NCBI GenBank assembly: GCA_024278755.1
Contig: JAJRSO010000014.1
Location: forward strand, 1 to 53,656
Length of the DNA: 53,656 bases
Source: Calditrichota bacterium
Lineage (GTDB): Bacteria; Calditrichota; Calditrichia; Calditrichales; Calditrichaceae
Reading direction: 5' to 3'
The stretch's first letter is position 1. Each line of letters starts with the position of its first letter. The notes below the pieces were generated by a model, which ran no database searches, was not told the origin of the DNA, and was given only the letters and a program-made list of their open reading frames with translations. Position numbers and translations under genes: made by a program. Shown here in pieces: positions 1 to 53,656 of this stretch.

Positions 1-76
1 TGAGGTCTTTATAAGTAAAAGTATTACCGTTTTCAAAACCGTTAATAATTTTTTCTATTTTCTGAGCAATATTCAT
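1..76 (-). CDS. Partial CDS, N-terminus of a DUF6088/AbiEi-like protein
   Basis: The first 25 codons of a minus-strand gene running off the left edge are visible. The start ATG is at 76, and the peptide begins MNIAQKIEKIINGF and continues with GNTFTYKDL. An N-terminal helix followed by a (G)xxFTxxDL pattern is typical of the small winged-helix N-terminus of DUF6088 and type IV AbiEi-like antitoxins; this is recalled from family resemblance, and only a fragment is present. It lies just beyond the attC-like palindrome (156-290), in the same orientation as the lipoprotein gene. A perfect 7-bp inverted repeat GTCAAGT/ACTTGAC (106-112 and 127-133) sits upstream of its start and could be an operator. 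The function remains uncertain. Confidence 0.45.
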   Translation of the reverse strand, partial: MNIAQKIEKIINGFENGNTFTYKDL

Positions 77-155
77 ACGACAAAGATAATACTTTTTTGT
101 TAAATGTCAAGTATCTTGCTCAAAACACTTGACTGCATTGTCTTTTTTCTAATGA

Positions 156-290
156 CTCCTAACGGTGAGTATATGAAAAGTTGCCGATTTCGAAGCGCTT
201 ATTTTCCAATTTACTGCCATTTTCAATCGGATTACAATGTCTGACACTACTACAATTTCGGCAATTTTTTTATATACATTGTTATGGTAT
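156..290 (-). repeat. Long imperfect palindrome, attC-like (integron cassette recombination site candidate)
   Basis: The segment reads CCTAACGGTGAGTATATG at its left end and ATATACATTGTTATGG at its right end. The two ends are inverted copies of each other with small mismatches over about 35 bp, including TTGCCGA (182-188) against TCGGCAA (about 259-265). The roughly 70 bp in between is not coding. Read on the minus strand it ends ACCGTTAGGAG, close to the GTTRRRY core of attC sites, and it lies 5 bp after the stop of the lipoprotein gene and before the next minus-strand gene, as an attC would. The core is degenerate at its last position and no integrase is in the window, so this is a candidate only. 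Confidence 0.45.
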
Positions 291-294
291 GTTT

Positions 295-1284
295 TTATTT
301 TTTTCTTGCAACATAGATGTCTGCTTCAATCATTATATCATTTTTATAAAAATGATGAACAAAGTATATATTACCTTCATTATCTAACGTGCATTCACCT
401 GCAAATTGAGAGATAATAAGTACAGGCGAATCCCATGAACCATTATTTTTTACGGAACGGTAAATAGCCGGTGAACCCTGATAAGTTCTTGTAAACCAGA
501 GTTCATTACCATCTTGTGTAATAAACGGATATCCGTCCATTTCGTTGCTGTTCACAGATGTGATATTAACAGGATCCGACCATGAATCCCCGTCTCTGCT
601 TGTTACCCAAATATCATAAGAACCAAGTCCACCGTCCCTATCGGAATGAAAGTATAAGTCATCGCCATGTAAATGTACTTCTCCAATTTTTATCTCTTTC
701 ATTAATCTGTCACCGACATAGGACCAGTTCGTCCATTTATCCCCAACCCACGATGCTGTAAACATATTCACTCCGTTATAACCTTCTCTTACCGAAGCAA
801 ACCACATTTCATCACCCTGAATTGCGACAGCGCCGTCCAAAGCCAATTTTCCGGGAGATTGAAGCCAGACTCTTTCCGCTTCTGTCCATGCGTTATTTAT
901 TTTATAAGATACCCAAACGCCGGTAACATTATCTAATACTTGTTGATTCGCAGGAACTCTTACATCCGGCGTAAAGAAAAAATACATTGTATTTCCATCA
1001 GGCAAAATAAACGGCGAGTCTTCTGCCCCGGAAGTATTGATTCCGGTACCCAACGGAACCGGATTCTCATAATCGTTTGAATGCAAAATCGGTGGATGTT
1101 GATCTGTTTCGGGACCTTGCTTCTGAATATCGGCAGGTAGTTTATCTAACCGATTTACATCCGGATATTCTTGTTCTGGTTCTGTTGGTTTATTACAAGA
1201 AAAAAAGATACCCAAAAATACGATTAAAAAGATAATGAAAGTTTTATGAAATCGTTGCAGATAAAATTTTGTACTATTTCCCAT
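295..1284 (-). CDS. Exported lipoprotein with PD40/WD40-like beta-propeller repeats
   Basis: 329 aa. The start at the ATG of MGNSTKF is preferred because an AAAGGA ribosome site lies 6-7 nt upstream; a longer open frame to 1536 would bury the signal sequence. After a basic N-terminus comes a hydrophobic stretch (FIIFLIVFLGIFFSC) with the lipobox Cys at about residue 29, so it is probably a lipoprotein. The mature part holds about five repeats of the PD40 kind (PDGNTMYF, QGDEMWFAS, GDDLYFHSDRDGG, QDGNELWFTR, NEGNIYF), predicted to form a beta-propeller related to the TolB and OmpA-associated WD40-like families. The ligand is unknown. It may be a cassette gene, given the adjacent attC-like palindrome at its 3' end. 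Confidence 0.75.
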   Translation of the reverse strand: MGNSTKFYLQRFHKTFIIFLIVFLGIFFSCNKPTEPEQEYPDVNRLDKLPADIQKQGPETDQHPPILHSNDYENPVPLGTGINTSGAEDSPFILPDGNTMYFFFTPDVRVPANQQVLDNVTGVWVSYKINNAWTEAERVWLQSPGKLALDGAVAIQGDEMWFASVREGYNGVNMFTASWVGDKWTNWSYVGDRLMKEIKIGEVHLHGDDLYFHSDRDGGLGSYDIWVTSRDGDSWSDPVNITSVNSNEMDGYPFITQDGNELWFTRTYQGSPAIYRSVKNNGSWDSPVLIISQFAGECTLDNEGNIYFVHHFYKNDIMIEADIYVARKK

Positions 1285-1474
1285 AGTTATATCCTTTTTA
1301 AATAGTTTATCAATTATTAACCGTATTTTCAAATCTATGAAAGCAATTGAAAAAAATGCAAAGCTTACAACAAAAAATATATTTCCTGTGGCTTTCTGTA
1401 TTTTAATATGTAAATTCGGACAAACAGCCGTGCGTTCATATAAAATCAATCTATTTAAAACAGCGCTCTTTTTT

Positions 1475-2005
1475 ATGAAACAATACTCCATGACAGAGGC
1501 TGACAGGACCGGACAGATGGCCGTGCAGGATTGCACAAAATATCTATTGACCCTGCCCCAAACCCGAAAGGTACTTGATGTTCAGGAAGATGAGGATTTT
1601 CAGAAACTGGATATCGATTTACTGGTTTGGTTTAATAAAAACGGCGCCATCGAAAAAAAACGCATTGAAGTAAAAGGCGATCGCTACCATCACACCGGAA
1701 ATTATTTTTTCGAAACGGTCAGCAACAAAGCAAAACAGACGCCCGGTTGTTTTTTGTATACCGGTTGTGACTACCTATTCTACTATTTTATTGCTGAACA
1801 AGAATTGCATATTTTAACCATGCCGGAGATTCGCAACTGGTTTCTAAAAGACCAAAACCGTTTTAAAATTAGTGAAACATCAACGCCTGTCGGGGACGGC
1901 AGCCGGTACATTACGGTTGGCAGGCTGGTTCCCCGCCGCCTGTTACGGGAAGAGATGACACCGTATGTGAAGACAGTGAACCTTTCATCCTACCTGACAG
2001 AGTAA
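1475..2005 (+). CDS. Putative PD-(D/E)XK nuclease-like protein of unknown function
   Basis: 176 aa from ATG 1475 (MKQYSM); ATG 1490 (MTEADR) is an alternative. I do not recognise a named family. The core reads LDIDLLVWF, about a dozen residues, then RIEVKGDRYHHTG and YFFET. D48 followed by E65-x-K67 at the end of a beta strand fits the catalytic pattern of the PD-(D/E)XK nuclease fold, and the basic GDRYHHTG segment and Cys pair (CFLYTGC) are conserved-looking. There is no signal peptide and no membrane segment, so it is probably cytosolic. It is a lone plus-strand gene between the lipoprotein and the glycogen block, divergent from the lipoprotein gene. The nuclease assignment is inference from a motif only. 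Confidence 0.55.
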   Translation: MKQYSMTEADRTGQMAVQDCTKYLLTLPQTRKVLDVQEDEDFQKLDIDLLVWFNKNGAIEKKRIEVKGDRYHHTGNYFFETVSNKAKQTPGCFLYTGCDYLFYYFIAEQELHILTMPEIRNWFLKDQNRFKISETSTPVGDGSRYITVGRLVPRRLLREEMTPYVKTVNLSSYLTE

Positions 2006-2187
2006 GATTTTCTGCTGAACATGCGCCGATTTAAAAAAATACTGCTTAAAACTTAAACCACAGTTATACACGGATTAGCGTCGTCTCAAAACATCCTTGC
2101 ACACAAAAGGAAACTATCCTCACAAAAGCCGGTATTGTTGAGGTATAGCAAAAATCCGGATTTTGACAAACAACGAAAGGTTTTAAT

Positions 2188-2220
2188 AGATGAAAATCTG
2201 CGTTCATCCGCAGCTAAAAG
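2188..2220. repeat. Dispersed repeat, 'TCCGTGTTCATCCGCGG' family member
   Basis: This segment of the 2006-2282 spacer reads AATCTGCGTTCATCCGCAG, a close relative of the copies at 13986-14019, 18324-18357 and 18371-18402. A further partial match (CACAGTTATACACGGATTAG) lies at 2059-2078. No gene or clear terminator is seen in the rest of the spacer. Confidence 0.6.
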
Positions 2221-2282
2221 AGAAACGGCACAAATGCTAAAAGGCGTCACAAGGGATCACTTTATTCATAATAGAGCGAAAG

Positions 2283-4301
2283 CTATTTTTTTCGATAAAA
2301 AACAAGTAAGGTGCGCGAGGGTAGATACAAACGTAAAATACTGCGCAGGGTTCCCCCCTGCTGCTCTTGCGATGTGTAAAAGGTTTGATCCCCTTCAATT
2401 CTGCCATGGCCGGCAAATTTATGCGCATCGGAATCTAACACCAAACGATATTCACCCGGTAGCGCTTCAAGCGCATAATCGGGGAAAGACGCCGTAGGAT
2501 GAAAATTGAAAAAGAAAAACAAATTATTGCGTTCAAACACCAGAATCTTATCCGCATCCTGTACCAGCACTCTCTGTGGGAATACATCATAAATTCGGTA
2601 TTCACGAATAAGACGCAGCAAGGCCTTATCAAACTGCAAAAGATAAAAGTAGTACAGCTCTTTTCGTTCGGCCAGCGACCACTGCCGGCGGGCATAGTGA
2701 TGGGACCAGTTGTTCCCTTCCCGCGGGAAATCCACCCATTCCGGGTGACCGAATTCATTGCCCATAAAATTCAGATAACCGTTTCCGGCTGCCAGCGCCG
2801 ACGCCGCCCGGGCCATTTTATGCAGAGCGGCGGCCCGCTGTACGGCAAGATTCCCGGAACCAATCTGCATGGAATGGTACATGGCATCCCCGGCCATGCG
2901 GAAAATCGCGGTTTGTCCCCCCACAATCGCCTGATCATGGCATTCGAGGTAACTAATGGTCTGTTCGTCTAAGCGCCGGTTGGATAGTTCGTGCCATAAG
3001 GTTTCCATAGGCCAGTCTTCATCGCGCAAATCAAACAGCTTAAACCAGTAATCGGAAACACCCATAGCGAGGCGGTAATCGAAGCCGCAGCCGCCTTCCT
3101 GAACAGAAGCGCCCAGACCCGGCATTCCGCTCACATCTTCGGCTATGGTAATCGCTTCCGGTTTTACGGAATGAATCACCTTATTGGCCAAAGCTAAATA
3201 GGTAAAAGCATCTTCGTCCACCTGATCGCCAAAATACTCGTCATAGGTGGTAAACGTATAGCCCAGCCCGTGATGTTTATACAGCATACTGGTCACACCG
3301 TCAAAGCGAAAACCATCCACCTGGTATTCGTCCAGCCAAAAGCGGCAGTTCGACAATAAAAAATGCAACACTTCCGGCTTTTCATAATTAAAACAGAGGG
3401 AATCCCAGGCTACATGCTCGCCGCGCTCACCCTCATGAAAATACTGGTAGCGCGTTCCGTCAAAACGGGCCAGCCCTTCCCGTTCATTTTTAACGGCGTG
3501 TGAATGAATTAAATCAATCACCACCCGCAGGCCCAGGCGATGCGCTTCGTCCACCAGCGCTTTAAATTCGTCCGGCGTTCCGAAGCGGGATGTAATGGAA
3601 AAGAAATTAGCCACATGATACCCAAAAGAGCCGTAATAGGGATGTCCCAGAATTGCCATCAATTGTACCGTATTGTATCCGCCATCAACGATACGCGGTA
3701 AAACCATATCCTTAAATTCCGTAAACGAAGCGACTTTTTCCTGCTCGGAAGCCATACCGATATGGGCTTCATAAACTAAAGGAGCTACCGGGTTGGTTGG
3801 CGCAGAATATTTAAACGCATAAGGTGCTTCCGGAAACCAGATTTTAGCGGTAAATTCCAGTGTTTGATCGTCCTGAACCACATAACGCGCATAGGCGGGA
3901 AGCCGATCCGCAGAACCGCCGTCCCAGTAAATACGCAGACGGTAATGCTGCCCGTGTTTCAGCGCATTTTGGGGGAGCCGAACTTCCCAAATGCCGTTTT
4001 TTTGAATCCGGGTCAGTTGGTATTCCGGCAGTTCCTGCCATTCGGAAAAATCACCGATTAAAAACATGCTTTGCGCATTGGGCGCCCATTCTCTGAATAC
4101 CCAGCGCTTGTCTAGAAAATGCAGACCAAAATATTCATGCCCCGCCGCAAAATTTTCCAACGATTGTTCGCCGCCGGTAAGCATTGCCTCTGCCTGACGG
4201 ATTCGTTCGGCCCGCCACGCAATTTTGCCACGATAATTGTTTAACCACGGATCACTCAGCAGAGGCCGCCTTTTATTGGGAATGTGTTTTCTAAAATTCA
4301 T
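2283..4301 (-). CDS. glgB: 1,4-alpha-glucan branching enzyme (GH13, eukaryote-like type)
   Basis: 672 aa. It transfers alpha-1,4-glucan segments to form alpha-1,6 branches in glycogen, in the cytosol. An N-terminal CBM48-like domain (about residues 55-150, FREWAPNAQSMFLIGDF) precedes the GH13 barrel. The expected catalytic residues are visible: D334 in VDGFRFDGVTSML, E388 in TIAEDVSG, and H455/D456 in ECHDQ. The DGFRFDGVTSMLY signature and the short N-terminus resemble the eukaryotic branching enzymes (GH13_8) rather than E. coli GlgB (GH13_9). ATG 4301 lies 6 nt after the stop of the glycogen synthase gene, so the two are co-transcribed and probably translationally linked. The ribosome site is weak. 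Confidence 0.95.
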   Translation of the reverse strand: MNFRKHIPNKRRPLLSDPWLNNYRGKIAWRAERIRQAEAMLTGGEQSLENFAAGHEYFGLHFLDKRWVFREWAPNAQSMFLIGDFSEWQELPEYQLTRIQKNGIWEVRLPQNALKHGQHYRLRIYWDGGSADRLPAYARYVVQDDQTLEFTAKIWFPEAPYAFKYSAPTNPVAPLVYEAHIGMASEQEKVASFTEFKDMVLPRIVDGGYNTVQLMAILGHPYYGSFGYHVANFFSITSRFGTPDEFKALVDEAHRLGLRVVIDLIHSHAVKNEREGLARFDGTRYQYFHEGERGEHVAWDSLCFNYEKPEVLHFLLSNCRFWLDEYQVDGFRFDGVTSMLYKHHGLGYTFTTYDEYFGDQVDEDAFTYLALANKVIHSVKPEAITIAEDVSGMPGLGASVQEGGCGFDYRLAMGVSDYWFKLFDLRDEDWPMETLWHELSNRRLDEQTISYLECHDQAIVGGQTAIFRMAGDAMYHSMQIGSGNLAVQRAAALHKMARAASALAAGNGYLNFMGNEFGHPEWVDFPREGNNWSHHYARRQWSLAERKELYYFYLLQFDKALLRLIREYRIYDVFPQRVLVQDADKILVFERNNLFFFFNFHPTASFPDYALEALPGEYRLVLDSDAHKFAGHGRIEGDQTFYTSQEQQGGTLRSILRLYLPSRTLLVFYRKK

Positions 4302-4307
4302 ATCCGC

Positions 4308-5828
4308 TTATACCAGAGGACGCTTAAGCATCGTTTCATAAATATCGATATAACGCCGGGCGGTAACGCCATGGTTAAACGCGCCTTTTGCTTCCGTCAT
4401 TATCCGCGAAATTTGCCGTTTCTTTTGAGTGGCCGGAAGCTTAAAAAAGCGCATGGCTTCATCCACCGCCCAAAAGAGTCCGTTGGAATCATAATTTTTA
4501 AAGATAAATCCGCTACCGCTGTTTTTGGAAATATCGAGCGGTTCAACCGTATCATGCAGACCGCCGGTATCGTGTACAATAGGCAGGGAACCGTAAATCT
4601 GGCTAATCATCTGGGGAAGGCCGCAGGGCTCAAATCGCGAAGGCATCAGCATAAAATCCGAAGCCGCATATCCGCGGTGCGACAGGGGATCATCAAAATC
4701 CACCACAACCACCCGATCCTGAAATCCATGAAAATTAACGATTTCTCTGAAAACCGACTGAAAGCTTCCGTTGGCCACAATGGCAATCTGTAAATTATCG
4801 TCCCAATATTTTGAAACCACTCGGTACATGATATCGGCCAGTAGCTGGCAGCCCTTTTGAACCGGATCCAGCCGGGAAGGCCAGAAGAACAAGGGCGCAT
4901 TTAGATCGACATTTAATCCGGTGCGTAACTGAAACGCTTTTTTATTATCTATTTTGGCTTTCGTGTGGGTTTCGGCATTGTATTTAAACAGAATATATTT
5001 ATCGCTTTCCGGATCAAACGCGGGGTCCGGCGCATTCAAAATACCCTGGGCGCAATTGGCCTGTGTTTTACCGGCAATTTCGCTGCGGATATAGCCCGGA
5101 ATAAAATCATGCTCTCCCCAGGCAATTTCTTTTAAAAAAGTCGGGCTAACCGTATTGATAAAATGGGCCCCGAAGATTCCGCTGGCCAGAAGATCGACCC
5201 GGTTGTTTTCTCTGCTTTCCTCATAACTATGGGGCTGATTTTCATAATAGAGGTTTTTCCAGAACTCGGCGGCGTCGATGCCCCGATCCTCGATAAACGC
5301 CAATGAAAGTTTATGAGTATGAATGTTGTGAACGGTAAATAGGCTGGGAATTCCAATCCGGCGGGCCATACCCGGAATCAGACCGGTCATCCAGTCATTG
5401 CAGTGAATGATATCCGGCTGTACTTTGAGAATGATATTATTGATGACTTCCCGCTGAAAGGCCAAAGCAAATTTTAAACTATCCAATTCGTAATTACTGT
5501 AAACGGATTCCCGGTAATAAAAAGCACGGTCTTCGGCAAGATGGACACGCTTATTGGAAAGGTGGGACATATAAACACGCAGCTCACTTTCCACCATACG
5601 GGCCACGTCGATATTAAACATACGACGGTAATGCGGAAGCGCCACATGCACATCCGCGCCCAGTTCAAAGAGCGCAGAAACCAGAGAAGCCGAAACATCG
5701 GCCAGACCGCCCGCTTTTGCCCGCAGCACATTGGACATATTGCCCATTCCGTGCGGCAGATAAGTGATCTCCGGAGTAACGATTAGAATACGCGGCTTCT
5801 TTTTGCTATTCGACGCTGCTTTTTTCAT
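4308..5828 (-). CDS. glgA: Glycogen synthase (GT5 family)
   Basis: 506 aa. It elongates alpha-1,4-glucan from a nucleotide-activated glucose donor. The N-terminal Rossmann domain carries the donor-binding KAGGL motif (residues 38-42), here preceded by an insertion (TYLPHGMGNMSNVLR) that is longer than in E. coli GlgA. The C-terminal domain carries SRFEPCGLPQ (397-406), with E400 matching the conserved Glu of GT5, followed by DTGGLHDTVEP. The lysine-rich first 12 residues are ordinary for a cytosolic protein. It lies directly upstream of glgB. No glgC (ADP-glucose pyrophosphorylase) is in the window, so the donor supply must come from elsewhere or from a different nucleotide sugar. Confidence 0.93.
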   Translation of the reverse strand: MKKAASNSKKKPRILIVTPEITYLPHGMGNMSNVLRAKAGGLADVSASLVSALFELGADVHVALPHYRRMFNIDVARMVESELRVYMSHLSNKRVHLAEDRAFYYRESVYSNYELDSLKFALAFQREVINNIILKVQPDIIHCNDWMTGLIPGMARRIGIPSLFTVHNIHTHKLSLAFIEDRGIDAAEFWKNLYYENQPHSYEESRENNRVDLLASGIFGAHFINTVSPTFLKEIAWGEHDFIPGYIRSEIAGKTQANCAQGILNAPDPAFDPESDKYILFKYNAETHTKAKIDNKKAFQLRTGLNVDLNAPLFFWPSRLDPVQKGCQLLADIMYRVVSKYWDDNLQIAIVANGSFQSVFREIVNFHGFQDRVVVVDFDDPLSHRGYAASDFMLMPSRFEPCGLPQMISQIYGSLPIVHDTGGLHDTVEPLDISKNSGSGFIFKNYDSNGLFWAVDEAMRFFKLPATQKKRQISRIMTEAKGAFNHGVTARRYIDIYETMLKRPLV

Positions 5829-6192
5829 ATCATTTCCGCAATAAAATTTAACCTTAAATTCTAAAATACAACTAAGACTTAAACCGGGCGATTATATATA
5901 TTATCTTGGTTTAATATCAATGGATCCCGATATTCGGGATGACAAGTTTCACCACACGGTGATTAAGTCCTTTTCACGAACGTGGGAATCCGGAGGTTTT
6001 ATTCAAAGCATAACCTGACAATCGCTCAACTTAGGTAAAAAATACCAAATCAATTACAAAAAACAACCTCTTAAATATCAAACATCTGCCCACTCTTTGA
6101 GTGCATGTTTGGATTTTGGTGTGAGATCGGTCAAACGCCGCTTGTTATTTCCAATATTTCATTTTAGCAATTTAGGCTTAAATAAAAATCTC
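5829..6192. other. Intergenic region with dispersed repeats between glgA and glgP
   Basis: No gene is seen in these 364 bp. They contain a fragment of the 'TTAAATTCTAAAATACAA' repeat (5854-5871), the palindrome TCCCGATattCGGGA (5925-5939) followed by TGACAAG, and ACAATCGCTCAACTTAGGT (6018-6036), whose reverse complement recurs at 31843-31859. The same palindrome with two changed bases interrupts a tRNA-Glu copy at 53425-53439. A promoter for glgA-glgB probably lies here, but I cannot place it. Confidence 0.6.
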
Positions 6193-8727
6193 TCACTCCG
6201 GCCAGCAGATAAATCCCGGCTTGCTGTTTTTCCAGTTATTTCCCTTTGGCGTAATGCGCGCCGTAAGCCCAAAACGGCCTGAATGGGCGCACTTCAGATC
6301 ATACGTAAACAGATAGTGTCCCGCTCCAAGTTCTTCCGCAAGGTCCATGGGCATGGGGTTGCCTTCAAAAATTTCATTTTGATTGTTTACCTGCCCGCTA
6401 TAAAGTTCCACATCGATATCGTCGGGATTCAGATCGCTCAAAAAGGCCTTGACCGACACATGAAAAATATCGCCCACGTGGGCCGTATTTAAATCCCCTT
6501 CCACGTGGGGTTCTTCTATTTTCAGCTTGTCAAAATGAGCAATCAGACGTTCTTTCTGATCCCGTAGTTTTTTTGCTTCTTCCGCGTCATTTTCGAAAAG
6601 CCGATCGTATTCCTGCAGGGCGGGCTGGTAGAACTTCGTGTTGTACTCATTAACCATCCTCGTACTGGAAAACGATCCCAAAGCCATAGCGATAGAGGCT
6701 TTCATCATTTTTATCCAGCCCAGCGGAAAAATCCCTTCGGAGCGTTCGTAAAAGAGGGGCACTATTTCATTTTCAAAGAGATTGAACAAGGCATTCGATT
6801 CAAAAGCGTCGCAATCTTCGGCGTCCTCATAATCATCGTTGGCCGGAACCGCCCAGCCCCGTTCCGGTGTGTAGGCTTCGGCCCACCAGCCGTCGAGAAT
6901 ACTGCAATTCAGCACACCGTTGGCGGCGGCTTTCATCCCGGAAGTTCCACTCGCTTCCATGGGACGGCGCGGCGTGTTAAGCCAAACGTCGGCGCCCTGC
7001 ACCAGATCACGGGCCAGTGAAATTTCATAATTTTCGAGAAAAACCATCTTTCCGCGAATTGCCGGTTTTTGCGAAAATTCAATCAATTCCTGAATCAGTT
7101 TTTTACCGTCTTTATCTGCCGGATGCGCTTTCCCGGAAAAAATAAACTGTACCGGATGTTCGGGATTATTTATTAGCCGTTCCAGGCGTTCGGGATCCTG
7201 CAGTAAAAGCGTCCCACGTTTATAGGTGGCAAAACGGCGGGAGAATCCAATCGTCAGTACATTGGGGTCTAGTATTTTAGTGTCTTCATTCATTTTCCCC
7301 CAGAGACTGCTGCCAAACGCCTGCGCTTTTATATTTTTTCGGGAACGCCGGATCAGCGTATGCCGACAGGACTCGTGCGCCATCCACAATTCTTCATCGG
7401 GAATATTGGCGGTTGATTCGGTGAGCATTTTTTTATCGAGACTCTGAAACCAGCCGATTTCGAGGTAACGGTCATAAAGCCGCCGTTTTCGTGTGGAAAG
7501 CCAGGTGGAAATATGCACGCCGTTTGTAATATGGGTGATGGGTATTTCGTTCAGCGCCCGGCCCGGCCAGACATGCTGCCACATTTTTCGGGAGACAACG
7601 CCATGTAATTCACTCACCCCGTTGCTAAAAGCCGACATGCGCAGCCCCAGAATAGTCATGGACATTTTTTTGGAAGTATCGCCTGGAACGGCCAGTCCCC
7701 AATCGATAATACGTTTGGTTTTTACTTCGATTTCATCCTGCAAAGCGTCCAGATAGGGCGTTAGCAATTTAATATCAAAAGCCTCGTTCCCGGCAGGCAC
7801 CGGCGTATGCGTGGTAAAAATATTGGTACGCCAGACAATTTCCAGCGCCACTTCTAAATCCAGATGATAGGCGTCCATGAGATGCGGAATTCGGGCCAGC
7901 GAAAGAAAAGCGGCGTGGCCTTCGTTCATGTGGCAAACCGCCGGTTCAATACCCAGCTGCACCAGCGCCTTAAAACCGCCAATCCCCAGAAGCAATTCCT
8001 GTTCGAGCCGCATCTGCCGATCACCGTCGTACAGCCGCTTTGTAATTTTACGAAATTCGGGCGGATTTTCCGGTATTTCCGTATCCAACAGGAACAGGCG
8101 GATATTGCCCACCTGCAATTCCCATACGGCGGCCGCCACTTCCCGTTCCAGCAGACGTACTTTTACCGTAACTTCATTTTGTTGTTGATCCAGGGCCCGC
8201 GTAAGTGGCATATGATAAATCTCGTTTTCCGGATACTGTTCCAACTGCCGGCCGGTGTAGTCGATAATCTGCTTAAAATAGCCTTCCTGGTATAATAAAC
8301 CGACGGCAACAAGAGGCAATTTTAAATCGGACGCCGCTTTTAAATGGTCGCCGGATAAAACGCCGAGCCCTCCGGAATAGATACGGATACTTTCGTGAAT
8401 GCCATATTCCATGGAAAAATAGGCAATGACCTTTTCGTTTTGGGGTGGTGGTTGGGTGATTCTGTTTTCATATTCCGTTTTAACGCGTTTAAGCTGCTGC
8501 AGATAACTTTTATTCTTTGCCAGTTCTTCGAGGCGTTTCTGAGGAACCTTGGCCAGAAAACGCCGTGTATTCCCCGAAATAGAATGCCAGAGCGCCGGAT
8601 CGATGCGCTCGAACAATTCGTACGCCGCCGGATTCCACGACCACCACATATTAAAAGAAAGCTCTTCTAAAAAGCGTAATTCTTCCGGAATTTTAGGCGC
8701 TATATTAAAAACTTTCACTTTTGTCAT
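6193..8727 (-). CDS. glgP: Alpha-glucan (glycogen) phosphorylase, GT35, DUF3417-containing type
   Basis: 844 aa. It releases glucose-1-phosphate from alpha-1,4-glucan using PLP. ATG 8727 (MTKVKVFN) is chosen because GGAG lies 6 nt upstream; the TTG further out overlaps that site. The N-terminal DUF3417 region (FLEELSFNMWWSWNPAAYELF, here in two runs) and the shorter length mark the Thermotoga/Pyrococcus-type enzymes rather than the rabbit-muscle type. ITHITNGVHISTWLS (about 397-411) and EASGTSGMKAAANG, with the PLP-binding lysine at about K599, are intact. A beta-sandwich-like tail (about 755-844) follows the catalytic part. It is 34 nt downstream of the CBM48 gene, so the two form an operon. 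Confidence 0.93.
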   Translation of the reverse strand: MTKVKVFNIAPKIPEELRFLEELSFNMWWSWNPAAYELFERIDPALWHSISGNTRRFLAKVPQKRLEELAKNKSYLQQLKRVKTEYENRITQPPPQNEKVIAYFSMEYGIHESIRIYSGGLGVLSGDHLKAASDLKLPLVAVGLLYQEGYFKQIIDYTGRQLEQYPENEIYHMPLTRALDQQQNEVTVKVRLLEREVAAAVWELQVGNIRLFLLDTEIPENPPEFRKITKRLYDGDRQMRLEQELLLGIGGFKALVQLGIEPAVCHMNEGHAAFLSLARIPHLMDAYHLDLEVALEIVWRTNIFTTHTPVPAGNEAFDIKLLTPYLDALQDEIEVKTKRIIDWGLAVPGDTSKKMSMTILGLRMSAFSNGVSELHGVVSRKMWQHVWPGRALNEIPITHITNGVHISTWLSTRKRRLYDRYLEIGWFQSLDKKMLTESTANIPDEELWMAHESCRHTLIRRSRKNIKAQAFGSSLWGKMNEDTKILDPNVLTIGFSRRFATYKRGTLLLQDPERLERLINNPEHPVQFIFSGKAHPADKDGKKLIQELIEFSQKPAIRGKMVFLENYEISLARDLVQGADVWLNTPRRPMEASGTSGMKAAANGVLNCSILDGWWAEAYTPERGWAVPANDDYEDAEDCDAFESNALFNLFENEIVPLFYERSEGIFPLGWIKMMKASIAMALGSFSSTRMVNEYNTKFYQPALQEYDRLFENDAEEAKKLRDQKERLIAHFDKLKIEEPHVEGDLNTAHVGDIFHVSVKAFLSDLNPDDIDVELYSGQVNNQNEIFEGNPMPMDLAEELGAGHYLFTYDLKCAHSGRFGLTARITPKGNNWKNSKPGFICWPE

Positions 8728-8761
8728 TCTCTTCTCCAAATCAATTAAAGCCTTACTGATT

Positions 8762-9055
8762 TTATTCGACCACCAACACGCTGTTTACCGTACCCATGGA
8801 GTTTGCTTCGAAATTGGGATTTTTAGGATCGATGCACCAGTTTCCGTCAATATAAAATTTATATTCATAGGTGCCGGGTTGTAGTAAAATTACCGCCTGG
8901 TAATCGCCGCTGTTCTTTTTATCTTTCAGAAAACGCTTTTCAACTTCCCAGTTATTAAAGCTGCCGGCAACCGATATTTTTTTACCGGGTTCGGATTCCA
9001 TGCGGAAAGTAATCCTTTTCCGGCCGCTGGTTTTTACTTGTTTCTTTTTAGTCAT
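8762..9055 (-). CDS. Free-standing CBM48 / AMPK-beta-like glycogen-binding protein
   Basis: 97 aa. After a basic stretch of about 12 residues the whole protein is one carbohydrate-binding domain: ITFRMESEPGKKISVAGSFN, NWEVE, then PGTYEYKFYIDGNW and a final VNSVLVVE strand. The aromatic residues (F, W in SFNNW; Y, F, W in the second half) match the glycogen-contact positions of CBM48/AMPK-beta domains. CBM48 is usually fused to a branching or debranching enzyme; here it is alone and co-transcribed with glgP. It may target or modulate phosphorylase at the glycogen particle (inference). The start is supported by CGGGAG 7 nt upstream. Confidence 0.85.
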   Translation of the reverse strand: MTKKKQVKTSGRKRITFRMESEPGKKISVAGSFNNWEVEKRFLKDKKNSGDYQAVILLQPGTYEYKFYIDGNWCIDPKNPNFEANSMGTVNSVLVVE

Positions 9056-9403
9056 TATATACTCCCGTCAAAATGGATTGTCTTAAGTGTTTTTTAGCTT
9101 GTTTTCAGCGCGTAAGATGAGAAATATTTCCTCTTTTTCCAAATAAAAAAAAGCAACCGCCTTTGGTAAACAGAGACTTTTTATTCGAACAATATCTAAT
9201 TTGATATATGGAATCGTATTCGCGTATTCGCAGCGAAAAAACTGACTGAGAACAGGAATTTAACAAAGCCAATAAAGGATTTTAAATTATTTGAAAAATA
9301 TTTGCCGCAAATTCGCCAAGGGAAAACCTCGCGCACTACCGATATTAAAATCTGAAGGGGAACGATGACGGATATCAAAAAATGGTCGCCCCTAACTACA
9401 TCC
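9056..9403. other. Intergenic region, no gene seen
   Basis: These 348 bp between the debranching enzyme stop and the CBM48 start hold no convincing gene. They include an A-rich run near 9147 and decayed-looking fragments (TTTGCCGCAAATTCGCCAAG near 9300) of the type found in the other repeat-bearing spacers. A promoter for the CBM48-glgP pair is expected near 9060-9130 but not identified. Confidence 0.5.
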
Positions 9404-12400
9404 TTAGGTTAAAAGCTTTAAGATCCGGTAAAACTCCGAAACGCCCCAGGCCTGGGCGCCGCAGCCTCGCGCACGATGCGGGGCGCTTCCGTCACAGATT
9501 TCCGGAAGAAAACCAATGGCTCCGTCTTCCATTAATGTCCGGGATGAGAGCAGCAACGAGCGGCAGCGTTGTCGCCCTTCTTTTCCGAGAATTTGATACA
9601 ACGCTTCCACATACGATGGGAAGAGCCAGGTCCAGGCAGTTCCGTTGTGATAGGCCGGTTTGCGCCGAGTATCCTCATCTCCTTCGTAACGGCCAAAATA
9701 TGGCTTCCGCGGATTGTTCAGTAATTTTCCATTCCATGAGATTGTGAGGGGCCGACTAACCGGCTCGTCGGCCAGGCTGCGGATAGCGCCCGGAACGAGG
9801 AGCTGCTCGCAGGAGGTAACAATTCCCTTTTTTTCTTCCATATCCCTTACCGCGCCCAACGTCACGGCAAAAAGCTGGTTCGGCCTGCAGGTATCATCGG
9901 CTTGGGCCTGAGCGGCCGCTGTTTGAGGATCGGCATGCAAACAGTCGGATAAATATTTTTTTTCGGGCAGCCAAAAATAAGCGGCAATTGATTCCTTTAC
10001 CTGTTTTTGCAGCGCTTCCCATTTTGGAATGTAGCGGGAAATAAAACGAAGCGCCGCCGCCCACAGAGCCTGAATTTCGATAGGATACCCTTCCCGCGGG
10101 GTGCCGGCCGGATAATTGGTATCCATCCAGGTAAAATGGGCCGGACTAAAAATCAAACCGCTCTCTATATCCATTTTGATTCCGGTCGGAGTACCGTCGG
10201 CATAATTCTGTACAATGGATTCCAGCACACGCAGCAGGGTACGACCGCCGCAGTCTTCCTGCAAAATGGCGTCGCTGCCGGAATGCGCCACAAAATCCTC
10301 AACCGCCTTAAAAAGCCACAGGGGGGCATCGCTGGTTTCACGGTTAGAATTATCCGCTCCGCGGATCACATTGGGAATGGTTCCGTCCTTTTCAAACGCG
10401 GCAAACTGCTTCAGGATATTCCGGCTTTCTTTCAGCAAACCGGCGCTGATCACCCCGCGCAGACTAATCAGCGTATCCCGTCCCCAATCCAAAAACCAGG
10501 GGAAACCGGCAATAATCGTTTGATACTGATCCCGTTTTACAATAAAACGTTTTAGGGCGCTTAGCGCCGCCAGCTCCGGTTTTACCCTTTGCTCCAAAGC
10601 GATTTCAGGCCAGCGGATTTTACTTTTTTCTGTGGCGGTCGATAAAAACTCCGCCTGCGAAAAAAGCGCCCGCTCTTCTCCCGGTTTTAAATAAAATTCA
10701 AAGTAGCCGGGACTGAACAGGTCGGTGTGTGCTTCCAGCCCGCGCTCTTCTTCTTCCGTGAGGAATTGCATATAGTTCCATTCCGGCTGAACAATAAAAG
10801 CGGAACCGGAAAGTTCCACCTGTAAATTCCATTCGGGATGGGGAGCAAAAAGGAAACGGTCCTTTTGCGCCTGCACCGCTTTTGCAAACGAGTCTTCCGC
10901 GCCCTGATACGCTTTGGTCACCTCATGGTTCAGACGGTCTTCGAGATCGGGACGTACAATTATTTTTAGCGGGATTTCATGTTCTGACCGGGAATTGTTT
11001 TGGTTTTTCTGCGGCAGCCGTTTAAAACGGAAGCGTACCGCATTAACGTTTAGCGCACCCTCAAAAACCACGGAAAGCGGCGCCGAATTTCCCTGACCGA
11101 CCGGAACCAGAAACTGCCAGCGGGCGGAATTTTCCGTACCGGATGTAAAATGCTGAAGCAGCGTAGGACTAAGTTCCGCAGAATAGTCGTTGGAAACCAC
11201 CCAGACGCGACAGCGGGTAAACAGAATCCGGCGATCAACCGGAAAATCCGCGCTGCTGTTTGCCGCCAACACGGCGTCATACTTACTGCGCAGGTTGCCC
11301 CAGTCTGCCCGAACCTGACTCATTCCCCCTAAATAATTTGAGGCCATTACAAAGCGGTTTTTTTCTTTTATCTCATCATACGTAAAAGAGACACGCAAAG
11401 AGGCGGAATCTGCGGCGGGAAGCAGTTGCAGAAGTCCCGTTTCCCCTCGTGCCGTTCCATTTTCATAAACGGTTATCGTTAACTGCCGGAATCTGATTTC
11501 ATAATTCCCTGTCTCTTGTTTTTTAAAAATATAAAAATGGCGACCATCGGCGGAGGGCAGGCTCCGCCCGGGCTCTATGGTTTCCGTTCCGTTTTTAATC
11601 TCCGCTCTGAACGGAAAATCGCATTTAATTATAAGCAAATCACCCGCAGGAAGCGGAACGATGCGTTTTTGATCTTTTCCTTCTGTCCAGGTGGTAAGCG
11701 GCGGTAAAACAGAAGCGCTTATTTCTGCGCAAAATGCTTCGGGATTTTTCATGAAAAGAGCGGTAAGAGCGTCAACATCAAAAGCGTCCGCATCCCGCAG
11801 CCCCTGATACTCTGTGATCACCTTAAACATTTCGGCGCGGATACGCTGCCGCAAAACACAATCCGGTTCGGAATAACCTCTTTGCGCTAAAGCCGCTTCC
11901 AAACTTTGCACGTCTTCGTTCTGCGCGGTCAGACATAAAACCTGTTGCGGATCAAGATTCAGCATCCGTTGCGAATCGGTCTCCGTACAAACAATTTCCT
12001 GTCCGCTTAACAGATCGAAAACCGCTTTCCCGACACAGGGAAATTCCATTTGCGGCCAGCGGCATTTGATGCTTCTATCGTTATTCAGATTCGCCAGGAT
12101 CAAAAGTTTATTTTCGGCCAGGGCATCTTTGCGGACTATCATGAGCAAATCCGCAGAATCGTTTTTGATAAACTGGATGGCACTGCGTTTAAAAAACGCC
12201 GGATGGGTCGAAAGCAAAACCTGCAGGCGGCGGATTGGTTCAACCTGATTTTCAGTGTTTTCCCAGTTCAGCGGCGCAGCGCCGTGCACGTCTATCTTTT
12301 CTGTGGCAAACCATTCCACGCCATTCGTAATGCCCAGGGTTCCGTTATAAGATAGCAGAGCGGAAAGCGTCGTGCGCATCATGGCATATTTTTTAGAGGT

Positions 12401-13654
12401 CTCCGCAAGCCGGTTATTATCGTGGGTTTCGGCAAAATGTACCATTAACCCGCTGTTGTTATTTATGGTTTCACAGTAGCGAAGATACGATTCTATCTGC
12501 TCCTTTGCATAATTCTGGAAGAGTTCGGAGTAGGCCCAGTTTAAACCGGCCGATTCCAGCAACCGTTTTTGCAGATCGAGCGGGCCGCCAAGTCCTTCAA
12601 GCAAAAGAATGGCGTCGGGATATTCCAGGCGAATTTTGGCATTGATGTATTCCCAGGCTTCAAAGGGAATTTTATAACCGGCGTCGCAACGGAAGCCATC
12701 CACGCCGTGGCGTAGCCAGAATAAAAAGACCTCGGCCATATGGTCGGCAACTTGTGGTTTAGAGTAATCCAGTTCCACGAGATCGGCCCAGACCACTCCC
12801 CAGGCCCCGGGACTGACAAACGACTGGTCTTCATTCCGTTTAAACCAGTCCGGATGTTCGAGATGCAGACGCGACGCCCAGCCGGTATGATTGACCGGAA
12901 TATCCAAAAATAACTGTGCCCCGCGGGCATGCACGGCGTCCACCAGTTCCAGAAACTGATCTAGCGGAGTTGTTTTTTTATCAAATTCGGCCAGAGCGGG
13001 ATCGACGGAAAAATAATCCAGAGCGGCAAAAGGGCTGCCGAAACGCCCCATGCGGCCATAGGTTACCGGCGTGGGATGAATGGGCAGCAGTTGAATAATC
13101 CGGCTATGCAGCGTACCGATGATAAAATCCAGTTTTTTGATAAACGCCCTAAAGGTGCCGGAAGGCGGAACAACCACATATCCCGCGTCATCGAGCCGGT
13201 TGATAGAATCATTCAGCCCGTTTTGGGTTTCCTGTTTCTCAAACATCCCCGGGCCGAACTGGCGGATAAAGGCTGTATAGATACCGCTGCCGCAAACATA
13301 GCCGGGCGGTTCCACCTTAAATGTAATATTTTCACCTTCAGGCCAGAGCGGTTCCGTTTGGCCATCTTCCATAAACCAGGTTTTTGCAGAAAACGAACCC
13401 GTTTCCGTTAAGGCCAGAGAGAGTTCAAACTCCGTATCCGAAATACGGCGCATGGGGATATCGTGCCAATCGCGACCCTGAACTACGGATACATGCGCCA
13501 CAATCTCTGTGTTGCGTACACACCTTCTGCCGATATTCGTACGTAAAAAGGCCTTGCCCGTGGCCGGAGAAGAGAGTTTTAGATTAAACCGAATCCTGTC
13601 GCCACGGTAAAAAATCTTATAAGCAGGAATGATCTTCTGATTTAATTGCTTCAT
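9404..13654 (-). CDS. Bifunctional-looking glycogen debranching enzyme: GH13 module fused to GH133-like amylo-alpha-1,6-glucosidase
   Basis: 1416 aa, far longer than bacterial GlgX (about 660) or typical bacterial GDE (about 650-700). Residues ~1-115 look like an N-terminal beta domain. Residues ~120-560 form a GH13 barrel with intact catalytic residues: D324 in DGFRCDAG, E353 in LLLEGLGG and H411/D412 in AETHDNN. Residues ~560-960 are a less recognisable linker/beta region. Residues ~1000-1416 match the (alpha/alpha)6 amylo-1,6-glucosidase domain (DWGRDTLISLRG, PNVIRGADNSNRETSDAP, NYPAGTPREGYPIEIQALW). The order transferase then glucosidase is that of eukaryotic debranching enzyme. Its role is probably to remove branches during glycogen breakdown with GlgP. 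The ribosome site is weak. Confidence 0.9.
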   Translation of the reverse strand: MKQLNQKIIPAYKIFYRGDRIRFNLKLSSPATGKAFLRTNIGRRCVRNTEIVAHVSVVQGRDWHDIPMRRISDTEFELSLALTETGSFSAKTWFMEDGQTEPLWPEGENITFKVEPPGYVCGSGIYTAFIRQFGPGMFEKQETQNGLNDSINRLDDAGYVVVPPSGTFRAFIKKLDFIIGTLHSRIIQLLPIHPTPVTYGRMGRFGSPFAALDYFSVDPALAEFDKKTTPLDQFLELVDAVHARGAQLFLDIPVNHTGWASRLHLEHPDWFKRNEDQSFVSPGAWGVVWADLVELDYSKPQVADHMAEVFLFWLRHGVDGFRCDAGYKIPFEAWEYINAKIRLEYPDAILLLEGLGGPLDLQKRLLESAGLNWAYSELFQNYAKEQIESYLRYCETINNNSGLMVHFAETHDNNRLAETSKKYAMMRTTLSALLSYNGTLGITNGVEWFATEKIDVHGAAPLNWENTENQVEPIRRLQVLLSTHPAFFKRSAIQFIKNDSADLLMIVRKDALAENKLLILANLNNDRSIKCRWPQMEFPCVGKAVFDLLSGQEIVCTETDSQRMLNLDPQQVLCLTAQNEDVQSLEAALAQRGYSEPDCVLRQRIRAEMFKVITEYQGLRDADAFDVDALTALFMKNPEAFCAEISASVLPPLTTWTEGKDQKRIVPLPAGDLLIIKCDFPFRAEIKNGTETIEPGRSLPSADGRHFYIFKKQETGNYEIRFRQLTITVYENGTARGETGLLQLLPAADSASLRVSFTYDEIKEKNRFVMASNYLGGMSQVRADWGNLRSKYDAVLAANSSADFPVDRRILFTRCRVWVVSNDYSAELSPTLLQHFTSGTENSARWQFLVPVGQGNSAPLSVVFEGALNVNAVRFRFKRLPQKNQNNSRSEHEIPLKIIVRPDLEDRLNHEVTKAYQGAEDSFAKAVQAQKDRFLFAPHPEWNLQVELSGSAFIVQPEWNYMQFLTEEEERGLEAHTDLFSPGYFEFYLKPGEERALFSQAEFLSTATEKSKIRWPEIALEQRVKPELAALSALKRFIVKRDQYQTIIAGFPWFLDWGRDTLISLRGVISAGLLKESRNILKQFAAFEKDGTIPNVIRGADNSNRETSDAPLWLFKAVEDFVAHSGSDAILQEDCGGRTLLRVLESIVQNYADGTPTGIKMDIESGLIFSPAHFTWMDTNYPAGTPREGYPIEIQALWAAALRFISRYIPKWEALQKQVKESIAAYFWLPEKKYLSDCLHADPQTAAAQAQADDTCRPNQLFAVTLGAVRDMEEKKGIVTSCEQLLVPGAIRSLADEPVSRPLTISWNGKLLNNPRKPYFGRYEGDEDTRRKPAYHNGTAWTWLFPSYVEALYQILGKEGRQRCRSLLLSSRTLMEDGAIGFLPEICDGSAPHRARGCGAQAWGVSEFYRILKLLT

Positions 13655-14020
13655 ACGAATTCAATTTACAGGAAAGTTAAGAAAAATTCCATTTTTACGG
13701 AATCAAACAATCCCGATCACAGGGGTAGATTCGTTTTATTTGAATTGCAACAATTGGGCGCTATGTCGCTCCGTGTGGGTTAGAACAAATACAAAAAAGA
13801 AAAGCCAGAGATTACCATCACGCCAGAGGCGGACAGATCGAAAAAATATATAAAAACCAAGTAATTCTATTTGTTCTGTTTTAGTATTATCGGGCAAAAC
13901 GTTGTGCGTTTCGCGCTTAAAAAAATAAAAAAATTTTTGCCGTGAATGCGCTATTGAACCCTAAACAAAAAAACAAAAAATTTAATCGGCGAATATCCGT
14001 GTTCATCCGCGGCTTTTAGT
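13655..14020. other. Intergenic region with dispersed repeats upstream of the debranching gene
   Basis: No gene is seen. ATCGGCGAATATCCGTGTTC followed by ATCCGCGGCTTTTAG at 13986-14019 is a full member of the 'TCCGTGTTCATC' repeat family, and GCCGTGAATGCGCTATTGAA at 13939-13958 resembles GCCACAAATGCGCTAATGAA in the 18019-18460 spacer. The terminator and further repeats follow to the right. Confidence 0.6.
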
Positions 14021-14058
14021 AAAAAAATGCTTCTTCCCGCTCTGGCGGGAAGAAGCAT
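14021..14058 (-). terminator. Rho-independent terminator of the cytochrome gene
   Basis: On the minus strand a perfect 14-bp stem ATGCTTCTTCCCGC / GCGGGAAGAAGCAT with a 4-nt loop (CAGA) is followed directly by seven T. It lies about 144 nt after the stop of the multiheme cytochrome, whose transcript it should end. The stem is also strong when read from the plus strand, but without a T tract. Confidence 0.85.
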
Positions 14059-14108
14059 CGCGTTTATTTTTGTTTTGCTATATTTATGAGTCCAGTCTAA
14101 AAAGGCAT

Positions 14109-14192
14109 AGCCACCGATTTTCACAGAAAGACACGGATTGTTTTTATTGAAATTACATTGAATAGATTCGTGTAAATTCGTGGTTTTTATAG
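14109..14192. repeat. Dispersed repeat segments (CACGGATT / ATTCGTGTAAATTCGTGG)
   Basis: Two repeat-like segments, GCCACCGATTTTCACAGA...ACACGGATT and ATAGATTCGTGTAAATTCGTGG, lie between the terminator and the cytochrome stop codon. They share the CGTG/CACG-rich, A/T-flanked style of the family at 13986 and 18324-18402 and may be diverged or inverted members. Confidence 0.45.
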
Positions 14193-14201
14193 TGAACTCA
14201 T

Positions 14202-16772
14202 TTATTCTGCCTTTTTAAGATGCGCCTCTTTTAAATGTTCTTCGGTTACTCGCAGCACTTCTTTTTGCGTGGCGCCCAGAACATCGGCCTTGCCGTCGCC
14301 ATCCAGATCCACCGGTTTGATATAAGGCACTTCGGGGTCGATCAGAATCAATCCTTTTTTAACGCCTTCTTCGAATCCCTGAATGCTGTTGGGGGCAAAG
14401 GTTAGCAGGCGATCCTCAATCCGTCCGTTTTTGCCGTGACAGGATGTGCAGGTTCCGTTAGCGCCCAGCGCCTGATCCGCCGGCAGCACGCCGTGTGAAA
14501 TCTTAAAATAATGCGCGGCAATAAACAGAACAGGATCGGGATTTTTCTCGCCTTCTTTTTTCAGTATTTGTATCAAAGCCTTGCGCATTTTCTGAATATC
14601 ATCCAGCGTGCTGACTTCCGGTTTCATATCCGGATGCCCCATATAACCGGTTTTATCAAAAATTTTATCGCCGGTAATTAGTTGGGCGAAACGCTGTCCT
14701 TTTTTGGTAGAAAAATGCCCCGTAACCGCCGCATTGATTTCGCGGGGATAGACAACCTTTTTCAGGGTTTTATCGAACCAGGTCTGAATCGTAATAGGAT
14801 TGCCAACAGTAATCTGGTCGCCCCGGGAATTTTTGGAATAAAACATGGGCGGCGTCCATTCAAATCCCTTTTGACCGGTCATATGCTGATACATCTGACC
14901 AAACATATCGTCCCCTTTTTCGGGAAGCATATAAGCCACCGGCGCCTGAAAATCCATTGCACCGTCATCGGATTCTTTGTGGCCGACAAGCCAGCTCACA
15001 TTTCCCATTCCATAGCCGGGAATGGGGCCGTAGTACGGCGGCAGCAGGACATCCATCATCTGGCCCTTCGGGCCGGGAAAATGACGGTTGTCATAATTGT
15101 AGGTAAATCCAAGTGAATAATCGAAAGTTCGGAAGGTCCAGTAACGCACCTGCGGGACATGACAGGTTTCACAGGCGATTTTTGCCAAATGTGTTTTGGC
15201 CGCGCTTCCAAAAACCAGCGCATGTGCTTCTTCCGGATTAGGACCGTCTTCTTCCGACACATGACAATTATAGCAGTTATTGGGGGCCGGATTATTATCC
15301 AAATCATCCCGTACATGATTGCCGCTATCCGTACCTTCTGGAAAATTATGGTCCGGGCTCGTTACATAATCATCCTGCTCTATTCCGTCCGGTTTCCCTT
15401 TACTGTGGCAACTGGTACATTCCATTCCTGCGGTGGCATGCACATCGTAACCGGGGTCTTTTTCCGTTTTGGGATCCAAATTCCAGATCTCGCCCCGTTT
15501 GACGATATCGGCTTTCATACCCAATCCCCAGGTACGTACCTGAAAACTTCCGTTGATGGGATCTTTAACGCCCACATGGCACTGCGCGCAAACGCGGGTC
15601 CATTTATTCTCGCCGGATTCGTTATCCTTTGAACTGAGCAGAGGAACGTTTATTTCGTCATCTTCATTAAATTCACTGACCTGATAATAGACATTTGCTT
15701 TAAACGCATCTTTGTCTTTTTCGATTTTCACATAGGTGATCGGGTAACCGTCCTGATTATTATCCCAACCCATCAGGCCGCCCGACGGAGCCTGAGCAAA
15801 AAAATTACCGAGAAATTTTCGCTTGGCTTGCAAACCGGTGAACGGAGTGCCTTCGCCTTCCACGTAGGGCTGGCGTAAATAATTGCGCGAATCAGCCATG
15901 GGATTATCGAGATCACTGTAAAATTTACCCGCTTCGAATTTTGTTTTACTGCGCGACAAGGGATCGGAATAAGTAAAAGCCGATTCCCACCCTTCACCGG
16001 GATAAATCCCCATAGAAACAGCGATTGCTTTTCCATTTTCCCGTTTGGCAAAAATCCGCACTCTGGGATTGTATACGACCGGTTTAATTCCGTTTGCGTC
16101 TGTAAGCCGTTTGGTATCCGGATCCAAGTGGCAGGTAAAACAATCCGCCTCCAAAGAACCGGATTTGCGCCAGTCAAACTTATGCGGTTTAGCGACGGTA
16201 CCATCTTTGGTTTCATCGGATGAATAGGTATAGTAATCTCCGTCTAAAGCCGGCGCGTCATCGGGGTTAACCGAATCTAACCGTTTCCCGTTGCGATCGT
16301 ATTCATACGGACCGCCGCCCGGATGACAGGAAGCACAGGTGGCAACCTCTTCTGCTGTGCCAATATCGAAGGTTAATTGTGATGAATTCTTTTTTTGCGC
16401 CAACTGGCGGTAGGAAGGCGGTCACCAGGAGCCGTACTGACCGGCAGATAATAAGTGCTCGTAATGAAATTCTTTATGTTTTCTACCCCAGTCGTCGCCC
16501 ATGTCAGTGGCGCCTAACTGAAAATGATAGGCCGAAGTAATTACATCATAATCGTGGCAGGAACCACAGGTCTCTTTGGGACTGTATGGATTTCCTTTAT
16601 AATAGGAAATGCCGTTAATCACTAGTTTCTGACCCTGCGCCCTGGCCATTTCGATTACATTGTCTCCGTTTTTATCCAAAAGCGGAATGGCGGGATGCTC
16701 ATCTGCCAGAACCTGCGTAACCGGCAGCAGAAGGAGGGCAACCCCTAAGCAGAGAAGTTTATTTTTTTTCAT
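14202..16772 (-). CDS. Octaheme c-type cytochrome with an in-frame TGA (candidate selenoprotein)
   Basis: 856 codons if read through TGA at 16422-16424 (codon 117). ATG 16772 has GGGAG 5-6 nt upstream. Residues 1-24 are a signal peptide, so it acts in the periplasm or outside. Eight CxxCH heme sites are visible: CGSCH (69-73) before the TGA, then CASCH, CFTCH, CAQCH, CTSCH, CYNCH, CETCH and CTSCH after it. Calcium-loop-like DKNGDNVIE and DLDGDGKAD occur near the ends. The frame is identical on both sides: AGQYGSW-TGA-PPSYRQLAQ. The downstream part has no signal peptide and only a poor TTG start, so by itself it could not be matured as a c-type cytochrome. It is either a selenoprotein (see the hairpin) or a nonsense-interrupted gene. 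The electron partners are unknown. Confidence 0.8.
16398..16424 (-). promoter_or_regulatory. Possible bacterial SECIS-like hairpin just after the in-frame TGA
   Basis: On the coding strand TGA is followed by 12 nt and then CGCC-AGTT-GGCG, a 4-bp GC stem with a 4-nt loop whose second base is G. The loop begins 16 nt after the TGA. As I recall the bacterial SECIS consensus (short loop with G in its first two positions, stem of at least 4 bp, loop 16-37 nt after UGA), this meets the minimum on each count. A 4-bp hairpin is easily met by chance, so it supports recoding only weakly. Confidence 0.35.
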
Positions 16773-16974
16773 ACTTTCTCCCAATCGGTAAAATATTTGA
16801 CAACTTATTTATTTGCCGAGAATATAACAAAAGAAACTTCGCTCATCAAAATATAAAGAAATATTAATGAATATTTTTAAAAAGCGATTTTTATCCGTAT
16901 ATGCGGATTAAAAATATAAACAAATAGGCCGGTTTACATAAATCCGGGCCATTTATTATAACAAGCGCTCTATA

Positions 16975-18018
16975 TCAGCCGGAAGAAGGCAGAAGGACGG
17001 GATTAAACTCTTTACGTAAATTCTCGTAGTGACGGCGCATCAGGCGGTTGGAACGCATGTTAATCAGGGCTAAAAAATATTCTTTGCGGATCATCCCGCG
17101 AGTCACTTTTACTTTTTCGGAACCGAGCAGGGAAAGTGTGTTAAACTGAATTTTCTGCAACGTACGCATGGCCCAAAAAAGCGGCAGCATGCAAAACAGG
17201 CGGATGCGTGTCTCTTCTTTGGGAATCAGTAAAATATAATCCAGAGCTTTATCCAGATGCTCCACCGCATTGCGAATCAGTTCGTTAAATAATTGTTCGG
17301 CGAGGTGGGCATTTTTTTGTTCGTAAATGGTTTCCCGGGTGAGTTTATATTTGTGCAGAAGTTCATCGGGAATGTAAGACTGCCCCCTGCGCAAATCGAC
17401 GGTCATATCACGGATGATATTGACCAGCTGCAATCCCTTACCAAAAGAGCCGGCTAGATTTTCCATCTTTCCGCGGATGGACGGCGTTATTTTTTTTGAA
17501 TAGTACGAAAATAATTCCGTGAGCAGGTAGCCCACCGTACCGGCCACGTAGTAGGTATATTCATCCAGCTCCTTCATGGATTTTAAAAAGGAAAATCGTT
17601 TTTTTTGAACCGACTGGGCGTATTTATGCATACCCATAGACATTTCCACTACCCATTTGGCGATATGGTTTTGCATCACCGGTGAAAATGAACGGTACAC
17701 ACGCATCACTTTTTCTAAATCGTGCACTAGTGTATCGTCAGCTGTTTCATTAGGAAATTGTGTAACCGAGGTTAAAAATTTATCCAGCGCCGATTTCTCT
17801 CTGTTCAGGAAAATTCTGGAATAAGTTTGAAGCATCTCTTTTTTCTGAGACAAAGAAAGCATTTCGCTATCTTCCACCGTATCGGCAATTCGACACAGCA
17901 AATAGGCCGTGGTTACCTGCAGGCGCAGGCCCTCGGGCAGCATGCGGATGGTTGGTGCAAAGGTACGCGAAACTTTTGGCAGCACCGCTTCGCAATATTG
18001 TATATCAGTTAAAGCCAA
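16975..18018 (-). CDS. Squalene/phytoene synthase family protein
   Basis: 347 aa. It is a head-to-head prenyl diphosphate condensing enzyme, membrane-associated at the cytosolic face, likely making squalene or phytoene. The first Asp-rich motif is in CRIADTVEDS (about 42-51), the second in NIIRDMTVDLRRGQSYIP (about 205-222), and YTYYVAGTVGYLLTELF matches the conserved Y(x)YxVAGxVG segment. SRTFAPTIRMLP near the N-terminus is also typical. The start is a TTG at 18018 preceded by CGGAG 8 nt upstream. Length and the DTVED motif recall squalene synthases more than CrtB, but the product cannot be told from sequence alone. No other isoprenoid or hopanoid gene is nearby. Confidence 0.85.
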   Translation of the reverse strand: MALTDIQYCEAVLPKVSRTFAPTIRMLPEGLRLQVTTAYLLCRIADTVEDSEMLSLSQKKEMLQTYSRIFLNREKSALDKFLTSVTQFPNETADDTLVHDLEKVMRVYRSFSPVMQNHIAKWVVEMSMGMHKYAQSVQKKRFSFLKSMKELDEYTYYVAGTVGYLLTELFSYYSKKITPSIRGKMENLAGSFGKGLQLVNIIRDMTVDLRRGQSYIPDELLHKYKLTRETIYEQKNAHLAEQLFNELIRNAVEHLDKALDYILLIPKEETRIRLFCMLPLFWAMRTLQKIQFNTLSLLGSEKVKVTRGMIRKEYFLALINMRSNRLMRRHYENLRKEFNPVLLPSSG

Positions 18019-18460
18019 TTGTTTGCTCCGTTATGAATATTTGCCAATGTACAAAAAATCAGCCGTTTCGCAAATAAACAATAAATGCCGAAAGGGATTA
18101 ATCTGTGAACATCCATGGATAAAAAAGACGCTGCCTGTACCAAAGGTGGGAATGAGTGGTGTCCCGCGCTGACGGGCACGTTGCAGTAAATGGAACCTCC
18201 CCCCGCCTAACGCCTTTTTTAAGAGAGGGGGGATAAGCCTGTGTTCTCCCTATTTAGGGTGTCACAAAAAGAAAGCTTAGCCACAAATGCGCTAATGAAT
18301 GCGAATAAATTAAACAACAAAAAATCGGCGAACATCGGTGTTCACCCACGGCAAAAGAAAACAAATTAAATCAGACAATATCCGTGTTCATCTGCGGTTT
18401 TAAAAAAAGCTACCCACACAAAACGACATAGTAAAAAAAAAGGCGCTAATGACTAAACAC
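18019..18460. other. Repeat-rich intergenic region
   Basis: No gene is seen in 442 bp. It carries several dispersed repeat pieces: ATCTGTGAACATCCATGGAT (18100-18119), a CCTCCCCCC...AGAGGGGGG inverted segment (about 18194-18232), GCCACAAATGCGCTAATGAA (18280-18299), TCGGCGAACATCGGTGTTCA (18325-18344) and AGACAATATCCGTGTTCATC (18373-18392). The last two are tandem members of the family also seen at 2188 and 13986. Confidence 0.65.
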
Positions 18461-19081
18461 TCACCCAAACGTAATTTCGTCTATACTTACGCCGTTTTTC
18501 AATTGTTCCAGTCCGTTCAGCAGCGCCTCTTTTGTATCCTGAACCAATGGCGGAAAATCAAAACCGATCATCAATTGCACTTCATCATACGCCTGATGCA
18601 CAAAATCTACTGCTTTATTATAAAAACCTTCCAGGTCTTCTTCCCCGCTGTATCCGGCGGTCACAATGTCAAACATACGGGAAGCGGTATTTTCCACATT
18701 CCAGTATTCCGGCATTTTCCCGCTGGTAATCTCCTGCAACGCTTCCGGATTTTCCTTAAAATAATTTCCCAATTCATCTTTGGCCATACCTGCCAACTTG
18801 TTATTCTCATCGTTTTGAGTAAAAGATGAAAACAGGGCGTCCATTTGCTGTTCCACCGTATTGCGCATCTGCTGAAAGCGATCCAACAGATTATCTGTTT
18901 TCTTAAGTATCCTTTCCATTTTCCCCAAACGATTATACACATCCGGCGTTACCGGTTTTGTTCTTACAAAGGCATCTTCTTTTGGTTTTTGAACAGCAGC
19001 GCTGCTTTCTTTCCTGTCCTGGCTTTTAAAGCCGATTTGCTTTTGCGGATGTATTTCGGGAAACGTTATTCTTGCAGACAT
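18461..19081 (-). CDS. Hypothetical protein, DUF5610-like C-terminal region
   Basis: 206 aa, with AAGGAG 7 nt before ATG 19081. There is no signal peptide. Residues 1-45 are polar and probably disordered; residues ~50-85 (RLGKMERILKKTDNLLDRFQQMRNTVEQQ, in pieces) are helical and coiled-coil-like. The second half contains YWNVENTASRMFDIV and a long helix ending GFDFPPLVQDTKEALLNGLEQL, which resembles the conserved ENTxxRI...GF...LP...DT pattern of the DUF5610 ('hydrogenase-4 component G'-annotated) family. That resemblance is from memory. No hydrogenase or flagellar gene is nearby, so no function is proposed. Confidence 0.6.
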   Translation of the reverse strand: MSARITFPEIHPQKQIGFKSQDRKESSAAVQKPKEDAFVRTKPVTPDVYNRLGKMERILKKTDNLLDRFQQMRNTVEQQMDALFSSFTQNDENNKLAGMAKDELGNYFKENPEALQEITSGKMPEYWNVENTASRMFDIVTAGYSGEEDLEGFYNKAVDFVHQAYDEVQLMIGFDFPPLVQDTKEALLNGLEQLKNGVSIDEITFG

Positions 19082-19160
19082 GATGCACTCCTTACCTTTT
19101 ACGGTCTGTCAATATTGAAGGTCGGAGGCACAGAGAACAGCTTAAACAGAAGAGCGAAAA

Positions 19161-20105
19161 CTATCCGGTTTCTATCGGTTCGTTTTGCATTACCGTTTTC
19201 ACATTGCGTAAGAAATTGGAATCTTTGGCCCGGTAAACCGGACTCTTTTTAAAGCGCTTTTTAAAAGAATCTTCATCAAGCGCCACCAGGCTTTTTAAAT
19301 CCGGCGCTATATTTTCGATAGCGGGGTGATAGCGGGATTCCGCCGTCGGCTTAGCGTTGCCGTTCCAGGGGCATATATCCTGGCAAATATCACAGCCAAA
19401 AATCCAGTTGTTCATTTTATGAGAAAATTCGGTTGGAATGGGTTTATTCCAGTATTCTATAGTCAGATAGGACAGGCAGCGTCGGGCGTCCAATTGATAG
19501 GGTTTTAGCGCGGCGGTGGGGCAGGCGTCGATGCAGGCCGTGCAATTGCCGCAATAATCCTGCACAGGAGTATCATATTGCAATTCCTGATTGATTACGA
19601 TTCCGCCCAAAAACACCCAGGAGCCAAATTCCTTTGTAATCAGATTGGTATGTTTCCCCTGCCAGCCCAAACCGGCCTGCACCGCCCACAATTTTTCCTG
19701 AACGGGCGCCGTATCGGTAAAAATGCGTCCTTCCATTCGCGGATCGATTTCCCTAAATTGCCGGAGTGCGTTTTTTAGTTTTTTCTTGATGATGCCGTGG
19801 TAATCCCGGCCCCAGGCGTATCGGCTTATTTTTCCGATAGTCTGATCCGTGCTATGTGGATGCGGCGTAAAATAATTATGCGCGATTATTATAACCGAAC
19901 GGGCGCCCGGAAACAATTTACAGATATCCAGCCGTTTATCGAGATAGTTTTCCATCCAGTGCATTTCACCGTGACGGCCCTTGGCAAGCCAGGTTTTCAA
20001 ATATTCTGCTTTCGGCAATTGGCCCGCAGCGGCAATGCCGGCTTTATCGAATCCTGTATCGAGCAGTATTTTTTTTATCCGGTCGGTTTTTTCTGTTATA
20101 TGCAT
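19161..20105 (-). CDS. queG: Epoxyqueuosine reductase
   Basis: 314 aa. This iron-sulfur, cobalamin-dependent enzyme performs the last step of queuosine synthesis on tRNA, in the cytosol. The QueG hallmarks are present: GWQGKHTNLI with the preceding FTDTAPVQEK (containing the conserved catalytic-region Asp), and two 4Fe-4S clusters from CGNCTACIDACP (about 185-196) and CDICQDICPW (about 239-248). It lacks the longer C-terminal HEAT-like extension of some homologues. The E. coli family is about 380 aa, so this is a short form, like those of many FCB bacteria. Queuosine uses the same GTP/FolE precursor as the pterin operon at 25083-27178, but the two are 5 kb apart. Confidence 0.92.
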   Translation of the reverse strand: MHITEKTDRIKKILLDTGFDKAGIAAAGQLPKAEYLKTWLAKGRHGEMHWMENYLDKRLDICKLFPGARSVIIIAHNYFTPHPHSTDQTIGKISRYAWGRDYHGIIKKKLKNALRQFREIDPRMEGRIFTDTAPVQEKLWAVQAGLGWQGKHTNLITKEFGSWVFLGGIVINQELQYDTPVQDYCGNCTACIDACPTAALKPYQLDARRCLSYLTIEYWNKPIPTEFSHKMNNWIFGCDICQDICPWNGNAKPTAESRYHPAIENIAPDLKSLVALDEDSFKKRFKKSPVYRAKDSNFLRNVKTVMQNEPIETG

Positions 20106-20158
20106 AAATGAATTCCAAATTGCAACCCGAATTTAATATAAATCGAAACACAGTACTA

Positions 20159-20298
20159 CCTAAATTCTAAAGCACAAATAACAAAAACCCCCTTGTAGAG
20201 GCAAATTAAAATTTTAGAATTTGGTGTTTATTTGTTATTTGGCGCTTGAATTTTAGTGTTTCCTAAATTTTGCTTTAGAACTTTAGGCGCTAATTTGT
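20159..20298. repeat. Dispersed inverted repeat, 'TAAATTCTAAAGCACAAATAAC' family
   Basis: The 20106-20389 spacer holds CTAAATTCTAAAGCACAAAT at its left and an inverted partner TTTGTTATTTGGCGCTTGAA further right, followed by another TTTAGAACTTTAGGCGC piece. Related copies lie at 5854, 24405-24560 and 45217-45310. No gene is seen; the promoter for the peptidase gene should lie between here and 20390. Confidence 0.65.
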
Positions 20299-20389
20299 CT
20301 GTAAAATGAAAACTAATTGCTGATTACATCTTGACTATACACCAAACAAAATTGAAATTAGGCGCCGTTATCTTACCAAAGGGAGTTTT

Positions 20390-22189
20390 ATGAATTCAGC
20401 CAACTTATCTCGTAACGAAATAGACAACCGGTTTAAATGGAAACTCGAAGATATTTTTCCGGATGATGGCGCCTGGGAATCAGCCTATACCGATCTCAAA
20501 AATACCTTCCCGCAATTAAGCGAATTTCAGGGAAGACTAACGGAATCCGCCGAATCTCTGCTGGATTTTATTAAAAAAATGCAGCGCTCGGAAGAACTGT
20601 TGGGACGTTTATATGCATACGCCCACATGAAAAACGATCAGGATAAATCGGTGGCGGCTTATCAGGAAATGTACGAACGATGCAGCAGTTTGCTGGTGGA
20701 CTTTAACCAGTCGGTTTCGTTCTTCGAACCGGAGCTTTTACTTCTTAGTGAAGATAAACTAAAAACGTTTTTCAGCACAGAGCCAAAACTGGAACAGTAC
20801 CGCCACTTTTTGGATAATATTCTGCGCAGCCGGGAACATCTGCTTTCGGCTAAAGAAGAGCGCCTGCTGGCCCTCGCCGGTGAAGTGGTGCAGGCTCCGG
20901 CCGAAGTGTTTGGCGTCTGGGACAGCGCGGATATAATTTTCCCCGAAATGGAAGATGAAAACGGTAAACCAATCACCATTTCCAACGGGCTGTACGGCAA
21001 ATATCAGCAATCGGCCGACCGCCGTCTGCGCCGGGATTCCTACAAGGGATTGTATAAACCGTTTATCGAACACCGCAATATGCTGGCCGCCAACTATTCC
21101 GCCATTATTAAAAATCATATTTTTCAGAGCCGCGCCCGCCACTATGATTCCACACTCGAAGCGGCGCTGGATTCCAACAATATCCCGGTTTCGGTCTATC
21201 ATAATTTAATTAAAAGCACCAACGAAAATTTACAGCCGCTACACCGTTATAATAAACTTCGCAAACGCGTTTTAAATTTAGAAGACGGTGTGCACGATTA
21301 TGATTTACGCGCCCCTCTGTTTAGTACGGCGAACAAAGAATACTTCTGGGAAGAAGCCAAACAATTATGTGTAGAAGGCGCCGCGCCATTGGGTGAAGAC
21401 TACCAAAACCTGTTACGTAAAAGTTACTCGGAAGGTTGGATTGACGTTTATGAAAACAGGGGCAAACGGACCGGCGCTTATTCGTCCGGGACCTACGGCG
21501 TGCATCCCTATGTGTTGATGAATTACAACCGAACCCTCGGCGATGTGTTTACCCTAACCCACGAACTGGGCCACGCCCTGCACACCTGGTACACCATTAA
21601 CAACCAGCCTTTTGTATACGGTGATTACCCCATCTTTTTAGCGGAAGTGGCTTCCACTACCAACGAAGCCTTACTGCAACAGTATATGATTGACCATGCG
21701 GCGGATAAAACCGAAAAAATGTCCTATCTCAATGCTTATCTCGATAAATTTAGTCAAACCTTTTACCGTCAGGTTTTATTTGCCGAATTCGAATTGCAAA
21801 CCCACACATTAATCGAAAAAGGCGAAGCGCTCAGCGCTGATAAACTGGATGAACTGTTCGGGCAATTGTACCAAACCTACCACGGCCCCGCCTTTGTGTT
21901 AGACCGTGAAACCAAAGCGCTCTGGAGCCGCGTTCCACATTTTTACTACAATTATTATGTATTTCAGTACAGTACCAGCTTTACGGCCTCCTTTGCTTTG
22001 GCCGCCCGCATTTTAAAGGAAGGTAAAGCGGCGCAGGAAAACTATATTCAATTCTTAAAAAGCGGAAACAGCCGCTACGCCATCGACACCTTAAAAATCG
22101 CCGGCATCGATATGACAACGGAAGAACCCGTACAGACTGTCCTGGATTATATGAACAAACTGTTGGATGAACTGGAAGAGATGCTTTAA
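20390..22189 (+). CDS. pepF: Oligoendopeptidase F, cytosolic (M3B metallopeptidase)
   Basis: 599 aa, with GGGAG 5 nt before ATG. It is a zinc oligopeptidase that trims short peptides in the cytosol; there is no signal peptide. The zinc site is H391-E392-x-x-H395 in FTLTHELGHALHTWY, and the third ligand is in FLAEVASTTNEALL about 25 residues later. GAYSSGTYGVHPYVLMNYN just upstream of the active site and HFYYNYYVFQYSTSF near the C-terminus are M3B signatures. The length is normal for PepF (about 600). It is followed 82 nt later by a paralogue that is exported. Confidence 0.93.
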   Translation: MNSANLSRNEIDNRFKWKLEDIFPDDGAWESAYTDLKNTFPQLSEFQGRLTESAESLLDFIKKMQRSEELLGRLYAYAHMKNDQDKSVAAYQEMYERCSSLLVDFNQSVSFFEPELLLLSEDKLKTFFSTEPKLEQYRHFLDNILRSREHLLSAKEERLLALAGEVVQAPAEVFGVWDSADIIFPEMEDENGKPITISNGLYGKYQQSADRRLRRDSYKGLYKPFIEHRNMLAANYSAIIKNHIFQSRARHYDSTLEAALDSNNIPVSVYHNLIKSTNENLQPLHRYNKLRKRVLNLEDGVHDYDLRAPLFSTANKEYFWEEAKQLCVEGAAPLGEDYQNLLRKSYSEGWIDVYENRGKRTGAYSSGTYGVHPYVLMNYNRTLGDVFTLTHELGHALHTWYTINNQPFVYGDYPIFLAEVASTTNEALLQQYMIDHAADKTEKMSYLNAYLDKFSQTFYRQVLFAEFELQTHTLIEKGEALSADKLDELFGQLYQTYHGPAFVLDRETKALWSRVPHFYYNYYVFQYSTSFTASFALAARILKEGKAAQENYIQFLKSGNSRYAIDTLKIAGIDMTTEEPVQTVLDYMNKLLDELEEML

Positions 22190-22271
22190 AAAAGTGTTCG
22201 TTTTTTATAAAATATTTATGTAACTTAATGGTCTGAAACCGATACACAAATATAAACACAGGAGACCCGCT

Positions 22272-24173
22272 ATGAAATTTATCATCGGAGTATTTATGTT
22301 ATCTTCTTTTCTGCTGCTCACCAATTGCAGCAAAGATCAGGGCGCGGCTGATTCGGGTAAAGCAGAAATTACCCGGGACAAAATCGACGCAAAATACAAA
22401 TGGAATCTGCAGGATATTTACAAAGATGAAGCCGCCTGGCGGGCTGCAAAAGCAGACGTTGAAAAGATGCTTCCTAAATTTAAAACATTTAAAGGTAAAT
22501 TGGGGCGTTCCGCCACGACCTTATATAATTGTTTGGACTTTAGCTCCAGAGTTACAAAAGAGTATATGCGCCTCGCATCGTATGCCGGCAAACTATCCGA
22601 TCAGGATACCCGTGAATCGGGCCCCATGGCCATGAATCAGGAAATCGCGCAGCTAGGGACAAAACTCAACGGCGCTTCTTCCTTTATCGATCCCGAAATC
22701 CTGTCCATTCCCAAATCGACCATTAAACGATTCCTGCGGCAGAAAAAAGAATTGCGGGTTTACAAACAGTATCTTGATAATATCCAGCGGATGCAGCCGC
22801 ACACCCGCTCCGCCGAAGTGGAAAACACCATCGCCGAAGCCGGCAGTATGAGCGACACCCCCTACGATATTTACGGCATCTTTAAAAATGCCGATATGCC
22901 GCGCCCGGAATTCACCTTAAAAGACGGCAAAACCATCCACTTAGACGATGCCGCTTATACGTTGTATCGTGCCGACGCCGACCGTGCTTTCCGTAAAAAA
23001 GTATTCGAAACCTTTTTTGGCGCCTATAAAAACTTTGAGCGTACTTTCGGAACCGAACTATACAGCCAGGTTAAAAAAGATATTTTCTATAAAAATGTAC
23101 GTAAATATAATTCTTCGCTGGAACGCGCTTTAAACGCCAACAATATTCCGGTTTCCGTTTATACGAATCTTATTAAAGGCGTGCATGACAATCTGCCAAC
23201 CCTGCACCGTTATCTGAATTTGCGTAAACGGATGCTGGGACTCAAAACCCTTCACTACTACGACATGTACCCGTCATTGGTAAAAAAAGCCGACATGAAC
23301 TATACCGTAGAAGAAGCGGAAGCGCTGATTATCAAAGCCCTTCATCCGCTGGGTGAAGAATACACCGCTACGCTCGACGAAGCGTTTAAGAACCGCTGGA
23401 TAGATATCTACCCCAATACCGGTAAACGTTCCGGCGCCTATTCTTCCGGCGGCGCATACGATGTGCATCCCTATATCCTGTTAAATTTCAACGGGAAATA
23501 CGACGACGTCAGCACTATGGCGCATGAGTTGGGCCACACAATGCACAGTTACAATTCCAACAAACACCAGGCCTTTGTAAATTCTCATTATCCCATTTTT
23601 CTGGCCGAAGTGGCTTCCATCACCAACGAAACCCTGCTGGCCGACTATGTATTACAAAATACTACCGATAAAGAGAAACGTCTGTCTCTTTTGGGAAACC
23701 TGCTGGAAACATTTCGCACCACTCTGTTCCGCCAGACCCAGTTTGCCGAATTTGAATTAAAGATCCACGAACTGGCCGAAAAAGGCGAAGCGCTAACCGG
23801 CGAGAAACTAAGCAATGTGTATCTTGATATTCTGCGTACATATTACGGAGCGGATGAAGGCGTTACGGAAATCGAAGATTTATACAGTATCGAATGGGCT
23901 TATATTCCTCATTTCTACTATAATTTTTATGTTTTTCAATACGCCACTTCGCTCTGTGCCGCCAATGCCGTAGCTAATAAAATTTTAGATGAAGGCCCGG
24001 AAATGAGTAAAAAGTATCTGAAAAACTTTTTAAGCGCCGGAAGCTCGGATTACGCCATCCCCATTTTAAAGAGCATCGGCGTGGATATGACCACCCAGGA
24101 GCCGTTTAATCTGGCCATGAAACGGATGAATAAGATCATGGATGAAATCGAAACACTATTAAACGAAAAATAA
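22272..24173 (+). CDS. Oligoendopeptidase F paralogue, predicted lipoprotein
   Basis: 633 aa, with GGAG 7 nt before ATG. It is a paralogue of the preceding peptidase, with the same M3B layout and zinc site (H418-E419-x-x-H422 in STMAHELGHTMHSY; FLAEVASITNETLL downstream). Unlike its neighbour it begins with a hydrophobic signal and lipobox (MLSSFLLLTNC), with the lipidated Cys at about residue 19, so it should act on peptides in the periplasm or on the outer membrane. The tandem arrangement implies duplication followed by relocation of one copy. A strong terminator follows the gene. Confidence 0.92.
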   Translation: MKFIIGVFMLSSFLLLTNCSKDQGAADSGKAEITRDKIDAKYKWNLQDIYKDEAAWRAAKADVEKMLPKFKTFKGKLGRSATTLYNCLDFSSRVTKEYMRLASYAGKLSDQDTRESGPMAMNQEIAQLGTKLNGASSFIDPEILSIPKSTIKRFLRQKKELRVYKQYLDNIQRMQPHTRSAEVENTIAEAGSMSDTPYDIYGIFKNADMPRPEFTLKDGKTIHLDDAAYTLYRADADRAFRKKVFETFFGAYKNFERTFGTELYSQVKKDIFYKNVRKYNSSLERALNANNIPVSVYTNLIKGVHDNLPTLHRYLNLRKRMLGLKTLHYYDMYPSLVKKADMNYTVEEAEALIIKALHPLGEEYTATLDEAFKNRWIDIYPNTGKRSGAYSSGGAYDVHPYILLNFNGKYDDVSTMAHELGHTMHSYNSNKHQAFVNSHYPIFLAEVASITNETLLADYVLQNTTDKEKRLSLLGNLLETFRTTLFRQTQFAEFELKIHELAEKGEALTGEKLSNVYLDILRTYYGADEGVTEIEDLYSIEWAYIPHFYYNFYVFQYATSLCAANAVANKILDEGPEMSKKYLKNFLSAGSSDYAIPILKSIGVDMTTQEPFNLAMKRMNKIMDEIETLLNEK

Positions 24174-24200
24174 TTATATCCTTCGCAAAAACTATTTTAT

Positions 24201-24239
24201 AAAAAGCCCCCGTAAATTCCTGCTTTGCGGGGGTTTTTT
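24201..24239 (+). terminator. Rho-independent terminator after the peptidase pair
   Basis: CCCCCG (24207-24212) pairs with CGGGGG (24228-24233), extended by an A-run/T-run on either side, with a loop of about 15 nt. TTTTTT follows. It lies 28 nt after the stop of the second oligoendopeptidase gene. Confidence 0.85.
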
Positions 24240-24285
24240 GTTTTTAAGACAGTGGTTCGGTTTATGTTTTTTTCAATATTCTTTC

Positions 24286-24396
24286 CGTAACGTAATTCAC
24301 TGGATTACGGACACCATTTCTGAAATCCCTTTGGTAATTATTTTAGCTTTGCCTCCGGCGCCTGCCATAACTCCATCCATCGGAACCGGCGATTTT
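24286..24396. repeat. ~110-bp dispersed repeat, copy 1 (pair with 31471-31582)
   Basis: This segment aligns along its whole length with 31471-31582. Shared blocks include GTAAC-GCAA/GTAATTC, GGATTRCGGACACC, TTTGGTAATTATTTT, CCGGCG/GCCGG and GAACCGGCG. Neither copy has a conserved reading frame, so it looks like a noncoding repeat. Both copies sit just downstream of a plus-strand gene. Confidence 0.7.
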
Positions 24397-24404
24397 GTTT
24401 ATGT

Positions 24405-24560
24405 TTTGCCTAAATTTCTAGCGTAAAATTTAGAACACAACAAAAGACAAGCGCTAAATTCTAAAATTTAAACGCGTATCTGCAAGGTGATTTTTGTTTG
24501 GAATTTAGGTTATTGCTTTTTTGATATTTGTACTTTAGAATTTAAGGTTTTATTCTGAAC
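24405..24560. repeat. Dispersed repeat, 'AAATTCTAAAACACAA' family, copy
   Basis: The segment contains GCGTAAAATTTAGAACACAA, GCGCTAAATTCTAAAATTTA and TTTGTACTTTAGAATTTAAG, direct and inverted forms of the motif also found at 5854, 20159-20298 and 45217-45310. With the previous repeat it fills most of the 466-bp gap; no gene is seen. Confidence 0.6.
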
Positions 24561-24639
24561 TTATTGCTCGATAGCAACGTATACCCATTTCAGGCGATAC
24601 CGGAATTCTGATAGAAATAAGAGAACAGGAAACTAAAAT

Positions 24640-25086
24640 ATGAAAATGACCTTACAGGATCGCAGCCTCTATTTTAAAGGGCTGCTTTTGCTGACCCGAA
24701 AAGACAATATTATTACTTCTGAAGAAAAAGCACTACTGCTGCGCCTTGGTGAATTATTGGAATTTAACCGTGATTTTTGCGAAAACACCATCCGCGATGT
24801 TTTAAAAAATTCGTATATCGATGAAAGTCCGCCGCTGTTTTCCAACCGTGAATGTGCCGAACTGTTTTTACTGGATGGAATCAAAATGGCCTTTGCCGAC
24901 AATAATCTGCATCAAAAAGAATACGAATGGATGGTTGAAATAGCGGCACAAAACAAAATTTCAACTAAATGGCTGTCGGATCGTCTCACTGATTTTTTAA
25001 AAAACACCGAAAACGGACAGAGTCTGCTATTTGAAATCGAATCGTTTTCGGTACAGCCGTTCGCAAAATTACCCGAGTCCGTTTAA
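24640..25086 (+). CDS. TerB-like helical protein
   Basis: 148 aa, cytosolic, all helical by appearance. Segments DNIITSEEKALLLRLGELL and FLLDGIKMAFADNNLHQKEY carry the acidic pattern (D..I...E...L, ...AD..L...E) of TerB-like domains, which are often metal- or envelope-stress-linked, although no tellurium genes are near. ATG 24640 follows an AGGAAAC element. The stop overlaps by 4 nt the stop of the convergent SDR gene. The function is unknown; the TerB assignment is from motif resemblance only. Confidence 0.65.
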   Translation: MKMTLQDRSLYFKGLLLLTRKDNIITSEEKALLLRLGELLEFNRDFCENTIRDVLKNSYIDESPPLFSNRECAELFLLDGIKMAFADNNLHQKEYEWMVEIAAQNKISTKWLSDRLTDFLKNTENGQSLLFEIESFSVQPFAKLPESV

Positions 25087-25787
25087 AACGTACCTGCGCT
25101 GTTTTCCAAATCAATTTCATTTATACGTACCGCCTGCGGCTGACGCACGCAATACAAAACCGCCTCTGCCACATCTTCCGCCCGCATCATTTTAGTCCGG
25201 TCCCAGTCATACGGAATCGTGTCCTGCAAGGGCGTATCCACCGCCGCCGGATAAATACTGGTCACGCGGATTCCCCGTGGCTGTACTTCAGCCCGCAGCG
25301 TATCGGCCAGCGCTTTTAACGCCGCTTTGGATGCACAGTAGGCGCCCCACTCGGTGAAACTTTGTTTTCCGGCAACGGAATTAATAAAAACAAACTGGCT
25401 GCCTTTGGGCATTAACGGTAATAGTTTTTGGGTAAGTAAAAACGGCCCCCGTACATTCACATCCTGTACCGCCTGCCACTCTTCCGCTTTCATTTCGGCC
25501 AGCCTGCCGACCCTTGCGATACCGGCATTATGCACCGCCAGAATTATCTTATCCGAATATGTATCAAAAAAAGCGGTTGCGATTGCCTGCGGATTGCTTA
25601 AATCCAGCGGCAAGTAAGCGGCGCAGCCGCCGCCGGCCTTAATTTCATCCGCGACGCTTTTTAACTGCTCTTCGGATCGCGCGACTAACAAAACGGCTAA
25701 ACCTTCTTTGGCAAGCGCCAGCGAAATTGTCTTGCCAAGGCCTCTTCCTGCGCCGGTTACTACGGCCCATTTTTTATCTGGAAACAC
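25083..25787 (-). CDS. Short-chain dehydrogenase/reductase, possible sepiapterin-reductase-like
   Basis: 234 aa. A classical SDR: the NAD(P)-binding TGAGRGLG is at residues 11-18, NAG at about 86, and the catalytic Ser/Tyr/Lys are in FINSVAG and YCASKAALK. It starts with GTG 25787, with GGAG 6 nt upstream, and overlaps the end of folE by 14 nt. Alone it could be any FabG-like reductase. As the last gene of a PTPS-PTPS-FolE operon it is the natural candidate for reducing 6-pyruvoyl-tetrahydropterin to tetrahydrobiopterin, the sepiapterin-reductase step. That role is inference from context. Confidence 0.8.
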
Positions 25788-26340
25788 GTTCGCTCCGGAT
25801 CAGGCTCATAAATTCCGAGCGGGTTTTTTCATCCTCCTTAAACGAACCCAACATAGCCGATGTGATCATTTTAGCCTTATCTTTCTGAACGCCGCGCATC
25901 ATCATGCACATATGCTGCCCTTCCACCACCACGCCAACCCCGTCCGGCTTAAGCGTATCGTTCAGTAAGTGAGCAATTTGTAAAGTCATATTTTCCTGAA
26001 TTTGCAAACGGCGGGCAAACATATCCACGATACGCGGGATTTTACTGAGCCCCACTACTTTACCATTGGGAATATAGCCCACATGGGCCACCCCGAAAAA
26101 CGGTAGCATATGATGTTCGCACATGCTGTAATATTCAATATTGGCCACCACAACCATTTCATCGTAATCCACATCGAAGATTGCTTTATTGATCAGTTTT
26201 AGCGGATCTTTATGATAGCCCTGTGTCACTTCGCGGTACATCTTTGCCACACGAAACGGCGTATTTACCAATCCCTGGCGCTGCGGGTCCTCTCCGATTT
26301 CGAGCAATATATTTTTTACCGATTCCTCTATCCCTTTCAT
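25774..26340 (-). CDS. folE: GTP cyclohydrolase I
   Basis: 188 aa. It converts GTP to 7,8-dihydroneopterin triphosphate in the cytosol. The zinc and catalytic motifs are intact: [12 protein letters not shown] (Cys and His ligands), [21 protein letters not shown], and [14 protein letters not shown] with the second zinc Cys. The ATG overlaps the TGA of the upstream PTPS gene (TGATG), so translation is coupled. FolE serves folate, queuosine or biopterin synthesis; here its fixed partners are two PTPS genes and an SDR. Confidence 0.96.
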
Positions 26341-26753
26341 CAGGCGTCCTTTCCAATATCAAAATAATTATTATTTGTTTCCCACAGACGGATATGAAAC
26401 AATTTCCCTGCCGGCAGTCTTTTGTCTAATTCATTCCATAAATACCGCACAATGTTTTCACCGGTGGAAATTTTATCCTTAAAATAGGGCGCTTCCAGAT
26501 CAAGATGTTTATGCTCCAGGGTCGTTAAAAATTCTGTTACTGCGGTATCCAACTGCGGCAGCGGAATGAGCATGCCTGTCTCGCTATCCGGCGTTCCCTG
26601 CACTGTTACTTCCACAGAATAGTCGTGTCCGTGTCCGTAATAATTATTGCATTTGTCAAAAATCTGTTTATTCTCTTCGTGGCTAAGCGCATCCGAATTT
26701 AAACGGTGAGCGGCGCTGAATGAAAAAACACGGGTAAGTGAAATCCGGCGCAT
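26340..26753 (-). CDS. 6-pyruvoyl-tetrahydropterin synthase-like protein, copy 2 (C-x5-HGH type)
   Basis: 137 aa. Start ATG 26753 (MRRISLT), with GGAAGGA 7-9 nt upstream; a GTG at 26768 would overlap that site. The zinc ligands are His in FSAAHRL and HGH; the catalytic Cys is in [14 protein letters not shown]. The spacing C-x5-HGH is that of mammalian PTPS (CNNPNGHGHNY), whereas QueD has C-x3-[17 protein letters not shown] and the late [10 protein letters not shown] (with the conserved Glu) match the family. It forms an operon with the next paralogue upstream and folE downstream. Confidence 0.88.
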
Positions 26754-26755
26754 CG

Positions 26756-27178
26756 TCAGTCCTTCCACACATCGGCATATAAATCAGAACGCTCGTAAAG
26801 ACGAATATGCTTTAAAAAAATATCAGATAGCGGTTTTAATTTTTCATCGATCAAATCAAACAGAACAACGGCAATGTTTTCGGTGGTAGGGATAACTTCT
26901 TTAAACCAGGGCGTATCGAGATTCAGATATTTATGATCAAACTGGTCCACTATTTCATTTACAATTTCTTTAAGTTTGCTCAAATTAATAATCATTCCGG
27001 TTTGCGGATGGATGTGTCCGCTAACCGTTACGTGCAAATCGTAATTGTGTCCGTGCCCGTAAGGGCTGACACAGAGGCCGAACGCCGCATTATTCTTTTC
27101 TTCCGTCCAGTCATCCCGCCAATAGCGGTGGCTGGCCGAAAATTCAAATTTTTTACTAATTGTAACTTTTGGACGCAT
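26756..27178 (-). CDS. 6-pyruvoyl-tetrahydropterin synthase-like protein, copy 1 (C-x5-HGH type)
   Basis: 140 aa from ATG 27178 (MRPKVTIS); a TTG at 27235 is less likely. It is the first gene of the pterin operon. It has SASHRY and HGH zinc ligands, catalytic Cys in FGLCVSPYGHGHNYDLHVTV, then PTTENIAVVLFDLI and the late RLYERSDLYADV. It shares the mammalian-type C-x5-HGH spacing with its neighbour yet differs along its length, so the two are diverged paralogues. They may form a heteromer or act on different pterins (inference). Confidence 0.88.
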   Translation of the reverse strand: MRPKVTISKKFEFSASHRYWRDDWTEEKNNAAFGLCVSPYGHGHNYDLHVTVSGHIHPQTGMIINLSKLKEIVNEIVDQFDHKYLNLDTPWFKEVIPTTENIAVVLFDLIDEKLKPLSDIFLKHIRLYERSDLYADVWKD

Positions 27179-27323
27179 CCGAAAATCCCTGTTTATTGTA
27201 AACGGCAATTTAATTTCTATTAACAAAGTAAACAAGGGGATTATTTCGGAAAGAGGAATTAACCGGGGAGAATAGAGATTGAAGAGAAACGCAAAGCACT
27301 AATCTTCAATCTCTTTATTAAAA

Positions 27324-28490
27324 CTAAAACGTATACGAAAGGCCCAGCCCTATATTAAAAATAAATCCTTTTTGAATTACAATATTATTTTGTGTCAGAC
27401 TAAAATTACCGGATCCGCTTAACTGGATAGTATCATCATATGTAACGTCACTAAATACATACATCCCGCGCACAAAGACCCGAATAAATTTTACCGGACG
27501 GAAATCCACTCCTATTTCAGGAAAAAATCTAATCACGGAAAGCGAATTATCGTTTTTTGGAACTTCTTCGCTATCGGACCAGCTCTCCAATTTGGTACTT
27601 ACATCAATAAAATTAATTGAGCCGCCAACGGTAATGGCAAATAAATCCGTACCGGGAGAGACCAACAGATAAGGGGCAATGGAAACACGTTGAATAGACG
27701 TATAAACCGTTGACCCGAAGGACGACCGGTATGGGTCAGGCGGATTGAAATCATTCGGATTAAATGTTTTTTTATCCTCTACCACATCCCCAAAGGTATA
27801 ACTTAAACTGATCCCCATTTTAAACAGTTTACTCTCATTAAATCCCTGGATATAAAAAAGATTTAATTGCGGCCCGGAAATTGCTTTCCCTTTAACTTTC
27901 GTACTCTTCCCATCAAACAATTGGTGAATATCCGCATCTTCATCGTAATAGTCATAATTAGAATTAAAGCCGGTCCCCGAAGTAAAACCGCCGGCAATGC
28001 CAATTTCCACACGATTGTAAGCTTCTCCGATAATCGTCTTGGAAAAAACCAGAGCGCTGCTGGCCACATCAATCAATTTGATGGTAAACACAACCCTATC
28101 ATTTTTAACATTCATATTTCCAAAGAAAAAGCCTTCCACGCCAATTAGTTTACCCGCCCTAATCATGGCCGAATTGTCCACCATGCCGGTAAGAGAAAGC
28201 GATTGTTCCTTCAAGAGCGCCTGCAACGAAAGACGATCAACTACTTTAAACTTTCCGCTTTCGAGTAATATACTTACCATCCGGTCCTGTACACTAATTG
28301 TGTCAATCTCTTGCGCTTTATTTGTGGTGAGATAATAGACCGCCACCTTATTTAAATCCGTATTTAATTGTTGCACAGCTTTCTGAAACTGGCTAAGCGC
28401 ATTTTTTACCATCGCGCCGGTGTCGGCGGCAGATAAGACGGTAACAAAGAAAAAAATTAAAACTACCGAAAACATCCTTTTAAAAAACAT
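27324..28490 (-). CDS. Exported protein: CsgG/FlgO-like N-terminal domain plus beta-strand-rich C-terminal domain
   Basis: 388 aa, with GGAGG 7 nt before ATG. Residues 1-20 are a signal peptide (cleavage near SAADT). Residues ~45-155 (KVAVYYLTTNK, SVQDRMVSILLESGKFKVVDRLSLQALLKEQ, MIRAGKLIGVEGFFFGNM; read as separate segments) follow the pattern of CsgG/FlgO-type domains that assemble in the outer membrane or periplasm. Residues ~200-388 alternate polar and aromatic residues and end in GLGLSYTF, a typical last strand of an outer-membrane barrel. There is no lipobox. The combination suggests a surface or secretion-associated protein, with no partner visible nearby. Confidence 0.7.
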   Translation of the reverse strand: MFFKRMFSVVLIFFFVTVLSAADTGAMVKNALSQFQKAVQQLNTDLNKVAVYYLTTNKAQEIDTISVQDRMVSILLESGKFKVVDRLSLQALLKEQSLSLTGMVDNSAMIRAGKLIGVEGFFFGNMNVKNDRVVFTIKLIDVASSALVFSKTIIGEAYNRVEIGIAGGFTSGTGFNSNYDYYDEDADIHQLFDGKSTKVKGKAISGPQLNLFYIQGFNESKLFKMGISLSYTFGDVVEDKKTFNPNDFNPPDPYRSSFGSTVYTSIQRVSIAPYLLVSPGTDLFAITVGGSINFIDVSTKLESWSDSEEVPKNDNSLSVIRFFPEIGVDFRPVKFIRVFVRGMYVFSDVTYDDTIQLSGSGNFSLTQNNIVIQKGFIFNIGLGLSYTF

Positions 28491-28876
28491 CGTTCAACCT
28501 CCACATCATTTATTAATAGTCAAACAAATTGAAAGTGAAATCATTTGCTCTATTGTATACTGATTCCCATTCTCGGAAAGGATTATTAAAAGATTAATAC
28601 TCATAATAATTTTGGCACTGTGGTTGTTTGTATGGATTTGTATTTTAAAAATTTTGCCGTTTGCCAAAAACCCGTAAATTTACATGGACGAATCTGCAAA
28701 GAAGCTATCACATGCTTTTTATCTTTCGGCATAATGTTTCGCCAATACAGGCAAAATGGTTCTGCATCTACTAGAAATAGGTGTAAAAAAGACGTATCGT
28801 AAAAACAAAAAAAACGTGAAAAAATCAGCAAAAAATAATTACAACAATATAAGAAGGCCTTTAGTCTATTTTAAAA
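28491..28876. other. Intergenic region, nothing recognised
   Basis: These 386 bp, AT-rich at the right end, hold no convincing gene and no repeat-family member that I can see. The promoter of the CsgG-like gene should lie at its left side. Confidence 0.5.
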
Positions 28877-30670
28877 TCAGTCTTTTTTTTCATCAAACAA
28901 CCTGGCCGGACTGGTGGTCAGGGTCGGATCGGAATCCCATGATAAATTGGGCACCGGCAATCCCTTGGCATGCACCTGTTTTAAAGCAAACGATTTTAAT
29001 TGGTTATTAACAGACGCCTCTTCGCCTTCCACGACCGTCATAACCAGATGTTCAAATGTTTCCTGTGGATTGTGATAAATATCTTCGATAATTCCGTCCT
29101 TAAACGAACAGTTGGAAAGCAGGCCGGTATCTTCCACAAGTTTTTGCTTGATTCGGTCTATGGAAATATAAGAGGAACTTTCCTTTAAAAAATCATTGCA
29201 TACGTCGATATAGGCTTTCACCGCATCCGCTTCATTTTCGATATCCATTAAGTCGACGCCCGTTTCCAGATAATAGAGTTTTTCCATCATCTGCTCCATC
29301 ACTTTTCCGCGTAAAATCATACCCTGCTGAGGCGCAATGATCAGGGGCGCCGGCTTTAGGGCGCTGATCTGGTCCACGGCCGCTTGCAATGCCTTGGACG
29401 AGGGCATATTGCGCTGATGAAACGTACGAATGCCGTCCCAGTCCTCTTCCTGAGCATAGAGCCGATCTTCCTGAACGGCGCTGTTTAAACCGCCAAACAA
29501 ATCCCCCGAAAAGAGAACCCGGGTTTCCGGATCGTAAGTCATAAACGATCCCTTTTCGCTGCAAAACGGAATGGGAATATACTGCAGATTATGACCTGTG
29601 GATAGCGGAGCGCGGTTATCTTTAAAATTATTAATCAACTTTACGCTTTTAGGATGTATTTCATAGTGAATGATCTGGCTCCAGTTATCTTCGCTGGTAA
29701 TGCAAACCGCTTTGGTATTTGTTTTACGTAAGTAAATGGCGTTCATACAGACACCGGGATCGGAGCTATGCAAACTATATAAATGTACCTTGGAAATACT
29801 TCCCAGCAGGTCTGATATTTTTTTGGATATAAACGGAAAATCCGCCGGCCCGCCCGGATCGATTAAATAATTTAACGATTTTTCTTCCTGCCGAAAACGC
29901 CGCAAATAGACATTTTGCTGCAACAGTGATTTTGGATTACGGCGGCCAACCCACCATGTGCCGGCGGCAATTTCTACGGCCTCATCCAATTTATAGTTGC
30001 GTTTTTCTTTGGAATAAGAAGCTAAAAATTCCGGACGCAGCTTAACGCCGATGGGCCGAATGACAAAAATCCCCGTGTTCCAGCTACGCAGTTCATCGAG
30101 CGCCGCATTCTCGTCAAAATCCTTAAAAACGATTTTCGTAATATCGCCCCGCTCCAGTTCGATTTCGCCCACCTGCCCCTTTTTTTGCAAAATGATGGCG
30201 CCGCTGATGCTTTTTTTAGCGCATATTTTAAGCACCTGATCCAGGCCGTATTCTTTTAGTTCGCCTTTTATCTGGTTTGCCTGCTCCTGACTTTGGCGCA
30301 CCCGCCGGAACATGGCTTCAATTTTTACCATTACCTCGTCAAAGGTAAACGGTTTAATGATAAAATCATCGCCCCCGGCTTTAAAGCCATCGATCATTAA
30401 ATCACGTTTTGCGGTAAGAAAAATAAAGGGGATATTGCGCGTTATTTCGTTGCTGCGGATCTTGCGGCACAATTCCAGGCCGTCCATTTCGGGCATGGCA
30501 ATATCCGACAAAATCAGATCCGGAATCATCCGTTTGATTCGTTTCAGGGCTTCCTTACCATTCCCGGCGGTAAGGATTTCAAACTCTCCCGATAGTTCCA
30601 TAATGCGTTGCAGGGAAAACAGAATGGCTTCTTCATCATCAACTAACAGAATCACTTTCTTAGATTTCAA
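28877..30670 (-). CDS. Response regulator with DUF4388 (PATAN) and diiron/MBL-fold (ODP-like) domain
   Basis: 597 aa. The TTG start at 30670 has GGGAG 7 nt upstream. Residues 1-123 form a receiver domain: acidic D11/D12, phosphorylated D56 in LILSDIAMPEMDG, FLTAK and KPF. Residues ~133-215 match DUF4388 (YGLDQVLKICAKKSISG, GEIELERGDI). Residues ~235-455 are an MBL-fold domain like that of oxygen-sensing diiron (ODP/FprA-like) proteins: H301 and D304 in SLHSSDPG, H360, D390 in LFSGDLFG. The usual HxExDH is reduced to HSSDPG, and the last ligand region is APQQG (446-450) where a His is normal, so metal binding may be altered. Residues 455-597 are an unassigned helical tail. It is probably a redox- or oxygen-linked signalling protein. 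Confidence 0.85.
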   Translation of the reverse strand: MKSKKVILLVDDEEAILFSLQRIMELSGEFEILTAGNGKEALKRIKRMIPDLILSDIAMPEMDGLELCRKIRSNEITRNIPFIFLTAKRDLMIDGFKAGGDDFIIKPFTFDEVMVKIEAMFRRVRQSQEQANQIKGELKEYGLDQVLKICAKKSISGAIILQKKGQVGEIELERGDITKIVFKDFDENAALDELRSWNTGIFVIRPIGVKLRPEFLASYSKEKRNYKLDEAVEIAAGTWWVGRRNPKSLLQQNVYLRRFRQEEKSLNYLIDPGGPADFPFISKKISDLLGSISKVHLYSLHSSDPGVCMNAIYLRKTNTKAVCITSEDNWSQIIHYEIHPKSVKLINNFKDNRAPLSTGHNLQYIPIPFCSEKGSFMTYDPETRVLFSGDLFGGLNSAVQEDRLYAQEEDWDGIRTFHQRNMPSSKALQAAVDQISALKPAPLIIAPQQGMILRGKVMEQMMEKLYYLETGVDLMDIENEADAVKAYIDVCNDFLKESSSYISIDRIKQKLVEDTGLLSNCSFKDGIIEDIYHNPQETFEHLVMTVVEGEEASVNNQLKSFALKQVHAKGLPVPNLSWDSDPTLTTSPARLFDEKKD

Positions 30671-30846
30671 TTGTGAGCTCCCATTTACATAATAAGGTTT
30701 CCCATAAATCCTGCACTTTTAAATAATCGGAAATATATATAAAACAACGTCCTGAATCAAAATATCCGCTCTTTATTTTAAGAATAAACAACCCCCTGTT
30801 TTATAGTCTGCCGGTCATCGATAATTCCCTGTTGGATAGTATTCCA

Positions 30847-30863
30847 AATGAATGGCATTCATT
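30847..30863. promoter_or_regulatory. Palindrome AATGAATG-G-CATTCATT in a divergent promoter region
   Basis: A perfect 8-bp inverted repeat around one base lies in the 333-bp space between the divergent response-regulator gene and the coiled-coil protein. It is a plausible operator for one or both genes; the rest of the space is AT-rich with no gene. Confidence 0.4.
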
Positions 30864-31003
30864 ATCAATTAACCGTTGAAGAGTAACGAACAACCATCGC
30901 CGCATTTAAAAATGATGCAATACTGCTTTTAGCGCTGTAATCAGATTTGATTTTACGCAAATAATTTACCATTTTAGCGGTTGAACAACGCATGGAGAAA
31001 CAG

Positions 31004-31450
31004 ATGACAGACTTTATAAATAAAATAAAAAAAACCATAGAAGAAAGCTTCGATTTAGCTAAAAACAATGCGCAGAATTTTAAAGAATTTGCCGGGGAAT
31101 ACGGGAAAAGTGCCCGTCTAAAATTTGATATTGTGCAATTAAAAAACAGTAAAAAGAAAAAAATGAATCTTCTCGGCGAAACGGTTTTTCCCTTTCTTCT
31201 GGAGCATAATTACGACGGCCTTAAAAAACACGAGACCCTACTGGTATTAATCGACGATATTAAACTGCTGCAAAATGAAATTGATTTGGCCGAAAAGGAG
31301 TTGGAACAAATTTCCAGTGATTCCGAACCTCGTCCGGAGTTTGATCGCCAGCAGGTACGCGACCAAATTGATGCGCTTGAAAACCAAATTGAAGAGCGAA
31401 TTCAGGATTTAAAAAACATGAAAAAAGCCCTCGACAAAAAAGAAAAATAG
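31004..31450 (+). CDS. Small coiled-coil protein of unknown function
   Basis: 148 aa from ATG 31004 (MTDFINK), chosen because GGAG of the preceding in-frame ATG codons is spaced as a ribosome site for it. There is no signal peptide. The sequence is charged and helical, with heptad-like stretches (LIDDIKLLQNEIDLAEKELE and VRDQIDALENQIEERIQDL). Residues ~30-75 (GKSARLKFDIVQLKNSKKK, MNLLGETVFPFLLE) resemble small proteins of the kind found near stress or phage-shock-like functions, but I do not recognise a named family. Confidence 0.55.
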   Translation: MTDFINKIKKTIEESFDLAKNNAQNFKEFAGEYGKSARLKFDIVQLKNSKKKKMNLLGETVFPFLLEHNYDGLKKHETLLVLIDDIKLLQNEIDLAEKELEQISSDSEPRPEFDRQQVRDQIDALENQIEERIQDLKNMKKALDKKEK

Positions 31451-31470
31451 TTTTTAAAACCTATCCGACG

Positions 31471-31582
31471 CGTAACGCAATCCGCCGGATTGCGGACACC
31501 GAGCCTGAAACCCGTTTGGTAATTATTTTCGTTTTGCTTCAGACGCCGGTCGTCACTTCATCCGTTCGAACCGGCGGTTCGG
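31471..31582. repeat. ~110-bp dispersed repeat, copy 2 (pair with 24286-24396)
   Basis: This is the second copy of the noncoding repeat described at 24286. It contains the palindromic start CGCAATCCGCCGGATTGCG (31475-31493) and the end TTCGAACCGGCGGTTCG (31565-31581), also nearly palindromic, so the element is bounded by hairpins. It lies just upstream of the TPP riboswitch. Confidence 0.7.
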
Positions 31583-31653
31583 ACTACCTGTTTTCTGACC
31601 GTACAAATTTTACTAATTGCTTTTTAAAATATTTTCCGCTAAATTGGCTCTGT

Positions 31654-31735
31654 CCGTTAGGGGTGTCCCGATAAACCGGGACTGAGAGCAACACCCTTCG
31701 AACCTGATCTGGATGATACCAGCGAAGGAAAACGG
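31654..31735 (+). promoter_or_regulatory. TPP riboswitch (THI element)
   Basis: The conserved THI-box blocks are present in order: GGGGTG, CTGAGAG, then CACCCTTCGAACCTGATCTG and GATACCAGCGAAGGAAAACGG (read as adjoining pieces). P1 is CCGTT (31654-31658) with AACGG (31731-31735). A possible downstream hairpin pairs CGAAGGAAAACG with CGTTCCCTTC (31753-31762) followed by TTTTT, which might be part of the expression platform. The element controls the TonB receptor, thiamine pyrophosphokinase and symporter genes that follow on the same strand. Confidence 0.95.
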
Positions 31736-31842
31736 TTTTTTCTGAAGATTTTCGTTCCCTTCTTTTTAACGCTTTCCTGGCCGCTATTAAATTTCTGTCA
31801 TCCGGATAAAATGTATTTGCAAAAACACAACGTTTGGTTATT

Positions 31843-31946
31843 GCCTAAATTGAGCGATTCTTGAGTTGTCATCGCGAATGAACGAAGCGAACGTGGCCAT
31901 CTACGGTAAGATTGCCACTCCCGATGATTCGGAATCGTAAGGGCAG
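31843..31946. repeat. Dispersed repeat in the riboswitch-to-gene leader
   Basis: GCCTAAATTGAGCGATT (31843-31859) matches the reverse complement of 6018-6036 at most positions. It is followed by TTGTCATCGCGAATGAACGA AGCGAACGTGG-type sequence and a CCCGATGATTCGG imperfect palindrome, a style of short repeat common in intergenic DNA. It lies between the riboswitch and its first gene. Confidence 0.5.
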
Positions 31947-32031
31947 GTTAAATAACGAGCTAAAGGCATTATGCTCCATTCGGGTATTAAAAACAACCGC
32001 TGTTTTGTTTATTGATTTCAGGAGTTTTAAC

Positions 32032-34503
32032 ATGAAATATATTTTACTTTTTTTATCCGTTTTGATATTTGTCGGTAATACGCCTTTGTTTAGCGCTGAG
32101 GCCGGAGGTTTTTCTATCTCCGGCTTAGTCCGGTCACAGGAAACCGGAGAATACCTGTCCGGAGTCAATATTTACATCGCCGGCACTTCCATCGGGGTTT
32201 CCAGCGGACAGAACGGTCGGTTCCGATTCTCCGCGCTGCCCAGAGGAAATTACACGATTAAATTCAATTATATCGGTTACAGTGAACAGGAAAAATCGAT
32301 TTCTCTTTTTCATGCGGATACATCCCTAACCGTTACGCTAAACCAGGATATCCTCACCGGCCCGGTGGTTTCGGTAACCGCCTCGCAGGCCCGCAGACGA
32401 GTTTCGGCGGTAACCTTTTCCGAAATTGACAAACAAAAACTTTCGGCCGATTATACCACTCAGGATATGCCGGAACTGCTGTCCGAAATGCCCTCCGCCA
32501 CCTTTTATTCCGAAACCGGCAGCGGACTGGGCTACAATTATTTAAGCATCCGGGGATTCGGTCAGCGCCGGATTTCCGTTTTGGTGAACGGCATTCCTCA
32601 AAATGATCCGGAAGACCATAATGTCTACTGGGTGGATTTTCCCGATCTGGCGGCCAATGTCCAGCAGATTCAGGTACAGCGCGGAGCGGGCAGCGCGTTT
32701 TACGGTCCCGCGGCCATCGGCGGTTCCATTAATATTTTAACTAATTATTTTTCACCCGTTCCAAAATTTAACGCCTATTTTGGCGCGGGGTCGTATAACA
32801 CAAAAAAATTATCCGCCTCGTACAGCAGCGGATTATTAGCCGAAAAATTTATTCTTTTCGGACGGGTGTCCAATATGAAAACGGACGGTTACCGCGACCG
32901 CGGCTGGATCGATTTTTGGAGCTATTTCATGGGCGCGGCCATGTACACAAAAAACCAGAATCTGCGGCTGCATTTTTACGGCGGCCCAATCAAAGACGGA
33001 CTGATTTACGAGGGTTTGCCAAAGCTTGTTAACAACAACGACAATCTGCGTCGTAAAAATTACAGTTATTGGGCGACTAACACCGCCGCCGATTCCATTA
33101 CTTTTGCCCTTGAACGCCGTAAGGATGAGGCGGAACAATTTAATCAGCCGCATTTTGAACTGCTGCATGAGTATAAAATTAACAGGAACACCTCTTTAAA
33201 TAATTCCCTGTTCTATATTCATGGAAACGGCTATTTTGATTACGACGGCAGTTGGGGAACGCCGCAGTATTTTCGTTTGAATTCCGATTACGGTTACAGT
33301 GACAGCCTGACCATTCCCGGAGATGCGTTAATTCGCGCCTATGTAGAAAACAACCAGGTTGGCTGGCTGCCCCAACTAAGCTGGCGTGACGGCAACGAGG
33401 AAATGGTCATTGGCGCCGAACTGCGCACACACCGTTCCCTACATTGGGGACGGCTGCAAAAAGGCAACGGCTTACCCGAAGATGTTGTGGGTAACAACGG
33501 CCGCCATTATTATGAATACCGGGGGGGGAAAGACATTGCCTCCGTCTATTTTCATCAAACCCACGAATTGCGTTCCAATCTCATTTTTTTAGGTGATATG
33601 CAATACACGTTTAAGCGCTATCGTCTGTATGATGAAAAATTTTTACAAAATGATTTTACTGTCGATTACCAGTTTTTGAATCCGCGTATCGGATTGAATT
33701 ACAATATGAGCGCCGCATCTAACGTTTATCTCAGCCTCTCCCGTACCAGCCGCGAACCGCGCCTAAAAAATTATTATGATGCCGCCGAAGCCAGTACGCC
33801 CGAATCCTGGGGAGCGGTAATTCCGCAATTCAAATTACATCCGAACGGCGCTTACAATTTTAGCAAACCGCTGGTAAAACCCGAAACACTGGACGGAATT
33901 GAAGCCGGTTACTCTTTTCACTCAGCAAAACTTCAGGGATTTGTTAATTTCTATTATATGAGTTTTAAAAATGAAATTATCAAAAGCGGCGCGCTGGATC
34001 GTTTTGGACAGCCGGTTACCGGAAATGCCGAACGCACACTGCACCGGGGAATCGAAATCGGTGGAAAAGCATTGCTTACGCCAAGATTTTCTCTCTCCGG
34101 AAATTTCAGTTACAGCGCCAATAAACTCGTGTCCTATTCGGTATTTGTTTCCGATACGACCCGTATTAAGCTTAACGGAAATCCCATTGCGGGTTTTCCG
34201 GACCTGCTGGCCAATCTTCGGTTTACCTACGCCTGGAACGATCTTTACGCCTCCCTCGCCGGTCGTTTTAGCGGTAAAATGTATACGGATAATTTTGCCA
34301 ATGAGCGCCGTACGATCGTTCCCTTTACCGTTCTTAATTTTAACCTGAATTGGAAACTTAATTCCATTGGGCTGGATAACGTTACTCTTCAGTTACAGCT
34401 CAACAATCTTCTGAACAGCCGCTATCTGGCACATGGAGAGGGCGACTCGTATTTTCCCGCAGCGACCCGGAATGGTTTTATCGGCATCCGCTACACATAT
34501 TAA
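32032..34503 (+). CDS. TonB-dependent outer-membrane receptor, predicted thiamine (or precursor) transporter
   Basis: 823 aa. ATG 32032, with AGGAG 7 nt upstream; the frame extends further up but into the leader. Residues 1-22 are a signal peptide. Residues ~25-110 are a carboxypeptidase-regulatory-like domain (SISGLVRSQETGEYLSG, GQNGRFRFSALPRGNYTI). Residues ~125-240 are the plug (YLSIRGFGQRRISVLVNGIP, VQRGAGSAFYGPAAIGGSIN), and the rest is a 22-strand-type barrel ending in GFIGIRYTY. Downstream of a TPP riboswitch and next to thiamine pyrophosphokinase it should import thiamine across the outer membrane, as proposed for OMR1 in Bacteroidetes. The substrate is inferred from regulation. Confidence 0.9.
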   Translation: MKYILLFLSVLIFVGNTPLFSAEAGGFSISGLVRSQETGEYLSGVNIYIAGTSIGVSSGQNGRFRFSALPRGNYTIKFNYIGYSEQEKSISLFHADTSLTVTLNQDILTGPVVSVTASQARRRVSAVTFSEIDKQKLSADYTTQDMPELLSEMPSATFYSETGSGLGYNYLSIRGFGQRRISVLVNGIPQNDPEDHNVYWVDFPDLAANVQQIQVQRGAGSAFYGPAAIGGSINILTNYFSPVPKFNAYFGAGSYNTKKLSASYSSGLLAEKFILFGRVSNMKTDGYRDRGWIDFWSYFMGAAMYTKNQNLRLHFYGGPIKDGLIYEGLPKLVNNNDNLRRKNYSYWATNTAADSITFALERRKDEAEQFNQPHFELLHEYKINRNTSLNNSLFYIHGNGYFDYDGSWGTPQYFRLNSDYGYSDSLTIPGDALIRAYVENNQVGWLPQLSWRDGNEEMVIGAELRTHRSLHWGRLQKGNGLPEDVVGNNGRHYYEYRGGKDIASVYFHQTHELRSNLIFLGDMQYTFKRYRLYDEKFLQNDFTVDYQFLNPRIGLNYNMSAASNVYLSLSRTSREPRLKNYYDAAEASTPESWGAVIPQFKLHPNGAYNFSKPLVKPETLDGIEAGYSFHSAKLQGFVNFYYMSFKNEIIKSGALDRFGQPVTGNAERTLHRGIEIGGKALLTPRFSLSGNFSYSANKLVSYSVFVSDTTRIKLNGNPIAGFPDLLANLRFTYAWNDLYASLAGRFSGKMYTDNFANERRTIVPFTVLNFNLNWKLNSIGLDNVTLQLQLNNLLNSRYLAHGEGDSYFPAATRNGFIGIRYTY

Positions 34504-34531
34504 GTAACAAAACTAAAAAGGACAGCAAGCC

Positions 34532-35170
34532 ATGAACAAACCGGTCATTGCCATTATCGCCAACGGGCTGGCCCCGAGTAAAAAACTGCTCGCGCAAACC
34601 CTTTTTAATGTCGATATTATTGTAGCCGCAGACGGCGGCGCCGAAATATGCCGGGAGTTGAATATCAATCCGGATTTTATTGTAGGTGATTTGGATTCGG
34701 TTTCTGAGGAGACCAAACGTTTTTTTAAAGACGCCTCGGTCATTTTAATGTACGATCAAAATTACAGCGATATGCAAAAAGCAATCGCCTTTTCTCTTTC
34801 TAAAAACCCGGAAAGGCTGGTCATCTATTCTGCTTTTGGGAAACGCAGCGATCACACCTTTAGTAATTTGCTGATTTTCTCCGGAATGAATATTCCCGTT
34901 CCGTTTGAATTATACGACACCTTTGGCAAACTCTTTCTGCTGCATCCGGGAAAACATATTTTAAACGGCGCCGCAGGTGATCCGGTTTCGCTCTTTTCCA
35001 TCTCACCAATAGAAAACCTCAGCATAAGCGGATTAAAATATCCGGTTTCCCGACAGAACTTCGATTCTTTTTTTAACGGCGCCAGCAACCGGTTTAGCGA
35101 AGAAAGCGCCGCTGTTGAATTTGATAGCGGCCGTCTGTTTGTTTACCTGCCTTTTAAGGAAGCGCTGTAA
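34532..35170 (+). CDS. thiN: Thiamine pyrophosphokinase
   Basis: 212 aa. It transfers pyrophosphate from ATP to thiamine to make thiamine diphosphate, in the cytosol. The family's residues are visible: VAADGGAEI, DFIVGDLDSVSEE (the conserved Asp-rich loop), DQNYSDMQKAIAF (typically D...TD..KA), and GKRSDHTFSNLL (the GxxxDH motif). The C-terminal beta domain carries LFSISPIENLSISGLKYPV and GASNRF, matching the thiamine-binding region. It is 29 nt downstream of the TonB receptor gene and controlled by the TPP riboswitch. Confidence 0.93.
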   Translation: MNKPVIAIIANGLAPSKKLLAQTLFNVDIIVAADGGAEICRELNINPDFIVGDLDSVSEETKRFFKDASVILMYDQNYSDMQKAIAFSLSKNPERLVIYSAFGKRSDHTFSNLLIFSGMNIPVPFELYDTFGKLFLLHPGKHILNGAAGDPVSLFSISPIENLSISGLKYPVSRQNFDSFFNGASNRFSEESAAVEFDSGRLFVYLPFKEAL

Positions 35171-35172
35171 CC

Positions 35173-36564
35173 ATGTGGACGCAGCTACTGCCCTTTGTTC
35201 TCTATCTTGTTTTGCTTCTTTATCTCGGATTGAAGGCTCGTCGTAAAAACGCCGGAGAAGAAGAATTTTTGCTGAGCGGACGTTCTCTGAGCATTCCCGC
35301 TTTTACGGCCACGCTGGTTACCACCTGGTACGGAGGTATTCTGGGCATTGGAGAATTTGTGTATAATAACGGTGTTTCCGTTTGGATTGTGTTCGGCCTG
35401 CCTTACTATATTTTTGCTTTTTTATTCGCTGTTTTCTTGGCGCCCAAAATCCGCAAGGCTAATACGTTTTCCATTCCGGATATGCTCTATCAGACTTTCG
35501 ATAGAAAGGCCGGTCTTTTGGGTAGTTTCTTCCTGCTGCTCATGACCTCGCCGGCGCCGTATATTTTAATGCTGGCTGTTCTGCTTCAGCAAATTTTTAA
35601 CCTGAGTTTTTGGATAAGCGTTCTGCTGGGCACATTTTTCTCGGCAGTATATGTTTTTTGGGGGGGCTTTCGTTCGGTGGTGCAAACCGATAAACTGCAA
35701 TTTCTGCTGATGTTCGGCGGATTTATTCTCCTGCTTGTCTTTCTGACTCAGTCGCCTTTTTCCCTGTCACAACTGCCGGAACGACTGGACAACGCTCATA
35801 AAAGTTTATCCGGCGGTCTGCCCTGGCAGCAGATTGTAGTCTGGTTTTTAATCGCCAGCTGGACCTTTATCGATCCCGGATTTCACCAGCGTTGCGCCGC
35901 GGCCAGAACGCCGCAAACAGCCCGCCGGGGGATCTTCATTTCCATTGGCTTTTGGTTTATTTTTGATATGCTGACGATGGTCACCGGGCTTTACGCTTTT
36001 GTTCTCTTTCCCCAAATCGATCCGCTTACTATTTACCCGGAATTGGCCCGGCATTTCTTACCGCCCGTTTTACAGGGTCTGTTTTTAACCGGGCTGTTCG
36101 CCGTTATCATGTCGTCCATCGACAGTTTTTCATTTTTATCGGCCATTACCTTTGGCCGGGATCTGGTCTGGCGCTGGCAGCCTAAAACAGATATCAACCG
36201 CTGGGTACGGATTGGGCTTGTTCTGACGGCTCTTATTTCCATCCTGTTCATTTTTGCGCTTCCCTCGGTTATCAAAATGTGGTACAACCTCGGCAGCCTG
36301 TTTATCCCGCCGTTGCTGCTGCCGCTGACCGCTGCCTATTTTCCTAAAATACAACTACAGACCAAAAGCGCCTTTTATCTTATGAGTACTTCCTTTGTCG
36401 TTTCGCTGTGCTGGTTTTTATGGGGACAGTTACACCGGAAGGCCGGTGTTCCCGTTTATCCGCTTGGTCTGGAACCGTTTTTCCCCGGTTTGCTGTGGAG
36501 CGGGTTTTTATATGGAATGATGAAATTAAAGAATAAACGCATTATTAAACCTTCCGGGTTTTAA
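35173..36564 (+). CDS. Sodium:solute symporter family permease, candidate thiamine transporter
   Basis: 463 aa, starting 2 nt after the thiamine pyrophosphokinase stop. About 12-13 hydrophobic segments are visible, with SSS-family features: TATLVTTWYGGILGIGEFVYNNG near the N-terminus and an HQRCAAARTPQTARRG loop after TM6 typical of the family. In Bacteroidetes the inner-membrane partner of this riboswitch-TonB-kinase set is usually PnuT; here the position is taken by an SSS protein, as described for ThiV-type predicted thiamine transporters. So sodium-driven uptake of thiamine is likely but not shown. Confidence 0.87.
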   Translation: MWTQLLPFVLYLVLLLYLGLKARRKNAGEEEFLLSGRSLSIPAFTATLVTTWYGGILGIGEFVYNNGVSVWIVFGLPYYIFAFLFAVFLAPKIRKANTFSIPDMLYQTFDRKAGLLGSFFLLLMTSPAPYILMLAVLLQQIFNLSFWISVLLGTFFSAVYVFWGGFRSVVQTDKLQFLLMFGGFILLLVFLTQSPFSLSQLPERLDNAHKSLSGGLPWQQIVVWFLIASWTFIDPGFHQRCAAARTPQTARRGIFISIGFWFIFDMLTMVTGLYAFVLFPQIDPLTIYPELARHFLPPVLQGLFLTGLFAVIMSSIDSFSFLSAITFGRDLVWRWQPKTDINRWVRIGLVLTALISILFIFALPSVIKMWYNLGSLFIPPLLLPLTAAYFPKIQLQTKSAFYLMSTSFVVSLCWFLWGQLHRKAGVPVYPLGLEPFFPGLLWSGFLYGMMKLKNKRIIKPSGF

Positions 36565-36572
36565 AACCCGGA
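36553..36572. terminator. Palindrome TCCGGGTTTT-AAAACCCGGA between convergent genes
   Basis: A perfect 20-bp palindrome spans the stop codon of the symporter gene and precedes, on the other strand, the end of the second MacB-like gene. It may serve as a bidirectional terminator, although there is no clear T tract outside the stem. Confidence 0.5.
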
Positions 36573-36578
36573 TGAGAG

Positions 36579-37808
36579 TTATTCATAGCGCAACGCATTA
36601 ATGGGATCCATCCGCGCCGCGCGGGAAGCCGGATAAATTCCTGATAAAATACCGGCCAGCGACGTAACAACCAGAGCGCCGACAACCACCCAGGCAGGCA
36701 CCACAAAAGGAATTTTTATCAGTACACTAACCGCCCCGGCCAGGGAAAACCCCAAAATCAAACCGATAACGCCACCGATAAAACTAAGCAGTACCGCTTC
36801 ACTTAAAAACTGGGTTAAAATGGCGGTTTGTTTGGCGCCCACTGCTTTTCGGATACCGATTTCGCGCGTACGCTCGGTTACCGTCACCAGCATGATATTC
36901 ATCACTCCGATGCAGCCGACCAACAGGGAAACCAGTCCCAGCATAACCGCCACTAATTTAATTTTACCGGCAATGCTTTCGAACGAATCAACCAGCGTAT
37001 CGTTGGAAAACAGGGCAAAATCATTTTCGTTCCCCGGTTTAACCTTACGCTCCTTGCGCACCACGCCGATCACCTGGGTTTTGGCGTCTTCAAAATCGGC
37101 GTCCTTCTTTACCCGAACCGTAATGTTGGCCGAATGATTGCTGCCAAACACATCTTCGAAGGTCGAAACCGGCATCACCGCGCGGTTATCCCGGCTTTGT
37201 CCAAAAGTGGCATTCCCCCGTTTTTCCAGGGTTCCGATTACCTTAAATTTTTTTCCCCTAATCCGTACTATTTTCCCGATGGGATCTTCAAAAGGAAATA
37301 AAATTTCCAGTACGTCCATACCCACCACCACCACATATTTATGCAATGAAATATCTTCCGGCGTCAATGCCCGGCCATTTTCAATGGAATAGCCGTTGTT
37401 AATGAAAAAATTAATTTCACCGCCTACCGCATTGATATTGGGATTTGTTTTTTTACCCTTGTAAGAAACCACCGTTCCGAATTGCCAGATTTCGGCGCCG
37501 GCCGCTTCCACCAGATCACAGTTTTTACGAATGACTTCGGCTAATTCTGTTTTAATATTTTTTAGGGCTTTTCGTTTTCGCGGTCCGGTTTGAATGCCAG
37601 CGTTTATATCCTCTTTCTGTACCTGAAACGTGTTCGCACCGAGGATATTCAGCTCTTTGGTCATATTGGAATTGTAGCCTTCCAGAACGGCCACAATAAA
37701 AATAACCGTCGCCACCCCAATGGTAATTCCGAGGGTTGTCAGCAGGGTACGCATTTTTCCATAGCGGATTTGCTCGATAGCAACGGACAGATTTTCGCTT
37801 TGAAACAT
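36579..37808 (-). CDS. MacB-like ABC transporter permease, copy 2
   Basis: 409 aa. ATG 37808 (MFQSENL) with a GGGA element upstream; the TTG further out is less likely. It has the MacB/LolE-type layout: TM1 near residue 30 ([20 protein letters not shown]), a large periplasmic domain (about 50-280), and three C-terminal TM segments with the conserved [25 protein letters not shown] loop. It is the last gene of a TolC-MacA-ATPase-MacB-MacB operon and a paralogue of the next gene upstream, so the pair may form a heterodimer. The substrate is unknown. Confidence 0.9.
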   Translation of the reverse strand: [409 protein letters not shown]

Positions 37809-37863
37809 ATTTTTTCCCAATTAACTACTTTTAAACTTAAAAATTTAAACGCGTTTAAACGTT

Positions 37864-39093
37864 TTACTCATAGCGTAGCGAATCAATTGGATTCAGACGT
37901 GATGCTTTGTAGGCCGGATAAAAACCGGCCAGTACGCCAACGGTTGTGGAAAAACCAAAGCCAATGGCAATGGACGTAAAGCCGACGCCGGTCGTAATTT
38001 CCATCTGGGCCAACACCAGGCTGCCGGCGCCATAGCCCAAAACAATGCCAAGCAATCCCCCAATAGATGAAACCAGTATCGCCTCAATTAAGAATTGCAG
38101 TAATATGTACTTTCGTTTGGCGCCTACCGCTTTGCGAATTCCGATTTCCCTAGTTCGCTCCGTAACGCTGACCAGCATTATATTCATAATGCCGATTCCG
38201 CCCACCAAAAGCGAAATACCGCCAATGATAAAAACGATGGCAAACAGGGTTGTCGTCAGCTGAGCGTACAAATCGGTCAGCATATCCTGCTGGTTTATGG
38301 AAAAATTATCTGCGGCGCCGGGCGCCACTTTTCGAACGCGGCGCATAATGCCGCGCACCTCATCTTTTAGTTCTTCGATTTTATCGGGATTATTAGTTAC
38401 TAACGCAATGCGTAAACCGCGATGTCCGCCGTACACCCGCCGGAAAGTGCCAATGGGCACGATAATAAATGAATCCATGCTCTGACCAAAAGCGCTGCCC
38501 CGTTTTTCGAGAATACCCACCACCCGGTAGCGGTCGGAGCCAATTTTTATTTTACGACCGATAGGGTTTTCATTTTTAAACAGTTTTTCGGCCACCTCTG
38601 CGCCCATTACACACACAAAACGGCTACTGCGAATATCCGGCTCAGTTAAAAATCGTCCTGTCTCCGGAAAGAGCCCGGCGGTAAACGCGTATTGTTCCGT
38701 CGTGGCAATGACATAAATATCTTTTACCTCTTCATTACCGTACGAAAGATTTTTTAGAGACAATACTTCGGGCGCGATATGATCGGCAAGCGTACTATAT
38801 TTTTTTAAGGCCCGATATTCTTTATAGGTGATATTTTTACGATTACGATATTTCCAATAATCCCCTTTTATTATCCAGGGATTTTTTTCCACATAAATCG
38901 TTCCCGCTCCGATTCCGGAAAGCTTGCTGTACACATACTGATTCAGTCCCTGAATGGTGGTCCAGATAGTAATAATCGTCGTTACCCCAATCAGGATTCC
39001 GAGGGTAGTAAGCAGAGAGCGCATCTTATGATTTTTAAGCGCATCCCAGGCCATAACAAGATATTCATTGAAACGGGAAAATGTGTACCGCAT
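37864..39093 (-). CDS. MacB-like ABC transporter permease, copy 1
   Basis: 409 aa. It has the same architecture as its neighbour: N-terminal TM ([20 protein letters not shown]), periplasmic domain with [12 protein letters not shown], and C-terminal TMs with [26 protein letters not shown]. The ATG overlaps the TGA of the ATPase gene (TGATG), so the two are translationally coupled. 55 nt separate it from the second permease gene. Confidence 0.92.
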   Translation of the reverse strand: [409 protein letters not shown]

Positions 39094-39773
39094 CAGTTTA
39101 TCTGCTCATCCGAAATGATTTGTCCGTCCAGTAAACGAATAATACGTTCACTGTGGCGGGCAATTTCTTCTTCGTGTGTTACTAAAATGATCGTATTACC
39201 GGAGCGATGTAAATCATCCAGAAGACGCATAATTTCCGCTCCGGTTTTGGAGTCCAGATTACCGGTGGGTTCGTCGGCCAAAACGATGGAAGGATTATTA
39301 ATCAGAGCCCGGGCAATGGCCACCCGCTGGCGTTGCCCGCCGGAAAGTTCGTTGGGCCGGTGGCCGGCACGGTCGGCCAATCCGACCTTTCGCAAAGCCT
39401 CTTCGGCTTTTTCTTTTCGTTCAAGACGGCCGGTTCCATTGTAAATTAACGGCAATTCCACGTTATGCAATGCATTTGCCCGTGGCAGCAGATTAAAGGT
39501 CTGAAAGATAAAACCGATTTCTTTATTGCGGATTTCCGCCAGTTGATCGCCGTCCAGCCCGCTTACATTCTTTCCGTTTAAAACGTAAGAGCCCTCCGAA
39601 AGGACGTCGAGGCAGCCGATAATATTCATCAGGGTTGATTTGCCTGACCCGCTGGGGCCCATCACGGCGAGATATTCGTTTTGTTTGATTTCCAAATCCA
39701 CCCGGTCTAACGCATGTACATCAACCCCGCCGAGATGGTAAATTTTGCTTAAATTTTTAATTTGGATAAGCAT
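39093..39773 (-). CDS. ABC transporter ATP-binding protein (LolD/MacB family)
   Basis: 226 aa. It powers the permease pair at the inner membrane. Walker [10 protein letters not shown] (about 40-48), signature [15 protein letters not shown], Walker [17 protein letters not shown] and the switch His in LVTHEEE are all intact. The ATG lies immediately after the TAA of the MacA-like gene. It has no fused permease, so it is the LolD-like split form. Confidence 0.96.
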
Positions 39774-40958
39774 TTATTTGGCTCTCTTTTGATCTTTTAT
39801 GCTAACCAAATCATCGTTTTTTAAATTCTTATTAAGCAGCTTAAATGGCCCGGTAATTACCATATCGCCTTCCCGCAGTCCGTTTTTTACAGCATAATGT
39901 GTGTCATCGCTGATTCCCAGTTTCACCGGCTTCGCTAAAGCGCGTCCGTCTTTAATCGTAAAAACAATTTCAACCATTTCTTTTTCAGATTTTGTATCCG
40001 GGATTTGTTTCTTTTTCTTCGATTTTATTTCAAGTTCCTTTTTGTCACGAACCGTAACCGCCTGAATCGGAATCTTAAGCGTTTGATCCAGCCGCTTGGT
40101 TAAAATATCCACCGTTGTGCTCATACCGGGCCTAAACCGTTTGTCGGGATGATCCAGAATGATAGTCACTTCGAAACTGGTCACCTGCTCTTGCGTCCCC
40201 CGGCCTTTGGTCACGGCGGAATTGGCGATTTCGCTAACCACGCCTTTAAATGTCGTATCGGCAAAGGCGTCCAGTTCCACAATTGCCGAATCGCCCAGAC
40301 TAACATTTATCACATCGTTTTCATCAATTTCCACCACCGCTTCCATAACCGATAAATCGGAAATCACCATAATCACATCTTCCTGAAACTGGGCGCCGAT
40401 GGCCATTTCGCCGGCCTCTTTGTTTAATCGGGTCACCACGCCGTCCATCGATGCGTAAAGCTTGGTTTTATGCAGAGCGTCCCGGGTTTCTTTTAACGAA
40501 GCCTCGGCCTGCCGGCGACCGGAAACAGCCGACTCATATCCGGCTTCCGCCGATTCCAATTCGGCATTGGATATCAATTTTTTCTGAGAAAGGCCTTCCG
40601 CGCGGACCAGTTCGCTTTTTGCTTTTTTTTCATTGGCCTTTGCCGCCAGCAACGAAGATTAGGCACGCTCGACCGAAGCTAAATACTGCTCGGGATCCAA
40701 AGCGGCCAGCAGAGCGCCCTTTTTTACCCGATCGCCCTCTTTGGCATTAAGCTGCACAATTTTACCGGCCACCTGAGCGCTGACTTTTACTTCCACAGCA
40801 GGCCGGATTTGCCCCGAACCCGTAACTGTTTGCTGTACCGTTCCGTACAATACCTTTTCTGCCGTTACCTCTTTGCCCTTTTCTTTTTTAAGCAAATTGA
40901 CGGTAAAAAGAACGCCGAGAAGAAGAACAACAGCGCCGGAAATAAGAATTTTTTTCAT
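39774..40958 (-). pseudogene. MacA/HlyD-like periplasmic adaptor with an in-frame TAA at codon 100
   Basis: 394 residues if the TAA at 40659-40661 is ignored. ATG 40958 has AAGGA 8 nt upstream; a TM anchor (ILISGAVVLLLGVLFTVNLL) is followed by the lipoyl-like part (VSAQVAGKIVQLNAKEGDRV), LDPEQYLASVERA-stop-SSLLAAKANEKKAKSEL (the hairpin domain), then the barrel and C-terminal parts with FKGVVSEI, RPGMSTTVDILTKR and GPFKLLNKN. The frame is unbroken, so one base (for example AAA, CAA or GAA to TAA) would restore it. The downstream part has no membrane anchor. All other operon genes are intact. It is either a recent nonsense mutation, a sequencing or assembly error, or readthrough. Confidence 0.8.
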
Positions 40959-41193
40959 TTATAAATCCTTCCGTCCAAAAGGAATTGGACTGATTTCAAT
41001 TTGCGTAATTTTCAAAAAATAGTATTTTATATTGCTTCGCATGTATAAAAATCGAAGCGGTAATAATTTTTAATTCTAGTATTGTGTCAATATCCTAAAA
41101 ATTCTTTATCCGGTTTTTTTCTTAGTTAAAAGTGATAATGCGTTTCTCTTTTCCGGACACAATCATACACTCATCCCCCTAATCGAATGGCTT

Positions 41194-42579
41194 CTATTTT
41201 ATTTTTTGATAGGTCAGGCCCAACTGGTTATCAAGCTGTGCTAAGATTAGGCTGGCGGTAAACTGGGCGGCAATGAGGGTTTCCTCGGCGCGGGTCAGGT
41301 TAACCTGAGCTTCGCGAACTTCCAACGCAGTACCGGCGCCAACCATATAACGTTCTTCTTCCAGCCGCATCTCTTCCTTCGCTGCTTCTAAATTTTCCTG
41401 ATTTATTTTGATGATATCCAGTGTGGACATATAATCGGCATAATACTGATGTACTGAGGCCTTAAGGGTGCGTTTGTATTCCTCGTAAGTTTCCATAGCG
41501 GCCTTACGGCCGATTTCTGCTTTCTGAACATTGGCATAGTCCGAAAATCCGTTAAAAATATTAAACGATAACCGAATCCCGTACTGCGTAGAATAGTTTT
41601 GTCCGAAATCGGAAAAAACTTTAACGGAATTTTCGTGAAAACGGTTGTAACTTACGTAGGCCGACAAACGCGGGAAATTTAACCCTTTTGCCAGGGCAGC
41701 AGAAAGTTCGCTGGAACGAATATCCAGCTCGTCTTTTTTTATCAGAGGCTGATGTTCATAAGCGGTTTTAACCATTTCTTTAATATCGGGCAGAGTTTCT
41801 TCGCGCTGCACTTCGATTTTTACTTCCAGCGGTGTAAAGGGATCGCGTCCCATGGCCAGGTTTAAATTTTTACGGCTCTGTTCCACCGTATTTTTCTGTT
41901 TTAAAAAGTTAATGCGGTCATTGCCTAAATTCACTTTTGCCCGGAACATATCCACTTTGGCAACAGCGCCCAATTCAAACATTTTACTGGTGCGATCGAG
42001 CTGCGCTTTACTGCGCTGTACCGCCAAATCATATACTTCCAGCATTTTTATCTGTTTAATTAAATCGAAATACGAAGACTGCACCAACAGAATGGTATTG
42101 TTGCGTTGGCTTTCAAAATTGTATTTGGAAGATTTTTGCTCCACACGCGCTTTGCGAATTTGATTCCACCATATCCCGCCGTCAAAAATGGTTTGGTCCA
42201 AATTGAAACCTGCCGTGGTTGATTTACGGGTGGTTAACTCTGTTTTTCGGGTGCGCAGTTCGTAAATTACATTTCCGTCCTCATCCAGACCAACCGGCTC
42301 ATTGCTTAAGTATTCGGCCGGGCCTGTTTCATATTCTCCGCGGCCGGCGGAAACGGACAGACTGGGCAGGATCCCCTTAAAACTGCTCAGGACATCCATT
42401 TTAGCCGCATCATAAGAGTAACCGGCATTCCGCAGCGAACTATTATTTTTAAGAGCTGTATTAATGCATTCCTGCAACGTATACACAGTTCCCTTTGTCT
42501 CCTGAGCATTTACTTCTGTTGCAGAAACGATTAAAAGCATGGCAAACAATACAAATGCCGTTTTTATTAAACGCAGCAT
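41194..42579 (-). CDS. TolC-family outer-membrane channel
   Basis: 461 aa, with AAAGGAG before ATG 42579. Residues 1-26 are a signal peptide (VNAQ). The protein is built of two TolC repeats: TLQECINTALKNNSSLRNAG (about 33-52) and the internal long helices; the YMVGAGTALEVREAQVNL segment near the C-terminus is a TolC hallmark. It supplies the outer-membrane exit for the MacAB-like genes, 235 bp downstream of which the MacA-like gene starts. It is 18 nt downstream of the Yip1-domain gene. Confidence 0.93.
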   Translation of the reverse strand: MLRLIKTAFVLFAMLLIVSATEVNAQETKGTVYTLQECINTALKNNSSLRNAGYSYDAAKMDVLSSFKGILPSLSVSAGRGEYETGPAEYLSNEPVGLDEDGNVIYELRTRKTELTTRKSTTAGFNLDQTIFDGGIWWNQIRKARVEQKSSKYNFESQRNNTILLVQSSYFDLIKQIKMLEVYDLAVQRSKAQLDRTSKMFELGAVAKVDMFRAKVNLGNDRINFLKQKNTVEQSRKNLNLAMGRDPFTPLEVKIEVQREETLPDIKEMVKTAYEHQPLIKKDELDIRSSELSAALAKGLNFPRLSAYVSYNRFHENSVKVFSDFGQNYSTQYGIRLSFNIFNGFSDYANVQKAEIGRKAAMETYEEYKRTLKASVHQYYADYMSTLDIIKINQENLEAAKEEMRLEEERYMVGAGTALEVREAQVNLTRAEETLIAAQFTASLILAQLDNQLGLTYQKIK

Positions 42580-42597
42580 GCATAAACTCCTTTAAAT

Positions 42598-43317
42598 TTA
42601 AAAAATTTGACTGATTCCGATGGTAACAGCCAGATACATACCATACAGGGTTAGCGAGGTCATATATCCTTTTTTTATCGAAAATCGATAGATAGCGCTC
42701 ATACCGATTGCCCAAACGATTATTTTCCAGATGGTGAAAACATCAATCGCATTTAGTAGCTGGAACAAAACGGTTTTATAATCAGCCGGATCCAACAACA
42801 CGGCAAGACTCGTGTACACATGTAACGAGCCCTTGGCCAGTACCATAGGCAATTTTACCAGTATTTCCATGATTCCGATTAGACCGGCCCAGCTGAACAT
42901 GGAAAAGACCTGTTTAAAAGAGGCCTGGCCGCCAAGAAAAAAATTTCCGAATAGCAAAAATGCGCCGGCGCCAATCAGATACACTAAAAATATATTCACA
43001 ATCGAACCGCCGAAGGATTCCAGATTACGCTGTGTATCGCTTTTCTCTTCCATCTTTTCAATCGCTGTGTCTTTGTATTCTTCAGGAATCATGGTGCTTT
43101 CATAAATCGCTTCTTTCTGAAACGCAAGCATCAGATCCTGGGTAAAATAGGAAAAAGACATGGCTGCGATTATGGCCAGCAGCACGGGCAACCCCCAGCT
43201 GGGGTAGAGTCGGATATTTTCGAAAACGGCCTGAGGATTACTAAAGAGGCCCACTACTTTTGCGGTGAAACTTAGTTCAGGAACCGTATTTTCTGTTACT
43301 TCCATTTGCTCACTCAT
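42598..43317 (-). CDS. Yip1/DUF1282-family membrane protein
   Basis: 239 aa, with CGGAG 6 nt before ATG. A short cytosolic N-terminus (LSFTAKVVGLFSNPQAVFENI) is followed by five hydrophobic segments (around 43-60, 105-130, 140-165, 195-215 and 220-239), the usual layout of bacterial Yip1-domain proteins. The F..P...F..I motif before TM1 is typical. It opens the pump operon; its role there is unknown. Confidence 0.83.
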   Translation of the reverse strand: MSEQMEVTENTVPELSFTAKVVGLFSNPQAVFENIRLYPSWGLPVLLAIIAAMSFSYFTQDLMLAFQKEAIYESTMIPEEYKDTAIEKMEEKSDTQRNLESFGGSIVNIFLVYLIGAGAFLLFGNFFLGGQASFKQVFSMFSWAGLIGIMEILVKLPMVLAKGSLHVYTSLAVLLDPADYKTVLFQLLNAIDVFTIWKIIVWAIGMSAIYRFSIKKGYMTSLTLYGMYLAVTIGISQIF

Positions 43318-43409
43318 TCTTACTCCGGGTTTTCAGATTCTCTATAAACGGTATCTTAAGCGAAAAGTTGCTAAGAGTACAAGGATAAAATAAAAATATT
43401 CAGCCTTCC

Positions 43410-43820
43410 TTAAAATTCTTTGTATACACGGGCGAGAGAGCGCCCGGGCGCCGAAATGGAAATATCCAAAAAATATCCGAACGGCGTTTGTGCCGTTGTA
43501 TAGCCGGAATCGGTTAATCGTGCTTACGCCCGATCGAAGAGTTGTTTTAAAAAATTCGGTGCACATTTTGATTCGCCAAGATGGGCAAATGAGTGCAGCA
43601 CGATATTTTTACTGCCTAACTTTCCGGATAACCATTTAATATTTTTTATTAATTTCGTTTCGACCTTTGAGGCGTTTTCTTCATCTTTTTCTTCGCCATG
43701 TACAAAAGCGACAATCACATCGGAAAAGGCGCCGCCTTTTTCTACCGTTTCGGCGCTTTCCCATCCTTTTATGGCAGGATGGTAGGTAAAGGAATCCATG
43801 TACCAAAAAATAACGCGCAT
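43410..43820 (-). pseudogene. Stand-alone ThrRS-type tRNA editing domain with an in-frame TAA at codon 99
   Basis: 136 residues if TAA at 43524-43526 is ignored. The ATG (MRVIFWYMDSFTYHPAIKG) overlaps the TGA of the cca gene (TGATG). The first part carries AFVHGEEKDEEN and IVLHSFAHLGESKCAPNF. After the stop the same frame continues ARLTDSGYTTAQTPFGYFLD and SAPGRSLARVYKEF, ending at TAA 43410. The PFGYF-Dx(n)-PGRSLARVYKEF tail is the expected end of the archaeal-type Thr-tRNA synthetase editing domain (PF08915, about 135-145 aa), which clears mischarged tRNA or D-aminoacyl-tRNA. So the gene has one nonsense codon and no frameshift. Placement after cca fits a tRNA function. Confidence 0.75.
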
Positions 43821-45202
43821 CAGTTTACCGCCTCTTCGAAATGTTTTTTTATATATTTTAAACAAGCGTCATGCTCGTTAGGAACCTGTCCGCCGAGAAT
43901 AGCCTCTTCGATAAAACGTTTTATTTTGCCCACCAGCGGTCCGGGTTTTAGATCAAAGACTTCCATAATTTCCCGTCCATCCACCGGAGGCTGAAAATTA
44001 CGCAGCCGATCCCGTTCTTCTACTTCGGCCATTTTTTCGATGACATGGGCATAATTGGCAAGATATTTTTTTACCCGTTTCGGATTTTTGGAAGTGATAT
44101 CTGCCCGGCATAAAATCATCAGATCGTCCACATCGCTGCCGGCCAAAAACAGCAGACGGCGCAAAGCGGAATCGGACACTTCTTCGCTGACCAAAGCCAT
44201 AGGGCGCAGGTGCATGTTTACCAGTTTTTTAACATAGCGGATGGTTTCCGCCGGGTAACGCATGCGTTTCAGAATGCCCCCTGCCATACGCCGGCCCACC
44301 ACTTCGTGTCCGTGAAAAGACCAGCCGCTGCCGGGCGTAAACCGTTTTGTGCGCGGTTTACCAATATCATGAAACAGCGCGGCGAGACGCAATTCCAGCT
44401 TCTTGGTCTTTTTTGATATATTATCAACCACTTCCAGGGTATGGTAAAAAACATCTTTATGATGATGTTTTTCTTTTTGCTCCACGCCTTTCATCACCTT
44501 CATCTCCGGCAGGATGATATCCATCAGACCGGTTTCATCCAACATGCGCAACCCAATTGAAGGTTTTTCGGCCATCAGTATTTTATTAAACTCATCCGTA
44601 ATGCGTTCCTGCGATACGATGGAGAGTCGTTCGGCAGCCTCTGTTATAGCGGCATACGTTTCCGCTTCGATTTCAAACCCCAGGCGGGTGGCAAAACGAA
44701 TGGCGCGCAGCATACGTAGCGGATCGTCCGAAAAAGTTTGCAGCGGTTCCAGCGGCGTTTTTATCAGTTTTTGCCTGATATGCTCCCGTCCTTGATACAC
44801 ATCAATAATTTCTCCGAAATTTTTCGGATTAATATGCATGGCCAGCGTATTTATGGTAAAATCACGGCGGCTTAAATCGCTTCGCAGGTCGGCCTGTTCG
44901 GTAACCGGATTACGGGAATCTTTATGATAGGATTCTGCCCGGGCATTTACAAACTCCAGCTCGTATCCGTAATAACGGGTCATAAAGGTGCCGAAGCGCG
45001 GATAACGCACCAGGGTTCGCAGGCGCAGATCTTTCTTCAACTGTCCGGCAAAAAGCATGGCGTCGCCAACGACCACAAAATCGATGTCTTTACTTTTTTT
45101 ACCCATTATATCATCGCGAACGTAACCGCCAACCACAAAAATATCGTAGCCGCATTTTTGCCCGGTTTGATAAATTTTATTAAAAAGAACTTCTACGTTC
45201 AT
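43820..45202 (-). CDS. cca: tRNA nucleotidyltransferase (CCA-adding), HD-domain type
   Basis: 460 aa. It adds or repairs the 3' CCA of tRNA. The class II nucleotidyltransferase head has GGYVRD and the catalytic D39/D41 in SKDIDFVVVGDAM; RRDFTINTLAM and DDPLRMLRAIRFATRLGFEI follow. The middle contains an HD phosphohydrolase domain (LAALFHDIGKPRTKR). The stop overlaps the ATG of the tRNA-editing gene. The four tRNA genes at 53058-53544 show no encoded CCA, so this enzyme is needed for them. Confidence 0.93.
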   Translation of the reverse strand: MNVEVLFNKIYQTGQKCGYDIFVVGGYVRDDIMGKKSKDIDFVVVGDAMLFAGQLKKDLRLRTLVRYPRFGTFMTRYYGYELEFVNARAESYHKDSRNPVTEQADLRSDLSRRDFTINTLAMHINPKNFGEIIDVYQGREHIRQKLIKTPLEPLQTFSDDPLRMLRAIRFATRLGFEIEAETYAAITEAAERLSIVSQERITDEFNKILMAEKPSIGLRMLDETGLMDIILPEMKVMKGVEQKEKHHHKDVFYHTLEVVDNISKKTKKLELRLAALFHDIGKPRTKRFTPGSGWSFHGHEVVGRRMAGGILKRMRYPAETIRYVKKLVNMHLRPMALVSEEVSDSALRRLLFLAGSDVDDLMILCRADITSKNPKRVKKYLANYAHVIEKMAEVEERDRLRNFQPPVDGREIMEVFDLKPGPLVGKIKRFIEEAILGGQVPNEHDACLKYIKKHFEEAVN

Positions 45203-45216
45203 TTATTTTCCTGTCT

Positions 45217-45310
45217 GAAATTCTAAAACACAAATTACAAATAAGCGGCAAACGTCGGTTAGGCCTTCTGATAAAGAGCTGAACCTTCAAACGTATCGTT
45301 TATTTGTAAT
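45217..45310. repeat. Dispersed inverted repeat, 'GAAATTCTAAAACACAAATTAC' family
   Basis: GAAATTCTAAAACACAAATT (45217-45236) and the inverted TTTATTTGTAATGTT (about 45299-45313) flank a short central part. It belongs to the family at 20159-20298 and 24405-24560, and lies between ctp and cca. Confidence 0.6.
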
Positions 45311-45371
45311 GTTATGTTTTTCTTTTATGCCGCCCGCTATTGGCAGAACAAATATGTTAAAGCTTTTAATG

Positions 45372-47036
45372 CTATTCTAGTGCCAAAATATGCTGATACT
45401 TTTCAGGATTCCGTACAACATCAATGGCTTTGAGCGCCTGTTTATCCTTTTGCAGGCTGATGCGATCCCGCTCTTTGCGGTTAAAATATTTTTCAATCAA
45501 ATCAAGATAAAGAAATTCGGCTATCTGTTTTTCATCCTGTTCAAATTCTTTATTGAGTTCCATATCCAGACTTTTTTCCAATTCGTTTAATTGATTCTGA
45601 ATATGTTCTGAATACTGTTCTTTCTGAATATATTTTCTAATGCGTTCTATATCTCTACTGCAGGCGCACTCGTATTTAAAATCTGCCGCACTGAGAAATT
45701 GTTTAAATTTATCCATAATTGAATCGGCAAAAACCGGATTGTCTTTCCATTGCGGATAACGATTATGATAGTCAACGGCAAAATCGAAAACCATACTTTT
45801 GCGAATGAGCTGCATTAAAACATAACTAAGCGTATCGCCGCTTACAGGTATGTCGGGATAGATTCCACCCTTGTCTAACACTTTTCGTTTATGTTGTGTA
45901 TAAAAATTATGCGCGCCGTCGTCTTTTAACGCGGATGAATCGCGCACAATCACTTCATTATTTCGGCCGTAATCTTTTTTCTGAATACAGCGACCGCTGG
46001 GAATGTAGTATTTGGCGGTGGTCATTTTAAGTTTTACGTTACGGTGCTTATCCAGCGTAAAGACCTTTTGCACCAGCCCTTTTCCAAAGGTATCTTCGCC
46101 CACAATAACCGCCCGGTCAAGGTCTTGCAGAGCGCCGGCCACAATTTCGGAAGCGCTGGCGCTGCCGCCGTCCACCAAAACAGCCAGCGGAATATCGGGC
46201 AACAGCGGATTCTGTTTTGTAAAAAACTTATACTCTTTTTCACGGAAACCTTTTGTGTACACAACCAGCTGATCTTTGGGTACAAACAGATTTACAATAT
46301 TTACCGCCGCATCCAGCAGCCCGCCCGGATTACCTCTCAAATCCAAAATAAATGCTTTTATTTCCTGTTCTTTTTGCAGTTTGTGGATAACCTTAACCAC
46401 TTCTCCAACCGCTTTATCGGTAAAACTATTCAGATTCAGATAGGCCGTACCCGGCGCGATAAACCCGCTGTAGCCCACATCTTCCAGAACAATTTCAGCG
46501 CGAGTTATTGTTAAATCCAGCGGCTCATTGAGGCCCGGCCTTAAAATAGTAAGCGTTACGTCGGTGCCTATTTCTCCGCGCAGTTCCTTTGAGACCTGAT
46601 CTACGCTTTTCCCTGTTGTTTGTTTTCCATCAATTTTATCAATAATATCACCGGCCTGAATACCGATTTTTTTTGCCGGTGAATTATTGATGGGCGCAAT
46701 AACCGTAATTTTTTTATTGCGCAACCCTATCTCCATTCCCAAACCGCCGTATTTGCCGGTGGTCATAATACGCAAACGGCGTTGCCCGTCTTCTTCGAGG
46801 AAAACCGTATAAGGATCCAGCTCGCCCAGCATTCCGTTTATTCCGGCGCGAATCAGCGGATAAGGATCGAGGTCATCCACATATTGCTGATTTAGACGCT
46901 CATAGACCATTTGCATGTACTGCCAGCCTTTTTTCAGCCCGGTATAATAATCATCCTGATCGCCGGCCCTCAGGGAACCGGAAGCAAGTATAAAAATTAG
47001 TAAAAAGACAGACAGCTTTGAATAGCTCGGTTTCAT
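45372..47036 (-). CDS. C-terminal processing peptidase (S41), PDZ-containing
   Basis: 554 aa. It is an exported serine peptidase that clips C-terminal tails in the periplasm. The signal peptide ends near residue 24 (LRAG). PDZ domain at about 85-170 (KYGGLGMEIGLRNKK, GIQAGDIIDKIDGKQT), then the S41 core with ILDLRGNPGGLLDAAVNI, the catalytic Ser in VDGGSASASEIVAGALQD and the Lys in GKGLVQ. It is followed by a charged, helical C-terminal tail of about 140 residues that may regulate the enzyme. The ATG is just downstream of the tmk stop codon (4 nt). Confidence 0.95.
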   Translation of the reverse strand: MKPSYSKLSVFLLIFILASGSLRAGDQDDYYTGLKKGWQYMQMVYERLNQQYVDDLDPYPLIRAGINGMLGELDPYTVFLEEDGQRRLRIMTTGKYGGLGMEIGLRNKKITVIAPINNSPAKKIGIQAGDIIDKIDGKQTTGKSVDQVSKELRGEIGTDVTLTILRPGLNEPLDLTITRAEIVLEDVGYSGFIAPGTAYLNLNSFTDKAVGEVVKVIHKLQKEQEIKAFILDLRGNPGGLLDAAVNIVNLFVPKDQLVVYTKGFREKEYKFFTKQNPLLPDIPLAVLVDGGSASASEIVAGALQDLDRAVIVGEDTFGKGLVQKVFTLDKHRNVKLKMTTAKYYIPSGRCIQKKDYGRNNEVIVRDSSALKDDGAHNFYTQHKRKVLDKGGIYPDIPVSGDTLSYVLMQLIRKSMVFDFAVDYHNRYPQWKDNPVFADSIMDKFKQFLSAADFKYECACSRDIERIRKYIQKEQYSEHIQNQLNELEKSLDMELNKEFEQDEKQIAEFLYLDLIEKYFNRKERDRISLQKDKQALKAIDVVRNPEKYQHILALE

Positions 47037-47039
47037 CTA

Positions 47040-47675
47040 TTATTTCTCCTCTGATAGTACAAAGTCAATAATCCGATTGTGGATTTCTTCTTTTTGCGCG
47101 CCGGCATCCAAAACACGAACGCGCTGCGGATTTTGTTTGGCAATGGCCGCATATCCGGCCGCCACCCGCATAAAAAAGTCCTTACCGGATTCTTCCAGTC
47201 GATCCATTGCACGTCCGCTGTCCCAACGTCGTTGGTAGGACGCTTCCGGATCAATCTTTAAAAAAAAGGTCAGCCGGGGCATGAGTCCCTGTACGGCAGC
47301 CGTATTAATCTCTTCCACAATCTTCGAATCGATACCGCGCCCCCAGCCCTGGTAGGCGGTGGTGGAATCCACATAGCGATCGGCAATTACATAAACATCC
47401 TTTTTTAACAGAGGAATTATTTTTTCGGTTACCAGTTGGTTTCGGGCGGCGCTGTATAAAAAGATTTCACAAAAATCCGTCATCTTACCATTTTTTTTAT
47501 CTAAGAGCAGGGCGCGTATTTTTTCGGAAATATCGGTTCCGCCGGGTTCCCGTAATACATAAACCCGATCGCCGCGTTTTTCCAGAAAAGTGCGCAGCAA
47601 TTCGATTTGCGTAGATTTCCCGGAGAAATCAATCCCTTCAAATGAGAAAAAACGTTTGTTTGAAACATGCTCCAT
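47040..47675 (-). CDS. tmk: Thymidylate kinase
   Basis: 211 aa. It makes dTDP from dTMP in the cytosol. P-loop in FEGIDFSGKSTQ (about 12-23; a D-F replaces the common G-G-D), the LREPGGT motif (38-44), DRYVDSTTAYQGWGRG (catalytic-region Asp and Tyr), and the LID region R..S..A.DR (RRWDSGRAMDRLE). It starts with ATG 7 nt after the rsmI stop and is followed 4 nt later by ctp. Confidence 0.95.
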   Translation of the reverse strand: MEHVSNKRFFSFEGIDFSGKSTQIELLRTFLEKRGDRVYVLREPGGTDISEKIRALLLDKKNGKMTDFCEIFLYSAARNQLVTEKIIPLLKKDVYVIADRYVDSTTAYQGWGRGIDSKIVEEINTAAVQGLMPRLTFFLKIDPEASYQRRWDSGRAMDRLEESGKDFFMRVAAGYAAIAKQNPQRVRVLDAGAQKEEIHNRIIDFVLSEEK

Positions 47676-47681
47676 TTATGT

Positions 47682-48362
47682 TTATTTCCCGGCTACAATG
47701 AGTACGATTTCACCTTTTACCTTTCCAACCTGCAGATGTTCCAGCAGGGAGGACAAAGTGCCGCGGTAAAACTCTTCAAATTTTTTGGTCAGCTCTCTGG
47801 CCATTACAACGTTTCGGTCGCCCCAGTATTCCAGCAGTTCCCGCACGGTCTTTTCGATGCGGTGCGGCGACTCATATAACACAATCGTGCGTTTTTCTTC
47901 CGTTAAAAAAGTCAGCCTTGTTTTGCGCCCCTTTTTCTGCGGCAAAAAGCCCTCGTACACAAAACGGTGCACGGGCAGCCCGGAGGCGGTAAGCCCGGCC
48001 AGCAGAGCGGAAGCGCCCGGAATGGGAACCACGGGGATTGCGTTGGCCACACAGGCCTCCACGAGATTAAAACCCGGATCCGAAAGACAGGGCGTACCGG
48101 CGTCGGAAATCAGCGCCACGGATAAACCTTCGGAAAGCTTCTGCACCAGTTTAACCGTTTCCTTTTTCAAATTGTAACTGTGGTAACTGGTCATGTGTGT
48201 TTTAATTTCGTAGTGGCGCAGCAAAACGCCGGAGGTTCGGGTGTCTTCCGCTGCAATTAAATCGACATTTTTCAGGATATGCACAGCCCGGTAACTGATG
48301 TCCGCCAGATTCCCGATGGGCGTGCTAACAAGATACAAAGTACCTTTTTCAATGGTTTCCAA
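47682..48362 (-). CDS. rsmI: 16S rRNA (cytidine 1402-2'-O)-methyltransferase
   Basis: 226 aa from TTG 48362 (METIEKGTLYLVSTPIG), the best start because it keeps the nadE overlap short and GGGG lies about 7 nt upstream; longer starts run into nadE. It methylates C1402 of 16S rRNA. TPIGNLADISYRA, AAEDTRTSG, YHSYN, LISDAGTPCLSDPG and IPGASALLAGLTASGLP are the RsmI signatures. It is at the short end of the family (about 230-290). Its start lies 2 nt after the nadE stop codon. Confidence 0.93.
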   Translation of the reverse strand: METIEKGTLYLVSTPIGNLADISYRAVHILKNVDLIAAEDTRTSGVLLRHYEIKTHMTSYHSYNLKKETVKLVQKLSEGLSVALISDAGTPCLSDPGFNLVEACVANAIPVVPIPGASALLAGLTASGLPVHRFVYEGFLPQKKGRKTRLTFLTEEKRTIVLYESPHRIEKTVRELLEYWGDRNVVMARELTKKFEEFYRGTLSSLLEHLQVGKVKGEIVLIVAGK

Positions 48363-48363
48363 A

Positions 48364-49179
48364 TCAAACGCCCCAATCGCGGCAGTATCGAAAATCCTGG
48401 TTAATGGTTCGGTTGCCCAGTTTGGCAATCACCGTCGGACGGCGTTTAAACTGATTTTTCTGAATGCGGGATTTGATATCTTTAATCATTTCCGCAGAAT
48501 AGCCCATTTCCATTAAAATTTCATCCGGATAGCGCAGGTCTACCAAATAATATAAAAAGGGATCGATTTCCTTATAGGTGTAGCCTAGTTCATGTTCGTC
48601 CGTCTGTCCCAGCCAGAGATCCGCCGAAGGGGCTTTGTCGATAATAACCCGAGGCACTTTAAGATATTCGGCCAGTTCCCATACATGGGTTTTATACAAA
48701 TCGCCAATGGGATTTATGGCGCTGGCCAGATCGCCAAAAATGGTTCCGTAACCCAGTAGCAGTTCCGTTTTGTTGCTGGTGCCGATTACCAGCGCTTTGT
48801 GCTCCGCTGAGAAATCGTACAACAAACACATACGCTCGCGGGCCATTTTATTACCTTTACGCATGGGACCGGCATCCGGCTCATCCTTAAAAAAGGCGTC
48901 CACCATGGGTGAAATATCCCGCAATCGATAATGGATTCCCAACTCTTTGGCAGCCAGTTCCGCATGCGCTTCGCTATCGGGATTGCTTTCGCGGTAGGGC
49001 ATGGATAGGGCATGCACATTTTTCGGACCCAATGCTCGTGCCAACAACGCCGCGGCTACGGCGGAATCTACCCCGCCGGAAAGGCCTAAAACAACCTTTT
49101 TAAAACCTATTTTTTGTACTTCCTGCTGCAGGAAAAGCTCCAGAATGGAAGTTACCGTTTTGACGTTGATTTTTAGCAT
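48364..49179 (-). CDS. nadE: NAD synthetase (ammonia-dependent type)
   Basis: 271 aa from ATG 49179 (MLKINVKTV), with GAGG about 8 nt upstream; a longer frame begins at 49227. It converts deamido-NAD to NAD. PP-loop SGGVDSA (about 35-41), [17 protein letters not shown] (deamido-NAD and Mg binding), [18 protein letters not shown]. There is no glutaminase domain, so it uses ammonia. It overlaps no neighbour but is followed 2 nt later by rsmI. Confidence 0.95.
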
Positions 49180-49374
49180 TGCACTGCCTCTTATTTTATT
49201 CGAAGCAAAATATACAAAGGGAGGCAAAAAAGTTAAAATTTTTTTACCGGACAGATTACAAAACGGACGGCTTTTGCCAGCCGCCCGAACTCTAAATTAT
49301 TCCGCAGCAATCACCATACTTTATTTAGAAAATGTCTTCAGAATTTCAAAATAAAATCTACCTTCCGGTGAACA

Positions 49375-50682
49375 TCAGGATAAGAAGTCATTCAGATACG
49401 CAAACTCATCTGTTAGCTTACCGTTGTACACAATCACCGCCCGCTTAATTTCATCCGGGAGCCCTGATTTGTTTAGCGGTTTACTAAAATCGGCCGTCAT
49501 TATTCCCGGAACAAACGGCGTTAAATTATTACTGAAAAATTCGGAGGCGTCTTTGGGCAATTCGGCCGGAAGATTATCCACGGCAAGCAATACGATTCCT
49601 TCGCCAACATGGCCGTCTTCGGTGGTGCGTTGCAACGGAAAGACGCGGTAGGCCGGCATTCCGGAACCGGTGCTCTTTACATTACACTCCACCGAGCCGT
49701 TTACATCGCAGGTGATATCGGCGATTGCGCTTAAACGGGGCTTGGCTTCCCTGCTAAAGAGTTCATACAAATCGTCCCAAGTTACGAATTTCGGATAACG
49801 GGTTTCCCAGTAAGTGGCGTTTACCAGAATCGTAAGATGGGGCAGATATTGCTTAAACTGCGCTTTATAGTTTTCCGGATGATCGTAATAATCCTGCAAT
49901 TGAAAATCCCTGTTTTCTTTATGCTCCACCAGATGCTCTTCTTTAAAAACGGTTAAGTAGAGCTTATTATTTTCTGCTTTTCCGCTTTGTGCAAAAGCAA
50001 TGAGTTTTTCGGGTTCAATATATTCATGCGGGAAACATTCAAAAATTTGCATGGCGCCTTTGGCAACATTTCCGTAACCGAGAATACCGATTATGACCGG
50101 GCCTGCATCTGCGGGGAATCCTTCCTGCTTCAATTGTGCACCAATATTACTTAATTTTTCTTTAGCGTCTTTAACCGATTAGTAATGCAACGCCTGCTTT
50201 ACGCCGGCAAACGGAGTCTGAATTCCGGCCTTCTGCCATTTTTCACCAAGCAACCAAAGAATGTCAATGGCGCCGGCGTCTCCGGCATAAGGGCCAAAAA
50301 AGACTTTCCGCCTTCCCTGTTCATCGGTAATTTTTTCATAGTCGATCAAGCTGGAACCGCTGTCCATAATACGCCGCAGCATGGACATATTTTCCTGCTG
50401 CCCTTTTATGGTATGCGAAAAATAGAGATAAACCTTCTTATTTAGAATTTTTTCTTCGGGAATTTCCTTAACCCCAAAAACAATGTCACCCGGTTCCATT
50501 CCGGCACAGCTTTCGGCGCCGGCCCGGTTAAAATCTTCTTCTTTAAAATACCGTTTTTCCGATTTTTCGATGAAGGATTTAATTTCTACCTGATTGTGAA
50601 TTTTTTTCAAATCGGAAGGAACCAGCGTACTGCGGCGTTCCCAGATATTTTTATCTTCTGCGCGAATTAATAAGGATCTCAT
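49375..50682 (-). pseudogene. Lysine-ketoglutarate reductase (AASS N-terminal) like gene with an in-frame TAA at codon 168
   Basis: 435 residues if the TAA at 50179-50181 is ignored. The first part shows the LKR pattern: IRAEDKNIWERRSTLVPSDL, GAESCAGMEPGDIVFGVKEI, YLYFSHTIKGQQENM, LIDYEKITDEQGRRKVFFGPYAG. After ALHY-stop-SVKDAKEKL the same frame continues with a Rossmann motif IIGILGYGNVAKGA and STGSGMPAYRVFPLQRTTEDG. LKR condenses lysine and 2-oxoglutarate to saccharopine; no saccharopine dehydrogenase partner is in the window. A one-base change would restore the gene, and the downstream part has no good start. Confidence 0.8.
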
Positions 50683-50938
50683 TTTTCCCCGTATCTGTTA
50701 AGTTTTCGGTTTTCATCAAAAAGCGTGTAAGTTAATATGAACAGTGGCGGTAATGCAATCCTTCCCATATAAAACAAAAAATATTTTATACCATCTTTGG
50801 TCACTTTTCGCCAATAAATTGTTTTATTTTTAATTTGTGATTTATTTCAGGAACTTTTACCTTTCGTAAATAAAAAACCAAATAATAAAATGCGTAACAA
50901 ATGCAACCTTTTAAACGTATAGGGAAAACAGGTACGAG

Positions 50939-51508
50939 TTGAAAAGAGAAGATGCTGCATTAGTTAAACGGGCCAAAGAGGGCGACGGTAAAGCATATGA
51001 TGAGCTGATACTGTTATATAAAGACGCTGTGCACGGCGTTATTTTCCGAATGGTTCGCAATAAACAGGAGGCCGAAGATTTAACCCAGGAAGCGTTTATC
51101 AAGGCATATAATTCCATTAATTCGTTTAATGAAGAATATGCTTTTTCGACCTGGCTCTTCAAAATTGCCACTAATAACTGCATCGACTTTTTTCGTAAGC
51201 GGAAACTGAAAACACAGTCCATAGACCAGACCATCCGCTATAAAGACGACGAAATTAAACATGAATATGCCGATCCGGAACGTACCGCGGATAAGGAGAT
51301 ACTGGCAGAAGAAAAGACGCGCCTGATAAAAGAGGCCATTGAACAGCTGCCCGAAAAATATAAAACGGCTATTTTGTTACGGCATACGGAAGAAAAAAGT
51401 TACGAGGAAATTGCCCAAATTCTGGGACTGCCGTTGGGCACCGTAAAAGCGCGGATTTTCAGAGCCAGGGAAATGTTAAAAAAACGATTAAAGGATATTT
51501 TATTTTAA
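50939..51508 (+). CDS. ECF-type RNA polymerase sigma factor
   Basis: 189 aa, starting at TTG 50939 (MKREDAALVKRAKEGD), with a weak ribosome site. Region 2 is visible at about 8-75 (YDELILLYKDAVHGVIFRMV, EAEDLTQEAFIKAY, FSTWLFKIATNNCIDFFRKR), and region 4 at about 132-185 (LPEKYKTAILLRHTEEKSYEEIAQILGLPLGTVKARIFRAREML). It directly precedes an exported protein gene (1-nt gap), suggesting a sigma factor controlling an envelope function. No anti-sigma factor is adjacent unless the following gene serves as such. Confidence 0.92.
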   Translation: MKREDAALVKRAKEGDGKAYDELILLYKDAVHGVIFRMVRNKQEAEDLTQEAFIKAYNSINSFNEEYAFSTWLFKIATNNCIDFFRKRKLKTQSIDQTIRYKDDEIKHEYADPERTADKEILAEEKTRLIKEAIEQLPEKYKTAILLRHTEEKSYEEIAQILGLPLGTVKARIFRAREMLKKRLKDILF

Positions 51509-51509
51509 A

Positions 51510-52382
51510 ATGAAAAAAAATACGTTTTTTCTAACCGCCATTTTCCTTCTTTTGCAGACCCTTTGGGCAAAAGACAATCTGGATATTTTAAAAAAGACGA
51601 TTCCGCTGGATGGCGAAAAAAAGCTGGAAGTTAAAATCTCATTTGGCGCTGGAACGCTTTATTTACATCCGGGAAAACCCGGCGATCTTTTTAAAGGGGA
51701 GCTTAAATTTGCTGACAAAGAGCCTTTCCTCGATTATTCCATCAACGGTGAAACAGGTATTTTGGAAATTAGTACCTCGGGATTTAATTCCAAAGACAAA
51801 GAGGATAAAACCTATAATTTTAAAAATTTCGATGACATGAAGAAAAATAGCTGGCATCTCTATTTTAGCCCGGAAATTCCCATTAAATTTGTCATCGAAA
51901 ACGGCGCTGCCAGCAACCGTTTTGAATTTGGTTCTCTCAAAATAAGTGATTTAAAAATCAGCACTGGCGCCAGCGAAACCATCATTAATTTCGCCGAACC
52001 CAATCCCATCGTGATGAATCATTTTACCATTGAATCCGGCGTAAGCGAAATAAAAGGTAAAAATCTACTGAATGCGAATTTTAATAAATTTCGTTTTGAA
52101 GGCGGCGTGGGCGATTATGATTTCTATTTTACCGGAAAACTTCAGCGTAGCCCGCGTATCGATATTGAAATCGGCGTAGCCAGTGCCAGCCTTTACCTGA
52201 ATCCCGATACTCCGTTTAAAGCGCGTATTAGCAGTTCTCTTTTAAGTTCGGTTGCTATTGACAATGCCGTGGAAGAGGAAGATGATTATTGGGTTTCTGA
52301 TAATTACAGCAGAAAAAAAGATTTCCTGAACATCTCTGCGGATGTGGGTATTGGCGGCTTTGAAATCCAGGTTCGTAACTAA
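51510..52382 (+). CDS. Exported protein with toast-rack/LiaF-like (DUF4097-type) beta-helix domain
   Basis: 290 aa. Residues 1-20 are a signal peptide (LLLQTLWAKD). The rest is beta-rich with the repeating pattern of toast-rack/LiaF-like domains: LEVKISFGAGTLYLHPG, LKISTGASETIINFAEP, FTIESGVSEIKGKNLLNANF, FEGGVGDYDFYFTG, IEIGVASASLYLNPDTPFKA and DVGIGGFEIQVRN. It is probably periplasmic or membrane-associated. Proteins of this kind often sit with stress-response regulators; the adjacent sigma factor fits that. Confidence 0.8.
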   Translation: MKKNTFFLTAIFLLLQTLWAKDNLDILKKTIPLDGEKKLEVKISFGAGTLYLHPGKPGDLFKGELKFADKEPFLDYSINGETGILEISTSGFNSKDKEDKTYNFKNFDDMKKNSWHLYFSPEIPIKFVIENGAASNRFEFGSLKISDLKISTGASETIINFAEPNPIVMNHFTIESGVSEIKGKNLLNANFNKFRFEGGVGDYDFYFTGKLQRSPRIDIEIGVASASLYLNPDTPFKARISSSLLSSVAIDNAVEEEDDYWVSDNYSRKKDFLNISADVGIGGFEIQVRN

Positions 52383-52402
52383 TTGAGATTTTACAACTAC
52401 CT

Positions 52403-53005
52403 ATGTTTGATTTGCTCATTGCCACTCAAAACGCACACAAGATAAAAGAAATAGAACCGCTTTTTGATTCGCAGTCTATTCGTTTAAAAAGCCTGACCGA
52501 AATGGAAACAATCCCCGAAATCATTGAAGACGGGAATTCGTTTGAGGAAAACGCCGCCATTAAGGCCCGTATCTGTTACCAGGCGTTTAACCGCCCCGTA
52601 ATGGCCGATGATTCCGGCCTGGAAGTGGACGCATTGAATAATGAACCGGGAATCTATTCCGCACGTTATGGCGGACCGCATGCAGACTATAAATTGAATA
52701 ATCGTGTTCTGATCCAAAACATGAACACCGTGCCGAAAGGCCGGCGCCAGGCACGATTTGTGTGTACCATTTGTTATAAAGATAAATCGGGCGAATATTT
52801 TTTTACCGGCAGCACCGAAGGAATTATTTTAACCGAGTTAAGCGGAACAGAAGGCTTTGGATACGATCCGTTGTTTTATCTGCCTGAAATGCGTAAAACA
52901 TTTGCTCAACTCAGTATGGAAGAAAAGAATGCCGTTAGTCATCGGGGAAAAGCCGTTCACAAATTAATTGCTTTTTTAAACAAAAATATTTTGTCTGTTT
53001 ATTGA
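52403..53005 (+). CDS. rdgB: dITP/XTP pyrophosphatase (RdgB/HAM1)
   Basis: 200 aa. It hydrolyses noncanonical purine triphosphates. Signatures: LLIATQNAHKIKEIEPLF (substrate-binding TxNxxK loop), IEDGNSFEENAAIKAR, MADDSGLEVDALNNEPGIYSARYGG and GTEGFGYDPLFY, then SMEEKNAVSHRGKA. Length is normal. There is no clear ribosome site before ATG 52403, 20 nt after the previous stop, so translation may depend on the upstream gene. Confidence 0.96.
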   Translation: MFDLLIATQNAHKIKEIEPLFDSQSIRLKSLTEMETIPEIIEDGNSFEENAAIKARICYQAFNRPVMADDSGLEVDALNNEPGIYSARYGGPHADYKLNNRVLIQNMNTVPKGRRQARFVCTICYKDKSGEYFFTGSTEGIILTELSGTEGFGYDPLFYLPEMRKTFAQLSMEEKNAVSHRGKAVHKLIAFLNKNILSVY

Positions 53006-53057
53006 CATTCCAAAATTAACATATTAAATTTATAAACTCTTTGCTTGAGGAGTAGTT

Positions 53058-53132
53058 CGGGGCGTAGCGCAGTCCGGTTAGCGCACCTGCCTTGGGAGCA
53101 GGGGGTCGGAGGTTCAAATCCTCTCGCCCCGA
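53058..53132 (+). tRNA. tRNA-Pro (anticodon TGG)
   Basis: Acceptor CGGGGCG pairs with CGCCCCG; the anticodon arm is CCTGC-CTTGGGA-GCAGG with TGG; the T arm is GGAGG-TTCAAAT-CCTCT with one non-Watson-Crick pair. CCA is not encoded. It is the first of a tRNA cluster after rdgB. Confidence 0.95.
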
Positions 53133-53139
53133 CAGGACA

Positions 53140-53213
53140 GCGCCCTTAGCTCAGCTGGATAGAGCAACTGCCTTCTAAGCAGTAGGTCAGAGGTTCGAAT
53201 CCTCTAGGGCGTA
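53140..53213 (+). tRNA. tRNA-Arg (anticodon TCT)
   Basis: Acceptor GCGCCCT pairs with AGGGCGT; the anticodon arm is ACTGC-CTTCTAA-GCAGT with TCT (reads AGA/AGG); the T arm is AGAGG-TTCGAAT-CCTCT. No CCA is encoded. Confidence 0.96.
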
Positions 53214-53221
53214 CACAGTAT

Positions 53222-53297
53222 GGTGGGTGTAGCTCAGCTTGGTTAGAGCGCCTGGTTGTGGCCCAGGAGGTCGTGGGTTCAAGTCCCATCACTCACC
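53222..53297 (+). tRNA. tRNA-His (anticodon GTG)
   Basis: Acceptor GTGGGTG with an additional G at -1 (53222), pairing with CACTCAC and C73; the anticodon arm is CCTGG-TTGTGGC-CCAGG with GTG. The extra G-1:C73 pair is the usual histidine identity. No CCA is encoded. Confidence 0.95.
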
Positions 53298-53394
53298 CTT
53301 TGACGTGCATAGGTTTTTGAAAATTCGGTTAAGTTCTTTGGTATTCGGACGAAGTAGTTTTTAAATTTGAGCAAACCGAAAAATTTGAAACACA

Positions 53395-53439
53395 GACGCT
53401 CCCATCGTCTAGTGGTCTAGGACATCCCGATGCTCGGGA
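53395..53439 (+). pseudogene. Truncated tRNA-Glu copy joined to a dispersed palindrome
   Basis: 53395-53424 is identical over 30 bp to the 5' end (plus 3 flanking bases) of the intact tRNA-Glu at 53472. The copy stops at the start of the anticodon stem and continues into TCCCGATgctCGGGA (53425-53439) then CGACAG, closely matching the repeat palindrome TCCCGATattCGGGA-TGACAAG at 5925. It is not a functional tRNA. Confidence 0.8.
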
Positions 53440-53471
53440 CGACAGACTGGTTAAAATTGGGGAAATTGGAC

Positions 53472-53544
53472 GCTCCCATCGTCTAGTGGTCTAGGACACC
53501 GCCCTTTCACGGCGGCGACAGGGGTTCGACTCCCCTTGGGAGTA
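53472..53544 (+). tRNA. tRNA-Glu (anticodon TTC)
   Basis: Acceptor GCTCCCA pairs with TGGGAGT (one G-U); the anticodon arm is CCGCC-CTTTCAC-GGCGG with TTC; the T arm is AGGGG-TTCGACT-CCCCT. It is the last tRNA of the cluster and is followed by a terminator. No CCA is encoded. Confidence 0.95.
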
Positions 53545-53547
53545 CAA

Positions 53548-53578
53548 AGCTCGGAAGCAATTCTTCCGGGCTTTTTTT
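53548..53578 (+). terminator. Rho-independent terminator after the tRNA cluster
   Basis: A 10-bp stem, AGCTCGGAAG / CTTCCGGGCT (with one T-G pair), with a 5-nt loop CAATT is followed by TTTTTT. It ends the tRNA transcript 3 nt after tRNA-Glu. Confidence 0.92.
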
Positions 53579-53591
53579 ATTTGGAGAGTTT

Positions 53592-53656
53592 ATGTATTTC
53601 GTTTATCTCCTCAAATCCGAAAAAGACGGGCGTTTTTACATCGGCCAGACACAAAA
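53592..53656 (+). CDS. Partial CDS, GIY-YIG endonuclease domain protein
   Basis: The first 21 codons, beginning MYFVYLLKSEKDGRFYIGQT, run off the right edge. YFVYLL...GRFYIGQT is the conserved N-terminal motif of GIY-YIG domains (the single-domain, UPF0213/YhbQ-like kind starts this way). GGAG lies 5-6 nt before ATG 53592. Such small genes are common next to tRNA clusters; no more can be said from this fragment. Confidence 0.8.
   Translation, partial: MYFVYLLKSEKDGRFYIGQTQ

Follow-up and report, generated by a model that had tools for sequence, protein, structure and literature searches.

A predicted selenocysteine-containing octaheme cytochrome c of Calditrichota distantly related to octaheme tetrathionate reductase

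The window, which is the whole stretch of 53,656 nucleotides of Calditrichota DNA that was analysed, contains a gene for a c-type cytochrome crossed by one in-frame TGA codon. The locus raised the question of whether this TGA codon ends a damaged gene, is read as a standard amino acid, or encodes selenocysteine (Sec), and of what a Sec residue would contribute to a multiheme protein. A preliminary description of the sequence had proposed Sec in place of a Cys with a ligand or redox function close to the heme. The explanation that was judged highly probable as a whole is that the gene encodes a secreted oxidoreductase resembling octaheme tetrathionate reductase (OTR), with UGA117 decoded as Sec, catalysis at heme 2, and a sulfur, nitrogen or arsenic oxyanion as the likely compound reduced.

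Reading frame and heme sites

The gene was read on the minus strand as one unshifted frame encoding 856 residues and crossed by only one TGA codon, at 16422-16424, as the preliminary description had reported. The TGA codon was located between heme site 1 and heme sites 2–8. The eight CxxCH motifs (residues 69, 146, 211, 395, 452, 500, 534, and 775) were accordingly divided into one before the TGA codon, CGSCH, and seven after it, in agreement with the earlier count. The start codon was an ATG at 16772, preceded by GGGAGAAAGT (minus strand), and a ribosome-binding site rich in purines, as well as a start resembling a signal peptide, was found ahead of the first part only. The sole available start of the part behind the TGA codon was a TTG (16403) without a signal peptide, which was also as described. 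The features of the gene, in the order of transcription, were as follows.

14202..16772, minus strand: whole gene of the Sec-containing octaheme c-type cytochrome, 856 residues (frame reading; orthologues of 66–91% identity with the same single TGA)
16704..16772, minus strand: predicted signal peptide, residues 1–23, ending in ...VLA (by inspection: charged start, hydrophobic stretch, AxA-like end)
16554..16568, minus strand: heme 1, CGSCH, residues 69–73 (aligned to OTR C22-H26)
16422..16424, minus strand: in-frame TGA, assigned to selenocysteine, residue 117 (TGA or Cys codon at this column across the Sec/Cys family)
16398..16409, minus strand: SECIS-like hairpin CGCC-AGTT-GGCG, loop 16405-16402 (codons 122–125 invariant in Sec forms; rebuilt elsewhere)
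16323..16337, minus strand: heme 2, CASCH, residues 146–150, presumed active-site heme (aligned to OTR C74-H78; missing, like Sec/Cys and Lys425, from 12 paralogues)
16128..16142, minus strand: heme 3, CFTCH, residues 211–215 (motif and OTR alignment)
15576..15590, minus strand: heme 4, CAQCH, residues 395–399 (motif and OTR alignment)
15498..15500, minus strand: Lys425, aligned with OTR Lys153, presumed axial ligand of heme 2 (profile alignments and conservation)
15405..15419, minus strand: heme 5, CTSCH, residues 452–456 (motif and OTR alignment)
15261..15275, minus strand: heme 6, CYNCH, residues 500–504 (motif and OTR alignment)
15159..15173, minus strand: heme 7, CETCH, residues 534–538 (motif and OTR alignment)
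14436..14450, minus strand: heme 8, CTSCH, residues 775–779 (motif and OTR alignment)
14202-14204, minus strand: TAA stop codon

Conservation and decoding of the TGA codon

The codon of residue 117 was TGA in all close Calditrichota orthologues (66–91% identity), and the same TGA was present in 54 distinct Sec site sequences from Calditrichota, Aquificota, Desulfobacterota, and other groups. In Aquificota, three types of Sec paralogue were found, all of them in one family, Desulfurobacteriaceae (17 of 136 genomes). Family matches occurred in 78 of 395 genomes of Desulfobacterota, a phylum name that was inferred, and a TGA form was also found in a metagenome-assembled genome labelled Deferribacteres (L058). 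Homologues from Acidobacteriota, Planctomycetota, Ignavibacteria, and Desulfobacterota carried Cys at the residue 117 column in an unguided alignment, within the context GNW-C-SPAPLYRQLA. The proposal that homologues would have Sec or Cys at this position was borne out, as were the other computational checks suggested in the preliminary description, and none of the refuting conditions named there arose, although some distant paralogues had D, S, I, V, A, N or L. Of 83 non-redundant proteins, 44 had Sec, 22 had Cys, and 17 had another residue, and their tree implied at least seven changes among these three states.

Some members differed in architecture. Desulfurobacteriaceae had up to three Sec paralogues, of about 810, 1330, and 1500 residues (L048, L049, and L075-L104), several of which ended in a C-terminal sorting-like signal of the GGGGCSIAP type. 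In the acidobacterial Cys forms L059-L061, heme 1 was a CX4CH motif (CGAKGCH or CGASGCH), not CX2CH.

The CGCC-AGTT-GGCG hairpin that had been noticed 12 nt past the TGA codon was located at 16409-16398, behind a 12-nt spacer. The published model of bacterial SECIS geometry (PMC13188914) comprises a loop of 3–9 nt, an upper stem of 4–16 bp, a G in loop position 1 or 2, and a UGA-to-loop distance of 16–37 nt. The hairpin agreed with this geometry through its 4-nt loop AGUU with G in the second position, its 4-bp stem, and its UGA-to-loop distance of 16 nt. Its stability was unremarkable (MFE −5.7 kcal/mol, z = −0.14). Because the energy alone was ordinary, the evidence for the hairpin is its conservation, which was visible at the codon level. 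Codons 122–125 (CGC CAG TTG GCG) were invariant in all 13 Sec forms that were first aligned, whereas none of the 48 other degenerate codon columns with an invariant amino acid was identical in these forms. The chance that four identical columns among the 53 would fall at random on exactly the hairpin codons was about 3 in a million. The Cys forms were variable at these codons.

The same hairpin was found in most of the 54 Sec sites and was rebuilt from other bases in the remainder. In the FPQLA clade, where the arginine is replaced by proline, the hairpin was re-formed in a shifted register as CCGC-AGTTG-GCGG. Locus L131, with a different local protein sequence, had a new perfect stem at a fitting distance (TCTGGC-CGGGTT-GCCAGA), which was read from the sequence and differs from the minimum-energy fold. 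The pair outside the hairpin core was often C-G or U-A, with C-C as common as C-G.

These data bear on the possibility that the gene is a pseudogene or contains a sequencing error, so that the TGA codon is a nonsense mutation or a misread base. Lone in-frame stops in draft genomes are frequently of this kind, and the ordinary folding energy of the hairpin would fit such an origin. However, the same TGA codon was present in independent assemblies of several phyla with the coding sequence conserved on both sides, and the silent-site invariance was confined to the hairpin, which leaves this explanation scarcely credible.

The machinery for Sec insertion that the preliminary description had suggested searching for was present in the genome of the window. 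SelB and selA matched with 338 bits (cut-off 242) and 502 bits (cut-off 268), respectively, and selD and a tRNA-Sec with the anticodon TCA (UCA) were also found. SelB was above the cut-off in 14 of the 18 other genomes tested that contain family members, and gave no match in the TGA-bearing draft genome G004, the assembly of which is 89% complete. Most Cys-bearing genomes also contained selB; therefore, the Cys form is not merely a product of missing machinery. A second selD of the window genome (L042, contig C53, 18790-19725) was itself a TGA-containing selenoprotein gene (CAG-U-ASK) on the same contig as the tRNA-Sec, and its hairpin also had an AGUU loop.

The TGA codon is recoded as Trp in some lineages and stop codon readthrough exists, so that an alternative code or leaky readthrough would place Trp or another standard amino acid at residue 117. 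This was considered very improbable, since a phytoene synthase gene located upstream in the window stops at TGA, the homologues have Cys and not Trp at this column, and the Sec machinery of the genome is complete. By comparative evidence, TGA 16422-16424 is a genuine Sec codon, and the recurrence of the TGA codon together with the hairpin across phyla is far above chance in the sequences compared. UGA117 would be decoded as Sec by SelB and tRNA-Sec(UCA), guided by the hairpin 12 nt downstream.

Similarity to octaheme tetrathionate reductase and the heme 2 site

The window protein scored 32.1 bits against the OTR family model TIGR04315, below its curated cut-off of 375. A global hhalign comparison with genuine TIGR04315 members gave a probability of 99.9% and an E value of 3.2e-35. 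In the profile alignment, all eight heme sites were collinear with those of OTR (PDB code 1SP3), and most distal histidines and Lys153, corresponding to Lys425, were in register. An AlphaFold model built from 83 sequences had a pLDDT of 85 and a pTM of 0.90, while a model from 20 sequences was unusable (pLDDT 43). The sole significant PDB fold match of the former was 1SP3, with an E value of 2e-4, a probability of 1.00, and a TM-score of only 0.30. Judged by sequence, the window protein is a distant OTR relative, within an OTR-like superfamily wider than TIGR04315.

Both families have eight collinear hemes, an aligned lysine (Lys153 and Lys425), and a Sec or Cys residue between hemes 1 and 2. 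However, the window protein is about twice as long, its family has the Sec motif [WLYF]U(P/S/T)...[YF]RQLA where TIGR04315 has NNFU, and the hairpin loops are AGTT and AGGT, respectively. TIGR04315 members of Desulfobacterota shared with the window family a TGA codon in the heme 1–2 segment. Genuine TIGR04315 members whose N[NS][FY]-U motif contains an in-frame TGA at the position taken by Cys in other members (Cys64 in OTR) were found at loci L213, L217, L218, L223, L224, L227, L229, L231, L234, L236-L238, and L240, and most of these genes had a strong downstream hairpin, such as CTGGTGC-AGGT-GCACCAG.

Mowat et al. (2004) are said to have described Lys153 of OTR as an unusual ligand of the active-site heme 2, with Cys64 in the same active site. 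By counting along the 1SP3 sequence, the Cys of NNFC is residue 64. Sec117 and Cys64 were located in the same heme 1–2 segment and in different alignment columns. Sec117 may be the equivalent of Cys64.

Residue 117 varied together with heme 2. Lys425 was present in 88 of 88 covered alignment rows having Sec/Cys and heme 2, and Arg160 in 90 of 90 such rows. In the 12 rows without a heme 2 motif, Sec/Cys was absent from every one and Lys425 was found in none, whereas heme 2 was retained in 13 paralogue rows in which residue 117 was D, S, I, V or A. Heme 2 was lost in two independent lineages only, and the association with the loss of Sec/Cys was not significant after phylogeny was taken into account. 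The pattern is suggestive of a tendency of Sec/Cys117, Lys425, and heme 2 to be retained or lost jointly.

The protein would be exported to the periplasm or the extracellular space and would carry eight attached hemes, with electrons passing along the heme chain from the other seven hemes to the catalytic heme 2. Lys425 would provide one axial ligand of heme 2, and Sec117 would be placed on the open side. In this pocket, Sec117 would most likely serve as a nucleophile or as a proton or electron relay. A selenol would be superior there to the thiol of Cys in both roles for the reduction of a small oxyanion. By analogy, the enzyme would most likely reduce a small oxyanion of sulfur, nitrogen or arsenic. 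Candidate substrates are sulfur oxyanions or nitrite/hydroxylamine from the analogy with OTR, and an arsenic compound from the analogy with a sister clade.

The role suggested earlier, that of a heme ligand or a nearby redox partner, was in this way narrowed to a predicted active-site residue at heme 2. An assignment of Sec117 as the missing eighth heme ligand, derived from the count of conserved histidines, was set aside as less likely once Lys425 had been found to correspond to OTR Lys153. Direct axial ligation by Sec117, most likely of heme 2, would fit the absence of Sec/Cys whenever heme 2 is lost, and has a precedent in the cysteine-ligated hemes of TsdA/SoxA (PMC4423706). It was nevertheless considered unlikely because Lys425, invariant with heme 2 and aligned with OTR Lys153, would already serve as a ligand, and residue 26 (His or Cys) could supply the remaining one.

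Residue 26 also distinguished a clade, with both Sec and Cys forms at residue 117, that has Cys26. The genes of this clade were often found beside an ArsR-type regulator, an ACR3 arsenite exporter (462 bits; cut-off 283), and an ArsC-like reductase, with an ArsP_1 permease, thioredoxin, and an ArsG/CcdA-like membrane protein as further neighbours. Such loci in arsenic clusters were L059, L060, L177, L179, L182, L194, L196, and L199-L201. A possible role of the Cys26 clade in arsenic chemistry looks undescribed. The Calditrichota copies, including that of the window, and most Aquificota copies had His26 and no arsenic-type neighbours; the genes adjoining the window copy were uninformative and none was arsenic-related. 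Therefore, the arsenic link is not transferable to the window copy without testing.

These neighbours are relevant to a role of Sec117 outside catalysis at heme 2, as a redox site or a metal(loid)-binding site, for example through a selenenylsulfide bond to Cys26 in the clade of the arsenic clusters, or as an arsenic-binding site. Selenols bind arsenic strongly, and the Cys26 clade lies near ArsR, ACR3, ArsC, and ArsP-like genes. However, the window protein has His26 and no adjoining arsenic genes, and this role appeared improbable, if slightly less so than direct ligation. A pocket residue taking part in catalysis at heme 2 was preferred. A bolder and rather improbable proposal is that the family represents a new type of heme enzyme, with a selenol(ate) acting at the iron of a lysine-ligated c-heme, either as ligand or as substrate-trapping nucleophile. 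The latter would be the selenium equivalent of the cysteine S-thiosulfonate chemistry known from TsdA, and one branch of the family would have specialised in arsenic chemistry.

Other multiheme selenoproteins and gene surroundings

Multiheme selenoprotein cytochromes are already known from ExtKL, TIGR04315, and MccSep. ExtKL (NF040886, Geobacter GSU2937-2936), a selenoprotein known since 2007 (PMC1914089), is like the window protein a multiheme c-type cytochrome with an in-frame UGA (PMC1914089, PMC5877670, PMC13188914). However, it has five hemes in an N-terminal domain, and its Sec is located between this domain and an unrelated C-terminal part. The NF040886 profile matched neither the window protein at E values up to 0.1 nor any of 20 family members at 0.001. 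MccSep, according to PDB entry names, is a solved multiheme cytochrome c selenoprotein with U325 (PDB code 9WT8 and related entries). Unlike the window protein, it has 450 residues, and the similarity was confined to a run of heme motifs (chain 48–178), with its Sec beyond this run. MccSep was not recovered by the OTR profile, and no paper on it was found in the literature search. The GSU2204 family (NF041027) shares with the window protein the combination of CXXCH and Sec and is listed as an MtrB/PioB-type outer-membrane barrel (PMC13188914); NF041027 matched neither the window protein nor family members.

TIGR04315 is itself listed among selenoproteins through the entry WP_331457571.1, marked 'GenBank annotated' (PMC13188914). 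This entry was taken as a true TIGR04315 member because such members with a TGA codon exist, although it could in principle belong to the window family. A literature search covering Sec octaheme families, MccSep, and octaheme cytochromes in arsenic clusters gave no description of the window family, which lies outside the NCBIfam models and is apparently widespread and undescribed.

By splitting the annotation into a C-terminal piece without a signal peptide and an N-terminal piece with one heme, the stop codon has apparently caused a large selenoprotein family to escape notice. The family extends the use of Sec in multiheme cytochromes to Calditrichota and Aquificota. Since the same probable catalytic site occurs in a Sec and a Cys version that can be compared side by side, the contribution of selenium at a heme active site is directly testable, and the test is within reach because cultured relatives are likely among Desulfurobacteriaceae.

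Elsewhere in the window, two tandem adjacent genes resembling M3-type oligopeptidases (HELGH motif) were located on the plus strand at 20390-22189 and 22272-24173, the second of which had a lipoprotein-like start.
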